Positions 1 through 55,469 are shown, counted from the stretch's first letter. The stretch is DNA of 55,469 nucleotides from Balneolaceae bacterium (GCA_007693395.1 REDS01000122.1:1-55469); one strand, 5' to 3'. Notes: generated by a model from the letters alone, not told the origin. A program made the numbers and translations.

Positions 1-131
<131 letters not shown>

Positions 132-231
132 TTACTCAGTTTTCATTAGCCTGTAAAAATAACACTTTTTTATGTAAATGGTGTTAAGCCCTTTTAACGT
201 GCAGAATAGTGTAATCTTGTACAGTACGACA

Positions 232-244
232 GGGGGGAGGGGGG
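232..244. repeat. Two G6 runs separated by one A
   Basis: Two runs of six G (232-237 and 239-244) lie in the 125-base gap between mnmA and the end of the FN3 gene, about 10 bases beyond that gene's stop codon. Homopolymer runs this long can slip during replication and could form G-rich structure on the plus strand. The tract lies outside both coding sequences, so no phase-variation role is claimed. Confidence 0.5.
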
Positions 245-253
245 CAGAAAAAA

Positions 254-2314
254 CTAATTCACGACAACTGTTTGCTCTGTACTTCCTGAACTTTCAGAAT
301 CATCTGATATTACCGTTACCGAATAGATATATCTTGATCCGGTTGTAACATTCCTGTCTAAATATCGGGTATCCGCTAACTCAAGTGTTTGAATAATTTG
401 TGCATTCTCTTCATTCACTCCCCTCCTGTAAATTCGATAACCTGTGGCACCGGCCTGCAAGGTTCGGTTCCAGCGCAGCTCAACACCGCCCGTAACATTT
501 CTTACACTTACCTGGCTTGGTGGAAGCAGTGTTGGCATTACCGGGCTGAATGATGATTCGTTAGATAGTGCACTCTCATGGCCAAAAACATCAACCGATG
601 AAATAGCGTAGTAATACGTAACTCCGTGTTGAACATCGATATCATCATAACCGAGGCCGGAAATTGCCTCATCCGTTAATCTCGTGTAATTATTGATCTC
701 TGCTGTTTCTGCAGCCATTCGTTCGGATGAAGGGTTCTGAATTGGCGTGGTGCCCCTGTAAACGTGATATCCGGTTACTGCATCATCATTTCTGCGCACA
801 TCGTTCCAGTTTATGCGAATTCGGTTTTGTTCAGCATATCCACTTACTCCTACCGGTGTAGGTGGCATCACAACCCTATTTGGCCTTAAAACAACCATAT
901 CAGAGAGTTCACTTTCCATTTCGCTTCTGCTGATTGCCTGCACGGCATATACATAATTAGTACGGCCATGCAGCTCTTCAGAATCATCTAAGAAAGTGGT
1001 TATCCCGTCCAGTGCATCAGATACAACCTCCATTTCCCCCAACGTGCTGGTTCCTCTGTAAACGTAGTAGGCAAAAAGATCTATCTCTGCATTCGGCTCC
1101 CAGTTGAGCCTTATTCCGGATCCTTCATGAGTGGCTGTAAGCCCTGCCGGTGGCGATGGTGCAATCCCTACATTTTGGAATGATCCGCTGGCAATGCCTG
1201 AAGGCATCTCAGTGCGTTCACGTATGGTTACAATCCGTAATTCGTAGTAGTAGGTTACATTTGGAATCAATCGGGAGTCGAGGTATTGGTTCTCCAAAAC
1301 ATTCAGAGTGTCTAACACCACAAAACCCTCACGTGAATCACGGGATCTGCGAATTTCAACACCGGTGATGTAAGATTTATTCGGAACGGGCTCCCACGAA
1401 AGCAATATCCCATCGGGCGTTTCCTCCACATCCACATCACCAATTAATGGCAGGTTTTCAAAATCAACGGAGATTACGGTTAATGTATCAGAAATTGGTC
1501 CGGGGTTTCTCAGCATATCTATAGGCTGAATATAGTAACGGTATGTTCTTTCAGGCTCTGCCTGTTCTTCCCATTCGTACATAATGATGTTTTCGGCTGT
1601 TCGCCGTGCAAACAGAAGGCCGGGCAACTCTTCAAAATCACCCTGCATATCCATTTGTCGGTATATTCGTGCATAGAATGCATCTTCTGATCCCTCAATT
1701 GGCGAAGCCCAGGCACCGCCAATTCTGTCATCAAGCTCTATTCTGCTTACCACCTGCGGGCTTAAAATCTGCGGTTCCCTGCCAGCTACCGATCTACCCT
1801 CTATAGATTCTGTGCTGCCATCAGTTAGTTGGTACTCTATCCTGTAGCTAACTTCTGTACCGGCTGGCAAATCTATTGTATCCTCATCCAGATATGCTGT
1901 GCCTAATGCCATCCACAATTCCGGCTCAAATGCTAAAAATCCATAAGCCGATAAATGCGGATTATTTTGAACATATTCCCACAGCTCAGCTTCATTGTCA
2001 CTTCCTGTTGAAAGAAGAAGTGACGAAAGCAGATCCGCCGAAAGCCGGCTGACAAAATCTTCAGATGATTGCGGAAAATTCGGTTCTGCAACTCTTTCAA
2101 ACTCTGTTGATTCGCCTGCTCTTCTCAATATGGTTGCTCCAATCCTGTTTTCAACAGGGTTTGATTCATCAAGAACGGCTTCTGTAACAAAAATCACGAA
2201 TCCGCGCTCTGTCCAGTTTACCAATCCGGAAATCTCTTCCGTTTCTTGTGAAAATGCGTGTTGAGGTATGCAAAGAAGCAACATTAAAATGGCTGCCTGT
2301 ATCTTATTTACCAT
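254..2314 (-). CDS. Secreted protein with about five fibronectin type III-like repeats
   Basis: A 686-residue protein when started at the ATG at 2314. An earlier in-frame ATG at 2362 lies inside the preceding gene and would put 16 charged residues before the signal peptide, so I reject it. Residues 1-23 form a Sec signal peptide (basic start, hydrophobic core, AFS|Q cleavage). After a unique region to about residue 185 come FN3-like units near 185-280, 290-380, 388-475, 488-590 and 598-686, each with the xxxLxW...GYxVYR...TYYYxIxxVD pattern. There is no catalytic motif, so it is probably an extracellular adhesion or scaffold protein. It follows the 1969-residue gene after 22 bases and is probably co-transcribed with it. 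No C-terminal sorting domain of the Por type is obvious. The specific function is unknown. Confidence 0.8.
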   Translation of the reverse strand: MVNKIQAAILMLLLCIPQHAFSQETEEISGLVNWTERGFVIFVTEAVLDESNPVENRIGATILRRAGESTEFERVAEPNFPQSSEDFVSRLSADLLSSLLLSTGSDNEAELWEYVQNNPHLSAYGFLAFEPELWMALGTAYLDEDTIDLPAGTEVSYRIEYQLTDGSTESIEGRSVAGREPQILSPQVVSRIELDDRIGGAWASPIEGSEDAFYARIYRQMDMQGDFEELPGLLFARRTAENIIMYEWEEQAEPERTYRYYIQPIDMLRNPGPISDTLTVISVDFENLPLIGDVDVEETPDGILLSWEPVPNKSYITGVEIRRSRDSREGFVVLDTLNVLENQYLDSRLIPNVTYYYELRIVTIRERTEMPSGIASGSFQNVGIAPSPPAGLTATHEGSGIRLNWEPNAEIDLFAYYVYRGTSTLGEMEVVSDALDGITTFLDDSEELHGRTNYVYAVQAISRSEMESELSDMVVLRPNRVVMPPTPVGVSGYAEQNRIRINWNDVRRNDDAVTGYHVYRGTTPIQNPSSERMAAETAEINNYTRLTDEAISGLGYDDIDVQHGVTYYYAISSVDVFGHESALSNESSFSPVMPTLLPPSQVSVRNVTGGVELRWNRTLQAGATGYRIYRRGVNEENAQIIQTLELADTRYLDRNVTTGSRYIYSVTVISDDSESSGSTEQTVVVN

Positions 2315-2336
2315 AATATCTTCTTTTTTTTTCTGC

Positions 2337-5300
2337 TTAATCATCATCATCGAGTAGTTCAAGTGAAGCGTTTAACCCACGGTTCGATGCATAATCAACC
2401 GTAACCCTTGCCCCGGCGCAGAGACTGCCACCATTTGGTACTGGCCCATAGAAACAGAGCTGTGTACTGCATCCCACATTGCAGTCTCCTATATACCCTG
2501 AAACCTGCCCGGTTGCCACGCCACTGAGTACCCAGCGATTGTTTGCATAGTTTCCGGAAAATGATCCCTGAGCTATAGCGTGCGCTCCTCCAATATCACC
2601 AAGTACCGCAACACTAACACTGCCGCCACCGGCCCAGTCACTGCCAATAAAAAAACCAAATGTGTTGCCAATCGGGTCAAAACTGACCTGACACTGCGTT
2701 CGGTTATAAAGATAACCGCAGCCTGTAATAGCACCCATCAGGAAAGTTCTGCAAACTTGTTCGTGTCGTCGGATTCCAAAAACACTCTCTACATCGAGGT
2801 GGAAGCCGGTAATAGTTCCATTTCGAATAAACTGATTATCTACAAAATCAGTGTAATACACGTAATCGGTTCCTGCTCCGGCCGGTACCTGCCATGCTGC
2901 CAGAATGTTTGCATTTGCATTAAAAATATCGACCATTTGAGCCTGGAACCGAGCTGCAACCATCCAATATGGGTCATCTCCGCCACTTAGTATAATTCTC
3001 GATTTTCCGGTTGCCTGAATGTTTACATCCTGAAGCTGGTCCATCTCAAGCCTCGCTTCAATATCGAACAGTGAGTTTGGAAGATCTATAATCAAATCTG
3101 CTTCAGCAATCTGCTGATTCATAACTGTCAATGCAGTGTATCCTGTTATTACCGGGCCGGGAGAAACTGTAACCCAAAACGGTTCAAGTGCCAAAACGCT
3201 TTCTGTGCCGGGGGCTACTGTTACAGCTCCGCTCAGAGTTACAGAAAGTCCGCCTGTTGCGTCACTAATTTCGAAGCCCCCACCAATGGACGTTATGGCT
3301 ACAGAACCAAGAAATACAGGCGGCAATCCGGTTTGAATATTTGCCCCCAGCGTAATCATGTCGTTTTCATTAAGATAGTAGAAGTTTATTGCGGCACTGA
3401 ATGGAGAGTTCGCGAGGTTCATCATTCCGCTTCCTCTAAAACCCTGCTCTTCTGCAGTGTTGATAAACTCTATACTCACAGCAGCTTCCCCTACAGCCCC
3501 AATGCTAAAACCAAGGCTTATCTGATCTACCGTTACCCCACCACCCTGGCGGTAGGTTAATCCGCCCGCCTGTGCCCGGATGAATGGTATGCCGTATAAT
3601 CTGAACTGGCCATCTACTTTAGCATGTGGTTCACCAATGTTGCTAAACATAATGCTGTTCAGCCTGAAATCTGCTATGCTAACAAAGTTCACGTAGAGAT
3701 TTGGAGCTACAGTAATGCTAAAATCACCGTCTGTTCTAACTATAAAATCGGGTATATATATCTCCTGATAGATTAAATCGGGCAGCCGAAGTGAAACTCC
3801 TCCTTTTAAGAAGTAAACGTCTTCATCTTCTACCTTCCCAAATGTAATTGGTTTACTGCTAATGGTTCGGATGTTTACAATATCGTATAGATTTATCCCC
3901 GTACCGGGCAACTGAAATGCCCCTCCAAATAATCTTTCCGGGGATATGGTTAAATCAGAAAATGTGACCTGAGCCTGAGCGGTGTTAGGCAGGTTAAGGT
4001 AAGCTCTGCCCCCTAAACTAAATCCGGTTTCTGATAAATATCCCGCTTCAATCTCAAAGCCCCAGGTAGAGAGCTGAATGGATGGTTTGGGGTTCAGCTG
4101 TATGCTTGCATTACGAACGGTACCATCTGTTCCTATCCACAGCTCTTCCAGTTGTAACCCAACCGTATCGAGCATCGGGATATTGCCTATCATCACACCT
4201 CCGCGAAAATAGATCCCATTCATCCTCACCATACTTTGAGATAGTGAAATCTGCATCGGGAAACCAAATATCCTGAAACCGGTACCGGCTGAGAAAATAT
4301 TCAGCTCAAAATCTGCCACAGCATCCGGATGAGGAAAACTGCCATCGCTTGTAATGAGCACTATATGATTTTCCTGACCATCGTTATCCGGTAAGATCTG
4401 TTCATCTTCATCAAGCAGTGTACCTACATCTGGCAATTGCAAATAATGTACCACACCTGCCTCCACTTCCCAGCCAAGTGCAGAGCGAAAAGCTCCTGCA
4501 TAATCAATCTGAACTTTACCTGCTATGACCCCATGCTGGTGAGGTTGTGAACGTTCCCGTACTTCCAGGCCATTGGCATTGATCAATTTTACATGCAGGT
4601 AGTCGAATAGTTTACCCCGTATTTCAGTTACAGCAGTTTGTACACTTCCTTCAACCGGTCTTAGCTCACCATTTTCCATGTATACACTTACACTGTAAAA
4701 CGGTATACGCATCCCTTCATTCACTGAAAAAAGTTCGTTTGATTGAATCCCGATAAATGCACCTGAAATTATTGTATCCCCATCAATTACAAGATGATCT
4801 ACCTCAATTTCAAAGCCCAGTAAGGTTGTGATATCGAATGGTGATTCTGTGAAGTTAAAGTTTACTTCCCGCGTCTCACCTACATCATAATTTCTTGTTT
4901 GCGAATCCCCGATGAACCCGGATTTCGATGCAACCAATGTCCACTCGCCATCAGGGATACCTGCAAGCAGATAGCTTCCGTCAGCCGCAGTAGTTGTGGT
5001 GATATCTTCCCTGCCCTCCACTCTTATTCTTGCACCTTCAACAGGCTCACCTGCTGCTGTAACAATTCCCTGAGCTGCTGCACCGGCCTCGAGCAGAATG
5101 GTTGCGTATGTAATCTCACCATTATCTGTTACGGTAACTTCCGTTGCGGCCGGCACAATCAGCACACCTTCCGCTGCTTTTGCCCGAACCGATACCGTAC
5201 CTCCCGGCGACTCATCAAAATAGATGACCCCTTCTTCGTTAGTAACTCCTGTCAAGCCATCTTCGCCAACTTCCACTGTTATATCTGAAAGCGGCATTTG

Positions 5301-8246
5301 TGAATCTGCTGCCAGAACGGTCACCTCAAGCCTGCCAACGGCCCGGCTCATAAAAATATCACCAAGATCTTCAATTACCTCAGAAACAGAGGCATCCTCC
5401 CCTAAAAGATTGCTGAAATAGGCAGCCATTGAGTCGAATTGCCCCTGAGAAACATTCAGATTTTGATTACTTATCACTGTTTGAGCAGCGGTATTCGTAA
5501 GCCCATGGGTCGTTTGTGTATCTCCGGTAAATCCAAGTCTGCCGGGATTAAATGTACCTGCTTCCTGCTGATTAATAGAAAATGATTGTGTATTGTTGAT
5601 TGAGTTAGCCCACTGACCTACAGCCCCTGCAGCTGTGATACCTGATGAAGCCGACCAATTTACAGTATCTGATACATCACTTTCGTCCAGTGTGATGGTT
5701 ATCGTTGTGTCAACATCGGTATGCCCAATCTTTCGTATCTCAAGCTGATGTGTGCCTGCGGTGTTTGCTGTGACAAACCGGCCATACGAATCACTCTGAA
5801 CCGGTGTACCGCCTTCCGCCCATCGCACTGTAGCATTTGCAACCGGTGTATCATTGTCACTCACAATTCTGCCAACAACGGTTACAAGAGATGCATCCAG
5901 CATAATCGGGTCGCGGGTAACTTTTTCCCCGGGTTGGCTGAGGGAAATTTCTTCCGTATAAGTGGCAAATCTGGCTCCGGAAATTCGCAGCAGGTAATCT
6001 TCGTCTTTTGGTTCTATATCTGAAATGGAAAACCGGCCATCATTATCTGTTACCGTTGTGTAAATATCGTTGTTTGAATCAGGCGAAATTAAAGCAACCG
6101 GCACATTAACTGCCGGTGATTGTGTATCACGACGGAGTACCCGGCCCTCCACCATCGGATTTGCCCGATTTATTTCAAACGTTTGCTCAATGATTACAAT
6201 CTCACCGGGCAGAATGGATGGGCGTGCTGAAAAAGGTAAAATTCTGCTGCTGTAACCGAGTGCAGAAATCCGGAGAAAGTAGCGATCATTAAATCCACTT
6301 TGGCGGGTAAAGAGTTTCGTAACCTGCCTCCCGCTCTCTGCAGCAGCTACTTTCACAAGTGCTGAACCGTTGAATCTCTCTTCTCCTTCAGAATCAGATA
6401 CATCGGGAAAGCCTTCCGATCGCAGGGCGGGGTGCTGCCTGTAAAACCGGCTCTCTCTGAAAACCTCAACAGTTGCATCAGATAATTCAAGATTGGTTTC
6501 GGAGTCGAGAACGGTTGCATCGAGCCGAAAAGTTAATGCTGTGCCCAAAATTGCTCCTACATCGTAATTTCTGGCAGAAGATGTACTTACCGCGATGGTT
6601 TTATCGTCAGGAAAATCGGCGTATGGCGACGTTACTTCGATCTCAATTTCTGTATGAGCAACCTGAACTGATTGAAAATCTCTCTCCCGAACTGATGCAG
6701 CAATATCCTCAGTAGAAGGCCGGTTAAATCTTCCTGTGGGCAATCCGGCTGAGGCCGGCTGACCCGTTCTTTGCTGAAACTGTGCCAGCTCGGACGGAGC
6801 GAATGTGAGCACAAAATTGCCCTCCTGATTTGAGAAGGCCGTTGCGAGAACATGCCGGGTTCCATCAGGTTTTACATATACTGCTCTAACCCTCGCTTTT
6901 TCATAAGGGAGGCTTGGCATATTTGTAAGAATATTGTTGACCTGTGCTGTTACTTGTGCAGGTTCCTGCGAAATATTCCCAACCCGAACGGAATTGGTAC
7001 GCCCACCACCGGAGACCGGTACAACCGCACTTTCTGTGAGCGCACCGCCGGTTGTTCTGAGTGAACCACTCTGCCTGAAGTTGGTATTTCCGGTATGCAG
7101 AGTCTGCCCTTCAAGTGATGCAGTTTCGGGCTGATAATTTGGGTCATCTATAGAGGCGATTAATGAAGGATTCGAGATTGCACCCAAACCGGCAGCGGAT
7201 GTAGGAATTACGGGCATAGAACTGAGGTGTCCTTCAGTTGCACTGTATTTCCATGAAACATTACCGGTTATTCTTGTAACCGGAATATTTTCAGTTATAG
7301 GGTCGGGATCAAAATCGGGTACTCCCGGGGGCTGCACACCAGTAAATGGTTCATCATCATCCGGCAGGGTACCAAAAGTGAATACGTGAATTTCACTTTT
7401 GCCATCGTTTTTAACAGGTATTTCACCATTTACATCGCGGGCCGTTATCTGCCAGGCGTAACTTCGTCCAAGTTCGAGCGGCAAATTATCGGCCGTGTAG
7501 GGAAAGAGATTGTTACTACGGGTAACTCGAGCGTGCTCTCTGTTGCTAAGCATTGCGTCGCCTGGATTTTGGCCATCATGCAGCTCAACCATCAAAAAAT
7601 CGTACTCGAACGATGATCCCGGAGGACCCATTACGGGAGACCATGAAAATACCGGTACGGTCATAGATTCGGCAAGAACAGTGTTATTGAAAGGTGCAAT
7701 CAAAATTGGAGGTTGCGGATAAATAACCGTGAATGTGCTAAATCCCGGTGCTCCCAATGGCACGCCATCTATCGTCAGCGGTTCAATGGTCATTGTATAA
7801 TTTCCTTCAGCAAAAGCACCGGTTTGATAGGCTTGCCGAATCCGGTTTGAAGGCAAATTATTCAGTACATCCGCCACAGTTGCCTGGAAAAAAACTTCCT
7901 GAGGGAAGGGGGTAAGATTGTTAAAGCCCGGATTCAACTGCCGAGTATCTGATATTTCATCAACCAAAACATCTCCGGCAAGCATTACCCGTACACGAAA
8001 TTGCACATCTACTGTACTGCCTCCGGTAACATTCGCCGAGACCATGTAGTTACCATTGAAAACATTTCTTTCAAAATCACTGATAAACGGCGAAGGTAAA
8101 ATAGGTGGTATTCCCGTTACGGTTACCTGAACCGTTGATTGCCCAACACTGCTGCTCGCACCAAAACAGAGCGATAAGAGCATCCCCATTAAGAGTGAGT
8201 AAATGTGTAAGCTTCCCTTTATTTTTTTCATTTTCTGTCGCTTCAT
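2337..8246 (-). CDS. Giant modular surface protein: TANFOR-like N-terminus, carboxypeptidase-regulatory-like repeats
   Basis: 1969 residues. The start at 8246 gives MKRQK; a second in-frame ATG at 8231 (MKKIKG) is equally plausible and leaves the signal peptide (to about residue 36, SVGQS) intact. Residues about 37-175 (VQVTVTGIPPILPSPFISDF onward) resemble the TANFOR domain seen in very large Bacteroidota proteins; this is from memory of the family. An Ig/FN3-like region follows at about 178-295. The middle third holds roughly five carboxypeptidase-regulatory-like (CarboxypepD_reg/Cna-B-like) units with the xVxGxVxxxxxxPxxGAxVxVxxxxxxTxTdxxGxFxxxxxxxG pattern. The C-terminal 750 residues are beta-rich and end in a Cys-containing segment (eight cysteines in the last 150 residues) and an acidic tail, DDDD. 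There is no enzyme motif. It lies between a beta-barrel gene 11 bases upstream and an FN3 gene downstream, which suggests an envelope-spanning or surface assembly. The function is unknown. Confidence 0.75.
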   Translation of the reverse strand: MKRQKMKKIKGSLHIYSLLMGMLLSLCFGASSSVGQSTVQVTVTGIPPILPSPFISDFERNVFNGNYMVSANVTGGSTVDVQFRVRVMLAGDVLVDEISDTRQLNPGFNNLTPFPQEVFFQATVADVLNNLPSNRIRQAYQTGAFAEGNYTMTIEPLTIDGVPLGAPGFSTFTVIYPQPPILIAPFNNTVLAESMTVPVFSWSPVMGPPGSSFEYDFLMVELHDGQNPGDAMLSNREHARVTRSNNLFPYTADNLPLELGRSYAWQITARDVNGEIPVKNDGKSEIHVFTFGTLPDDDEPFTGVQPPGVPDFDPDPITENIPVTRITGNVSWKYSATEGHLSSMPVIPTSAAGLGAISNPSLIASIDDPNYQPETASLEGQTLHTGNTNFRQSGSLRTTGGALTESAVVPVSGGGRTNSVRVGNISQEPAQVTAQVNNILTNMPSLPYEKARVRAVYVKPDGTRHVLATAFSNQEGNFVLTFAPSELAQFQQRTGQPASAGLPTGRFNRPSTEDIAASVRERDFQSVQVAHTEIEIEVTSPYADFPDDKTIAVSTSSARNYDVGAILGTALTFRLDATVLDSETNLELSDATVEVFRESRFYRQHPALRSEGFPDVSDSEGEERFNGSALVKVAAAESGRQVTKLFTRQSGFNDRYFLRISALGYSSRILPFSARPSILPGEIVIIEQTFEINRANPMVEGRVLRRDTQSPAVNVPVALISPDSNNDIYTTVTDNDGRFSISDIEPKDEDYLLRISGARFATYTEEISLSQPGEKVTRDPIMLDASLVTVVGRIVSDNDTPVANATVRWAEGGTPVQSDSYGRFVTANTAGTHQLEIRKIGHTDVDTTITITLDESDVSDTVNWSASSGITAAGAVGQWANSINNTQSFSINQQEAGTFNPGRLGFTGDTQTTHGLTNTAAQTVISNQNLNVSQGQFDSMAAYFSNLLGEDASVSEVIEDLGDIFMSRAVGRLEVTVLAADSQMPLSDITVEVGEDGLTGVTNEEGVIYFDESPGGTVSVRAKAAEGVLIVPAATEVTVTDNGEITYATILLEAGAAAQGIVTAAGEPVEGARIRVEGREDITTTTAADGSYLLAGIPDGEWTLVASKSGFIGDSQTRNYDVGETREVNFNFTESPFDITTLLGFEIEVDHLVIDGDTIISGAFIGIQSNELFSVNEGMRIPFYSVSVYMENGELRPVEGSVQTAVTEIRGKLFDYLHVKLINANGLEVRERSQPHQHGVIAGKVQIDYAGAFRSALGWEVEAGVVHYLQLPDVGTLLDEDEQILPDNDGQENHIVLITSDGSFPHPDAVADFELNIFSAGTGFRIFGFPMQISLSQSMVRMNGIYFRGGVMIGNIPMLDTVGLQLEELWIGTDGTVRNASIQLNPKPSIQLSTWGFEIEAGYLSETGFSLGGRAYLNLPNTAQAQVTFSDLTISPERLFGGAFQLPGTGINLYDIVNIRTISSKPITFGKVEDEDVYFLKGGVSLRLPDLIYQEIYIPDFIVRTDGDFSITVAPNLYVNFVSIADFRLNSIMFSNIGEPHAKVDGQFRLYGIPFIRAQAGGLTYRQGGGVTVDQISLGFSIGAVGEAAVSIEFINTAEEQGFRGSGMMNLANSPFSAAINFYYLNENDMITLGANIQTGLPPVFLGSVAITSIGGGFEISDATGGLSVTLSGAVTVAPGTESVLALEPFWVTVSPGPVITGYTALTVMNQQIAEADLIIDLPNSLFDIEARLEMDQLQDVNIQATGKSRIILSGGDDPYWMVAARFQAQMVDIFNANANILAAWQVPAGAGTDYVYYTDFVDNQFIRNGTITGFHLDVESVFGIRRHEQVCRTFLMGAITGCGYLYNRTQCQVSFDPIGNTFGFFIGSDWAGGGSVSVAVLGDIGGAHAIAQGSFSGNYANNRWVLSGVATGQVSGYIGDCNVGCSTQLCFYGPVPNGGSLCAGARVTVDYASNRGLNASLELLDDDD

Positions 8247-8257
8247 GTCATCTGGTT

Positions 8258-9994
8258 TTAAAATCGTTGCTGAAACTGGAACCGGCCTTCAAGCTCAGAA
8301 AAACCCTGCCCGTCTCCCTGAATGATGGAATTGTTCTGGGTGCGTAAATTCAGCTGAAAACTTGTTGAAGAAGTAACCCTGTACGATGCCGTAAAACTAC
8401 CGTTAAGCTGTGAGTTTTCAGTAACAATGGTATCAAAAGCGGATTCACTCTCTACGGTATTGAAGTTGGCTGTCATTGTTAAATTTGTATTCAGCCGCCC
8501 CTCAAGAAAAGCGTACCCGCCACCCAAAGATGCGCCGATTGTAGTAAATGTGCTTCCGGGTGATTCGCCCGTAACGTAATTCATTGAGCTGTTTACCGAT
8601 ATACCCGAAGTAAATGACACCGCATAACTTACCGTGCCGGTTATTGTGTGCGATTCATCCAGCATGGTACCATCAGCTGTGGGATAGCGAACATCAATTT
8701 CCTGGTAAATACCGGATACCGTTATGTTGTGTGTGGCACCATCTCCCATAATTACCAGGCTCGGAAACAACTGGTAAATATGAGATATCTGTTCATGATC
8801 GCGCTGTCCGCTTTCACTTTCTGAGGTTACTGAATACGCTTCAAATCGTGAGTAACCACCACCAAGTGTAAATGCATCTGTTACCCGCGCAATGGTATTT
8901 ACCCCAATATTATTTCGCTTTTGGGTAGAGAGGCGATTCCCAAGCAGGTTATCCTCACTCAGGGAGAGTGTGCCGTCTATGGAGAGCCTTCCGCTAAGCA
9001 GATTAAACCGCGGCTGGAGAGATATTGTTTGCTGATCATCCCGTAACTGCCTGAGGCCGATGCTTTCGAAGCCCGGCATAATTCGCTCAAACTCGGCACG
9101 CATTGAAAAATAGTCGATATTTAGCATTGAGTGGGCTTTGCCGGCATATGTAACTCTTGTACTGTTTCTTGGTGAAAAAAGATCTACCACAAATCCCGGT
9201 ACGCCTGCTTCATCAACCGATAGAAGCGGGCTGTTTAAATCTCTTGTATAAGCTGAAACTGTGGTTTCTGCACCAATTTTAAAAGCCTCATCAAAAAACG
9301 AAAGCTGAAATTTTGGTGTGAGGCCGTAATTTTCAGCTGCAAGTATCTGTGTGCCAACCAGGCCTTCTCTGAGGGATGCACGAAGAGAATCGGAAAATGA
9401 GCTTTGGAGATCGCGCCCGTAAAACCCGGAGAGACCAAAGTTGTTTGTTGAAGGATTGCCCGCTCCGAATGCAAAAGCATAAAGCCATCGCTCATAAGCG
9501 AGCTGGCGTGGGCGATCATCTTCAATCTCGGTTACCGCCCGGTTTATCCGGCCAAAGCTTAGGTTCAAAAAAATATTACCCGGAGTAAGCCGCAGCTCTC
9601 CTCCACGAATTTGAGTACCGCGAACCCCAAATTGCGAATAGGCCGGGGTTACATCACCCGCAGAGAGTGCAATCCATCGCCAGCTGCCGTTAAAAGCTAT
9701 CCGGTTCATATTCTGGCGGAAGCGGTTATCATCTGTATTGTAGTAAATATCCAGCCCCGAGCTAAATCCTAATACCGAGTACTGAACATTGCCCTCTAAA
9801 ATGCCCCCAAAAGGTTCTCTTCGCTGAATTTCGCTCGAGGTGGTATAAGCATGAGTTTGCAGCCTGATATTTCCATCAAGTGTGTAAGCTTCAATATCTG
9901 TATCGCCGATTGTCTGGGCATTCACTCCGCTTGCCAGTGCAATACAGATTCCAAGCTGCAGGGCTACTATAGAGATTCTATAGTTTTTGTTCAT
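8258..9994 (-). CDS. Outer-membrane beta-barrel-like protein
   Basis: 578 residues from the ATG at 9994. An upstream in-frame start at 10030 would add 12 polar residues before the signal peptide. A Sec signal peptide (to about residue 27, ASGVNAQ) is followed by long runs of alternating hydrophobic and polar residues with many Tyr, Phe, Asn and Gly, and the protein ends in phenylalanine (FQFQQRF), as outer-membrane barrels usually do. There is no TonB box, plug or OmpA peptidoglycan domain. It is the first gene of the three-gene minus-strand cluster and ends 11 bases before the giant protein. Inferred role: outer-membrane anchor or export channel for that protein. No family name recognised. 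Confidence 0.7.
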   Translation of the reverse strand: MNKNYRISIVALQLGICIALASGVNAQTIGDTDIEAYTLDGNIRLQTHAYTTSSEIQRREPFGGILEGNVQYSVLGFSSGLDIYYNTDDNRFRQNMNRIAFNGSWRWIALSAGDVTPAYSQFGVRGTQIRGGELRLTPGNIFLNLSFGRINRAVTEIEDDRPRQLAYERWLYAFAFGAGNPSTNNFGLSGFYGRDLQSSFSDSLRASLREGLVGTQILAAENYGLTPKFQLSFFDEAFKIGAETTVSAYTRDLNSPLLSVDEAGVPGFVVDLFSPRNSTRVTYAGKAHSMLNIDYFSMRAEFERIMPGFESIGLRQLRDDQQTISLQPRFNLLSGRLSIDGTLSLSEDNLLGNRLSTQKRNNIGVNTIARVTDAFTLGGGYSRFEAYSVTSESESGQRDHEQISHIYQLFPSLVIMGDGATHNITVSGIYQEIDVRYPTADGTMLDESHTITGTVSYAVSFTSGISVNSSMNYVTGESPGSTFTTIGASLGGGYAFLEGRLNTNLTMTANFNTVESESAFDTIVTENSQLNGSFTASYRVTSSTSFQLNLRTQNNSIIQGDGQGFSELEGRFQFQQRF

Positions 9995-10179
9995 GGTTTT
10001 AGCGGTTAGTTTGGGCTGATTATCTATCAATCACGGATTTTTTACCCCAAACAGCTCATAAATAATCAGGAATAATTTTTTTGCCCCTAAAATTTTAAAT
10101 TCATCTTGTTGATTATTATCAACAGAAAAAACTTTCACTTTTTGAGCACGGTATTCAACCCAAGAACTATCATTACCGA

Positions 10180-10725
10180 TTAATCATCCAAAACTGCGCG
10201 GAACTCACCCGTTACGGTAAGCGGGTCGATAGGGGTTAAATCAGTATCAGCACCACGTGATGCTGTAAACTCAAAGCTTCCGGTAATCACATTGTTAGAA
10301 ACGGATTCAATTACCAGCACACCTGTAGCACCGGCTAGATCTGAAATGTAATGGTGATCCCCAAAAAAACTGCCTCCCAGCCTGCGGTTTACATAGTCTG
10401 CGCGGAAGTCCTCACGTTCAAGATTACCGATGGTGTAGGTACCCGGGGATGGAACTGTAACGCCCCCGTCGAAATCAATTTTGGCTATATCCACATCAAA
10501 ATTGTCATTATCCTGCCCACCCAGCAGAATAGTAAATTCATGGTTTTGGTTAGTGTAACGAGCTGCACCCTTGTGCTCATCATTTACAGAACCGGTAACG
10601 GTTATCGCAGAACGGCCAATACCAATGCCGTTTTCGTCTAAATCAGGCCCATTGGTGCTGTCGGTACATCCTGTCCCGATTGCAAACATCAATATAAAAA
10701 GGGTAGTAAGTGTTTGTTTTTTCAT
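10180..10725 (-). CDS. Small lipoprotein, unknown function
   Basis: 181 residues from the ATG at 10725; a longer in-frame start at 10743 would precede a complete lipoprotein signal and is rejected. Residues 1-20 form a signal with lipobox IGTGC, lipidated at Cys20, followed by a flexible acidic linker (TDSTNGPDLDENG). The mature part is predicted all-beta and has segments of the type HEFTILLGGQ and VTGSFEFTASRG, reminiscent of the DUF6252-like or calycin-like small lipoproteins of Bacteroidota; the assignment is not firm. It probably stands alone: 185 bases separate it from the barrel gene downstream and 154 from the gene upstream, all on the same strand. Confidence 0.7.
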   Translation of the reverse strand: MKKQTLTTLFILMFAIGTGCTDSTNGPDLDENGIGIGRSAITVTGSVNDEHKGAARYTNQNHEFTILLGGQDNDNFDVDIAKIDFDGGVTVPSPGTYTIGNLEREDFRADYVNRRLGGSFFGDHHYISDLAGATGVLVIESVSNNVITGSFEFTASRGADTDLTPIDPLTVTGEFRAVLDD

Positions 10726-10879
10726 AGTAATTAGCAGATACATACGTTTATATTCAACTACAGATTTTATTCACTAAGCATATCATTAAAGTGATGGAAA
10801 GTGTCGGGAATCATCTCTATCATAGTATTAAGGCAGATGCCCCGGACGCATTATCAATTAATTGATCATACAGGTTCCA

Positions 10880-11338
10880 TTAGCACCGAATACTAAACCG
10901 TACAGGCTTCTTTAAATCCTCAACATCTCTCTGGTTAATATTGCGCGGATGGATAAACATATCAGCATTTATACCACCATCGTTTACTTGTACATCACCC
11001 TCGACAGTTAACCAGTGATTATAATAACGCCTGGTAACAGGGCCTCCCGGTTCTTCCATCACATTTAAAAACAAGTAATAGTTGTATCCGTCAGAGCCAA
11101 CATTGGCACGCTGGTCAACATCAATTGAGAGTCCGGAATCGCCGGTATCCGCTTGCCAGCGGGATTCACTAAGCCTGCAATTTGCCCATTCTATTTCGTG
11201 GGTAACGCCTTCAAACTCTATGAATCCAAAATTATCGGACGCAGAAGTGCTTTCAGCAGCTGTTTCGCTTTCGGCTTCACTACAGGCAATTAGTGTTAGT
11301 ACAGCCATTACAATAGTCAGAAATGTTGCTGTTTTCAT
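10880..11338 (-). CDS. Small lipoprotein, unknown function
   Basis: 152 residues from the ATG at 11338; a TTG one codon earlier is unlikely to be used. Lipobox LIAC with Cys19, then a Ser/Thr/Glu-rich spacer (residues 20-35), then a beta-rich domain with paired features (Cys53-region WANCRLSES and the C-terminal FSIRC) that may form one disulfide bridge. No known domain recognised. It shares strand and size class with its neighbour at 10180-10725 but is not clearly a paralogue. Probably an outer-membrane-anchored periplasmic or surface protein. Confidence 0.7.
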   Translation of the reverse strand: MKTATFLTIVMAVLTLIACSEAESETAAESTSASDNFGFIEFEGVTHEIEWANCRLSESRWQADTGDSGLSIDVDQRANVGSDGYNYYLFLNVMEEPGGPVTRRYYNHWLTVEGDVQVNDGGINADMFIHPRNINQRDVEDLKKPVRFSIRC

Positions 11339-11524
11339 CAAGAAGTAGGTTTAATTATGTGAATTTTGGTTTTTGTTCACATAAACACGAAAAATGATGA
11401 AAAAGAGGGTCATACCGAAAAGCAACTTTTTGCAACATGTTATGATTACCCGGCTCAAAACAAATGGCTCTTACTCTATTGCAGAAGATTTTCGGAGTGA
11501 TGGCAGTTCAGAAGAAACCAGATA

Positions 11525-12022
11525 TTACATATAAAGATAAGGTTTCCAGTTTTCCTGAACGCCGCCATTCAGATTTCTGAAAAAGGTTATGTGTATCGGG
11601 CGGTATGGCTTGGTTTTAAGCGGCATAGCGGCTTCATCGGGGGTTCTATTCCCCTTTCTTACGTTACAGCGGTTGCAAGCCGTAACCAGATTTTCCCAAC
11701 TATCGCGCCCGCCCCTGCTTCTGGGCATTACGTGATCTATTGTAAGATCATTCTTTGTACCACAATATTGGCATGCATGATGATCTCTCTTCATAATATT
11801 TCTTCTGGAGAGTACAATTCTGGCATAAGGCAATCGGATATATCTTCTCAGGCGAATGACCGAGGGATAGGAATACTCATCATCAACCGTGCGGATTACC
11901 TTATCGGGGGCATCATGCAAAAGCTCTGCTTTCTCAAGAAAAACCAGTTTAACCGACCTCTGCACAGAACAGATACTTATAGGTTGATAATCCTGATTTA
12001 AAACCAGTACGCCGGAGTTCAT
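11525..12022 (-). CDS. HNH endonuclease
   Basis: 165 residues. The C-terminal half is a textbook HNH nuclease: Cys84-x2-Cys87 zinc pair, Asp96-His97 of the catalytic histidine segment (TIDHVMPRSRGG), Asn111, and the second zinc pair Cys116-x2-Cys119 (ACNRCN). The N-terminal 80 residues (VLVLNQDYQPISICSVQRSV onward) are the conserved leader of the widespread stand-alone HNH family found in Bacteroidota and Cyanobacteria. There is no intron, intein or restriction partner next to it, so it is probably a housekeeping or DNA-repair-associated nuclease of unknown target rather than part of a mobile element. Family certain, biological role unknown. Confidence 0.92.
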   Translation of the reverse strand: MNSGVLVLNQDYQPISICSVQRSVKLVFLEKAELLHDAPDKVIRTVDDEYSYPSVIRLRRYIRLPYARIVLSRRNIMKRDHHACQYCGTKNDLTIDHVMPRSRGGRDSWENLVTACNRCNVRKGNRTPDEAAMPLKTKPYRPIHITFFRNLNGGVQENWKPYLYM

Positions 12023-12267
12023 AGCCTTATGATATTTAAAACTTAATACTTCATTAACGCCCTTACAGGGTTCAAAAAGAATCTACGTAGTATGAGCTAT
12101 TTTATTCTAAATTTCAACCAAATTTAAGCCCGCACCACTCCATCGATGTTTCAATGGCCTGAAATGAACGTACAGAACCTGTTTTTTTGAACTATCCGGG
12201 CGGATAAATATGTATCTATAGTGAAATGACAGGATTATTTTGTTAATTACCTGTTCAATCAATTTTT

Positions 12268-13134
12268 ATGTACATCAAAAAATACCATATAGGCTTAACA
12301 CAGTGGGGGTTTAAGGAGTGGACAAATACCTTTTTTTCGCGTGATGCCAAACCTGATCAGTTTCTGCAGCAGTATGCATCGGTATTCAATTCTGTTGAAG
12401 GGAACACTACGTTTTACAGAGTACCCACAGCCGAAACTGTTTTGAAGTGGGGAGATCAGGTGCCTGATAATTTTAAGTTCTGCTTTAAATTTCCTCAACG
12501 TATCACACACTACAAGCGGCTTAAAGATGTGCATGATGATGTGCTCTCATTCCTGGAACTCTTCAACCCCATTCGCACCAAGCTGGGCCCATTTCATATT
12601 CAGCTTAGCTCGCAGTATTCTTTCAATGAATTTGATAAGCTCGAAACTTTAATCGAGTTGCTTCCTAACCATTTTACATACGCCTTAGAACTTCGACATC
12701 CCGATTATTTTGACAAGAGCAAGAAAGAACATCATCTAACCTCGCTGTTGAAAAGTTATGGGATAAACCGTGTTGTATTTGACACACGCAAGCTACACTC
12801 TATTACAATGGGAGATGCATCCATAAAAGAGGCTCAACGCAAAAAACCAAAAACTCCGATTCGCTTTCACTCAACAGGAGTCCATCCCTTTATTCGCTTT
12901 GTAGGTGCAAATGATATACTGAACAACGAAGCCTATCTAAAAGAGTGGGCTATTATTATTGCTGACTGGATTAAAGACTCTAAACACCCCTACATATTTA
13001 TACACGCACCCAACACACTGCACGCACCGATGTTAGCCAGATTTTTCCATGAAGAGCTCTCAAAACTTATTGACGTATCACCAATGCCGGAATGGCCTGC
13101 TGAAAGAGAAAATAAGCAACTCGGCCTGTTTTAA
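12268..13134 (+). CDS. DUF72 (YecE-like) TIM-barrel protein
   Basis: 288 residues. The start IGLTQWGFKEWTNTFF, the segment FNSVEGNTTFYRVP (residues about 41-54), the KFPQRITH strand and the ALELRHPDYF motif are the hallmarks of the DUF72/YecE family, which adopts a TIM-barrel fold; the biochemical activity is not established. Length is typical for the family. It stands alone between a minus-strand HNH gene and a minus-strand fasciclin gene. Only the family is assigned. Confidence 0.92.
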   Translation: MYIKKYHIGLTQWGFKEWTNTFFSRDAKPDQFLQQYASVFNSVEGNTTFYRVPTAETVLKWGDQVPDNFKFCFKFPQRITHYKRLKDVHDDVLSFLELFNPIRTKLGPFHIQLSSQYSFNEFDKLETLIELLPNHFTYALELRHPDYFDKSKKEHHLTSLLKSYGINRVVFDTRKLHSITMGDASIKEAQRKKPKTPIRFHSTGVHPFIRFVGANDILNNEAYLKEWAIIIADWIKDSKHPYIFIHAPNTLHAPMLARFFHEELSKLIDVSPMPEWPAERENKQLGLF

Positions 13135-13137
13135 ATT

Positions 13138-13171
13138 AAAAAAAGCCGCCCTCCTCTCGGAAAGACGACTT
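13138..13171 (-). terminator. Intrinsic terminator of the fasciclin gene
   Basis: Read on the minus strand from 13171, the sequence folds into a stem of about 12 pairs (several G-U) closed by a short GAGA-containing loop and followed by seven U before the sequence turns AU-rich. It lies 29 bases beyond the fasciclin stop codon. On the plus strand the hairpin has no T-run after it, so it serves the minus-strand gene and not the DUF72 gene. Confidence 0.75.
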
Positions 13172-13200
13172 CGTGGGATCAAATTCTGCTACTGCTTATT

Positions 13201-13623
13201 CTATTGACCCATAATTACTTCATCGGAAATATGCACAAGTCCGTTACTTGCGGAAATATCACCCTCTTCGATCGCTATGCCAAGTGCCGGTTCTACTTCA
13301 GCTGCTTCCACTTCTCCCTGAAACAAGTGACCAATTACAATGTTCTGCAGTTGATCAGGATTTTCTCTCAACTGATCGAGATCTGCTCCAAGCGCTTCGA
13401 AAGCTTCGTTCGTTGGTGCAACTACAGTGAATGGCCCTTGTTGGGCAATTATATTGTCCAACTCTGTCTCAGCCAGCAATTCAGCAAAAATGGTGTGATC
13501 CTCACTCGAATTAATGACATCAACTATATTGCCAGACTGCGCAACTGCTACGTTGATACCTGCCATAAATAATACGGCAAACAATGTTGCAATTATGGCT
13601 GAAACCTTATTTTTTAAATACAT
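13201..13623 (-). CDS. Secreted single-domain fasciclin (FAS1) protein
   Basis: 140 residues. A signal peptide (to about residue 29, INVAVAQ) is followed by one FAS1 domain: the H1 box GPFTVVAPTNEAFEAL (residues about 63-78) and the H2-like ending NGLVHISDEVIMGQ are both present. FAS1 domains mediate cell-surface or matrix contacts. The central part is shorter than in most FAS1 domains (about 130 residues), and the protein stops right after the last strand. It is followed by a good terminator and transcribed away from prfC. Confidence 0.88.
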   Translation of the reverse strand: MYLKNKVSAIIATLFAVLFMAGINVAVAQSGNIVDVINSSEDHTIFAELLAETELDNIIAQQGPFTVVAPTNEAFEALGADLDQLRENPDQLQNIVIGHLFQGEVEAAEVEPALGIAIEEGDISASNGLVHISDEVIMGQ

Positions 13624-13863
13624 AATATTTATTGTTTTAGGTTACTGATTTCAATTCAACCTAATGATAGAGAACAAGCTTGTAAATAAAAAATTTATAT
13701 AATTTTACATACATGTTTTTGATCCATTTTTTTACGATTTTTAAATCAAATCTGGCTTCATACTTAAAATGCAGGAGTTTTTTACTGTATGTTAATTTTT
13801 TTAAAAGTGAAGAGAAACATGCTTTTAGTTCAGTTTAAGCCTGCAAAGAAAAAATAATTCACT

Positions 13864-13898
13864 TTTGGTGTTGCAAAATCCTGAATTTTGTATCTTTA
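13864..13898 (+). promoter_or_regulatory. Candidate Bacteroidota-type promoter of prfC
   Basis: TTTG at 13864-13867 and TATCTTTA at 13891-13898 are separated by 23 bases, matching the TTTG...TAnnTTTG pattern at seven fixed positions plus TTTG. Transcription would begin near 13905, about 24 bases before the prfC ATG at 13929. Based on pattern only. Confidence 0.45.
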
Positions 13899-13916
13899 AG
13901 ACTTTGCAAAATTCAG
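13881..13916. repeat. Perfect 10-bp inverted repeat around the prfC promoter
   Basis: CTGAATTTTG at 13881-13890 and CAAAATTCAG at 13907-13916 are exact reverse complements with a 16-base spacer that contains the candidate -7 element. The repeat ends 12 bases before the prfC start. It could be an operator or a 5'-UTR hairpin. Confidence 0.6.
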
Positions 13917-13928
13917 CACACTATACAG

Positions 13929-15545
13929 ATGGCTCAGAGCGATATCATAACAAAACCCGACAAAATCGACAGTGAAGCGAAAAAGCGCCGTACCTTCGCG
14001 ATTATTTCACATCCTGATGCCGGTAAAACAACCCTTACAGAAAAACTGCTGCTTTACGGAGGCGCTATTCACGAAGCCGGCTCCATTCGCCAGAGAAAAG
14101 CAGCACGTTATGCAGCTTCCGACTGGATGGCCATCGAAAAAGAGCGGGGAATTTCTGTTACCTCATCTGTTTTACGTTTCGAAAAAGATGGTATTAAATA
14201 CAACCTGCTGGATACACCCGGCCACAAAGATTTTTCTGAAGATACTCTGAGAACACTTGTAGCGGCCGATTCCGGCCTGATGGTAATTGACGTTGCCAAG
14301 GGCGTGGAAGATCAAACCGAGAAGCTCTTTGAAGTTTGTAAGTTACGGCAGGTACCCGTTATTACTTTTGTGAATAAGTGCGACCGCCCCGGTATGGAAC
14401 CGCTTGAAGTGCTAAGCAATATTGAATCGCGCCTTGGAATTGAAGCCATACCTGCTAACTGGCCGGTTGGGTATGGCCAAAAGTTTCAGGGGATTTATGA
14501 TTTGATCGGAAAAGAACTTCACCTCTATGAAAAGGAAGAGCATGGCGCCAAGAAAGCTGCCACCGAAATTTACACTCTTGAAAAGGGTTTAGCTAAAAGC
14601 TCGCTATCCGTAGCAGAAAAAGAGCAGCTTACCGAAGAGATTATGCTGATTGAAGATATGTTTTCGTCTATGGATGAAGATGCGTTCAAAAAAGGGGCCG
14701 TATCACCGGTGTTTTTTGGCTCAGCACTGAACAATTTCGGACTGGATGTTTTTCTAAATTATTTTAAAAACCTGGCTCCAAGCCCGCAACCTTACAATAA
14801 CGAGGATGGATCAAGCCACTCACTCAATGAGCCATTCAGCGGTTTTGTATTTAAACTCCAGGCAAACATGAACCCCGACCATCGTGACTGTGCTGCATTT
14901 GTACGAATTACATCCGGGCAGTTTAAACGTGGTCTCGAAGTTATCCATGCCGGCACAGGGAAAAAGGTTCGGATGTCTACTCCTCATACACTTATGGGTG
15001 ATGAACGCCATATCATGGAAGAGGCCTTCCCCGGGGATATCGTATCTTTGTTTAATCCCGGCTTTTTCAGAATCGGTTCAACACTCTATGGCGATAAACC
15101 GGTAAATTTTAATGTAATTCCGCTCTTTACACCAGAACATTTCATGAAGGTTTCAACCAAAGATCCTTTTAAACGGAAACAGCTTCGTGAAGGGCTAAAG
15201 CAGCTTTCAGAAGAGGGGGTAGTTCATGTATTTGAAGTGCCCAACGGTGTTGGAAACGAGCTTTTGCTCGGCACTGTGGGCGCACTTCAGTTTGATGTAG
15301 TAACCCACCGGATGCTCGCCGAATATGGTGTTGAGCTGCATCAACAACCGGTATCCTATTATGCTGCACGCTGGCTTCCAAACAATAGTGAAGCAATCAT
15401 CAAAAAGCTTGAAACAAGTTACTCTACTCATATCACAAAAGATATGGAAGAGAACCCCATTGTACTTTTCGAGAGCGCCTATGCTTTAAGCCAGGCCGAA
15501 GAGAAAGTAGGTGCTGAAAATCTGTTTAAGTACAAGCAGGATTAA
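13929..15545 (+). CDS. prfC: Peptide chain release factor 3 (RF3)
   Basis: 538 residues, the normal RF3 length. A translational GTPase that recycles RF1/RF2 from the ribosome after peptide release. GTP-binding motifs are intact: P-loop HPDAGKTT (residues 28-35), switch segment with RGIS (73-76), DTPGHKDF (95-102) and NKCD (149-152). The RF3-specific stretch QRKAARYAASDWMAIEKERG distinguishes it from EF-G. The C-terminal domains end with the expected EEKV...LFKYKQD. The start at 13929 gives a short basic lead before the G domain. It appears to be transcribed alone from the promoter-like site upstream. Confidence 0.97.
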   Translation: MAQSDIITKPDKIDSEAKKRRTFAIISHPDAGKTTLTEKLLLYGGAIHEAGSIRQRKAARYAASDWMAIEKERGISVTSSVLRFEKDGIKYNLLDTPGHKDFSEDTLRTLVAADSGLMVIDVAKGVEDQTEKLFEVCKLRQVPVITFVNKCDRPGMEPLEVLSNIESRLGIEAIPANWPVGYGQKFQGIYDLIGKELHLYEKEEHGAKKAATEIYTLEKGLAKSSLSVAEKEQLTEEIMLIEDMFSSMDEDAFKKGAVSPVFFGSALNNFGLDVFLNYFKNLAPSPQPYNNEDGSSHSLNEPFSGFVFKLQANMNPDHRDCAAFVRITSGQFKRGLEVIHAGTGKKVRMSTPHTLMGDERHIMEEAFPGDIVSLFNPGFFRIGSTLYGDKPVNFNVIPLFTPEHFMKVSTKDPFKRKQLREGLKQLSEEGVVHVFEVPNGVGNELLLGTVGALQFDVVTHRMLAEYGVELHQQPVSYYAARWLPNNSEAIIKKLETSYSTHITKDMEENPIVLFESAYALSQAEEKVGAENLFKYKQD

Positions 15546-15590
15546 TACAGGCAAATCTTTTCTTAGATTATCCTGCAGGTCGATACCAGC

Positions 15591-15623
15591 CAAATGGGTG
15601 CAGATTATTCACAAACCCATTTG
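15591..15623 (+). terminator. Possible terminator hairpin after prfC
   Basis: CAAATGGGT (15591-15599) and ACCCATTTG (15615-15623) form a perfect 9-bp stem with a 15-base loop, 45 bases after the prfC stop. The following sequence is pyrimidine-rich (TGCTTCACTTTTCTT) but lacks a clean T-run, so termination is plausible and not certain. Confidence 0.4.
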
Positions 15624-15784
15624 TGCTTCACTTTTCTTAAAAAAATTGCAGCTTAAATTGACCTTATCTTTCTCTCTTTTTCGTGATATAAGGTGTCAGG
15701 TTAACTGTAATCCTGCAACATCTATACTTTTTTGCCTGTTGCAGCAATCTTTCACAAAACATATAGCTCCCAAAAAAGATCATC

Positions 15785-17200
15785 ATGAACCGATTTTTAC
15801 CAATTTACCTTGCATTTTTTTTAATCTTCATCATTTCAGGCTGTAGCGATGATGGTGTCAGCTCAGATGATCTGGATTTCGACATAGGCCCGGTTATCAC
15901 AACTCTTGGACCCATATCACCGGCCGATGATCTGGTATTTGATGTAGAATGGGCACCGGGCACTGTGCTTGCTGAGGAAGCTGATGTACTGAATGATGTT
16001 CAGGATCTGGATGTGTTGGATGGTATTTATCGAATTACTCCAAACTCACCTCTTCTCGATGGGCTAAATGTAGGTGATATAGTTGTATGGCCGCAGCTTG
16101 GTATATTTAATATTCTTGATATACAGGATCAGGGTGGTGTGGTAGCTGTTACCACAGAATGGGCACGATTTTCTGATGCCATGGTAGAGGCCGATATACA
16201 ATTCCGGCACGACCTCACTGCTGGACCACGCGGCAGAGCAATAGGTATTACTCCTTCAGGACCTGATGCTTCAAAATATGCAGATGGTGACTATTACGGT
16301 GTCTTGGCAGGCAGCTCCAGTTTCACAATCACAGAAGACGGTTTCGATTTTTCAACCGGTTCTGAGGGTTACAACTTCAAAATGGCTGCCAATTCCGGAG
16401 GTTCTGTCAACCTCGATTTGACTGCAACTGTGGGTGCAGTTGAAGCTACTCTTAAAGGTGTAGTTTCAGGCCTCACTGCTGATGGTGCCATTCAGCTTAC
16501 CCGCGATGCAGAAGACCCTGATCCTGCTATTGGAGTCTTCTTCAATAATATTCAAATGGATGTAACCAGTAGTTTAAAAATTGCAGGTTCACGCGGATCA
16601 GATACCATCAACCCTAATGCACTCCTCGTATTTCCATTCACAATTGGCCCCATTCCCGCTTTTGCTGCAGTTACTGTGCGGTACCAGGTGCGCTCTTCTA
16701 TATCGCGGCAAAGTGCTGAGCTGGAGGCCAGGTCGGGTTTCTCCGCCACGGCCGACGTGGCAGTAGGTAGAAATCCTGATGGAGCATTTGCAGCTCAGGG
16801 AGAGATTAAACGATTTTCAACTGATGGCCCTGAACTACGTTTTGAAGCATCAAATACATCCGGTATAGGTTTTGATTTCGATGCACCCCGAATTACACTC
16901 GGAGTTGGACGCCCGGGTATTGGCACTCTGGCAGTTTTTGGAACTACAAGTGCAGAACTGGTTTTTAATGTAACGTTTAACACCGACGCTGAGTGGTGTA
17001 TAGAATCATCCCTTGGAGCTGCAATAAATGTTGGTGGTGAAATATCATTTTTGCGGTGGTCTTTAGAAAGGCCTCTTTCTATAGCAACTTACAGAGGCCC
17101 AAGTGGAACAAGTGGTAGCGGATGTTCTTCAGGCAACATATTACTGATTGAACCCGCTTATCAGGACATCCCTTTTCAGATTGCAAGGCCAACGATTTAG
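15785..17200 (+). CDS. Large beta-rich lipoprotein, unknown function
   Basis: 471 residues. Lipobox ISGC with Cys20 after a strongly hydrophobic signal, then an Asp-rich spacer. The mature protein alternates glycine-rich and beta-strand-like segments; the N-terminal 130 residues contain a small domain with LNVGDIVVWPQLGIFNILDI, which resembles a short beta-sandwich, and the remainder is repetitive beta structure with one Cys pair near the C-terminus (EWCIES...GSGCSSG). No catalytic motif or known domain recognised. It stands alone and ends inside the first arm of an inverted repeat. Probably an outer-membrane-anchored protein. Confidence 0.75.
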   Translation: MNRFLPIYLAFFLIFIISGCSDDGVSSDDLDFDIGPVITTLGPISPADDLVFDVEWAPGTVLAEEADVLNDVQDLDVLDGIYRITPNSPLLDGLNVGDIVVWPQLGIFNILDIQDQGGVVAVTTEWARFSDAMVEADIQFRHDLTAGPRGRAIGITPSGPDASKYADGDYYGVLAGSSSFTITEDGFDFSTGSEGYNFKMAANSGGSVNLDLTATVGAVEATLKGVVSGLTADGAIQLTRDAEDPDPAIGVFFNNIQMDVTSSLKIAGSRGSDTINPNALLVFPFTIGPIPAFAAVTVRYQVRSSISRQSAELEARSGFSATADVAVGRNPDGAFAAQGEIKRFSTDGPELRFEASNTSGIGFDFDAPRITLGVGRPGIGTLAVFGTTSAELVFNVTFNTDAEWCIESSLGAAINVGGEISFLRWSLERPLSIATYRGPSGTSGSGCSSGNILLIEPAYQDIPFQIARPTI

Positions 17201-17231
17201 GCAATAACCTAAGTTCACTTCTAAATCGTTG
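17190..17231 (+). terminator. Possible terminator: 11-bp inverted repeat spanning a stop codon
   Basis: CAACGATTTAG (17190-17200) and CTAAATCGTTG (17221-17231) are exact reverse complements with a 20-base loop. The left arm contains the last codons and the TAG stop of the lipoprotein gene. The tail TTTATC is only weakly U-rich, so factor-independent termination would be modest; protection of the mRNA 3' end is an alternative. Confidence 0.45.
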
Positions 17232-17388
17232 TTTATCTACTTCAAAAGTCTCCCTCCGCCTCAAGTGGTAAGGGAGCATATTTTATTGCAAATTAGAATC
17301 GAACTCTGGTAAATATTATTTTTCTCCAATAGGCGGCTATAAGACGCCCGTCTCAACGTTGTGATTTGCCCTTTACTTTTTCACAGAT

Positions 17389-18363
17389 TTAGGCCGAAAA
17401 CGCATCCCGAAGCAGATCAATACTCTCGGCAACGGCTTCGCCAGATGGTGCAAACCCTTCAAACTCAATGGAAATGTACCCTTTGTAATCAACATCGTGC
17501 AAAATTCTGGCAATGCGTTCGTAATCAAGGTCCAGAGTGTAGAATCTGCCACCGCCGAAATAAGTTTTTGCCTGTACAAAAACCGTGTAAGGAGCTATAG
17601 CTTCCAGTTGCTCGTATTTGTCGTCCAGAAAGTTCCCGGTATCCATAAGCACACGCAGCCAGGGTGAGTCTACAGCCCGCATAATGTGAAGAAGCCCTTC
17701 TGCTGTTCGGGTCATACCCCAGTGGTTTTCGAGGCCTAGCATTACACCATGCTCTTCGGCAACCGGTATTATTTCGTTGATGGAATCAATTGCCCACTTC
17801 ATGCCATCATCTTCGGTAAATCCTTCAATGGGCGGTTCAATCCCGCGATTATCCATCAGCTCGGCAAATGAGCCGGATGTATTCCAGCGCCCCGCGCTAA
17901 TTCTGATGCAGGGAACACCCATATCATGGGCAAGACGGATAAATCGTTTTGTGTCGTCAATACTTTTTTGGCGCTCTTCAGGATCGGGATTCACAAAATC
18001 CTGATGGGTGGAAAGACAGTTCAAATGTACACCGTGAATGAGTGCGTGCTTTTTCAGCGATCTGATATAATCGGGGGCTTCACTCTCCATCTGCCTGTGC
18101 AAAATATCCACTCCATACACCCCAAGCCGCGATGCTTCTTCGATGACGTAGCGGATTGGTGTACGCTCGGGGCTAAAATGCCAGTACGAATAACTTGAAA
18201 TACCCAGCTTCACGTGAAAGGGGCTTTTTGCGTTGTTACTGCTCTTTTTTAATTTTGCCTTTTCTGCAACTGCTGATAAAGGGATTAATGTACCCGCTGC
18301 AACTCCGGCAGCCAGTTTTTTAAGAAAATTACGTCGCTGGTTTTCGTTCTTTACGCTTATCAT
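17389..18363 (-). CDS. Tat-exported sugar phosphate isomerase/epimerase-like protein
   Basis: 324 residues. The N-terminus carries a twin-arginine signal (QRRNFLKKLAAG, residues 9-20, then a hydrophobic stretch ending near AVAEKA), so the protein is probably folded in the cytoplasm and exported. The mature domain is an AP-endonuclease-2/xylose-isomerase-like TIM barrel: LGISSYSYW, VYGVDILHRQ, LGLENHWGMT (metal-ligand Glu), LMDTGNF (Asp) and the final YISIEFEG (Glu) give the usual metal-site set. Substrate unknown; such proteins often act on sugars or inositols beside Gfo/Idh/MocA oxidoreductases, one of which is 35 kb away here. It is last in a minus-strand group with recN and the rhodanese. 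Confidence 0.85.
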   Translation of the reverse strand: MISVKNENQRRNFLKKLAAGVAAGTLIPLSAVAEKAKLKKSSNNAKSPFHVKLGISSYSYWHFSPERTPIRYVIEEASRLGVYGVDILHRQMESEAPDYIRSLKKHALIHGVHLNCLSTHQDFVNPDPEERQKSIDDTKRFIRLAHDMGVPCIRISAGRWNTSGSFAELMDNRGIEPPIEGFTEDDGMKWAIDSINEIIPVAEEHGVMLGLENHWGMTRTAEGLLHIMRAVDSPWLRVLMDTGNFLDDKYEQLEAIAPYTVFVQAKTYFGGGRFYTLDLDYERIARILHDVDYKGYISIEFEGFAPSGEAVAESIDLLRDAFSA

Positions 18364-18413
18364 GATTCTTGTATTTTTTGTTATCGCTGAAATTATTGTA
18401 AACCAATCACTGC

Positions 18414-18788
18414 TTACGATTCTGTTTCAAATCCCTTTTCATTCCATTCCCGCCAGCCCCCGGCCAGCGATTTCACATTTGAATATCCCATTTTTTGCAA
18501 ATTATCTCCCGCCAATGCCGATCTGTAACCACCACCGCAATAAAGCACAATTTCCCGGTTGTACTCCGGTACCTCCGTTTCAATATCCCGTTCAACAATC
18601 CCTTTACTCAGGTGAATAGCTCCGGGTATTCTGCCCTCATCAAACTCATGCTTTTCCCGGGTATCAATCAAAACAAAATTAGCGGCTTCACCAAGCATTT
18701 TCTGAACTTCCGTGGTTGAAATTTCCGGAACACGCGTAAGCGCATCATCCACAAGTTGTACAAATTTTTCAGAGTGTATTACAGACAT
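18414..18788 (-). CDS. Single-domain rhodanese (sulfurtransferase)
   Basis: 124 residues, one rhodanese domain. The active-site loop is Cys84-GGGYRS, with the upstream CH2A-like VLIDTREKHEFDEGRIPGAIHL (read in two halves, residues 39-60) and the closing SLAGGWREW. The enzyme would carry a persulfide on Cys84; no signal peptide, so cytoplasmic. It lies 16 bases after recN and about 50 before the isomerase gene on the same strand, suggesting loose co-transcription and no functional tie. Confidence 0.93.
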   Translation of the reverse strand: MSVIHSEKFVQLVDDALTRVPEISTTEVQKMLGEAANFVLIDTREKHEFDEGRIPGAIHLSKGIVERDIETEVPEYNREIVLYCGGGYRSALAGDNLQKMGYSNVKSLAGGWREWNEKGFETES

Positions 18789-18804
18789 AGCTTAAAAAAA
18801 CAAA

Positions 18805-20511
18805 TTAGTTTCTCATTGCACCACGCTCAACCAGCTCCCTGGCACTCATCAGAGCCGATTCGGTGATCTCCTCCCCGCTCATTAAGCTTGCAATTTCACG
18901 GATGTGCTGCTCATCAGAAAGGGGCAGAATTCGGGTGGTGGTTCGGGCGTTCTCCTCAGCTTTCTCCACACGATAGTGTTTGTGAGCCTGGCTGGCAATT
19001 TGCGGCTGATGGGTTATCGCTATGATCTGGCAAAATTGAGACAATTTCCTCATTTCCCGTCCAACCTTTTCAGAAATATTTCCGCTGATTCCGGTATCTA
19101 TCTCATCAAAAATCATAACGGGCAGATGGTGTTCCCTTGCAAGTATCGACTTTAGCGAGAGCATCACGCGGCTTACCTCCCCTCCTGAAGCAATCTTTGC
19201 AAGCGGCTTGGGCTCCTCTCCTTTGTTGGTTGAGATGTAAAAACGCACATCGTCACAACCATCCTCGGCGCACTCAATCGCCATTCCTTGATGAGTAAAC
19301 CAACCTCTCTCAGATCTTCTCCACGCCACATCAACCCTGAACTGCCCATGCAGAATGCCCAAATTTTGCAATGCCGCAACAATATCTGCCGATAACTGCT
19401 TTCCGGCGGCAACCCGTTTGTTGTGCAACTCAACGGCACGTTCTTTCAGAATTTCTGACTGATCAGTAACCTTCTTGCTGATACGCTCTATCTCCAGATC
19501 AAAATTTTCGGCAATGTTCAGCTCTGCCCTGATATCATTGTAGTAGCTGATGAGTTCCGGCACCGAGCGCTGATATTTTTTCTGCAGCCTGTTCAGCTCT
19601 GCCTGCCGCCTTCGCAGTTTTTCGAGGCGATCCGGGTTATGTTCAATTCTGTCGCGATATCGCTCGGCAAACTGAATGGTTTCCTGAATGCTGATGCGAG
19701 CTGTATTAATCTCCTGCAGGTAGGTTTGAAATTCTGGCTCTATTCGCGCCATATCTTCCAGATGGATTTTAATGGAGTTGATCATCTCCATCAGGCTTAC
19801 ATCATCCCCATTGCCGATTTCGGTAATGGCTGCTGCTTTTTGATCGAGATCCTCAGCATTATCAAGCAGGTTCATCTCTGCCATAAGCTCTTCTTCTTCG
19901 TGTGCATCAAGTGCTGCCGTCTCCAGCTCTTTTACTTGAAACTGATAGAGCTCTGTCTTCTCCTTAAGCTCACGTTCTCTTCGCTGCAGATCACGTAACT
20001 CTCTCTGAAGCCCGGCCATCTTCTTATACTCCTGCTGATACGCTTCAATAAAGGGCTTCATGGAATCAAACTGATCAATCACCCCAAGATGATGTTCATC
20101 CTTCAGCAGCATTTGATGATCGTGCTGGCCATGAAGATCCACAAGCTGATCACCTACCTGTTTCAAAACAGAGATATTAACCGGCGTGTCATTGATGAAA
20201 GCCCGGCTTCCGCTCTGCCGAATTTCACGGCGTAAAATCAGCTCCGGTGAAAAATCAACCGCATTCTCTTCCAGGAAAGATTTAAGAAAGTGATTCTGCC
20301 CTACCTTAATGGTTGCTTCTGCAATGGCTTTATCGGCTCCCTGTCTTATCACCTCTGTATCAGCGCGCTCGCCCAAAATCATGTTCAGAGCACCAATGAT
20401 AATGGATTTTCCTGCCCCTGTTTGCCCTGTAAGTACATTCAAGCCTGCTTCAAAGCTCACTTCGAGTTCATCGATAAGGGCAAAGTCTTTGATGTACAGT
20501 GATTTGATCAT
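18805..20511 (-). CDS. recN: DNA repair protein RecN
   Basis: 568 residues, typical length. An SMC-like ATPase acting in double-strand break repair. Walker A is GQTGAGKS at residues 29-36, a long coiled-coil-forming middle (about 150-370, rich in Glu, Lys, Leu and Arg) follows, and the C-terminal head carries the ABC signature ASGGEVSRVMLSLKSIL and Walker B with VMIFDEIDTGISG. The opening MIKSLYIKDFALIDELEVSF is diagnostic. It is preceded by a small thiamine-binding-like gene 55 bases upstream on the same strand. No irregularities. Confidence 0.97.
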   Translation of the reverse strand: MIKSLYIKDFALIDELEVSFEAGLNVLTGQTGAGKSIIIGALNMILGERADTEVIRQGADKAIAEATIKVGQNHFLKSFLEENAVDFSPELILRREIRQSGSRAFINDTPVNISVLKQVGDQLVDLHGQHDHQMLLKDEHHLGVIDQFDSMKPFIEAYQQEYKKMAGLQRELRDLQRRERELKEKTELYQFQVKELETAALDAHEEEELMAEMNLLDNAEDLDQKAAAITEIGNGDDVSLMEMINSIKIHLEDMARIEPEFQTYLQEINTARISIQETIQFAERYRDRIEHNPDRLEKLRRRQAELNRLQKKYQRSVPELISYYNDIRAELNIAENFDLEIERISKKVTDQSEILKERAVELHNKRVAAGKQLSADIVAALQNLGILHGQFRVDVAWRRSERGWFTHQGMAIECAEDGCDDVRFYISTNKGEEPKPLAKIASGGEVSRVMLSLKSILAREHHLPVMIFDEIDTGISGNISEKVGREMRKLSQFCQIIAITHQPQIASQAHKHYRVEKAEENARTTTRILPLSDEQHIREIASLMSGEEITESALMSARELVERGAMRN

Positions 20512-20566
20512 GGCTCAAAGTTTGTTAATCAGGGGTTCAAACGGTTATTCGCAATGAGTTGAAAAA

Positions 20567-20812
20567 TCAATCATCCGTTGGGCTCAGCAGCTCTACATGT
20601 AACCGGAATTTCTGCCCTTCTAAATTCATCTCGTCATAAATTTCGCGTATTAAATCAAAAACTACGTTGGTATCACCAATAACGGTTGTTGAAAGATAGT
20701 TTACATCTACTTTAACATCGTGCTGTGCCAAAAATTCGATGATATCCTGAACTTTTTCTTTGGGATGGTCTGTGTATAGAGGTATAAATGTAATTTGAGC
20801 AATGGTTTTCAT
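20567..20812 (-). CDS. MTH1187/YkoF-like thiamine-binding family protein
   Basis: 81 residues. The opening AQITFIPLYTDHPKEKVQ, the central YLSTTVIGD and the ending FRLHVELLSP match the small ferredoxin-like-fold family PF01910 (MTH1187/YqgV/YkoF-type), some members of which bind thiamine. Slightly shorter than the usual 95-100 residues. Cytoplasmic. First gene of the recN group. The family assignment rests on pattern, and the ligand is unknown. Confidence 0.65.
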   Translation of the reverse strand: MKTIAQITFIPLYTDHPKEKVQDIIEFLAQHDVKVDVNYLSTTVIGDTNVVFDLIREIYDEMNLEGQKFRLHVELLSPTDD

Positions 20813-20918
20813 ATATGGTCTCTTTGAAAGATTTCACTAAATTTATTTGAGGAACAATTTAAATCTATTCCGTTACAATTGCAGTGCCCATAATGTTAAA
20901 TCAAAAATTCTTTACTCT

Positions 20919-21713
20919 ATGAGAATCTTACAATTTTTACTGATAGCTGCACTCAGCACTCTGGTTTTAGTTAGCTGTAGCGATAACACCTCGGGTGATG
21001 CAAACTTAGGAACAATGAGAGTGGTTCTTACCGATGCACCCGGTAACTATGAAGCGGTATTTATTGACATTCAGGCAGTTCGTATTCATCGAAGCAGCAA
21101 TGCAGATGATGGTGAGAGCGGCTGGATTGACATCCCAACGGATCCGGTGATTGTTGACCTTCTCGAACTTACAAATGGTAAATTTGAAATTCTTGGGGAA
21201 GTAGATCTTGAGCCTGGCCGGTACAGCCAGCTTCGCTTAATACTGGGAAACAATAACGAAGTTGTGATTGATGGTGAAACCCATGCACTTTCTACTCCAA
21301 GTGCCCAGCAGTCAGGCTTAAAACTTCAAATAAACGCCGATATTGAAGGGGGTGAAATGTACACTCTTCTTCTCGATTTCGATGCTTCCAGATCAATCGT
21401 GAGAGCCGGCAATTCGGGAAGATATAATCTAAAACCGGTAATCCGCACCGTCCGCCTTGAACAATCAGGTGCTATAGAAGGCACGATTGAGCCGGCCGGT
21501 ATACAACCATGGGTTTACGCTATTGCCGATGGCGACACCCTTGCCGGTACCCGAGCAGAAGCGAACGGAGATTTTCTTATGATAGGGCTTCTTCCGGGCT
21601 CTTACCAGGTATCCGTTGTACCAATAAACGGAGTAAATAGTATGGCAGTAATCTCAAATGTTGAAGTAAGCTCTGCAGATACAACCAAAATAGGCACTGT
21701 TTCTCTTGAGTAA
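20919..21713 (+). CDS. DUF4382 lipoprotein with C-terminal carboxypeptidase-regulatory-like domain
   Basis: 264 residues from the ATG at 20919. An earlier in-frame ATG at 20847 would add 24 residues before a complete lipoprotein signal and is rejected. Lipobox LVSC, Cys20. Residues about 34-180 match DUF4382: MRVVLTDAPGNYEAVFIDI, the VDLLELTNGKFEILGE segment, LEPGRYSQLRLIL and the YNLKPVIRTV end. The last 80 residues (GAIEGTIEPAG...GLLPGSYQVSVVP) look like a small carboxypeptidase-regulatory/Cna-B-like sandwich. Probably an outer-membrane-anchored protein of unknown function. Followed by a strong terminator. Confidence 0.9.
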   Translation: MRILQFLLIAALSTLVLVSCSDNTSGDANLGTMRVVLTDAPGNYEAVFIDIQAVRIHRSSNADDGESGWIDIPTDPVIVDLLELTNGKFEILGEVDLEPGRYSQLRLILGNNNEVVIDGETHALSTPSAQQSGLKLQINADIEGGEMYTLLLDFDASRSIVRAGNSGRYNLKPVIRTVRLEQSGAIEGTIEPAGIQPWVYAIADGDTLAGTRAEANGDFLMIGLLPGSYQVSVVPINGVNSMAVISNVEVSSADTTKIGTVSLE

Positions 21714-21737
21714 AGCCCAACCCACATCTTTTTCCTG

Positions 21738-21773
21738 AAAGCCGGTTCTCTAACTCAGTACCGGCTTTTTTTT
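21738..21773 (+). terminator. Strong intrinsic terminator
   Basis: AAAGCCGGT (21738-21746) pairs perfectly with ACCGGCTTT (21760-21768) around a 13-base loop and is followed by a continuous T-run to 21773. It lies 25 bases after the DUF4382 stop and separates it from the histidine genes. Confidence 0.9.
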
Positions 21774-21992
21774 GGAATTATTTCTATAGCCCAAACTGTT
21801 TGCACAATCGGTTAGTAATTACCTTATTGAATTCATAAATTTCATACGTGCAATACAGAGCTATACATACTCCTTATCATCTTCACTGCTACCATAGCAA
21901 CCATGGTTTTTTTGTGCATTAAACATTCTGCACCATTCCCCGCCACATTGCCATTTCACACCCTTTACTTACAATTTTAATACCTTTTTACG
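21774..21992 (+). promoter_or_regulatory. Leader region of the histidine operon
   Basis: 219 bases without a convincing gene. A weak promoter-like pair is TTTG at 21799-21802 and TACCTTAT at 21820-21827 (17-base spacer, two mismatches in the second element). ACCAT (21890-21894) and ATGGT (21902-21906) flank seven bases and are followed by seven T (21905-21912 region), an attenuator-like but short stem. No His-rich leader peptide is present. Confidence 0.3.
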
Positions 21993-22871
21993 ATGAGAAC
22001 ACTCGATTCTACTACTTCTTTACGAATAGCGGTTCAAAAAAGCGGCCGGCTAACTGATAAAACCCTTAACCTGCTCGACGGTATCGGGCTGAAATTTGAT
22101 GACTATAAACGCAGTTTACTCATAAAATGCCTCAACTTTGATGTTGAACTTTTACTGATTCGCGATGATGATATTCCTGAATATGTTGAAGATGGCGTCT
22201 GCGATTTAGGCTTTGTGGGGGCTAACACAGTAGCTGAAGACGAAGCAGATGTAACCGTGCTGCGCGGTCTTGGATATGGGGTTTGCAGGTTATCACTTGC
22301 AGTTCCTAAAAATGGTGTAATCAAAAAACCGGCTGATTTTGCCGGCAAAAAAATTGCCACAAGTTATCCCGTTCTAACCCGAAAATATTTCGAATCGCAA
22401 GGGGTTGATGTGGACATCATCACACTTTCCGGCTCAGTTGAAATTGCCCCCCGCCTTGAAATTGCCGATGCTATTTCTGATCTCGTTTCAACCGGCGGCA
22501 CATTAAAGGCTAATGGCCTTGAAGAGCTCGTGAACATTTTTGATTCCGAAACGCAGCTTATTCAAACCAACAAGCCGCTTTCAGATGGGAAAAAACACCT
22601 GATTACTAAAATTCTTCAGCGAATTGAAGGGTACAAAAAAGCCGCTGAAAGCAGATATATCATGATGAATGCACCGCAGGATTCGGTGCCAAAAATCAAA
22701 GAAATTATTCCTTCGCTTAAAAGCCCAACCGTAATGCCGCTGGCAGATAACGGAATGGTTGCCATCCACACTGTAATCCCCCTATCCACTTTCTGGGATG
22801 TGATGGAACAGCTAAAAGAAGCCGGAGCAACAGGAATTGTAATGCTGCCAATAGAATCGATGATAGTTTAA
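21993..22871 (+). CDS. hisG: ATP phosphoribosyltransferase, long form
   Basis: 292 residues: the long HisG with a C-terminal ACT-like regulatory domain, so no HisZ partner is needed. It catalyses the first step, PRPP plus ATP to phosphoribosyl-ATP. Seen: RIAVQKSGRLT at the start, the DLGFVGANTV segment, and the PRPP-loop region ADAISDLVSTGGTLKANGL (residues about 156-174). The C-terminal 75 residues end with GATGIVMLPIESMIV, as in the regulatory domain that binds histidine. First gene of the his group. Confidence 0.97.
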   Translation: MRTLDSTTSLRIAVQKSGRLTDKTLNLLDGIGLKFDDYKRSLLIKCLNFDVELLLIRDDDIPEYVEDGVCDLGFVGANTVAEDEADVTVLRGLGYGVCRLSLAVPKNGVIKKPADFAGKKIATSYPVLTRKYFESQGVDVDIITLSGSVEIAPRLEIADAISDLVSTGGTLKANGLEELVNIFDSETQLIQTNKPLSDGKKHLITKILQRIEGYKKAAESRYIMMNAPQDSVPKIKEIIPSLKSPTVMPLADNGMVAIHTVIPLSTFWDVMEQLKEAGATGIVMLPIESMIV

Positions 22872-22881
22872 ATTTAGATAT

Positions 22882-22933
22882 GTGTCTTGAGTAGTGGGCA
22901 ATCACACCTCAAGGCTTATGACTCAAGACTCAC
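22882..22933. repeat. Inverted repeat between hisG and hisD
   Basis: GTCTTGAGT near 22884-22892 is the exact reverse complement of ACTCAAGAC at 22921-22929, with flanking bases continuing the symmetry imperfectly (GTG / CAC). It fills most of the 66-base gap and ends 4 bases before the hisD start. It could be a small dispersed repeat or an mRNA hairpin separating the two cistrons. Confidence 0.5.
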
Positions 22934-22937
22934 GACG

Positions 22938-24227
22938 ATGAAAACTTATGACTTCAAAAACCTGACTCCATCGCAAATAGAGGCCCTCAGTAAACGGCCA
23001 AAGATGGATTTTAGCTCCGTTTTTAATCAGGTACAGCCCATTCTTGATGATGTTGAGAAAAACGGAGATACTGCAATCAGGAAATACACAAAAAAATTCG
23101 ATGGGTTTGATCCTGATCCCCTAACCATTAACCCGGAAGATGTATCGGTTACGCTTGATAGTTCAATTAAGGAAGCAATTGATCGTGCTTTAAGCAACAT
23201 TTTTAAATTTCACAGGGAACAGTTTTCTGCAAATTTGAAAGTACAAACCATGAAGGGGGTCATTTGCAGCCGCATTGCAAAACCGATTGAGCGTGTTGGA
23301 TTGTATATACCCGGCGGCACGGCACCGCTGCCATCCACCACCATGATGCTTGGTGTACCGGCGCTGGTTGCCGGGTGTAAAACGATTGTTATGGCTACAC
23401 CCCCGGGAGAGGATGGTACCATTCCGGAAAGTATTCTGTACATCGCAAAAAAAATTGGAGCTGCAAAAGTGGTAAAAGCAGGTGGTGCACAGGCAATTGC
23501 CGGCATGGCTTTTGGAACAGAAACGATCCCAAAAGTTGACAAACTCTTTGGGCCGGGCAACCAATATGTTACAGCAGCGAAAATGATTCTGCAAAACAGT
23601 GAAGCGATGGTCTCCATTGATATGCCTGCCGGGCCATCCGAAGTGCTGGTTATTGCTGATAAATTTGCCGATCCCGAATTTATTGCTGCAGATTTGCTGT
23701 CTCAGGCAGAACACGGCGCTGACAGTCAGGTTGTGCTGGTGGTTACAGAATCAGCAGATCTCGATTCCATCAATAAAAGCGTAAACCTGCAGCTTGAAAA
23801 ACTGCCCCGAAAGATGTTTGCATCAGCCGCCCTGGAAAACAGTTTTACAGTGATTGTAGAGTCCACAAAACAGGCAATGGAATTCTCAAACATGTACGCG
23901 CCGGAGCACCTTATCATCAACACCAAAGATGCCGATTTATTGGCAGAAAATGTTGAGCATGCCGGCTCCGTATTTATTGGGGAGTGGACACCGGAAAGCA
24001 TGGGCGATTACGCATCCGGTACCAACCATACATTGCCTACCTACGGTTATGCGCGGATGTACAGTGGCGTATCTCTACAGAGTTTTCAGAAATTTATTAC
24101 CATGCAGAAAGTGAATAAAACCGGGTTAAGAAATCTTGGCCCAACCGTTGAGACTCTTGCCGGCATAGAAGGCCTTGAGGCCCATAAACAAGCTGTATCC
24201 ATACGTTTAAAAAAGTTAGAGAAATGA
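22938..24227 (+). CDS. hisD: Histidinol dehydrogenase
   Basis: 429 residues from the ATG at 22938 (MKTYDF). An earlier in-frame start at 22887 would add 17 residues that fall inside the intergenic inverted repeat and have no family counterpart. The enzyme oxidises L-histidinol to histidine with two NAD+ and one zinc. Landmarks: [12 protein letters not shown], the [11 protein letters not shown] loop, IDMPAGPSE, the zinc-ligand region [10 protein letters not shown] (Gln/His), and YAPEHLII with the catalytic Glu-His, then [19 protein letters not shown]. Full length. Confidence 0.97.
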
Positions 24228-24276
24228 GCAGTTTCTCAGTCAAACCATCAACCTGATTCGCATCAATAAAATATAC

Positions 24277-25335
24277 ATGCCGAATTTTGAAACAATCTCA
24301 TCCCTGGTTCGGGAAAACATCAAAAACCTGAAACCTTACCGCAGTGCCCGCGACGATTTTGACAAAGGGCTGCTTCTTGATGCCAATGAAAATGGGCTTG
24401 GCTCGCCGGTACGCAATACCCTGCAGCTGCATCGGTATCCCAGCCCGGTTCAAAACGAACTTCGGGAAAAAATTGCTTCTTGGCGGGGTGTTGATTTCGA
24501 AAATATTTTTCTTGGAGTGGGCAGTGATGAGCCGATTGACCTTTTGATGAGAATTTTCTGTAACCCCGGGAAAGACGCCATCATCACTACCCCGCCAACC
24601 TACGGCATGTACAAGGTATCTGCTTCCATCAATGATGTGGCTGTAAAAGAGGTATTGCTCGATGAAAAATTTCAGCTGAGAACCGCTAAGATCCTGGAAG
24701 TTGCTGATTCAACTACAAAACTTCTTTTTTTGTGTTCGCCGAATAACCCCACATCAAACAGCTTGAAACAGACCGACATGCTGAAACTGATTGCGGCTTT
24801 TCCCGGAATTGTTGTGGTGGATGAGGCTTACATTGATTTCAGCAGGCAGGAGTCGATGGCACAGCTGGTTCAGCAGTACCCAAATCTGGTTGTTCTGCAA
24901 ACATTTTCGAAATCGTTTGGGCTTGCCGGCATCCGGCTTGGAATTGCCATAACTAACCCCGAGATTGTGAGCTATATGCTTAAAGTAAAAGCGCCTTACA
25001 ACATCAACAAACTTACTGCTGATGTTGCCATGCAGGCATTCCAAGAGGTGGAATTAATGAAGTTCAATCTGGAGAAGATTCTTAATGAGCGCAGCTATGT
25101 ATCCGAACAATTGAGCCATGCCGCAGAAGTAGAAAAAGTTTTTCCATCTGATGCAAACTTTCTGCTCTTCAGAATAAAAAATGCAGAAGAGATCTACCGA
25201 AAACTTGCTGAAAAAGGGGTAATTGTTCGCTACAGAGGTAATGAACCTCTCTGTGATAATTGCCTGCGGGTAACCATTGGTATGCCCGATGAAAACATCC
25301 GTTTCTTAAAAACACTCAAAGAGGTTCTCTCATGA
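24277..25335 (+). CDS. hisC: Histidinol-phosphate aminotransferase
   Basis: 352 residues, fold type I PLP enzyme converting imidazole acetol phosphate and glutamate to histidinol phosphate. Seen: LLLDANENGLGSP near the start, SPNNPTS (154-160), the Asp182-containing VVDEAYIDF, and TFSKSFGLAGIRLG in which Lys212 is the PLP-binding lysine; the C-terminal Arg-containing LRVTIGMPDEN is intact. The stop overlaps the hisB start in ATGA, indicating translational coupling. Confidence 0.96.
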   Translation: MPNFETISSLVRENIKNLKPYRSARDDFDKGLLLDANENGLGSPVRNTLQLHRYPSPVQNELREKIASWRGVDFENIFLGVGSDEPIDLLMRIFCNPGKDAIITTPPTYGMYKVSASINDVAVKEVLLDEKFQLRTAKILEVADSTTKLLFLCSPNNPTSNSLKQTDMLKLIAAFPGIVVVDEAYIDFSRQESMAQLVQQYPNLVVLQTFSKSFGLAGIRLGIAITNPEIVSYMLKVKAPYNINKLTADVAMQAFQEVELMKFNLEKILNERSYVSEQLSHAAEVEKVFPSDANFLLFRIKNAEEIYRKLAEKGVIVRYRGNEPLCDNCLRVTIGMPDENIRFLKTLKEVLS

Positions 25336-26210
25336 ACATTCGTATCGATAAAAGCGCCTTTTCCGGAGACAGCCCGGACTCACTGCCGCCTTACACACTC
25401 TTTGCGATGAATTATCTGGCTCAGCATGGATATACATTTCAGTTTGATCATGCAGATTTATCACCGGCGCAAAAGCAATTCGTTGACGGCGATGAATTGA
25501 TTAGCACAGATGGCCCGGTGGATGGCACCATCACAAAAAACAGTAATTATGAGTTGATTTCTGATGGAGTAACCGTAGCCTCCGGGGAAACCTGGCGCGA
25601 ACTCGCAAAGCATATACTTTTCCCGATTCGAAAAGCACACCTGAAACGAGATACGAAAGAGACTAAGATTGAGGTATCCATCAACCTTGATGGAACAGGA
25701 AAAAGCTCTATACAAACCGGTATTCATTTCTTCAATCATATGCTCGACCAAATTGCACGCCACGGATTGATCGATATAGAACTTACTTGCGACGGCGATC
25801 TGGAAGTGGATGAACACCACACTATTGAAGATACAGCAATTGCACTTGGGCAGGCTATTCGGCAGGCTATCTCTGATAATAAAGCCGGAATACAACGTTA
25901 TGGCTTTGTTTTGCCAATGGATGAAGCACAGGCTACCGTAGCGATAGACCTTTCTGACAGGCCCTACCTTGTGTGGGAAGTGCCATTGAAGCGTGAATAT
26001 GTTGGCGACTTTCCTACAGAAATGCTGGAACACTTTTTTTATTCACTGGCAATGAACGCCAAAGCTACACTGCATGTTAAAGCCGATGGAAAAAATGAAC
26101 ACCACGTCATTGAAGCAGTGTTCAAAGGCTTTGCAAAGGCACTTCGCTTTTCCATTAGCCGAAATGAACGAATTATGGGCATTCTACCCTCAACCAAAGG
26201 AACAATCTGA
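25332..26210 (+). CDS. hisB: Imidazoleglycerol-phosphate dehydratase with unusual N-terminal extension
   Basis: 292 residues. Residues about 104-292 are a complete HisB dehydratase: IHFFNHMLDQIARHG (131-145), the metal motif DEHHTIEDTAIALG (160-173), and the second metal motif EHHVIEA (256-262). It removes water from IGP to give imidazole acetol phosphate. The first ~100 residues are not a functional HAD histidinol-phosphatase: no DxDGT nucleophile, no CxH...CxC zinc motif, and too short (165 residues expected). Their last part, TWRELAKHILFPIRKAHL then KRDTKETKIEV, resembles the linker of bifunctional HisB. The start is fixed by the 4-base overlap with hisC. Histidinol-phosphatase must come from elsewhere. 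Confidence 0.93.
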   Translation: MNIRIDKSAFSGDSPDSLPPYTLFAMNYLAQHGYTFQFDHADLSPAQKQFVDGDELISTDGPVDGTITKNSNYELISDGVTVASGETWRELAKHILFPIRKAHLKRDTKETKIEVSINLDGTGKSSIQTGIHFFNHMLDQIARHGLIDIELTCDGDLEVDEHHTIEDTAIALGQAIRQAISDNKAGIQRYGFVLPMDEAQATVAIDLSDRPYLVWEVPLKREYVGDFPTEMLEHFFYSLAMNAKATLHVKADGKNEHHVIEAVFKGFAKALRFSISRNERIMGILPSTKGTI

Positions 26211-26275
26211 GTTTTGAATGTGGCTGGGATGAAGTTAATTCTCTCTATTCAGTGTACGTTTGTTACTCTATACCA

Positions 26276-26899
26276 ATGATAGGAATCATAAAATATAAAG
26301 CCGGTAATCTGGCATCCGTAGAAAACGCACTCTCGCGGCTGGGCGCAGAATATGTTGTATCCAACAATACAGATGAGCTCGAAAAAGCTGATGCAATCAT
26401 TTTCCCTGGAGTAGGGCATGCTGCAGCTGCCATGGACGATCTGCGTGCGAAAGACCTGGATGTTTGGATTATGAATACCAAAAAACCTGTTCTGGGCATT
26501 TGTCTTGGTATGCAGCTTTTGTTTGAGTCATCCGAAGAGGGCGATTGCAAAACGCTTGGTATTATCCCCGGCCGGCTTAAGAAATTTGATTCAACAAAAG
26601 CCAAAGTCCCTCATATGGGATGGAATCAATTCAACCCCCTGAAAGATCATCCTCTCATAACCGGTATCGGCAAGAAGCAATTTTTATACTACGTGCATGG
26701 CTACTACGCCCCTACTAATGAACATACCCTTGCATCATGCAATTACATAAAAGATTTTGCAGCTGTAGTTGCAAAGGATAATTTTATGGGCGTGCAGTTT
26801 CACCCTGAAAAATCGGGGCAGGTTGGCTCTCTTCTTCTGCAAAACTTTCTGAATCTTGTCTATCAATCCGGAGAGATTAAACCATCCGTCACGTTTTAG
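26276..26899 (+). CDS. hisH: Imidazole glycerol phosphate synthase, glutamine amidotransferase subunit
   Basis: 207 residues from the ATG at 26276 (MIGIIKYKAGN). An in-frame GTG at 26252 adds eight residues without family support. Class I glutamine amidotransferase that feeds ammonia to HisF. Catalytic Cys76 sits in GICLGMQ, and the His-Glu pair is in VQFHPEKS. The oxyanion-loop residues FPGVGHAA and the KVPHMGWNQ motif are present. It ends with a short Ser/Pro-containing tail (GEIKPSVTF). The HisF partner is separated from it by hisA and a serpin gene. Confidence 0.96.
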   Translation: MIGIIKYKAGNLASVENALSRLGAEYVVSNNTDELEKADAIIFPGVGHAAAAMDDLRAKDLDVWIMNTKKPVLGICLGMQLLFESSEEGDCKTLGIIPGRLKKFDSTKAKVPHMGWNQFNPLKDHPLITGIGKKQFLYYVHGYYAPTNEHTLASCNYIKDFAAVVAKDNFMGVQFHPEKSGQVGSLLLQNFLNLVYQSGEIKPSVTF

Positions 26900-26944
26900 T
26901 TCTCTCACGAGCCACTTTTATCAGGTTTTGGGGTTCTGATTTTG

Positions 26945-26952
26945 TATTTTTG
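26945..26952 (+). promoter_or_regulatory. Possible internal promoter -7 element before hisA
   Basis: TATTTTTG at 26945-26952 is an exact TAnnTTTG. A TTTG at 26927-26930 lies only 14 bases upstream, which is short; a TTTTA at 26916-26920 is at 24. It falls in the 90-base hisH-hisA gap, 37 bases before hisA, and could give hisA extra transcription. In AT-rich DNA such a match can occur by chance. Confidence 0.3.
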
Positions 26953-26989
26953 ATGCCATTTCGAAATCACACCTAAAGCAATTTTTTTC

Positions 26990-27706
26990 ATGAATATCAT
27001 CCCCGCTATTGACCTTCTTGACGGTCAGGTTGTTCGCCTGCAAAAAGGCGATTATGCAAAAAAAACAGTGTATAATCATGATGCAATCGATGAAGCTGCA
27101 AAATTTAAAGCCGCGGGTTTTTCTCATATTCATGTGGTGGACCTGAATGGTGCTAAAAGCGGCCGTTTCGAGAATCTGCCAATCATCAGAAGTATCATAC
27201 GTGAGATTGGCCTTTCTGTTCAAACCGGTGGCGGGGTGCGTTCACGCAAAGATATCGACACCCTTCTGGATGCTGGTTTAAACGGTGTGATCTGCTCTTC
27301 CATGATAGTTAAAAACCCCGGCGAGTGGCTGCAGGCAATCACAGATCACCCAGACAAAATGATACTCGGGCTCGATCTTAAGGATGGAAAGCTCGCATTT
27401 GGCGGCTGGCTGGAGACATCAGATAAACCTATAGAAGATTTTCTGAATCCTATGATTGAAGCCGGTCTTCAAACCGTTTTAAGTACAGATATTGCCAGAG
27501 ATGGCATGCTGAGTGGACCCAACTTAGAGATGTATCGCGATCTTCAAACACGGTTTCCATCGCTGAATTGGATTGCTTCAGGTGGTGTATCAAAACTTGA
27601 TGATCTTGTTCGCGTAAATGCGATTGGCATGTACGGTGTAGTGGTTGGCAAAGCGTATTACGAAGGGCACATACGCCTTGGCGAAATGAAACAACTTAAC
27701 AGCTAA
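26990..27706 (+). CDS. hisA: ProFAR isomerase (phosphoribosylformimino-AICAR-phosphate isomerase)
   Basis: 238 residues, TIM barrel. Catalytic Asp8 (IPAIDLLDGQVVRL) and the second catalytic Asp in STDIARDGM; half-barrel phosphate motifs VQTGGGVRS and IASGGVS are intact. It opens ProFAR to PRFAR ahead of HisF. The gene ends 11 bases from the convergent serpin, so hisF is not co-directional with it without crossing 1.3 kb of opposite-strand gene. Confidence 0.97.
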   Translation: MNIIPAIDLLDGQVVRLQKGDYAKKTVYNHDAIDEAAKFKAAGFSHIHVVDLNGAKSGRFENLPIIRSIIREIGLSVQTGGGVRSRKDIDTLLDAGLNGVICSSMIVKNPGEWLQAITDHPDKMILGLDLKDGKLAFGGWLETSDKPIEDFLNPMIEAGLQTVLSTDIARDGMLSGPNLEMYRDLQTRFPSLNWIASGGVSKLDDLVRVNAIGMYGVVVGKAYYEGHIRLGEMKQLNS

Positions 27707-27717
27707 TCCTGCAACTG

Positions 27718-28977
27718 CTACAGAGCTGGGTTCATCACTTTGCCCAAAAAGAGATTTGTGCCGCTTTCCCGTTCATGGATGATGAAGACAAAAGGCCTGT
27801 CAACAATCATTTGTGGCGGCATTGAAGTAATACCAATGCCCACACTCGTTACAGCGGCAGCCTCTGTTCCCTCCTCATCAACCCGGATAAATGTTTTGTG
27901 TTTAACATGGTCGATATACAGATTTTGTGGTGACACATCGGCAATACCTTTCAGATTGGCTTCCCACTCATCAAAAGCCTTCACAATTCCCATGGATTTC
28001 AGAATATCATTGTATTCTATTTCGTACTCAAACTCAAACTTTGGCAACTGAAGCGTAATTTCCCTGGAATCAACGGACATATTTGCTCTCCAAGATGCAA
28101 GGTTACCGGCTGTAATGTGCTCATCAATAAATTGGTTAATCGGCATATCGGCATCTGCCGGTATCAAAACAGTCATTGAAAAAAGGCTGTCGCCATAGGG
28201 AATTTCAACCATTTGTACATTCTCTGAGAAATAGAGTGCAAATTTACCCTCCTGGTGCATCATGTCTGTCTGTACAGTTCCGCCGGTTTCTAACTTGAAC
28301 TCTGCTCTCCGGGTATCATCGGTATCGAACGGGCGCAGCCAGTCTCCCTTAAAATAGAGCGCATTGATGAGATACATAACAATATGTGGTTCAATCTCCT
28401 CAATAATTTCCTCAATCAATCCTTCCGTGTTCTCTTTAACCCATGCATTAATCACATCGGGTGCTGCCGGATCACTAAAATCGAGGCCTTCAATGCGTGC
28501 ATCAAAGAATTCTCTCATTTTGTCAAGAAATTCCTCTTCGACGGGCAGCCCGTTTCTGTGCCAGATGGAGTTGGCAATTTTTATTGTCACACTGCGATCG
28601 GCTGTTGTAAGCAGCTCCGTAAGCGACTTAAAAGCATTGTTAATCTCATCTATCTCCAGTCCGTTCAGAAAAAGAGCTTCACGCATTTCATCAAATGTAT
28701 CGCCCTGTGCACCGTTCAGTGTCATAGCAAGCGCCATTGAGATACTTAAGGGAGAGATCATCAGGTTCTCTTCATCGCTATCGAACGCTACCGTTTGTTT
28801 AAAAATTTCGTAGCTGAATTGCTGATCTGCTTCAATCAGCAGCTTCTCCTGTGGTGTTAAATCACGCGGAAGCTCCCCTGATGGGCCATCGGGCCCAACT
28901 ATACTCTTACTGCAGGCTATAGCCAGGATGAAAATGAAAATTGCGCTAATTGTATACCATTTATATGCTGTAAACAT
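27718..28977 (-). CDS. Serpin lipoprotein (serine protease inhibitor)
   Basis: 419 residues from the ATG at 28977; TTG/GTG codons just upstream are not needed. Signal with lipobox LAIAC, Cys22, so it is probably outer-membrane anchored. Serpin landmarks: NLMISPLSISMALAMTLNGA, the shutter region, NALYFKGDWLRPF, MHQEGKF, and the C-terminal DRPFVFIIHE...LFLGKVMNPAL. The hinge is DEEGTEAAAVTSVG. Counting as in alpha-1-antitrypsin, the reactive centre is Gly-Ile-Thr|Ser-Met-Pro-Pro, P1 Thr and P1' Ser, and the small-residue hinge indicates an inhibitory serpin. It sits on the opposite strand between hisA and hisF. Target protease unknown. Confidence 0.95.
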   Translation of the reverse strand: MFTAYKWYTISAIFIFILAIACSKSIVGPDGPSGELPRDLTPQEKLLIEADQQFSYEIFKQTVAFDSDEENLMISPLSISMALAMTLNGAQGDTFDEMREALFLNGLEIDEINNAFKSLTELLTTADRSVTIKIANSIWHRNGLPVEEEFLDKMREFFDARIEGLDFSDPAAPDVINAWVKENTEGLIEEIIEEIEPHIVMYLINALYFKGDWLRPFDTDDTRRAEFKLETGGTVQTDMMHQEGKFALYFSENVQMVEIPYGDSLFSMTVLIPADADMPINQFIDEHITAGNLASWRANMSVDSREITLQLPKFEFEYEIEYNDILKSMGIVKAFDEWEANLKGIADVSPQNLYIDHVKHKTFIRVDEEGTEAAAVTSVGIGITSMPPQMIVDRPFVFIIHERESGTNLFLGKVMNPAL

Positions 28978-29100
28978 CTGTTTCACCAAATCTCTGTTTA
29001 AAGTGGATGAATCCCGTTGATTTATACTATATACACATAAGAAGTTGCATATACCTATGTGTCAGAGCAAACTATATATAATCTTTCTGATTATTCTTTT

Positions 29101-29108
29101 TATCTTTG
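29101..29108 (+). promoter_or_regulatory. Candidate -7 element of a hisF promoter
   Basis: TATCTTTG at 29101-29108 is an exact TAnnTTTG. No clear TTTG lies at the expected distance upstream (a TTTC at 29084-29087 is the nearest). Initiation near 29113 would leave a leader of about 10 bases before the hisF ATG at 29124. A promoter here is expected because the serpin separates hisFE from the rest of the locus. Confidence 0.4.
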
Positions 29109-29123
29109 ATGCTGATTAAAAAT

Positions 29124-29897
29124 ATGCTCACAAAACGAATTATACCTTGCCTCGATATTAAAGACGGACGAACCGTTAAAGGGGTAAACTTTATCGGCCT
29201 TCGTGATGCCGGTGATCCCGTTGAACTCGCCAGGCGTTACACTACCGAGGGGGCCGACGAACTTGTTTTTCTCGATATAACCGCTACTAAAGAGAAACGC
29301 AGAACTTTGGTTAAACTTGTGGAAGATATTGCAAGAGAGATCAGTATACCGTTTACCGTAGGCGGTGGTATTAAGTCGGTTGATGAAATTGAAGAGATTC
29401 TGAAAGCCGGCGCCGACAAAGTTTCTCTGAACAGTGCCATTGTTCGTGATCCAGATTTAATAACACGGGCTTCTGTTGCATTTGGCTCGCAGGCAGTGGT
29501 TGCAGCTGTTGATGCAAAAAAAACGAACGGCCATTGGGAAGTGTTCGTGAAAGGCGGCTCAGAACCAACCGGCATCAACGCACTTGAGTGGATTAAAAAA
29601 GCAGAAGAGCTGGGAGCCGGGGAAATTCTTCTCACGAGCATGGATCGCGACGGAACCAAATCTGGTTTCGACCTGGAGCTTCTGAATGAAGTAAACAATC
29701 ATGTAACTATTCCCATAATTGCGAGTGGCGGAGCAGGCACCATAGAGCATTGTTGTGATGCCGTTCTACTTGGGAAAGCCGATGCTGTACTTGCGGCAAG
29801 TATTTTCCACTTCAGAGAAATTGAAATTGAAACATTGAAAAAGAGTATGGCGGATGCGGGGATTCCGGTTCGCTTTGTCACTGAAATTTTAGACTAA
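29124..29897 (+). CDS. hisF: Imidazole glycerol phosphate synthase, cyclase subunit
   Basis: 258 residues from the ATG at 29124, which gives the canonical start [15 protein letters not shown]; an ATG at 29109 would add five residues and overlap the likely transcription start. TIM barrel with catalytic Asp11 and the second Asp in [11 protein letters not shown], plus VGGGIKS and ASGGAGT phosphate-binding motifs. It uses ammonia from HisH to make IGP and AICAR. It is followed by hisE after 10 bases. Confidence 0.97.
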
Positions 29898-29907
29898 TAA
29901 ATCACTT

Positions 29908-30207
29908 ATGGCTACTAAAGAAGAAATTGAATTTTTATACGATCTAGAACGGCTGCTTATTCAACGAAAAAAAGATATGCCGAAAGGATCGTACTCTACC
30001 AGGCTATTTAAAAAAGGAATTGACAAAATAGCTCAAAAATTGGGCGAAGAAGCCGTTGAAACCATAATTGCATCAAAAAATAAAAAACAGTCGGAAGTGG
30101 TGAACGAGGCTGCAGATATAATTTATCACCTACTTGTACTGCTGGTAGAGAGAGACATTCCTCTCGATTCTGTTATTCAGGAGATGATGCTGAGAAGTAA
30201 GAAGTAA
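29908..30207 (+). CDS. hisE: Phosphoribosyl-ATP pyrophosphohydrolase, stand-alone
   Basis: 99 residues, matching only the HisE half of the HisIE fusion: FLYDLERLLIQRKKDMPKGSYSTRLFKKG, the KLGEEAVETIIA helix with the metal-binding Glu residues, and NEAADIIYHLLVLL. No HisI (cyclohydrolase) sequence precedes it; only 10 bases separate it from hisF. It hydrolyses phosphoribosyl-ATP to phosphoribosyl-AMP. A separate hisI must exist outside the window if the pathway is complete. Confidence 0.95.
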   Translation: MATKEEIEFLYDLERLLIQRKKDMPKGSYSTRLFKKGIDKIAQKLGEEAVETIIASKNKKQSEVVNEAADIIYHLLVLLVERDIPLDSVIQEMMLRSKK

Positions 30208-30225
30208 GAATAGTAACAAGTATGA

Positions 30226-30258
30226 AGTATCGAGTATTGAGGCTCAATACTCGATACT
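30226..30258. repeat. Near-perfect 33-base palindrome after hisE
   Basis: AGTATCGAGTATTGAG (30226-30241) and CTCAATACTCGATACT (30243-30258) are exact reverse complements around a single G. It lies between the convergent ends of hisE and the AbgT-family gene, after short imperfect direct repeats (GAAGTAA). No T-run follows on either strand. It may act as a bidirectional transcript end or be a small dispersed repeat. Confidence 0.7.
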
Positions 30259-30273
30259 CACATCTCAAGACTA

Positions 30274-31869
30274 TCAAGGTGCCGGATAGACGTAGTGTGC
30301 TTCGAAGCTCAGAGGAATTCCAAGAGCCCAGTATGCCAGTAGAAATATCGTCCAGGTAATCAGGAAGATGATGGAGTAAGGCAACATCATTGAGATCAGT
30401 GTTCCTATTCCTGTATTCTTTACATATCGCTGACAGAATACCACTACAAGCGGGAAGTATGGCAGCAATGGTGTAATAATGTTCGATACAGAATCACCAA
30501 CACGGTAGGCAGCCTGAGTTAAATCAGGTGAGATTCCAAGCTGCATCAGCATTGGCACAAATATCGGGGCAATGAGAAGCCACTTGGCCGATGCCGAGCC
30601 CACCAGCAGGTTCACAAACGCACTCAGGAAAATAATACCAACAATCGTTACCTGTCCCGGCAATGCAAGTGCCTCAAGGAAATTAGCGCCCTTCACAGCG
30701 ATCAAAAGACCTACGTTCGACTGGTTGAACGCGTCAATAAACAGAGCACAGAAAAATGCCATAACGATGTAGTAGCCCATACTCTGCATCGACTTGGTCA
30801 TGTTGTCGATCATATCCTTCGAGCTCTTATACTTGCCTGATGCGTATCCATAAACCACGCCGGGAATGAGCAGTAGCACAAATATTAACGGTACAATGGC
30901 TTGCATAAGTGCTGCATTGGGAGAAAAAAGAGAGCTTACTTCGGGGTTATCCCAGTTTTGATCTCTAAGCCCGGATGTTTCAGGCCATGCCCAGATAATC
31001 AGGCCCACAAGGCCAAGCATCATAGCAGTAAATCCATACCAGAAAGCACGGCTCTCCTTATCTGTAACCTCTTCCATCTGCGGCATCTCATCTTCGTCAC
31101 CGTCTACTTCAATTCCGCTTAGTCTGGGCTCAACAATTTTATCCGTAATGTACCAGCCAACTGCTACTATCAACAAACAGGAGGCAGAGGTAAAGTACCA
31201 GTTATTGATGGGGTTTATCACAAATTCAGGATCAACAATTCTCGCTGCTTCAAGCGTAATACTCGATAAAAGCGGATCTATCGCTGAAGGAATAAAGTTG
31301 GCAGAAAAACCCCCGCTAACTCCGGCAAATGCCGCTGCAATACCGGCAAGAGGATGCCGGCCAGCCGCATAAAAAATCACCCCTCCCAGAGGGATAACCA
31401 GAACATAACCCGCATCAGCCGCAGTATGGCTAATAATTGCAATAAAAATAAGCATTGGGGTTAAAAATGAAACCGGCGTAAAACCAAGCAGCTTTTTGAG
31501 GCCGGCATCAATCCAGCCGGAGTGTTCTGCCACCCCTACGCCAAGCATGGCAACCAGAACAATCCCCAGCGGTGCAAAAAGCACAAATGTTTGAATCATT
31601 CCGGCAAGAAAATCGGCGAGACTCTCTCCGGTAAGCTGGTTTTGTACAACCAGTTGTTCACCGGTACGGGGATCTATTTCAGTGAAGTTGAAAGGGGCCA
31701 GGATTGCTGAAACAACCCATACAATTACCATCAGGAAAAAGAAAAGCATTGCCGGATCGGGCAGCTTATTTCCTAAATTTTCAATTACATTGAGAAACTT
31801 ATCAAATAGTGTTCCCCTCCCCTCACTCTGGGGCATCTCATTTTCTGACTCTTTGGTCTCTTCTGCCAC
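30274..31869 (-). CDS. AbgT-family transporter (p-aminobenzoyl-glutamate transporter-like)
   Basis: 531 residues from the GTG at 31869; an ATG at 31836 is an alternative start that loses only a charged N-terminal tail. About 12 hydrophobic segments, with the AbgT signatures LPDPAMLFFFLMVIVWVVSA near the start, IISHTAADAGYVLVIPLGG, and SASAKWLLIAPIFVPML in the last third. Members import p-aminobenzoyl-glutamate or export sulfa drugs in an ion-driven manner; which applies here cannot be told. It ends by the palindrome shared with hisE. It diverges from the LamG lipoprotein. Inner membrane. Confidence 0.93.
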   Translation of the reverse strand: MAEETKESENEMPQSEGRGTLFDKFLNVIENLGNKLPDPAMLFFFLMVIVWVVSAILAPFNFTEIDPRTGEQLVVQNQLTGESLADFLAGMIQTFVLFAPLGIVLVAMLGVGVAEHSGWIDAGLKKLLGFTPVSFLTPMLIFIAIISHTAADAGYVLVIPLGGVIFYAAGRHPLAGIAAAFAGVSGGFSANFIPSAIDPLLSSITLEAARIVDPEFVINPINNWYFTSASCLLIVAVGWYITDKIVEPRLSGIEVDGDEDEMPQMEEVTDKESRAFWYGFTAMMLGLVGLIIWAWPETSGLRDQNWDNPEVSSLFSPNAALMQAIVPLIFVLLLIPGVVYGYASGKYKSSKDMIDNMTKSMQSMGYYIVMAFFCALFIDAFNQSNVGLLIAVKGANFLEALALPGQVTIVGIIFLSAFVNLLVGSASAKWLLIAPIFVPMLMQLGISPDLTQAAYRVGDSVSNIITPLLPYFPLVVVFCQRYVKNTGIGTLISMMLPYSIIFLITWTIFLLAYWALGIPLSFEAHYVYPAP

Positions 31870-32051
31870 GCTTTTCCGGATTAGTTACAGGTTCAAATCA
31901 TTCAATTGCAGAAAATAAGGGTTTCGGGATGCTTTACAAGAAAAAATATTTCGATAAGCAGAACAGTTGTTCAAAAATCCTGCAAATCATGAAAAAAATA
32001 AATACTATCGGTGAAGTTTAGATTACATACTTATTCTTGAAAATTGAAACC

Positions 32052-32918
32052 ATGAGTTACAAATCAATCGCAGCGTTCACTTTCGCTCTATTTCTGTCTG
32101 CTTGTTCCGAAAATGGCCATCAGAAAAACTTCATTGAATCGCTCACATTTTATGCGTCTTATGATGGGGAACTCCAAGCCGATTTTGCAAAAGGCGACCC
32201 TAACTTTTATATGTCGCCAACATGGGCGGGCCGAAATGAACCTGTTTTGATGCAGGGCGGCAATGAACATGTAGCGATCCATAAAAATGAGGGTAAGTAT
32301 GGTGATGCACTTTGGATTGACAACTCATGGACGCCCGTTTACTTCTACAAGGGTAAAGAGAATATAAAACACCGGGATTCTGACTGGAGCGGAACTGTAT
32401 CTTTTTGGATGAGGCTTGATCCTGATGAAGACCTGCCTGCCGGATTTTCCGACCCCCTTTTACTCACAGACTCGGGTTGGAATGATGGTGCACTATTTGT
32501 TGACTTTACCGATGATGCAGAGCGCATTTTTCGGTTTGCCTTTTTTGCTGACAGAGACATTTGGGACCCAGACCTGCGCGATTGGGATGACGTACCATTT
32601 GAAGAACGCCCAATGATTGAATTTACTGAACCTGTCTTCAGTCGTGATGAGTGGACGCATGTTGCGTTTACCTTTAGAAATTTTAATTCAGGAGGTTCAG
32701 ATGGTGAAGCTTACGGATATATCAACGGGAAGCATATTGGTGTGTTATCCGGAAGAGATCAAACCATCAGCTGGAACCCGGATCTATTAGCCATCTGGCT
32801 TGGGTATAACTTCAGGGGATATCTGGATGAATTGGCAATTTTTAACCGGGAGTTAAGCCAAACCGAAATCGAATACATATTCTCACTTGAGCAAACATTG
32901 GGTAATTTGCTGAATTAG
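32052..32918 (+). CDS. LamG-like (concanavalin A fold) lipoprotein
   Basis: 288 residues from the ATG at 32052; an in-frame TTG at 32037 is rejected. Lipobox LSAC, Cys18. One LamG/ConA-like domain: LTFYASYDGELQADFAKGDP at the start, GTVSFWMRLDPDEDLP in the middle, WTHVAFTFRNF, and the characteristic end GYLDELAIFNRELSQTEIEYIF. Such domains bind carbohydrates or protein ligands at the cell surface; no enzyme module is attached. Its stop codon overlaps that of the convergent hydrolase by four bases. Confidence 0.9.
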   Translation: MSYKSIAAFTFALFLSACSENGHQKNFIESLTFYASYDGELQADFAKGDPNFYMSPTWAGRNEPVLMQGGNEHVAIHKNEGKYGDALWIDNSWTPVYFYKGKENIKHRDSDWSGTVSFWMRLDPDEDLPAGFSDPLLLTDSGWNDGALFVDFTDDAERIFRFAFFADRDIWDPDLRDWDDVPFEERPMIEFTEPVFSRDEWTHVAFTFRNFNSGGSDGEAYGYINGKHIGVLSGRDQTISWNPDLLAIWLGYNFRGYLDELAIFNRELSQTEIEYIFSLEQTLGNLLN

Positions 32919-33670
32919 GCATTCATTCTTAATCTCAATTTTTGAATGCTTTGATCAAGTAACCTCAGATCCTCTGGACGGGATAGACGATGGCCTCCAT
33001 CCGGTACAAGGGTTAGTTCGCATTGCTCTTTTCCAATCATTTCATAGAGCTGTTTAGATTTTTGCCACGGCACATCTGCATCATTTTTCCCGTGAACCAA
33101 GCAAACGGGTATATCCAGATCGATTGAGTCGTGGCTCAACAACAGATGTCGGTTTCCGCTATCAAGTAATCTTTTTGTGATTTTTATCGGTTCATCGCGG
33201 TATTCCGATGGTGATAAGATATATCCCTCCCGGTCCATCAGTGCTCTCTGTTCATCACTCAATCTTTCCTCATAAACAGATTTCGTAAAATCGGGTGATG
33301 ATGCAATCCCCACGAGCCCTCGGATTTGTTTCGGGCGCTTCAGAGCAGCCAGCAGTGCCAGCCAGCCGCCCATGGATGAGCCCACAGCCAGCACCGGTTT
33401 TTCGGCAACTTGGTCGATTATCAAAAGCGCATCATTCAGCCAGTCGGTGATGGTTCCGTCTTCAAACCGGCCATCCGAGGCGCCATGTCCGCGGTAATCA
33501 AACCGCACATAAGCCTGCCCGCGTTTGCGGCACTGCGCCTCAAAATAAGTGGCTTTGGTGCCCTCCATATTCGAAAAAAAGCCTGGTAGAAAAATAATCG
33601 TCGGCAGTGATCCTGTCAGATGACGGTAAGCAATTCGGTGATCATCAGGGGATTTGATAAAGTCGGGCAT
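32915..33670 (-). CDS. Alpha/beta hydrolase
   Basis: 251 residues. Nucleophile Ser99 in GSSMGGW (97-103), acid Asp197 in HGKNDADVP, His227 in DGGHRLS: a complete triad. Oxyanion region LPGFFSNMEG (28-37) and the FDYRGHGASDG strand-helix are typical. Overall similarity is to the ABHD10/short-chain acyl-ester hydrolase type. No signal peptide, so cytoplasmic. Substrate unknown. It overlaps the LamG gene tail to tail by 4 bases. Confidence 0.9.
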   Translation of the reverse strand: MPDFIKSPDDHRIAYRHLTGSLPTIIFLPGFFSNMEGTKATYFEAQCRKRGQAYVRFDYRGHGASDGRFEDGTITDWLNDALLIIDQVAEKPVLAVGSSMGGWLALLAALKRPKQIRGLVGIASSPDFTKSVYEERLSDEQRALMDREGYILSPSEYRDEPIKITKRLLDSGNRHLLLSHDSIDLDIPVCLVHGKNDADVPWQKSKQLYEMIGKEQCELTLVPDGGHRLSRPEDLRLLDQSIQKLRLRMNA

Positions 33671-33790
33671 CGGTATAATGAGAATCTATTACGAAATGGG
33701 AAGTTTTTGAATTATTTGAATATCGTGATGAACTAAGACTTTCGAAAACTCACATAACTATCATAATTACGTACGTCGCGTCCTCCGCGG

Positions 33791-34333
33791 TTACCTCCAT
33801 GTTCTGCCGCCAACGGCATCCAGTGCTTCGCAGCCGGAGTAGTAACCGGGAATTGGCTGATAGTTTAGAACCTGTGTGGCTCCCGGCTCCGAAGAGAAAA
33901 ACCCAAGGGATGCAAACTGCTTAAAAAAGCGGAAAAATATTTCCCCTTCCGGCTGGTGAATCCACTTTTTCACAAATTCATTCTGCTCTTCAAAACTCAT
34001 TCCGGTGAAGTTATCATCTGCTAAGCCATCAAGACCACTTAGCATAAACTCTTTTTCCTCAGACGAGAAATATCCATCAACCAGAATGTCGATAAATCGC
34101 TCCACTTTTGCATCTTTTGCACCGGGGGTTTCTGTCCGGGGAAAAATTACCTCAGCCAAATCTTCGGCAGCTTGCAATTGATCAACTGAAAGGGATGATG
34201 GTTTCCAGGTTTCATCGTATAGGCTGGAGCAGCCATTCAGTAACGCCGTGAGAAGTGGGGTGCTGACTGTAAACCCAAGCAGTGCCGCACTGCGTTTGAT
34301 GGCTTCCCTTCGATTGATGCTTTCAGCTTCCAT
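33791..34333 (-). CDS. Gluconate 2-dehydrogenase subunit 3-like Tat protein
   Basis: 180 residues. The N-terminus has a twin-arginine signal (NRREAIKRSAALLG, residues 7-20) followed by a lipobox-like LLNGC at about residue 35, so it may be a Tat-exported lipoprotein. The mature part fits the gluconate 2-dehydrogenase subunit 3 family (AAEDLAEVIFPRTETPGAKDAKV, then EIFFRFFKQFASLGFFSS). Known members act as small partners that help export or mature the GMC flavoprotein. It starts one base after the GMC stop codon, so the two are coupled; the cytochrome subunit is absent here. Confidence 0.88.
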   Translation of the reverse strand: MEAESINRREAIKRSAALLGFTVSTPLLTALLNGCSSLYDETWKPSSLSVDQLQAAEDLAEVIFPRTETPGAKDAKVERFIDILVDGYFSSEEKEFMLSGLDGLADDNFTGMSFEEQNEFVKKWIHQPEGEIFFRFFKQFASLGFFSSEPGATQVLNYQPIPGYYSGCEALDAVGGRTWR

Positions 34334-34334
34334 C

Positions 34335-36041
34335 TCACAAATTCCCTTTTTTGAGTTCCTTTACGGCGTAATCGCATGCCCGCGCGGTGAGAGCCATATA
34401 TGTTAGGGATGGATTACCCCATCCGTTGGATGTCATGCAGGCACCGTCGGTCACAAAAATGTTGGGAATATCGTGCATCTGGTTCCAGCGGTTCAATACC
34501 GAGGTACGCGGATCGCGGCCCATTCTGGCAGTACCCATCTCGTGGATGCTGAGCCCCGGCGGGCTTTCGTTGTTAAACGTACTGATATTTCTGAATCCGG
34601 ATATCTCCAGCATTTCGGCGCTCGACGATTCCATCTCTTTGCGCATTTCCATCTCATTATCGCCCCACTCCATATCAATTACCAGTTTTGGGAGGCCCCA
34701 CTGATCGGTGTTGTCGTGGTCAAGATACACCCTGTTATCGTGGTTTGGCAGCGATTCGCCAAATGCCAGAAACGTCATGGTCCAGTTACCGGGGGTGGAG
34801 ATGTTATCTTTAAACTCTGCACCGAATTCGAGAGGGCCACCCTGCCCGGTGCTCTGCCTGCCACCCCAGCCGTAGGTAGAAAATCCACGGCGGTAGTTCG
34901 CACGTTCTGTTTCGGGGCTGATATTTTGAAACTGAGGCACCAGCACATCAACAGGGCGCCGGCCATAGAAATACCGGTCTTTGAATCCATCATGCACCCC
35001 GGATGCTCCAATTTCAAAATGGTTATCCATCAGATTGTGGCCCAGTTCACCACTCGAGTTGCCAAGCCCATCAGGAAATGTGTGCTTGAGCGAATTGAGC
35101 AAAATGCTGGTTGAGCCCAGGGCCGAAGCACATAAAAAAATGACATCGGCATAATAGTCGATGCTTTCTTTGGATTCGGCATCCACAATGCGCACACCCG
35201 ATGCTCTTTTGGTTTCCTTATCATACAAAATAGTGTGAACGATGGAGTGGGGGCGCAGCGTCATATTGCCGGTAGCTTCGGCAGCGGGCAGGGTGGATGA
35301 ATTGCTACTGAAGTAGGCACCATACGGGCAACCGCGGCGGCATAAATTCCGGGCCATGCACTGTCCGCGCCCATTGTGCGCCCTGGTGATGTTTGCCGTT
35401 CGCCCGATGGTGAGCTGCCGGTCGGTGTAGTGCTCGGCAATTTTTTCTTTTACATGATTTTCGATGCAGTTCATCTCCCATGGTGGCAGAAAAATTCCAT
35501 CGGGTATCTGGGGCAGCCCATCCCGGTTGCCACTCACCCCGATAAACGATTCCACATGATCGTACCATGGTTTGATGTCAGCATAACGAATGGGCCAGTC
35601 GATGCCGATACCGTCTCGTTCATATACGGCAAAATCTGTATCGCCCCGGCGATATGCCCATCGCCCCCAGGTAAGTGACCGTCCCCCAACCTGGTAACCA
35701 CGTGTCCATAGAAAAGGCTTGTTCTGGATGTAGGGATTCTCTGAATCTTTCACGAAAAAGTGTTTGGTATCTTGCGTAACCGCGTAGGCTGTCCGGCTCT
35801 GGATGGGGTATGTTTCTGTTCTTTCTTCGTGCGTGAGCCGGTTTCCATAGGGCAGTTCCCAGGGATGCTTCATCATGGTAGGGTAATCCTCAATGTGCCG
35901 AACCATCCTGCCACGTTCCAGAACCAGGGTGTTCAGTCCTTTTTCGGTAAGTTCTTTGGCCGCCCACCCTCCGCTAATACCGGTGCCCACCACAATGGCA
36001 TCGTACCTACGCTGATTGCGGGATTTGATGTTGAGATTCAT
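34335..36041 (-). CDS. GMC-family oxidoreductase (gluconate/sorbosone dehydrogenase-like)
   Basis: 568 residues. FAD-binding VVGTGISGGWAAKEL (17-31) with Glu at the end of strand 2 (LVLERGR), the GMC segment GGRSLTWGRWAYR, and the C-terminal DGACMTSNGWGNPSLTYMALTARA carrying the flavin and active-site positions (Asn, Gly-Asn-Pro-Ser-Leu-Thr). A Cys-containing stretch CMARNLCRRGCPYGAYFSS is characteristic of the membrane gluconate dehydrogenase class. There is no signal peptide of its own, which fits co-export with the Tat-signalled subunit 3 immediately downstream. Oxidises a sugar or polyol in the periplasm; exact substrate unknown. Confidence 0.9.
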   Translation of the reverse strand: MNLNIKSRNQRRYDAIVVGTGISGGWAAKELTEKGLNTLVLERGRMVRHIEDYPTMMKHPWELPYGNRLTHEERTETYPIQSRTAYAVTQDTKHFFVKDSENPYIQNKPFLWTRGYQVGGRSLTWGRWAYRRGDTDFAVYERDGIGIDWPIRYADIKPWYDHVESFIGVSGNRDGLPQIPDGIFLPPWEMNCIENHVKEKIAEHYTDRQLTIGRTANITRAHNGRGQCMARNLCRRGCPYGAYFSSNSSTLPAAEATGNMTLRPHSIVHTILYDKETKRASGVRIVDAESKESIDYYADVIFLCASALGSTSILLNSLKHTFPDGLGNSSGELGHNLMDNHFEIGASGVHDGFKDRYFYGRRPVDVLVPQFQNISPETERANYRRGFSTYGWGGRQSTGQGGPLEFGAEFKDNISTPGNWTMTFLAFGESLPNHDNRVYLDHDNTDQWGLPKLVIDMEWGDNEMEMRKEMESSSAEMLEISGFRNISTFNNESPPGLSIHEMGTARMGRDPRTSVLNRWNQMHDIPNIFVTDGACMTSNGWGNPSLTYMALTARACDYAVKELKKGNL

Positions 36042-36083
36042 AAAATCTCCGTTTGATGTTTTTTTAAAAGTCCATCTCAGATA

Positions 36084-37760
36084 CTAAAGATCCGTCACAC
36101 ACCCTTCGCTCGCTGTAGATACATTTTTTGCATATTTATACAGTATTCCGCTACTGTATTTCAAATCAGGAGCCTTCCAGTTTTTTCGGCGATTTTCAAT
36201 CTCATCATCCGTTAGTTCTACATTTAGAATCCGATCATCCGCATCAATAGTAATCGTATCGCCATCTTTAAGCAGTGCAATAGTACCACCAAGCTGTGCT
36301 TCCGGTGTAATGTGGCCAATCACAAATCCATGGGTCCCTCCGGAAAAGCGGCCATCTGTAATCAAAGCTACATCATTTCCCAGACCCGCACCCATGATGG
36401 CGGCAGTAATAGAGAGCATCTCTCGCATGCCAGGCCCTCCTTTTGGCCCTTCATAACGGATTACAACTACATCTCCTTTTTCCACTTTTCCGGCCTGTAT
36501 GCCTTCAAGACAGTGCTCCTCCGATTCAAACACTTTTGCCGTACCTGTAAATCGTGTACCCTCTTTTCCTGTGATTTTTGCCACGCTGCCTTCAGGCGAA
36601 AGGTTTCCGTAAAGTATCTGAAGATGCCCTGTTTTCTTTACCGGATTCGATACAGGCCGAATTACTTTTTGTTCTTCAAGTAACCCCGGCAGTTCAGCTA
36701 CATTCTGTTCAAGTGTTTTGCCGGTCACGGTTATACAATCTCCATGCAGATATCCCTCATCAAGCAGCAGTTTCTGTACCGCCGGTACACCACCCACATT
36801 GTAGAGATCTTCCATCACATATTTACCACTTGGTTTAAGGTCTGCAAGAAACGGGGTTCTGTCACTTACAGCCTGGAAATCATCAATCGTAAAATTTACT
36901 TCTGCAGCTTTGGCAATTGCAAGCATGTGCATCACCGCGTTGGTTGATCCGCCAAGGGCAATAATCATCGCTACAGCATTTTCGAGGGATTTTTTGGTGA
37001 TGATCTCTTTCGGTTTAATATCCTTCTCAAGAAGATTGAGAATTGCTTCTCCCGCATTTTCACACTCTTTGATTTTCTCCTGATGTGTTGCCGGAATGGA
37101 GGAGCTGTATGGAAGGCTCATTCCCAGTGTTTCGATGGCAGATGCCATGGTATTTGCCGTGTACATTCCGCCACAGGCTCCTGCTCCGGGGCAGGCATGT
37201 TTCAGCACACTGTTCATCTGCTCTTCACTAATCTCTTTTGAAAGAAACTTACCGTATGATTCAAAAGCAGAGACAATATCAAGCTTTTGCCCATTCAAAT
37301 TTCCGGGACGGATGGTACCTCCATACACCATGATTGACGGACGATTTACTCGCGCCATAGCCATAACAGCGCCCGGCATATTTTTATCGCATCCCACCAC
37401 CGAGATATTTGCATCGTACCACTGGGCATTCATTACAATTTCAATGGAGTCTGCAATGATGTCTCTCGAAGGGAGAGAGAATTTCATACCCTGCGTTCCC
37501 ATCGAAATACCATCACTCACGCCTATGGAATGAAATACAAAACCAACCATGCCTTTATCCCAAACTCCTTCTTTTACAACAGCGGCTAAATCGTTAAGAT
37601 GCATGTTACAAGGGTTGCCATCCCAGCCGGTACTTGCTATACCAACCTGAGCCTTTTTCATGTCATCCTCGCTCAAACCGGTGGCATAAAGCATCGCCTT
37701 CGAGCCAACCTGTGCTTGTTCTTGCGTTAATCTGGAGCTAAACTTGTTTACTTTCACCAT
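36084..37760 (-). CDS. ilvD: Dihydroxy-acid dehydratase
   Basis: 558 residues, complete. Fe-S enzyme dehydrating 2,3-dihydroxy-isovalerate and 2,3-dihydroxy-3-methylvalerate in valine and isoleucine synthesis. Cluster ligands: Cys in GNPCNMHLN (around residue 52), Cys in GCDKNMPG, and [16 protein letters not shown]. The C-terminal [20 protein letters not shown] is typical. It is transcribed away from ilvB across a 505-base region, unusual for an ilvD next to the ilvBNC genes, which in many genomes lies in the same transcript. Confidence 0.97.
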
Positions 37761-38102
37761 CTTTACATTTATTCCTTTTACTTATTGCTATTCAATGCTT
37801 TACGGGGTCATTTTAATTTTAATGGAAGCGCTTTTAAAAAATCCATTTTATTATCAAAAAAACTTTTCATCAATTATAAAATAAATTATTGACACATTAA
37901 GCTTCATTGTCTAAGTTTTTGCAAGTGATGTTCACATAACAGATTACAATTGTCTACCGCAGTAACAAATATTTCAAATCGCAACAAAATCAGCCAAAAT
38001 GAGCAGGCTGTATTTGCGCTCTTTTTGTTATCTGGAGTTTCAACATCTGTAGTCTTCTCTACTGATCTGAATGTATCATCATTTGCAGTTCCTTCTTCAG
38101 AG

Positions 38103-38183
38103 ATTATTAGCATTCTTCTTCCGCTATCTATTATCTCTATTCTAATTTCTGGCATTATTCTACTAAACCTAATTATTAGCTAA
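38103..38183 (+). promoter_or_regulatory. Ile/Leu-codon-rich stretch, possible BCAA leader peptide
   Basis: In the frame ending at TAA 38181-38183, 11 Ile and 7 Leu codons occupy 18 of 26 positions from 38103, ending 82 bases before ilvB. This is the composition of attenuator leader peptides of ilv/leu operons. The frame has no ATG (nearest start TTG at 37950). It could equally be the membrane segment of a small protein or a chance effect of AT-rich DNA. Confidence 0.4.
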
Positions 38184-38190
38184 ACGAACA

Positions 38191-38240
38191 GCCAGAGGTT
38201 AGAAGCCAAATCCATTTAAGATTTTACTTTGACCTCTGGC
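38191..38240. repeat. Inverted repeat GCCAGAGGT upstream of ilvB
   Basis: GCCAGAGGT (38191-38199) and ACCTCTGGC (38232-38240) are exact reverse complements, 32 bases apart. The right arm lies directly between the candidate -33 and -7 elements of ilvB, and the left arm starts 8 bases after the leader-frame stop. It could be an operator or a leader hairpin. Confidence 0.6.
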
Positions 38241-38256
38241 GGGTAAACTACACTTG
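38228..38256 (+). promoter_or_regulatory. Candidate promoter of ilvB
   Basis: TTTG at 38228-38231, a 17-base spacer, and TACACTTG at 38249-38256 (one mismatch to TAnnTTTG). Transcription would start near 38263, almost at the ATG at 38266, giving a leaderless or near-leaderless message if that ATG is used; with the alternative ATG at 38302 a 40-base leader results. Confidence 0.35.
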
Positions 38257-38265
38257 CGAGTCAAT

Positions 38266-40047
38266 ATGAAATCAAACGGCCAAAACTCTACAGCAAAAAA
38301 AATGGATGTGCCTGCAACGCTTAAACCCGTTCAGAAACCCACATCAGATGCTCAAACGCATAACGGTGCGGAACTCTTAATCAAAACACTCGCAGATCTT
38401 GGCGTAGACACTATCTTTGGTTACCCGGGCGGTGCAGTACTTCCCATCTACGATGCGCTTTTCAACAATCATGAACTTAAGCACATACTTGTCCGCCATG
38501 AACAGGCCGGTGTTCATGCCGCTGATGGCTACTCACGGGCTACTGGCAAGCCCGGTGTTGTGCTCGCAACTTCCGGTCCGGGGGGCACAAACACGGTAAC
38601 CGGTATTGCTACAGCCATGATGGACTCCATCCCGCTTGTGGTATTAACCGGACAGGTACCAACAAGTGTGATTGGAAATGATGCCTTTCAGGAAGCTGAT
38701 ATTGTTGGAATTACCCGCCCCATTACCAAACAAAATTATCTTGTTCGCGATGTAAATAATCTTGAAAGTGTACTTCGTGAAGCGTTCCATATAGCTACCC
38801 ATGGCAGGCCGGGCCCGGTTCTGGTTGATATGCCGAAAGACATGCTTAATTCAAGAGTAATGTTTAAAGGCACAAAACATGTAGATATTCCCAGCTTTAA
38901 GCCAACCATTCACGGCCACCAACCACAAATTGCCAAAGCGGCAAGAATGCTCAGCGAAGCGAAAAGGCCATTAATCTATGTTGGTGGCGGTGCTATTCTT
39001 GGCGAAGCATGGAAAGAGGTTACTGAATTTGCAGAACGGCTGAATATACCGGTTACAACCACTCTTATGGGCCTTGGCGCTTTTCCTGAATCAAAACCTC
39101 AGTCTGTTGGCATGCTGGGAATGCACGGTACTTGGTACGCTAATATGGCTATGACGGAATGCGATGTGCTTCTGGCTGTTGGTGCCCGGTTTGATGACAG
39201 GGTTACCGGCAGACTGAATGGCTTTTCTCAAAACTCGCGAAAGATTCATATAGATATAGATCCCTCATGCATTGGCAAGAATGTGGATGTTGAAGTACCC
39301 ATAGTAGGTGATGTGAAACGGGTTATACCTGCAATAGATAAACTTGCCACTCCACCGGAAATTTCTGAATGGTGGGATACAATTCATACATGGAAGAAAG
39401 AACATCCCCTTGTGGTGCCCAAAGCAGATGATCAAATTTATCCTCAGCATATGATAAAAATGATCTCGGAGATTACAGAAGGAAATGCCATCGTGGTTAC
39501 GGATGTGGGGCAGCACCAAATGTGGGCTGCACAGCACTATCAATATAATCACCCGCGTTCCTGGATAACCTCCGGCGGACTCGGTACTATGGGTTTTGGT
39601 TTCCCGGCAGCAATGGGAGCTGCTATGGCCTGCCCAGACCGAGATGTGGTTTGTATTACCGGTGACGGTGGTTTTCAAATGCTAACCTGTGAGCTTGCAA
39701 CAGCTGTTGAATACAAAATTCCGGTTAAGATTGCCATTATGAATAACGCCTGCCTCGGAATGGTTAGGCAGTGGCAGCAGCTCTTCTTCGATAATCGTAC
39801 CAGCTACTCCGTGTTCGGTTCGAACAACCCCGATTTCGTTAAAATGGCCGATGCTTACGGCATGATTGGAATGAGGGCAACCAACCCAAAAGAGATGCGT
39901 GAAGTTCTGGAAAAAGGAATGGCTATTAAAGACGCTCCCGTACTTATGGACTTCAGTGTAGTTGAAAATGAGAACTGCTACCCGATGGTACCATCCGGAG
40001 CAGCCCTTTTTGAAATGGTTGAATCAGATGAGGAGTGCAAGAAATGA
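38266..40047 (+). CDS. ilvB: Acetolactate synthase, large (catalytic) subunit
   Basis: 593 residues from the ATG at 38266; a TTG four codons earlier and an ATG at 38302 (MDVPATL) are alternatives, as the first 30 residues are poorly conserved. ThDP enzyme joining two pyruvates, or pyruvate with 2-oxobutyrate. The ThDP-activating Glu is in LVRHEQAGVHAADGYSR, and the ThDP-Mg motif GDGGFQML...MNNACLG is intact near the C-terminal third; FGYPGGAVLPIYDAL at the start is characteristic. The stop overlaps the ilvN start. Confidence 0.97.
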   Translation: MKSNGQNSTAKKMDVPATLKPVQKPTSDAQTHNGAELLIKTLADLGVDTIFGYPGGAVLPIYDALFNNHELKHILVRHEQAGVHAADGYSRATGKPGVVLATSGPGGTNTVTGIATAMMDSIPLVVLTGQVPTSVIGNDAFQEADIVGITRPITKQNYLVRDVNNLESVLREAFHIATHGRPGPVLVDMPKDMLNSRVMFKGTKHVDIPSFKPTIHGHQPQIAKAARMLSEAKRPLIYVGGGAILGEAWKEVTEFAERLNIPVTTTLMGLGAFPESKPQSVGMLGMHGTWYANMAMTECDVLLAVGARFDDRVTGRLNGFSQNSRKIHIDIDPSCIGKNVDVEVPIVGDVKRVIPAIDKLATPPEISEWWDTIHTWKKEHPLVVPKADDQIYPQHMIKMISEITEGNAIVVTDVGQHQMWAAQHYQYNHPRSWITSGGLGTMGFGFPAAMGAAMACPDRDVVCITGDGGFQMLTCELATAVEYKIPVKIAIMNNACLGMVRQWQQLFFDNRTSYSVFGSNNPDFVKMADAYGMIGMRATNPKEMREVLEKGMAIKDAPVLMDFSVVENENCYPMVPSGAALFEMVESDEECKK

Positions 40048-40568
40048 GCTCAACCGTAATGACCAAAGATTACCGCCACACCCTTTCCGTTCTCGTGAAG
40101 CACAACCTGAATACACTCTCGAGAATCATAGGCATATTCAGTGCTAAAGGGTTTGAATTGGCAAGCGTAACATTTGCATCTGAAGCCGACCCGGGAATGG
40201 CAAGAGTTACCATTACCACATACGGTGATGAAAAAACGGTGGAGCAGATCAACAAACACCTTCACAATGTGGTGGATGTGCTTAAAGTAACCGACCTCAC
40301 TCATAAAAAATGTATTGAACGCGAACTGGCCATTATTAAGGTATCCACAGCCAAGGCAGGCCGGCCGGAAATCATGCTGATTGCTCAGGCCTTCAAAGCG
40401 AAGGTAATCGATATAACAAGTGATAAACTTGCCCTCGAAGTTACCGGCAATACCGACAAGGTAGATGCAATGATTGAAGTATTGAAACCATACGGTATTG
40501 CAGAGATGTCGAGAAGCGGAAGCGTTGCCCTAAAGCGGGAATTTCAGGGTGCCGTTAACATCAATTAA
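40044..40568 (+). CDS. ilvN: Acetolactate synthase, small (regulatory) subunit
   Basis: 174 residues from the ATG at 40044, which overlaps the ilvB stop as ATGA and has an AGGAG eight bases upstream at 40031-40035, one of the few clear ribosome-binding sites in the window. A GTG at 40035 is therefore not used. ACT domain at residues about 9-85 (HTLSVLVKHNLNTLSRIIGIF...GFELASVTF) and a C-terminal domain ending with MSRSGSVALKREF. It confers valine feedback control and full activity on IlvB. Confidence 0.96.
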   Translation: MSSTVMTKDYRHTLSVLVKHNLNTLSRIIGIFSAKGFELASVTFASEADPGMARVTITTYGDEKTVEQINKHLHNVVDVLKVTDLTHKKCIERELAIIKVSTAKAGRPEIMLIAQAFKAKVIDITSDKLALEVTGNTDKVDAMIEVLKPYGIAEMSRSGSVALKREFQGAVNIN

Positions 40569-40616
40569 CTATAACAGAACAAACGTTTAGAAAACTACTA
40601 ATCCAACAAATAAAGA

Positions 40617-41639
40617 ATGAAAGCAAAGACATATTATAATGGTGATGCAAACCTTGATCTGCTATCCGGAAAAACCGTTGCCGTAATCGGCTATGGAAGC
40701 CAGGGACACGCCCATGCACTGAATTTGAAAGACAGCGGTGTTAGTGTAGTAGTTGGCCTGAGAAAAGAGAGCAAATCATGGAAAGAGGCCGAGGAAGCAG
40801 GCCTGGATGTATATGAAACCGCCGAAGCTGCCGCCAAAGGAGATATTGTGATGGTTTTAATCCCCGATCAGCATCAGGGGCGTGTTTATAAAGAGAGCAT
40901 CCAACCAAACCTTAAAGCCGGAAATGTGCTGATGTTTGCGCACGGATTTAACATTCACTTCGATGCAATTGTACCACCCGAAGATGTTGATGTTTTCATG
41001 GTAGCACCAAAAGGCCCAGGCCACCTGGTACGCCGGGTGTACACCGAAGGTTCCGGGGTTCCTTGCCTGTTTGCTGTTTATCAGGATGCGAGCGGAACTG
41101 CAAAGGAAACAGCACTTGCCTACGCAAAAGCAATTGGCGGAACCCGTGCCGGTGTTTTGGAAACCACATTTAAAGAGGAGACCGAAACCGATCTTTTTGG
41201 AGAGCAGGCCGTTCTCTGCGGAGGTGCTTCTGAACTCGTGAAAGTTGGCTTTGAAGTACTGGTTGAAGCCGGTTACCAGCCGGAAATTGCATACTTCGAG
41301 TGCCTGCATGAGCTGAAACTGATTGTTGACCTGATGTATGAAGGCGGCATCGAAAGAATGTATTATTCCGTAAGTGATACAGCAGAATACGGCGGCCTTA
41401 CCCGCGGAACTCGTGTAATTGACAGCGACACTAAAAAGCGGATGAAAACCATTCTCGAAGAAGTACAGAGCGGTGCATTTGCCAGAGAATGGCTGAGCGA
41501 AAATGACGAGGGCCTGCCCAATCTCAGCAAAATGCGGGGCGATCTTGGCGATCATAAAATTGAAACCATCGGGAAAGAGTTACGCTCCATGATGGACTGG
41601 ATCCCCGGAAACAACAAAGAGGCTGAACACGCTGAATAA
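40617..41639 (+). CDS. ilvC: Ketol-acid reductoisomerase, class I
   Basis: 340 residues, the short class I form. It isomerises and reduces acetolactate or acetohydroxybutyrate with NADPH and Mg2+. The nucleotide loop is [19 protein letters not shown] (residues 23-41), followed by [10 protein letters not shown], which is of the NADPH-preferring type with Arg and Ser; the metal site is in [12 protein letters not shown] (Asp and Glu) and in [17 protein letters not shown]. It lies 48 bases after ilvN. Confidence 0.97.
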
Positions 41640-41663
41640 TCAGCACCAAATACGATCAAAACC

Positions 41664-43295
41664 ATGTCAAAAACCATCCACATATTCGATACAACCCTGC
41701 GTGACGGTACCCAGGGTGAAAAGGTGTCTTTTTCAGCGGAAGACAAAATCCGGATAGCCAAACGGCTTGATGAATTTGGTATTCACTATATCGAAGGCGG
41801 GTGGCCGGGCTCTAACCCGAAAGACATGGCTTTTTTCGAAAAGGCAAAAACACACACCTTCAAAAATGCCAAAATAGTTGCGTTCGGTAGCACATGTCGC
41901 GCAGGGAATACCCCTGAAGAAGATCCCAATCTTGAGGCTCTTATCGCAGCAGAAACGCCCGCAGTTTCCCTGTTTGGAAAGTCGTGGCTGCTGCATGTTA
42001 ATGAAGCCCTCAAAATTTCACCGGAGCAAAATCTGGATATCATATCCGGTTCTGTAGCATACCTCAAAGCACATGGCAAAGAGGTAATTTACGACGCAGA
42101 GCACTTTTTTGACGGATATAAAGACAGCCCGGAATACGCTGTTAAAACTCTGCTTGCCGCACAAAATGCCGGAGCTGATGTACTTGTTCTCTGCGACACA
42201 AACGGTGGTACCCTGACGCATGAGGTGTCTGAAATTGTGAAAGAGGTTTCGCAAAAAGTTACCGCTCCCGTTGGTATCCACCCTCATAATGACAGTGAAC
42301 TTGCTGTTTCCAATGCAATGGCGGCGGTACTGGCCGGGGCTGTTCATGTACAGGGCACTATAAACGGGTATGGCGAACGTTGTGGCAATGCAAATCTCTG
42401 TTCAGTAATTCCAAACTTGCAGCTGAAGCTCGGTTATACATGCATCCCGCATGATCAAATGGCAAACCTCTCAACCGTATCAAAGTTTGTGAGTGAGCTT
42501 GGAAATCTCGTCCCTGATAACAAGCAGCCATATGTAGGCAAAAGTGCATTTGCTCATAAAGGTGGCATCCACGTAAGTGCGGTTATTAAAAATGAGCAGA
42601 CCTATGAGCATATTAAACCTGAACTGGTAGGTAACAGCCGGCGAGTACTGGTTTCCGATCTCTCCGGAAAGAGTAACGTTACCTACAAATCGGAAGAGCT
42701 TGGCTTTGAGTTAGACAAAAACTCGAAGGAGAGCTCCGAAATTGTGCAGGAACTCAAAAAACTCGAAAATGAAGGGTATCAGTTTGAAGCGGCAGAAGCA
42801 TCCTTCGAACTGCTTGTGAAACAGTTTACCAATAATGCCCCCGACTATTTCAAGCTCGAAGGCTTTCGGGTGATTATGGAGCGTAATGCAAACGGCGAAT
42901 CCCGTTCTGAAGCCACCATTAAAGTGCGCGTAAACGATCAGATTGAACTCAGTGCCGCAGAAGGAAACGGCCCTGTTCATGCGCTTGATGCCGCACTCCG
43001 CAGAGCGCTTTGCGAGTTTTACCCCGAAATTTCATCCATGCAGCTGCAGGATTATAAAGTGAGAGTTCTCAATGAAAAAGACGGTACCGGTGCTAAAGTG
43101 CGTGTGTTAATTGATTCGGCAAAAGATGGCTCAAGCTGGGGCACCGTTGGGGTTTCAGAAAACATTATCGATGCGAGCTGGAAAGCACTCTCGGAAGGAA
43201 TAATCTACTTTTTAATGAATCAAAACAGCAAACCAAAAAAGAAATCGAATCTGGCACAAACCGATCAAAATATAAGTACGAAAGTACCCACCTAA
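41664..43295 (+). CDS. cimA: (R)-citramalate synthase
   Basis: 543 residues. DRE-TIM enzyme condensing pyruvate and acetyl-CoA to citramalate, the entry to threonine-independent isoleucine synthesis. [16 protein letters not shown] at residues 9-24 (the GTQGE variant distinguishes CimA of this class from LeuA's GEQSPG), metal-ligand [31 protein letters not shown]. The C-terminal ~140 residues form a LeuA-dimer type regulatory domain, ending in a basic tail. It starts 24 bases after ilvC. No ilvA is seen in the window, consistent with Ile synthesis via citramalate plus LeuCDB. Confidence 0.9.
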
Positions 43296-43336
43296 GAGGT
43301 ACTTCATTACATCAATCAACAAAACAACACAAAACC

Positions 43337-44530
43337 ATGGATAATCACATTAAAATTTTCGACACAACCCTTCGGGACGGTGAGCAATCGCCGGGATACA
43401 GCATGAATAAAGCCGAAAAGCTTCGTCTTGCTCTACAGCTCGAAAAGCTGGGTGTTGATGTGATTGAAGCCGGTTTCCCGATTGCATCGGATGGTGACTA
43501 TGAAACGGTAAAAGAGATTGGGAAAATCATCAAAAAAAGTTCGGTGGCAGCTCTTTGCAGAACCAGGCAGGTTGATTTGGAACGTGCCATCTCTGCAGTT
43601 CAGCATGCTGTTAAACCAAGAATACATACATTCATTGCCACCAGTGACATTCATTTGAAGTACAAGCTTCAGCAAACACGGGAAGAAGTACTTGAATCTG
43701 CTGTAAAAGCCGTTGAATTTGCAAAATCGTATTATGATGATGTGGAGTTCTCTGCCGAGGATGCATCAAGAAGCGATCCTGAATTCCTCACTGAAATTTT
43801 TACTGCGGTTATTGATGCGGGAGCAACAACCATCAACGTACCCGATACTGTGGGTTATGCCCTTCCTTGGGAGTATGCTGAACTGATCAAAACACTCCAT
43901 CAGAATATTCCGAATATCAATAAGGCCGTAATCAGTGTGCACTGCCATAACGATTTAGGGCTTGCAGTGGCTAATTCATTGATGGCGGTTCAAAATGGTG
44001 CAAGGCAGATTGAGTGTACCGTGAATGGAATCGGCGAACGAGCCGGAAATGCATCGCTCGAAGAGGTAGTGATGGCTATTGAAACCCGAAAAAACAGTAT
44101 GAATTACACTACCTCTGTAAATACTACAGAAATTTTCCCATCAAGCCAGCTGCTTGCCGAAATTACCGGTAAAGGTGTACAACCCAATAAGGCAATTGTG
44201 GGCGATAACGCCTTCGCACACGAAGCGGGTATCCACCAGCACGGTGTATTGAAGAACCCGCTTACCTATGAAATTATGACTCCGGAATCTGTAGGATTAA
44301 CTTGCAATAAAATTGTAATTGGAAAACATTCCGGCCGGTTTGCACTCTGCAAAAAACTGGAAGAACTCGGTTACTTTCTCAACAAGGAAGACCTGAATGA
44401 GGTTTATGTAAAAGTAACCAAACTGGCAGATGAGAAAAAAGTGGTTGAAGACAATGATCTGGTCTCCATTCTTTCAATTATGAATAACACCCCAAAAAAA
44501 TCAACACAAAAAATGGCATCCGGCAGTTAA
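43337..44530 (+). CDS. leuA: 2-isopropylmalate synthase, short form lacking the regulatory domain
   Basis: 397 residues. [16 protein letters not shown] (9-24), the metal-binding His pair in [32 protein letters not shown] and HEAGIHQHG are intact, so the catalytic barrel is complete. The family's full form is about 510 residues and ends with a leucine-binding LeuA-dimer domain; here the protein ends after the subdomain helices with a low-complexity tail ([12 protein letters not shown]). Leucine inhibition is therefore probably lost or indirect. It lies 41 bases after cimA. Confidence 0.93.
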
Positions 44531-44592
44531 CTGCAGATGGATGCTCACAAGTTTAATTAGAAAACCAACAAACCAAAACAACACCATAAATT

Positions 44593-45906
44593 ATGGGAAT
44601 GACGCTAACAGAAAAGATTCTTGCAAAACACAGTGGCAGAGACCGGGTATCTCCCGGCGACAATGTGTGGGTTGATGTAGATGTACTGATGACTCACGAT
44701 GTATGCGGGCCGCCGGCAATCGGTATTTTTCACAAACAATTTGGTGAAAATGCCAAGGTATGGGATAAGGAAAAGCTTGTGATCATCCCCGATCACTACA
44801 TCTTTACAAATGATAAATACGCCAACCGTAACGTAGATGTGCTTCGCGCTTTTGCCGCTGAACAAGATCTCCCCTACTTCTATGATGTTGGTACCGATTC
44901 GTATAAAGGTGTTTGCCACGTAGCGCTTCCCGAAGAAGGGTTTACCCGGCCGGGTGAAGTTCTTTTTGGAACCGATTCGCACACATGTACAGCCGGTGCA
45001 TTTGGCCAGTTCGCTACCGGAATCGGGAATACGGATGCCGCCTTCATTATGGGCACCGGCAAACTTTGGGTTAAAGTACCTGAAACCATGCGCTTTGTTT
45101 TTGAAGGAACTTCACTCCCTCCATATCTCATGGCCAAAGACATTATTCTCCAGATTATTGGTGACATTGGCGTAGACGGAGCAACATACCGTACCATGGA
45201 ATTTGCCGGCCCGGGTATAAAAGCACTTACCATGGAAGATCGTATGACCCTTACCAACATGGCGATTGAAGCAGGTGGAAAAAACGGCGTGGTTGAACCG
45301 GATGAGGTGACCGAAGCTTATGTAAAAGCCAGAACAGATAAACCTTACGAAAAAGTGTACAGTGACCCCGATGCACAATATCACAGTGTACATCACTACA
45401 ATCTGGAAGATATGGTGCCGATGGTGGCCAAACCCCACAGCCCCGATAATAAAGCCACCGTTGAAGAGGTTGAAGGAGGTTATCTTGACCGTGCCTACAT
45501 CGGTTCGTGCACCGGCGGGAAACTTTCTGATTTTCGTGCCGCAGCCGAAATTATTCGTGGCAATAAGGTAAAGCTGGATACCTACATTGTTCCTGCCACA
45601 ACGGAAATTGCACGCGCACTGGAAACCGAAACCATTTTCGGCACTCCGCTGATTGACATCTTCCGCGAAGCAGGCTGTAAAATAGGGAATGCATCCTGTG
45701 CTGCCTGCCTTGGCGGACCATCCGATACTTTCGGGCGCCTGAATAATGAAGAGGTTTGTATCTCTTCAACCAACCGAAATTATCCGGGTAGAATGGGTTC
45801 GAAGCAATCTCAGGTTTACCTGGCTTCACCCTATACCGTTGCAGCTTCAGCCGTAACCGGTGTAATTACCGATCCACGTGTTTTCATCCAGGAAACGGTG
45901 ATTTGA
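44593..45906 (+). CDS. leuC: 3-isopropylmalate dehydratase, large subunit
   Basis: 437 residues, aconitase-superfamily Fe-S protein acting with LeuD. GTDSHTCTAGAFGQFATGIG (around 127-146), cluster ligands in GSCTGGKLSD and CAACLGGPSD, SSTNRNYPGRMG near the end. The length and motif spacing match the ~420-residue class that includes homoaconitase-like LeuC of archaea and many bacteria rather than the 466-residue E. coli type. In this locus it would also process citramalate. Co-directional with leuA after 62 bases. Confidence 0.95.
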   Translation: MGMTLTEKILAKHSGRDRVSPGDNVWVDVDVLMTHDVCGPPAIGIFHKQFGENAKVWDKEKLVIIPDHYIFTNDKYANRNVDVLRAFAAEQDLPYFYDVGTDSYKGVCHVALPEEGFTRPGEVLFGTDSHTCTAGAFGQFATGIGNTDAAFIMGTGKLWVKVPETMRFVFEGTSLPPYLMAKDIILQIIGDIGVDGATYRTMEFAGPGIKALTMEDRMTLTNMAIEAGGKNGVVEPDEVTEAYVKARTDKPYEKVYSDPDAQYHSVHHYNLEDMVPMVAKPHSPDNKATVEEVEGGYLDRAYIGSCTGGKLSDFRAAAEIIRGNKVKLDTYIVPATTEIARALETETIFGTPLIDIFREAGCKIGNASCAACLGGPSDTFGRLNNEEVCISSTNRNYPGRMGSKQSQVYLASPYTVAASAVTGVITDPRVFIQETVI

Positions 45907-45940
45907 CAAAGAAGTAAATCATACAATCAATTTGCTTAGT

Positions 45941-46020
45941 AAAACTCCCCACTCCTTTTCAAATCAATAATCCCGATCATTCGGGGGAGTGGCCGGGGGT
46001 GGTTATTCCGATCATTGATC
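45941..46020. repeat. REP-like GC-rich hairpin element between leuC and leuD
   Basis: An 80-base block unlike the surrounding AT-rich spacer: ACTCCCC (45944-45950) is the reverse complement of GGGGAGT (45984-45990), CCCGA/TCGGG form a tight hairpin (45972-45985), and CCGATCATT occurs twice (45973-45981 and 46008-46016). Such elements are commonly repeated in Bacteroidota intergenic DNA. It separates leuC from leuD within an otherwise compact gene set. Confidence 0.5.
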
Positions 46021-46103
46021 TGAAATTTGAAATAATACGTACATGCTGAACCATTATATCAGACACCCCAAAACACTAATTTTTTAATTGACACAAAAAT
46101 AAC

Positions 46104-46679
46104 ATGAGTAAAACCTCAGATATCATCAAAGGAAAAGCCTTTGTTTTAGGAAAAAATATCGATACAGATCAAATCATCCCGGCGGCACACCTTGTGTACA
46201 GCCTCGAAGACCCCGAAGAACGAAAATTATACGGTAAATATGCACTTTCCGGTGTTCCCTCTGCCGAATCGGGTCTACCCGAAGGAAATATTCCGCTTAC
46301 CAAAGATGGTGAAACAGAAAGTGAATTCAAGATCATCGTGGCGAGCGATAATTTTGGCTGCGGATCTTCCCGGGAGCATGCTCCAGCCTGCCTTGAAATT
46401 GCCGGGATTGAAGCAATTGTATCGTCATCATACGCGCGAATTTTCTACAGGAATTCAGTAGATGGCGGATTTTTAATTCCATTTGAAAGCTTCGAAGACT
46501 TAAGCACCGAAGTACGTACAGGTGATAAATTGGAGATTGACCAGGCAAATCATCAGTTAAAAAATATTACCCAGAGCAAGGTGTACAACATTAAACCGCT
46601 TGGAAGCGTGGCTGATATTGTTCATGCCGGCGGAATTTTTGAATATGCACGTCAAAACGGAATGGTGCCTGCAAAATGA
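46104..46679 (+). CDS. leuD: 3-isopropylmalate dehydratase, small subunit
   Basis: 191 residues. Swivel-domain partner of LeuC: GKNIDTDQIIPAAHL at residues 16-30, the GCGSSREHAP loop that holds substrate, YARIFYRNSVDGGFL. Slightly longer than the ~165-170-residue short LeuD, with an insertion near residues 45-75. The stop overlaps the leuB start (ATGA), indicating translational coupling. It is preceded by the repeat element and so may be less strictly tied to leuC. Confidence 0.95.
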   Translation: MSKTSDIIKGKAFVLGKNIDTDQIIPAAHLVYSLEDPEERKLYGKYALSGVPSAESGLPEGNIPLTKDGETESEFKIIVASDNFGCGSSREHAPACLEIAGIEAIVSSSYARIFYRNSVDGGFLIPFESFEDLSTEVRTGDKLEIDQANHQLKNITQSKVYNIKPLGSVADIVHAGGIFEYARQNGMVPAK

Positions 46680-47776
46680 AAAAAGTGAATGTAGTTACAC
46701 TTCCAGGTGATGGTATAGGCCCCGAAGTTACTTCGGTAGCTGTTGAGGTTTTGAAAGAAGCATGCCGTCACGAAGGTGTTGAAATTTCTGTTTCTGAGCA
46801 TCTATTTGGTGGTATTAGTTATGAGAAGCATGGAGTGCCTGTAACTGATGAAACTCTGGAAAGCTGTAAAAAGTCAAAAATTGTGCTTCTGGGTGCCGTC
46901 GGTGGCCCTCAATGGGATAACCTCAGCGCCGATAAGCGCCCGGAAGCCGGATTATTAAAACTCAGAAAAGAGCTCGGTGTATATGCAAACCTTCGGCCAA
47001 TACAGGTATATCCTTCACTTGCCGGTGCTTCCACTATTAAGGAAGATGTAATCGCAGAAACTGATATTTTGATAGTTCGTGAATTAACCGGCGGGGTCTA
47101 TTTTGGTGAGCCCAGGTACACTTCTGAAGAAAATGGCGATCCCTACTCTGTGGATACTATGAAATACAGCCGGTCTGAAGTGCAGCGGGTATCCCGTGTA
47201 GCTTTTGAAGCCGCACAAAAACGGGATGGCCGGCTCTGCTCGGTAGATAAAGCAAATGTGCTGGAAAGTTCACGGATGTGGCGAAAATCAATTCTTGAAA
47301 TTGCCGGAGATTACCCGGATGTGGAGCTCAGCCATATGCTGGTTGATAACTGTGCGATGCAGATTATCCGTGATCCAAAGCAGTTTGATGTGATGGTAAC
47401 CGGAAACCTGTTCGGTGATATTTTGAGTGATGCAGCCTCTATGCTTACAGGATCGCTGGGAATGCTGCCCTCTGCCAGTCTCGGTGGCGAAAACGGGCTC
47501 TATGAACCGGTTCACGGCTCAGCTCCCGATATTGCAGGCCAGGGAATTGCCAACCCGCTTGCAGCAGTGGCTTCGGCAGCTCTGCTGTGCAGATACTCCC
47601 TGAACCTGGAGAGTGCAGCTCAAAATATTGAAAATGCCATCCAGACCGTATTGAAAAACGGATTACGTACCGCTGATCTCTACACAGAAGAGCCCGGTAC
47701 TACTCTGTCCAACACCCAGGAAATTGCTCATTTACTCTTGAAAGCAGTAAGTGAGAGAGAGATGGTTTCCTTTTAA
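46676..47776 (+). CDS. leuB: 3-isopropylmalate dehydrogenase
   Basis: 366 residues. NAD-dependent oxidative decarboxylation of 3-isopropylmalate, and, in the citramalate route, of 3-methylmalate. Seen: LPGDGIGPEVT at the start, VRELTGGVYFGEPR, the substrate-binding YSRSEVQRVSRVAF, DVMVTGNLFGDILSDAASML with metal Asp residues, and the NAD-binding EPVHGSAPDIAG. Full length, last gene of the ilv-leu set. Confidence 0.97.
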   Translation: MKKVNVVTLPGDGIGPEVTSVAVEVLKEACRHEGVEISVSEHLFGGISYEKHGVPVTDETLESCKKSKIVLLGAVGGPQWDNLSADKRPEAGLLKLRKELGVYANLRPIQVYPSLAGASTIKEDVIAETDILIVRELTGGVYFGEPRYTSEENGDPYSVDTMKYSRSEVQRVSRVAFEAAQKRDGRLCSVDKANVLESSRMWRKSILEIAGDYPDVELSHMLVDNCAMQIIRDPKQFDVMVTGNLFGDILSDAASMLTGSLGMLPSASLGGENGLYEPVHGSAPDIAGQGIANPLAAVASAALLCRYSLNLESAAQNIENAIQTVLKNGLRTADLYTEEPGTTLSNTQEIAHLLLKAVSEREMVSF

Positions 47777-48116
47777 ACCAAAATGCCATTTCGCACTCTT
47801 GTGAGGGTTTAAAGCTTGACACACTGATTAGCCGGAAAATGTTTTACAGAGAGATGAAAACAAATCAAACCATTTTTTAAAGATTTGAAATGGCATTAAT
47901 ATATGAATGACTCATAGCTGTAAATCTTACAAATTGTCCCCAAATAGATTCAGAGAGTCCTGCTTTAAGAAGTATTATTGATTGATTGAAATTATCTGCT
48001 TTTGATAATTTATTATTGTAGCTTAGCGGTAACTGACTAAAATAGCTTAAGTAATAAAGATTTTTTTTTAAGAATAGTCCGCCTAAATATATGATGTTGG
48101 AATCAGGTGAAGTTCT
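47777..48116. other. AT-rich intergenic region after leuB
   Basis: 340 bases without a supported gene. TTTAAACC (47772-47779) and GGTTTAAA (47806-47813) could form a weak stem just after leuB, without a T-run. AATGCCATTTC (47782-47792) and GAAATGGCATT (47887-47897) are exact 11-base inverted copies about 94 bases apart. A minus-strand frame at 47877-48152 overlaps the next gene and has no domain or signal. Confidence 0.5.
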
Positions 48117-50069
48117 ATGAGTATGAAAAAAGCGCTGTATATTTTCTTTCAACCTTTTTTTGTTTTTGCATCAATTATATTAATGGTCTTGGTTTTTTCG
48201 TCGTGTGAGCCAGGAAAGGTTTTTTCAGAGCCTGAAATTAAACCTCAAAGAGTTGAAATTGATATTAAAAAAAATCCGATTGCAGAAGGAGAAGCTGTTT
48301 CCATTGACTTTCTGATTTATGATGCAAATGGAAATAGATTACAATATTTGCCGCCTTGGCTAGCCCCTAATTGGAGCATTGAAAATACATCAATTTTAAA
48401 AGAAACTGATGGACAATTTACCGGCCTCTCTGCAGGCAGAACGCCTTTGCATCTGGAGATTGCTGGATTGCGTAGATCTGCAACAATTTTTGTAAATCCA
48501 ACCGAAGTAGAAGCAAATATTGATCGTGCTTACTTTGTTCAAACAATTCAAACCCCTGAACGAACTATTCCTCTTATTGCCGGAAAAAATGGAGGTCTTT
48601 ATCTGTACGCATCAGTAGATAGAGAAAGCTATTTTGAGACTCCTGAAGTTTCTATTAAGTTATTTAAAAACAATCTTCTAATTGAAGATAAAATTGTCCC
48701 ATCTAATAATAATCTGATACCTTTTCGTGGTTCTCAATCTTCAAAAGATGTGAGTTCTATAGTTCCTATTAGGGGTGACGTTATCACAGAAGGCCTGGGA
48801 TTACAAACCAAATTCGATCTGAAGGGAGTACTACCTCTTGCTACTGGTTTTGATAATATTTTCCCATCATTAAATGAAATACAGCAAGAAAATGTAGTGA
48901 ACGTAGAACCACTCAATATTCTATTCATTCCAATTCATAGTCCGGCAGGTAAAGGGAATATTAACTTCTCTAACTTGGACGAATTTCTTGAGATCTCAAA
49001 AAAATTATTGCCTTTGAGTGAAATTAATGCAGATATCAGGACCCCTCTCTACACCTCATTACCGATGGAGTCCTTTGATGATTGGATAAATCTCGCCCTT
49101 GAGATCTACGCTGTTCAGTTGGCAGAAAGTAGCAGCAATACAACTTATTATCATGGAATTACGGCAAGAACCGGTGGGCCTTTAGGTATTGCAACTATTG
49201 CATATCCTCTTGCAATAAGCTTTGACCTTTTACCTAGAGCATCTGAGGTAGTAGCTCATGAATTAGGGCACAATTTTGGGCTGTTACATGCACCCTGCGG
49301 CGATATTGACGATGTAGATCCTCATTATCCCTACCATGATGGTTCAATAGGCGTGGAGGGTTATGATTCAAAGTTACATAGGCATATTGATAGCTCATAC
49401 TTTGATTTGATGTCTTATTGCTTCCCGAAATGGATTAGTGATTATAACTATAAAAATGTTCTATCCTTTAGAGAGCAAGAATCACTTGAAAGTTTACAGC
49501 ATCAATCATTAGCCGAAGAGAGTTCTCTTTTAATTTGGGGTAAAATTTACAAAGATAAGATTGAAATAAATCCCGCTATAAATATTACTGCAACACCACA
49601 AATTCCTGATAATCAGGGAGCCTATCGACTCATTATGCAAGATGAATCAGGACTTAATCTATTTACCGCTTCATTCAACCCGATTTCTGTAACAGATGTT
49701 AATGAGGATGTTAAAATTTTTGCTTTCACAATTCCACATAGTTTATTGAATTACAATAGCTTAGAAAGTATAATGATTGAGGGTAATAACCTTAAATCTA
49801 AAATAAAACACACGCTGTTATCTACAAAGCAATCGCAATTAATGGCAGAAGATTCTAACCATATCCTTGCTAAATCAGACCGAAATGGGATTCAAATTAA
49901 TTGGGATACCGATTCTATCCCTTTAATTATGGTTCAGGATAAGCATACCGGAAAAATACTGGCATTCGCCCAAGGTGGTAAAGCTTTTTTACCGCAACAT
50001 GCCTCAGCAATTATTGTTCATCTCTCATATGGTGTTGGTAGTGTTAGCCAAGAAATTACTATCAATTAA
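48117..50069 (+). CDS. Zinc metalloprotease lipoprotein (metzincin-like)
   Basis: 650 residues. Start at 48117 (AGGTGA nearby); an ATG at 48123 is an alternative. Lipoprotein signal with SSC, Cys30. Residues about 40-140 look like a bacterial Ig-like (BIG2-type) domain (LSAGRTPLHLEIAGL). The protease core carries HELGHNFGLLH at 381-391, a complete HExxHxxGxxH-like zinc site, and Met432 in DLMSYCFPKWISDYNY as Met-turn. The remaining 200 residues form two or three beta-rich modules. Probable surface or periplasmic endopeptidase; the substrate is unknown. The gene and its partner at 50072 are visibly AT-richer than the leu genes, suggesting acquisition. Confidence 0.88.
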   Translation: MSMKKALYIFFQPFFVFASIILMVLVFSSCEPGKVFSEPEIKPQRVEIDIKKNPIAEGEAVSIDFLIYDANGNRLQYLPPWLAPNWSIENTSILKETDGQFTGLSAGRTPLHLEIAGLRRSATIFVNPTEVEANIDRAYFVQTIQTPERTIPLIAGKNGGLYLYASVDRESYFETPEVSIKLFKNNLLIEDKIVPSNNNLIPFRGSQSSKDVSSIVPIRGDVITEGLGLQTKFDLKGVLPLATGFDNIFPSLNEIQQENVVNVEPLNILFIPIHSPAGKGNINFSNLDEFLEISKKLLPLSEINADIRTPLYTSLPMESFDDWINLALEIYAVQLAESSSNTTYYHGITARTGGPLGIATIAYPLAISFDLLPRASEVVAHELGHNFGLLHAPCGDIDDVDPHYPYHDGSIGVEGYDSKLHRHIDSSYFDLMSYCFPKWISDYNYKNVLSFREQESLESLQHQSLAEESSLLIWGKIYKDKIEINPAINITATPQIPDNQGAYRLIMQDESGLNLFTASFNPISVTDVNEDVKIFAFTIPHSLLNYNSLESIMIEGNNLKSKIKHTLLSTKQSQLMAEDSNHILAKSDRNGIQINWDTDSIPLIMVQDKHTGKILAFAQGGKAFLPQHASAIIVHLSYGVGSVSQEITIN

Positions 50070-50071
50070 AT

Positions 50072-50707
50072 ATGATTACTTACATATATATAGGCCTAAT
50101 TTTTTCCTTAGGATTATTTCAGGATGTGCAGATCTTAGAAAAATCATTAAAAGAAAATGCTTATGATGTTACACTACATCAATTAAAAGATAAAAAAAAT
50201 ACTCGCAATCAAAGCAGATTGGCATTTGAAGTAATTGCGGGAATTGGAATTGGAGAGTATCAAGGGGCTTTTTCAGGCCTTGAGTTTTCACCTGATTTAA
50301 ACAATCGCCTTAATGTTATCTACTCTCCTATATCATGGATATCGGTATATACGGGTTTTGAGCAGTTCCGTTTTGGTTGTACAAATGGACTTTGTGACGG
50401 TTTTGACGTTACTTTTAAGGGTTCTGGATTTTCTTACGGTTTCCAACTAAATATTTATGATTTTTGGATATCTACCGGTTTAATAAAACATAATTTATCC
50501 TCCACCAGCAGCCAAAGTTTTAAATCAGATAGAACCACGTGGGGCTATGATTTGAGAGCAGGCTTTTTAATACCAATCAACTCTTTATTTGGAATTAATT
50601 TTGGTGTTAGATATTCAAATTACAAAGCACGGTTCGATTCTACAGAGCCTTTTAATTCGGTAACTTATTTATCCTCAGAGTTTGGTTTAAGAGTAAATCT
50701 TAAATAA
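50072..50707 (+). CDS. Small outer-membrane beta-barrel-like protein
   Basis: 211 residues beginning two bases after the protease stop codon, thus surely co-transcribed. A signal-like hydrophobic start (TYIYIGLIFSLGLF) with no clear cleavage site, a Lys/Asn-rich region (30-48), and then alternating strands with aromatic and glycine residues (EVIAGIGIGEYQGAF, RLNVIYSPISWISVYTGF, FGINFGVRYSNY) ending in FGLRVNLK. This fits an 8-stranded OmpA/OmpX-like or porin-like barrel of small size. One potential disulfide in GCTNGLCDG. AT-rich like its neighbour. Function unknown; perhaps anchors or partners the protease. Confidence 0.65.
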   Translation: MITYIYIGLIFSLGLFQDVQILEKSLKENAYDVTLHQLKDKKNTRNQSRLAFEVIAGIGIGEYQGAFSGLEFSPDLNNRLNVIYSPISWISVYTGFEQFRFGCTNGLCDGFDVTFKGSGFSYGFQLNIYDFWISTGLIKHNLSSTSSQSFKSDRTTWGYDLRAGFLIPINSLFGINFGVRYSNYKARFDSTEPFNSVTYLSSEFGLRVNLK

Positions 50708-50766
50708 AATTCTAACTCATCAACAAATTCTTAAATATAAGGATCCTGCCTGCTTCTGTTTTTTGC

Positions 50767-51765
50767 TCATGGCCTGAAATCCTGAGGTGATTCCGGGCGA
50801 TTATCGAGAACTTCTTCAATCTTGTCCATCAGATCATCCGTAAGGATATGTTCTTTTTCAAGAGACTTCATGTTTTGGCGAACTTGTTCCGGCTTGGACG
50901 CACCTGTAATAACCGTACTTACATTGGGATTTTTCAGGCACCAAAGCAGAGCCAGTTCAGGCAGCTTTAACCCGGCTTCATTGGATAGCTTGGCGAGTTT
51001 GCTCACCTTCTTGATATTTTCCCGGCCTTCCTCACTTTCAAGAATAGCTTTTCTGAGCCATTCATAACTGTCAAGTGCAAGGCGGCTGTCTTCCGGTATT
51101 CCATCGTTATATTTCCCGGTCAGGAGTCCGCTCGCAAGCGGGCTCCATGTTGTTGTGCCCAGCCCAATATCCTCATAAAGTGCTGCGTACTCTTGCTCAA
51201 CCTTATCACGATGAAACATGTGGTACTGCGGTTGCTCCATTAACGGCGGGCGCAGATTTTCCTGCCGCGCAATATGATAGGCTTGCCGAATCTGATCTGC
51301 CGGCCATTCACTGGTTCCCCAATAAAAAGCCTTGCCCGATTGAATCACCTGGTTCATCGCCCACACGGTTTCCTCTATGGGTGTATGGATGTCCGGCCGG
51401 TGGCAAAATATCAGATCCATATAATCAGTTTGCATACGTTTTAGTGCGGCATCAGTTCCTTCAATAATGTGCTTGTATGAGAGGCCTGAATTGTTGGGGC
51501 CTTCACCACCCCAGAAAATTTTGGTTGAAAGCACCAGGTCGCTACGTTTCCAGCCGGCTTTTTTTATGATGTTTCCCATCATCTCTTCAGAAGCACCCCC
51601 GGCATAGGCTTCTGCATTGTCGAAAAAGTTGACTCCCGCATCATAAGCTGCAACCATACAGTTGTATGCAATCTCTTCTTCAACCTGATCGCCAAATGTT
51701 ACCCACGAACCGAATGAAAGTGCTGATACTTTTAATCCCGAACGTCCTAAAAATCTATACTTCAT
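50767..51765 (-). CDS. Aldo/keto reductase (Kv-beta/YghZ-like)
   Basis: 332 residues, TIM barrel, NADPH dependent. The catalytic tetrad is visible: Asp49 and Tyr54 in FFDNAEAY, Lys82 in LSTKIF, His122 in FCHRPD. The [22 protein letters not shown] region and [14 protein letters not shown] (NADPH binding) match the AKR6/Kv-beta-like branch, as does [18 protein letters not shown]. Cytoplasmic, physiological substrate unknown. It is divergent from the SUMF-like gene. Confidence 0.95.
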
Positions 51766-51868
51766 ACAATATCTTCCGTTAGTTTACTTTCTATATTAAC
51801 AGGTATCAATATCTGGTCGTTCTAACTGAATGAGATATCCGGGTTATTCCTTATTTTTCTAACTTTAT

Positions 51869-51899
51869 TTGAATTAATTCAGGGAAACCCTTAATTCAA
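51869..51899. repeat. Inverted repeat in the divergent AKR / SUMF-like region
   Basis: TTGAATTAA (51869-51877) and TTAATTCAA (51891-51899) are exact reverse complements with AGGG/CCCT pairing inside the 13-base spacer. It sits 100 bases from each divergent start in an AT-rich 239-base gap. Possible operator site; no promoter consensus is clear beside it. Confidence 0.4.
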
Positions 51900-52004
51900 T
51901 TGTGTAAAAGGGATGGTATTATATAAGATAATTCGTCTAAATTCAGACATAATCGTATTAAACTCGTCATCTCTTGCTAATTGTTAACACCACGAAGTAT
52001 TGCT

Positions 52005-53108
52005 ATGAAATATTCAACATTCTTTACCCTGTTTCCTGCTTTTATAATCGTTTTTTTGATGTCAGGATGTACTGCAACAGAGATTGCCACCGAACCGGAT
52101 GCCACCACTGCACAACCAGCCGAGCCGGCTGCAACCACAGTAATTGAATACAGCAGTGACTTTGCACCTTTCACAGAAGAGATTTCTGGCACATCCGAAT
52201 CGATAGAGATGGTACCTGTGCCCGGCGGCAGCTTTATGATGGGCAATCAACACGAAGTTGTTGTGGATGATTTCTGGATGGGTAAATATGAAATTACCTG
52301 GAATCAGTACAACCTCTTCGCTAACGAATCTATTGAAAATATTCGCAGGGAACTATGGCAGGTATTCTACAACGTAGATATTGATGCTGATGCAGCAGCT
52401 TATCCAACACTTACCGATGAAGTTCTCGACGTTTTGAGAGAAGCTGAAATCCCCGCTGATGTTATCTCAACACCATCACCGGCATACGGCGACTTAAGCC
52501 TTGGAATGGGCTCCGACGGTTACCCCGCTATTAACATGACCCACTATGCAGCCTTTATGTTTACCAAATGGCTAACCGTTAAAACCGGAAATTTCTACCG
52601 ACTGCCCACCGAGGCAGAATGGGAGTATGCCTGCCGCGCCGGTGCAAATGAATATTACACACCTACCACCAATCCCGACAGATATGCATGGCACAGAGGC
52701 AACAGCAACCGAAGCTATGCCCGTGTAGGTACAAAAGAACCAAATGCATTTGGGCTGTATGATATGCTCGGCAATGTTACCGAATACACAATCGATCAAT
52801 TTTTTGAGGATTACTTTGACCGGCTTGATGGTGAGCCTGCTGTGAATCCAATGTTTTTGCCAACAGAACTATATCCCAGAGCGGCACGCGGTGGATCATG
52901 GATGGATTTTGATGATGCCGCAAGCTGCCTGCATCGCCGCGGATCGAGCCCTGCATGGAAAATGAACGACCCCCAGCTACCCAAAAGCATGTGGTGGCAC
53001 ACAAATGCGCCGTTTGTAGGCTTCAGGGTTATTATGCCAAAAGATCAACCGGAAACTGTAGAAGAGATGGAGAAATACTGGATAGAAGCTATTCAGGACT
53101 ATTTCTAA
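52005..53108 (+). CDS. SUMF1/formylglycine-generating-enzyme-like lipoprotein
   Basis: 367 residues from the ATG at 52005; an earlier in-frame TTG at 51981 adds eight residues before a complete signal. Lipobox LMSGC, Cys22, then a Thr/Ala/Glu-rich linker. Residues about 65-360 are a SUMF1 domain: MVPVPGGSFMMGNQ, DDFWMGKYEITWNQY, FYRLPTEAEWEYACRAG, NAFGLYDMLGNVTEY, ARGGSWMD and the final FVGFRVIM. The two copper-binding cysteines of true FGE are not present in the RGGSW...SCLHRRG region (a single Cys), so this is probably a ligand-binding or structural SUMF protein. Likely co-transcribed with the Gfo/Idh/MocA gene. Confidence 0.9.
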   Translation: MKYSTFFTLFPAFIIVFLMSGCTATEIATEPDATTAQPAEPAATTVIEYSSDFAPFTEEISGTSESIEMVPVPGGSFMMGNQHEVVVDDFWMGKYEITWNQYNLFANESIENIRRELWQVFYNVDIDADAAAYPTLTDEVLDVLREAEIPADVISTPSPAYGDLSLGMGSDGYPAINMTHYAAFMFTKWLTVKTGNFYRLPTEAEWEYACRAGANEYYTPTTNPDRYAWHRGNSNRSYARVGTKEPNAFGLYDMLGNVTEYTIDQFFEDYFDRLDGEPAVNPMFLPTELYPRAARGGSWMDFDDAASCLHRRGSSPAWKMNDPQLPKSMWWHTNAPFVGFRVIMPKDQPETVEEMEKYWIEAIQDYF

Positions 53109-53152
53109 AACAACTCCCCTCCAATTATTTCAAACCAAAAGACAACACTACC

Positions 53153-54490
53153 ATGAACAACCGTTTTAAAAGAGGATTAACAAGAAGAGATTTTATGAAA
53201 AAAACCACGCTTGCTGCCGGTGGGGGGCTGTTTTTTAGCAGCTTACCTGTAGGCGCTTCAGCATTTGCAGCCGGTAATGATACCCTGAAGGTTGCTGTTG
53301 TTGGTTGTGGCGGGCGCGGTAGCGGTGCTGCAAACCAGGCCCTTGCAGCCGATCCCGGTGTAAAGGTAGTTGCCCTGGCTGATATGTTCAGAAACAGGCT
53401 GGATAGCTGCTACAATGCACTTGCACAACGCCATCTGGAAACAGGACGGCTCGATGTACCTGAAGAACATAAATTTGTTGGGCTTGATGCGTATAAAAAA
53501 GCCATCCCGCTGGCGGATGTCGTGATTCTCACAGCACCTCCGGGATTTCGGCCTGCACATTTTGAGGAGTGCGTAAAACACGGAAAGCACATGTTTTGTG
53601 AAAAACCTGTTGCTACAGATGCCCCGGGAATTCGCAGATTTATGAAAGCGGCCAAAGAGGCCAGAGAGAAAAAACTGAATGTAGTACTTGGGCTCCAGCG
53701 AAGATATCAGAATAACTATAGAGAAGGTTATAAGCGAATTGCCGGCGAGGGGATGATTGGCGATATCATTTCAGCGCAGGCTTATTGGAACGAAGCCGGC
53801 GTGTGGGTGCGCCACAGAGAGAGCTGGATGAGTGAACTGGAATATCAGATTCATAACTGGTTCTACTTTACATGGCTGGCGGGTGACCAAATTCTCGAAC
53901 AAAACATGCACAATATCGACATTGTGAACTGGTTTACGGGTGAATATCCCGAGACAGCTCAGGGTATGGGCGGTCGTGAAGTAAGAACAGGGAAAGAGTA
54001 TGGCCAGATTTTTGACCATAACTTTATTGAATACACCTATCCAAGTGGAATTAAAATGCATGCTCAATGCAGGCATCAGCCCAGTGCATGGTCCCGAGTG
54101 GGAGAAACCATCCAGGGAACCCATGGCTCTATTGTGTACGCCGGGTATAACAACAATGCTTTGATTACTGACAGGAAGGGCAATGTTCTTTATGATCATG
54201 ATGGCTTGAATGATCCGAATCCGTATCAACAGGAACACGATGAACTTTTTGCCGCCATTCGAAGTGGCAAACACATCGACGATTCGGATTATGGTGCAAA
54301 GACCACGATGACTGCCATCCTGGGCCGTATGGCTTCATACTCCGGGCAAATGATTAACTGGGAAGATGCCATCAACTCCGATGCACAACTGATGCCATAC
54401 GAAGTAACAGAAGATACAGAGCCACCGGTACTGCCAGACGAAAACGGATACTATCCTGTTCCAATACCAGGTGTATCTGAGCCGCATTAA
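53153..54490 (+). CDS. Tat-exported Gfo/Idh/MocA oxidoreductase
   Basis: 445 residues from the ATG at 53153; a longer open frame reaching back to 52955 overlaps the preceding gene and has no signal, so I reject it. Twin-arginine signal TRRDFMKKTTLAAGGG (10-25). NAD(P)-binding VAVVGCGGRGSGAANQAL (48-65), then FCEKPVATDAPG with the catalytic Lys. The C-terminal domain resembles the Bacteroidota family that handles sugars such as N-acetylgalactosamine or inositol derivatives. The RNGRDP/RREDRW-type substrate region is replaced by family-specific residues. Probably acts on a polysaccharide-derived sugar in the periplasm. It follows the SUMF-like gene by 44 bases. Confidence 0.92.
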   Translation: MNNRFKRGLTRRDFMKKTTLAAGGGLFFSSLPVGASAFAAGNDTLKVAVVGCGGRGSGAANQALAADPGVKVVALADMFRNRLDSCYNALAQRHLETGRLDVPEEHKFVGLDAYKKAIPLADVVILTAPPGFRPAHFEECVKHGKHMFCEKPVATDAPGIRRFMKAAKEAREKKLNVVLGLQRRYQNNYREGYKRIAGEGMIGDIISAQAYWNEAGVWVRHRESWMSELEYQIHNWFYFTWLAGDQILEQNMHNIDIVNWFTGEYPETAQGMGGREVRTGKEYGQIFDHNFIEYTYPSGIKMHAQCRHQPSAWSRVGETIQGTHGSIVYAGYNNNALITDRKGNVLYDHDGLNDPNPYQQEHDELFAAIRSGKHIDDSDYGAKTTMTAILGRMASYSGQMINWEDAINSDAQLMPYEVTEDTEPPVLPDENGYYPVPIPGVSEPH

Positions 54491-54555
54491 TATTGGTTTT
54501 GGTTAATAGGTCGGGTTATACAATCCAAGCCTGATCAAATTGCAGAGGGCCTGCA

Positions 54556-54582
54556 CTGCTTGCATTATATAACGGCAAGCAG
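54556..54582. terminator. GC-rich hairpin between convergent genes
   Basis: CTGCTTGC (54556-54563) and GCAAGCAG (54575-54582) form a perfect 8-bp stem with an AT-rich loop of 11 bases, between the ends of the Gfo/Idh/MocA gene and the TlpA-like gene. There is no T-run on either side, so its efficiency as a bidirectional terminator is uncertain. Confidence 0.4.
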
Positions 54583-54605
54583 GGCTCCCGGCAATTACAT
54601 GCACT

Positions 54606-55469
54606 TTATTCGAAATACTCTGAAACCAGCCTCGACACCTCCTCAACCATCTCTTCGCCGCGCAGGTTGCGGGTTACGATAACACCATCAGGACCAATAA
54701 GGTACATGGCAGGCACACCACCAATATTGAAAGCGTTCACCAACTCGCCATTGAACATGTCTGTCTGAAGAATTTGCGGCCATGTCATTTCGTGTTCCTC
54801 CATAAATGCTTCAACCGTTTCTGTATCACGGTCCAGAGCTATCCCTATCACTACAAGCTGGTCATCTTCAAAGCTTTCATGGACGGTTTTCAGATAGGGT
54901 ATTTCAGGGATACAAGGGCCGCACCAGCTTCCCCAGAATTCGAGCAGTACAAATCGTCCGCTGTTATCCTCAAGTGAAACAGGCTCACCACGAATGGTTT
55001 CAGCAATAAGTTCAGGTGCAGGCTGACCAATTTGAAGGGATTCCAGCTCATAAATCTCCCCCAGCCCAAAATCCACAAACCAATCGCTTGCATTTAGTTC
55101 AATCATCTTTCGGGCATAATCAAGCACCATCTCATTATCCCCTTCACGTTTGTAATGGCGGGTGAGGTAGGTCATAAGCTGTGAAAGGCTTATCGGGTCG
55201 GTAAGTCTATGTTCGAGCTCGTGTAATTTCTCAATGAACGCTTCTGCTTCCAGATCTTCATTTCTGTGATACAGATTTCCCAAAGAGTTGATGGCGTGGT
55301 TCCAGAGGGGTGAGTCGTCATCAAGCATCTCATATAACTCATCCAAATGTTCTGCATGCCCTGTATTTCCCCACATCATCACAAACGATGAAAAGATGAA
55401 CTCTTCATTTTCATCTCCCCTGTTCTCTTTAAAATAGCTGAAAATCTGATTCGAATACTCGATCTGCAG
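54606..55469 (-). CDS. TlpA-like thiol-disulfide protein, C-terminal part
   Basis: 288 codons open through the right edge of the window, so the N-terminus is missing; the methionines near 55379 are internal. The final ~140 residues are a thioredoxin/AhpC-TSA domain: IGQPAPELIAETIRGEPVSL, the active site FWGSWCGPCIPEIP (both Cys present), the cis-Pro in IGGVPAMYLIGPDG. Upstream of this, residues are helical and repetitive, suggesting TPR-like helices (SLGNLYHRNEDLEAEAFI, YLTRHYKREGDNEMVLDYARKM). Such proteins reduce or exchange disulfides in the periplasm. A signal peptide would lie beyond the window. Confidence 0.88.
   Translation of the reverse strand: MQIEYSNQIFSYFKENRGDENEEFIFSSFVMMWGNTGHAEHLDELYEMLDDDSPLWNHAINSLGNLYHRNEDLEAEAFIEKLHELEHRLTDPISLSQLMTYLTRHYKREGDNEMVLDYARKMIELNASDWFVDFGLGEIYELESLQIGQPAPELIAETIRGEPVSLEDNSGRFVLLEFWGSWCGPCIPEIPYLKTVHESFEDDQLVVIGIALDRDTETVEAFMEEHEMTWPQILQTDMFNGELVNAFNIGGVPAMYLIGPDGVIVTRNLRGEEMVEEVSRLVSEYFE

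What the first reader, a model, noticed from the sequence alone, without database searches (positions are those of the whole stretch)
254..9994. Three-gene envelope cluster: beta-barrel, 1969-residue TANFOR-like protein, FN3-repeat protein
Three adjacent minus-strand genes with gaps of 11 and 22 bases encode an outer-membrane barrel, a giant modular protein and a secreted five-FN3 protein. From memory, TANFOR-domain giants of Bacteroidota also tend to sit beside barrel and FN3 proteins. No function has been assigned to this trio to my knowledge. The giant protein lacks enzyme motifs, has about five carboxypeptidase-regulatory-like modules and a Cys-rich end, and so looks like a structural surface fibre or matrix component presented by the barrel.
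Basis: partly seen in the sequence, partly recalled or inferred. Interest (0 to 1): 0.66.

Follow-up and report, generated by a model that had tools for sequence, protein, structure and literature searches.

The report
Outer-membrane barrel paired with TANFOR giant
Three neighbouring genes encode an unnamed outer-membrane barrel, a giant exported protein and an FN3-repeat protein; the same trio recurs across Bacteroidota, and in some genomes the barrel is fused to the giant's start domain, so the barrel is probably the missing membrane partner of the TANFOR protein family, some of which are bacterial toxins.

Summary
Three minus-strand ORFs (barrel 8258-9994, giant 2337-8246, FN3 protein 254-2314; gaps 11 and 22) form one cassette. 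The giant's N-terminus does not match the TANFOR model TIGR02542, but profile-profile comparison with TIGR02542-positive proteins links them (97.9 %, E 3e-13). The own genome holds two further complete trios and two contig ends that look like a fourth. In 296 Bacteroidota genomes, 46 of 49 with the giant's N-terminal domain carry the barrel (85 of 296 overall). Of 66 N-terminal-domain places, 49 lie within 20 kb of a barrel, all on the same strand. The barrel matches no Pfam or NCBIfam family. In another bacterial family, ten ORFs fuse a TANFOR-type domain to this barrel. The predicted barrel (about 23-26 strands, moderate confidence) is closest to MtrB. The window's giant is conserved end to end, without toxin domain or T9SS tail, so it is not a polymorphic toxin. 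Best reading: a surface or outer-membrane assembly in which the giant docks through its TANFOR domain on a dedicated barrel, with FN3 as accessory; a related cassette carries a toxin. Export route (T9SS or the barrel) and physiological role are unresolved.

The parts
8258..9994 (-). Outer-membrane beta-barrel, 578 aa, signal peptide, C-terminal Phe; founding sequence of an unnamed barrel family
   Evidence: ORF; no Pfam/NCBIfam match; AlphaFold barrel; closest fold MtrB; homologues in 85 of 296 Bacteroidota genomes
2337..8246 (-). Giant exported protein, 1969 aa
   Evidence: ORF; paralogues in own genome; conserved end to end in relatives
7692..8135 (-). Divergent TANFOR domain (residues 38-185 of the giant)
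   Evidence: hhalign with TIGR02542-positive proteins 97.9 %, E 3.4e-13; phmmer hits to L088 and L092; TIGR02542 itself no match
7347..7691 (-). FN3-like domain that follows the TANFOR domain (residues 186-300); among the best conserved parts of the giant
   Evidence: conservation; the same order is seen in the TANFOR relatives
4836..6149 (-). CarboxypepD_reg / prealbumin-like beta-sandwich modules (residues about 700-1137)
   Evidence: Pfam PF13620 1.7e-28, PF13715 3.4e-23, PF17802 1.1e-5
2340..4859 (-). C-terminal all-beta half (residues 1130-1969); also in L142 and L081
   Evidence: HMM; AlphaFold all-beta but pLDDT 54
2418..2753 (-). Seven-Cys C-terminal module (residues 1832-1943)
   Evidence: Cys conserved in 7 relatives, with one gap at one position
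254..2314 (-). Exported FN3-repeat protein, 686 aa
   Evidence: ORF; Pfam fn3 2.3e-13, three stretches; recurrent third gene

Best explanation
The three genes are one cassette for an outer-membrane or cell-surface assembly. All three proteins go through Sec (inferred from signal peptides). The barrel inserts in the outer membrane. The giant's N-terminal TANFOR domain docks on the barrel, most likely on its periplasmic side or in its wide lumen, so that the barrel anchors the giant and lets it be presented; the FN3 protein is an accessory. The window's version is a structural (adhesin- or matrix-like) variant. A related cassette (L100) carries a toxin domain at the giant's end. Shown here: the conserved trio, the TANFOR kinship, and natural TANFOR-barrel fusions elsewhere. 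Inferred: physical docking, surface exposure and structural role. Open: whether T9SS or the barrel itself moves the giant across the outer membrane; I lean to T9SS, because every barrel-bearing genome sampled has it, but this may be shared ancestry.
For: Own-genome paralogous trios. Co-occurrence in 46 of 49 genomes; 49 of 66 N-terminal-domain places within 20 kb of a barrel, all on the same strand, 37 with the barrel less than 2 kb upstream. 36 of 59 surveyed barrels are followed directly by the giant, 28 of those then by FN3. The three also stay together in another order, giant-FN3-barrel (L101, L147-L150). Two TIGR02542-positive genomes, G249 and G289, have the barrel directly upstream of the TANFOR gene. 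In one family, ten ORFs hold TANFOR-type domain and barrel in one chain. TANFOR kinship. End-to-end conservation and no toxin domain. Barrel model and MtrB-like fold. SprA in all 85 barrel genomes and 27 CTD proteins in the own genome.
Against: The three cassette proteins carry no T9SS CTD, so T9SS export would need an unknown signal. Two genomes (G049, G186) have a weak N-terminal-domain hit but no detectable barrel, and several places have no barrel nearby. Many barrel genomes lack a detected N-terminal domain, partly because weak hits include a distant 800-950 aa cousin family. Co-occurrence and mirror-tree values do not correct for phylogeny. No complex was modelled.
Confidence: 0.55

Rival explanations
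1. The giant is an ordinary T9SS cargo and the barrel is only a surface anchor, like PorP/SprF for type B CTD cargo. The TANFOR domain is a general export or sorting module, in line with the T9SS hypothesis of Jana et al. 2020.
For: Barrel and N-terminal domain occur only in SprA-positive genomes of the sample. T9SS is present in the own genome. Type B cargo genes cluster with PorP/SprF barrels that are thought to anchor them (PMC10202324). TANFOR neighbourhoods are enriched in T9SS cargo (PMC7073777).
Against: No CTD on giant or FN3 protein; the barrel is not PorP/SprF by HMM and is about twice its size (size of PorP/SprF from memory); the co-occurrence is confounded by phylogeny.
Confidence: 0.3
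2. The barrel itself is the exit channel: a dedicated two-partner-like secretion route for TANFOR proteins, independent of T9SS.
For: Barrel gene first and directly next to the cargo; fusions with the TANFOR-type domain N-terminal to the barrel, like an autotransporter layout; a wide barrel with MtrB, usher and LptD among its fold neighbours, a size class that includes secretion channels (PMC7198977).
Against: No POTRA or usher domain match; all carrier genomes also have SprA; the barrel fold alone does not show transport.
Confidence: 0.2
3. The giant stays in the periplasm as a long beta-rich bridge to the barrel, for example for lipid transfer as in TamA-TamB.
For: The C-terminal 840 residues are predicted almost all beta with weak strand alternation; OM barrel partner; no export signal known.
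Against: No TamB/AsmA Pfam match; cleavable-type signal peptide and no inner-membrane helix; the model is too poor to assign a fold; a toxin-bearing relative argues for export.
Confidence: 0.12
4. A polymorphic toxin of the TANFOR class with an unrecognised C-terminal toxin (the Cys-rich end).
For: TANFOR kinship; a related protein, L100, carries a colicin/pyocin DNase domain.
Against: The C-terminus is as conserved as the rest; no toxin domain; the next gene is the FN3 protein, not an immunity gene.
Confidence: 0.06

Closest known systems
TANFOR-domain polymorphic toxins of Bacteroidetes (TIGR02542; Jana et al. 2020, PMC7073777)
   Same: Homologous N-terminal domain behind a signal peptide, then FN3-like domains; FN3 genes enriched nearby; T9SS-bearing genomes
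   Different: Window giant is below the TIGR02542 model, has no toxin and no immunity gene, and is conserved to its end; no barrel is in that paper's table of enriched domains
T9SS type B CTD cargo with PorP/SprF barrel (PMC10202324)
   Same: Large exported protein encoded beside a cognate OM barrel, in T9SS genomes
   Different: No CTD; barrel unrelated by HMM and about twice as long; recognition would be N-terminal, not C-terminal
MtrB of the Mtr complex (PDB 6r2q chain B)
   Same: Best fold match of the barrel: Foldseek E 1.1e-11, next 1.1e-6; VIA Z 19.3, 456 residues, rmsd 6.0, next row 15.8
   Different: 9-10 % identity, no Pfam match, no haem motifs in the trio
Two-partner secretion / autotransporters (T5SS)
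   Same: Barrel plus large exported protein; fusions with N-terminal domain and C-terminal barrel
   Different: No POTRA, FHA-type or autotransporter match

Membership tests
TANFOR domain (TIGR02542) | Match to the TIGR02542 model | tested here: not met
   No match at E<=1 for P0002 and none in the own genome
TANFOR domain (TIGR02542) | Homology of the N-terminal domain to TIGR02542-positive proteins | tested here: met
   hhalign 97.9 %, E 3.4e-13; direct phmmer 5.7e-13 and 1.3e-12 to L088 and L092
TANFOR domain (TIGR02542) | N-terminal position after a signal peptide, followed by FN3-type domain in a large protein | tested here: met
TANFOR polymorphic toxins | C-terminal toxin domain | tested here: not met
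   Pfam and NCBIfam scans show no toxin domain; PADLOC no match
TANFOR polymorphic toxins | Variable C-terminus and downstream immunity gene | tested here: not met
   Five related giants 42-63 % identical with no drop at the end; next gene FN3 protein
T9SS cargo | C-terminal CTD (TIGR04183 / TIGR04131) | tested here: not met
   No match on P0001-P0003, nor on the paralogous proteins scanned
T9SS cargo | T9SS in the genome | tested here: met
   SprA_N 4e-101, 27 CTD matches
T9SS cargo | Export depends on SprA/PorLM | not testable with these tools
   needs deletion strains
PorP/SprF barrels | Family HMM match | tested here: not met
   P0001 and relatives match nothing relevant
MtrB/PioB | Pfam family match and multihaem cytochrome partners | tested here: not met
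   No match at E<=1; no CxxCH in the trio
MtrB/PioB | 26-strand barrel fold | tested here: inconclusive
   Best fold match, but model pLDDT 71.6 with residues 91-138 poor
TpsB/T5SS | POTRA domains or autotransporter barrel | tested here: not met
   No Pfam match

The most novel reading that the evidence does not exclude
The unnamed barrel and the TANFOR domain form a distinct outer-membrane export and presentation system of Bacteroidota: the TANFOR domain is the address, the barrel the exit or anchor, and the cargo behind it is interchangeable (structural giants of about 2000 or 4000 residues, or toxins).
Probability: 0.22. Interest if true: 0.85.

Novelty: new variant of a known kind. Interest (0 to 1): 0.6.

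Why it matters
How TANFOR proteins, including antibacterial toxins, cross or attach to the outer membrane is an open question; the 2020 study hypothesised T9SS from neighbourhood statistics built on known domains and could not see a barrel that no library names. A conserved, sometimes fused barrel partner gives that question a concrete, testable component, and adds an unnamed, widespread OM protein family to the Bacteroidota envelope.

Tried and rejected
TIGR02542 directly: no match. PDB by sequence: nothing meaningful for P0001 (one chance hit, E 1.1) and nothing for P0002. Giant C-terminal half: AlphaFold pLDDT 54; VIA top row ApoB-100, Z 11.7 with rmsd 37.5, then assorted OM barrels; not used as a fold assignment. 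Electron conduit by analogy with MtrB: rejected, no haem motifs. Defence system: no PADLOC match. Barrel alignments A3 and A4 were too diverse for the genome-contig scan; A5 worked and gave 10 loci. TANFOR literature: one relevant paper found in the library. Mirror-tree correlation r 0.925 is reported but not used as proof, as species phylogeny alone could give it.

Full report
Observation. The three ORFs are as described: barrel 9994-8258, giant 8246-2337 (1969 aa), FN3 protein 2314-254, gaps 11 and 22. All start with a Sec-type signal sequence by eye and none has a later transmembrane helix by hydropathy. Pfam gives the giant three significant CarboxypepD_reg stretches and a prealbumin-like one, and the third protein FN3 domains; the barrel matches nothing in Pfam, NCBIfam or PADLOC. 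The FN3 gene ends 253 bases from the contig end, so what follows it is unknown.

Same genome. The genome (3.56 Mb, 227 contigs) has a second full trio on C104 (giant 43 % identical over its length) and a third on C96 with a 4071-aa giant that shares only about the first 300 residues. Two contig ends, C73 (barrel) and C209 (giant end, FN3, TPR protein), look like the halves of a fourth. This joining is inferred.

TANFOR kinship. TIGR02542 does not match the giant. But phmmer with the giant's residues 37-300 finds proteins encoded next to barrels that are TIGR02542 hits (L088 5.7e-13, L092 1.3e-12), and hhalign of 15 window-like domains against 9 TIGR02542-positive ones gives 97.9 % and E 3.4e-13. 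So the domain is a divergent TANFOR domain. TANFOR proteins have been described as polymorphic toxins whose neighbourhoods are enriched in FN3 and T9SS cargo genes (PMC7073777). That paper's table of enriched domains contains no barrel.

Conserved trio. In 296 genomes of the phylum the barrel (single-sequence search) is in 85, the N-terminal domain (profile A1) in 49, both in 46. Of 66 N-terminal-domain places, 49 are within 20 kb of a barrel, all on the same strand, 37 with the barrel under 2 kb upstream. All 8 genomes with a TIGR02542 hit have the barrel. In 60 fetched regions plus the own-genome copies, 59 barrels were found; 36 are followed directly by the giant and 28 of these then by FN3. 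Elsewhere the order is giant-FN3-barrel (L101, L147, L148) or giant-FN3-further gene-barrel (L149, L150), so the three stay together although the order changes. Among named genomes the nearest carriers are Balneolaceae MAGs and Rhodohalobacter sulfatireducens WB101. These counts do not correct for shared ancestry.

Fusion. In family f40, ten ORFs of 871-1027 residues (L151-L160) hold a TANFOR-type domain followed by the barrel; in most of them a second, separate N-terminal-domain gene lies next to it. A barrel with an even strand number has both ends in the periplasm (general knowledge), which would put the TANFOR domain on that side unless it is threaded through.

Barrel. AlphaFold on 10 sequences gives pLDDT 71.6 with about 23 clear strands; residues 91-138, which hold the conserved GDVxPxYS...GG motif, are poor. 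Foldseek's best match is MtrB (E 1.1e-11, next 1.1e-6) and VIA gives Z 19.3 over 456 residues (next 15.8). MtrB is a 26-strand barrel that encloses a protein partner and is similar in size to LptD and the usher FimD (PMC7198977). The trio has no haem motifs. I use this only as a size and shape clue.

Giant. In five related giants identity is spread over the whole length with no drop at the end, unlike polymorphic toxins. The last 840 residues are all-beta in a low-confidence model, and the seven mature Cys cluster there. That C-terminal half recurs in G212 and G013. Of 25 C-termini of related proteins scanned, only L100 has a recognisable toxin domain (Col-Pyo_DNase 1e-41).

T9SS. SprA is present in all 85 barrel genomes against 143 of the other 211, and the own genome has 27 CTD matches, but the trio has no CTD. 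The nearest known arrangement is type B cargo with PorP/SprF barrels (PMC10202324).

Conclusion. Shown: a conserved barrel-TANFOR-FN3 cassette, TANFOR kinship of the giant, natural TANFOR-barrel fusions, and a giant in the window that has no recognised toxin domain and is conserved end to end. Inferred: the barrel is the docking or anchoring partner of TANFOR proteins, and the window's copy is a structural surface variant. Not decided: export route and physiological role.

Noticed in passing
L016 2-511 and 18840-20000; L017 367-3610; also L060-L062, L070-L072, L076-L078, L124, L126, L127: Many cassettes in related genomes lie beside an ECF sigma factor gene and/or a Ser/Thr kinase gene, usually upstream and divergent; no such gene was seen beside the window's own cassette.
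   Followed up: partly
L016 553-2571; L018 2986-5010; L065, L066, L067, L069, L070, L080, L083, L086: A TPR protein with a signal sequence is a recurrent fourth gene, mostly in cassettes with 4000-residue giants.
   Followed up: partly
L100 8925-15707: TANFOR protein ending in a colicin/pyocin-type DNase, followed by a 66-aa ORF that resembles a colicin immunity protein by eye, then a truncated barrel gene (336 aa).
   Followed up: partly
L116 13678-16392; L117 1592-3985; hits of 797-933 aa: A distant cousin barrel with N-terminal extension is found in most of the cassette-free Balneolaceae genomes checked; in L117 it is followed by a CHASE2-adenylate/guanylate cyclase gene.
   Followed up: partly
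L132, L133, L134: Giants of about 6400 residues with the TANFOR-type domain but no barrel within 20 kb.
   Followed up: no
window 10180-10743; L127 14472-15062; L015 13833-15291: Small putative lipoproteins of about 187-230 aa sit beside several of the cassettes, upstream in the window and downstream in L127 and L015.
   Followed up: no
window 13929-54490: The rest of the window looks ordinary by eye: peptide chain release factor 3, RecN, His and Ilv/Leu biosynthesis genes, a serpin at 27718-28989.
   Followed up: no
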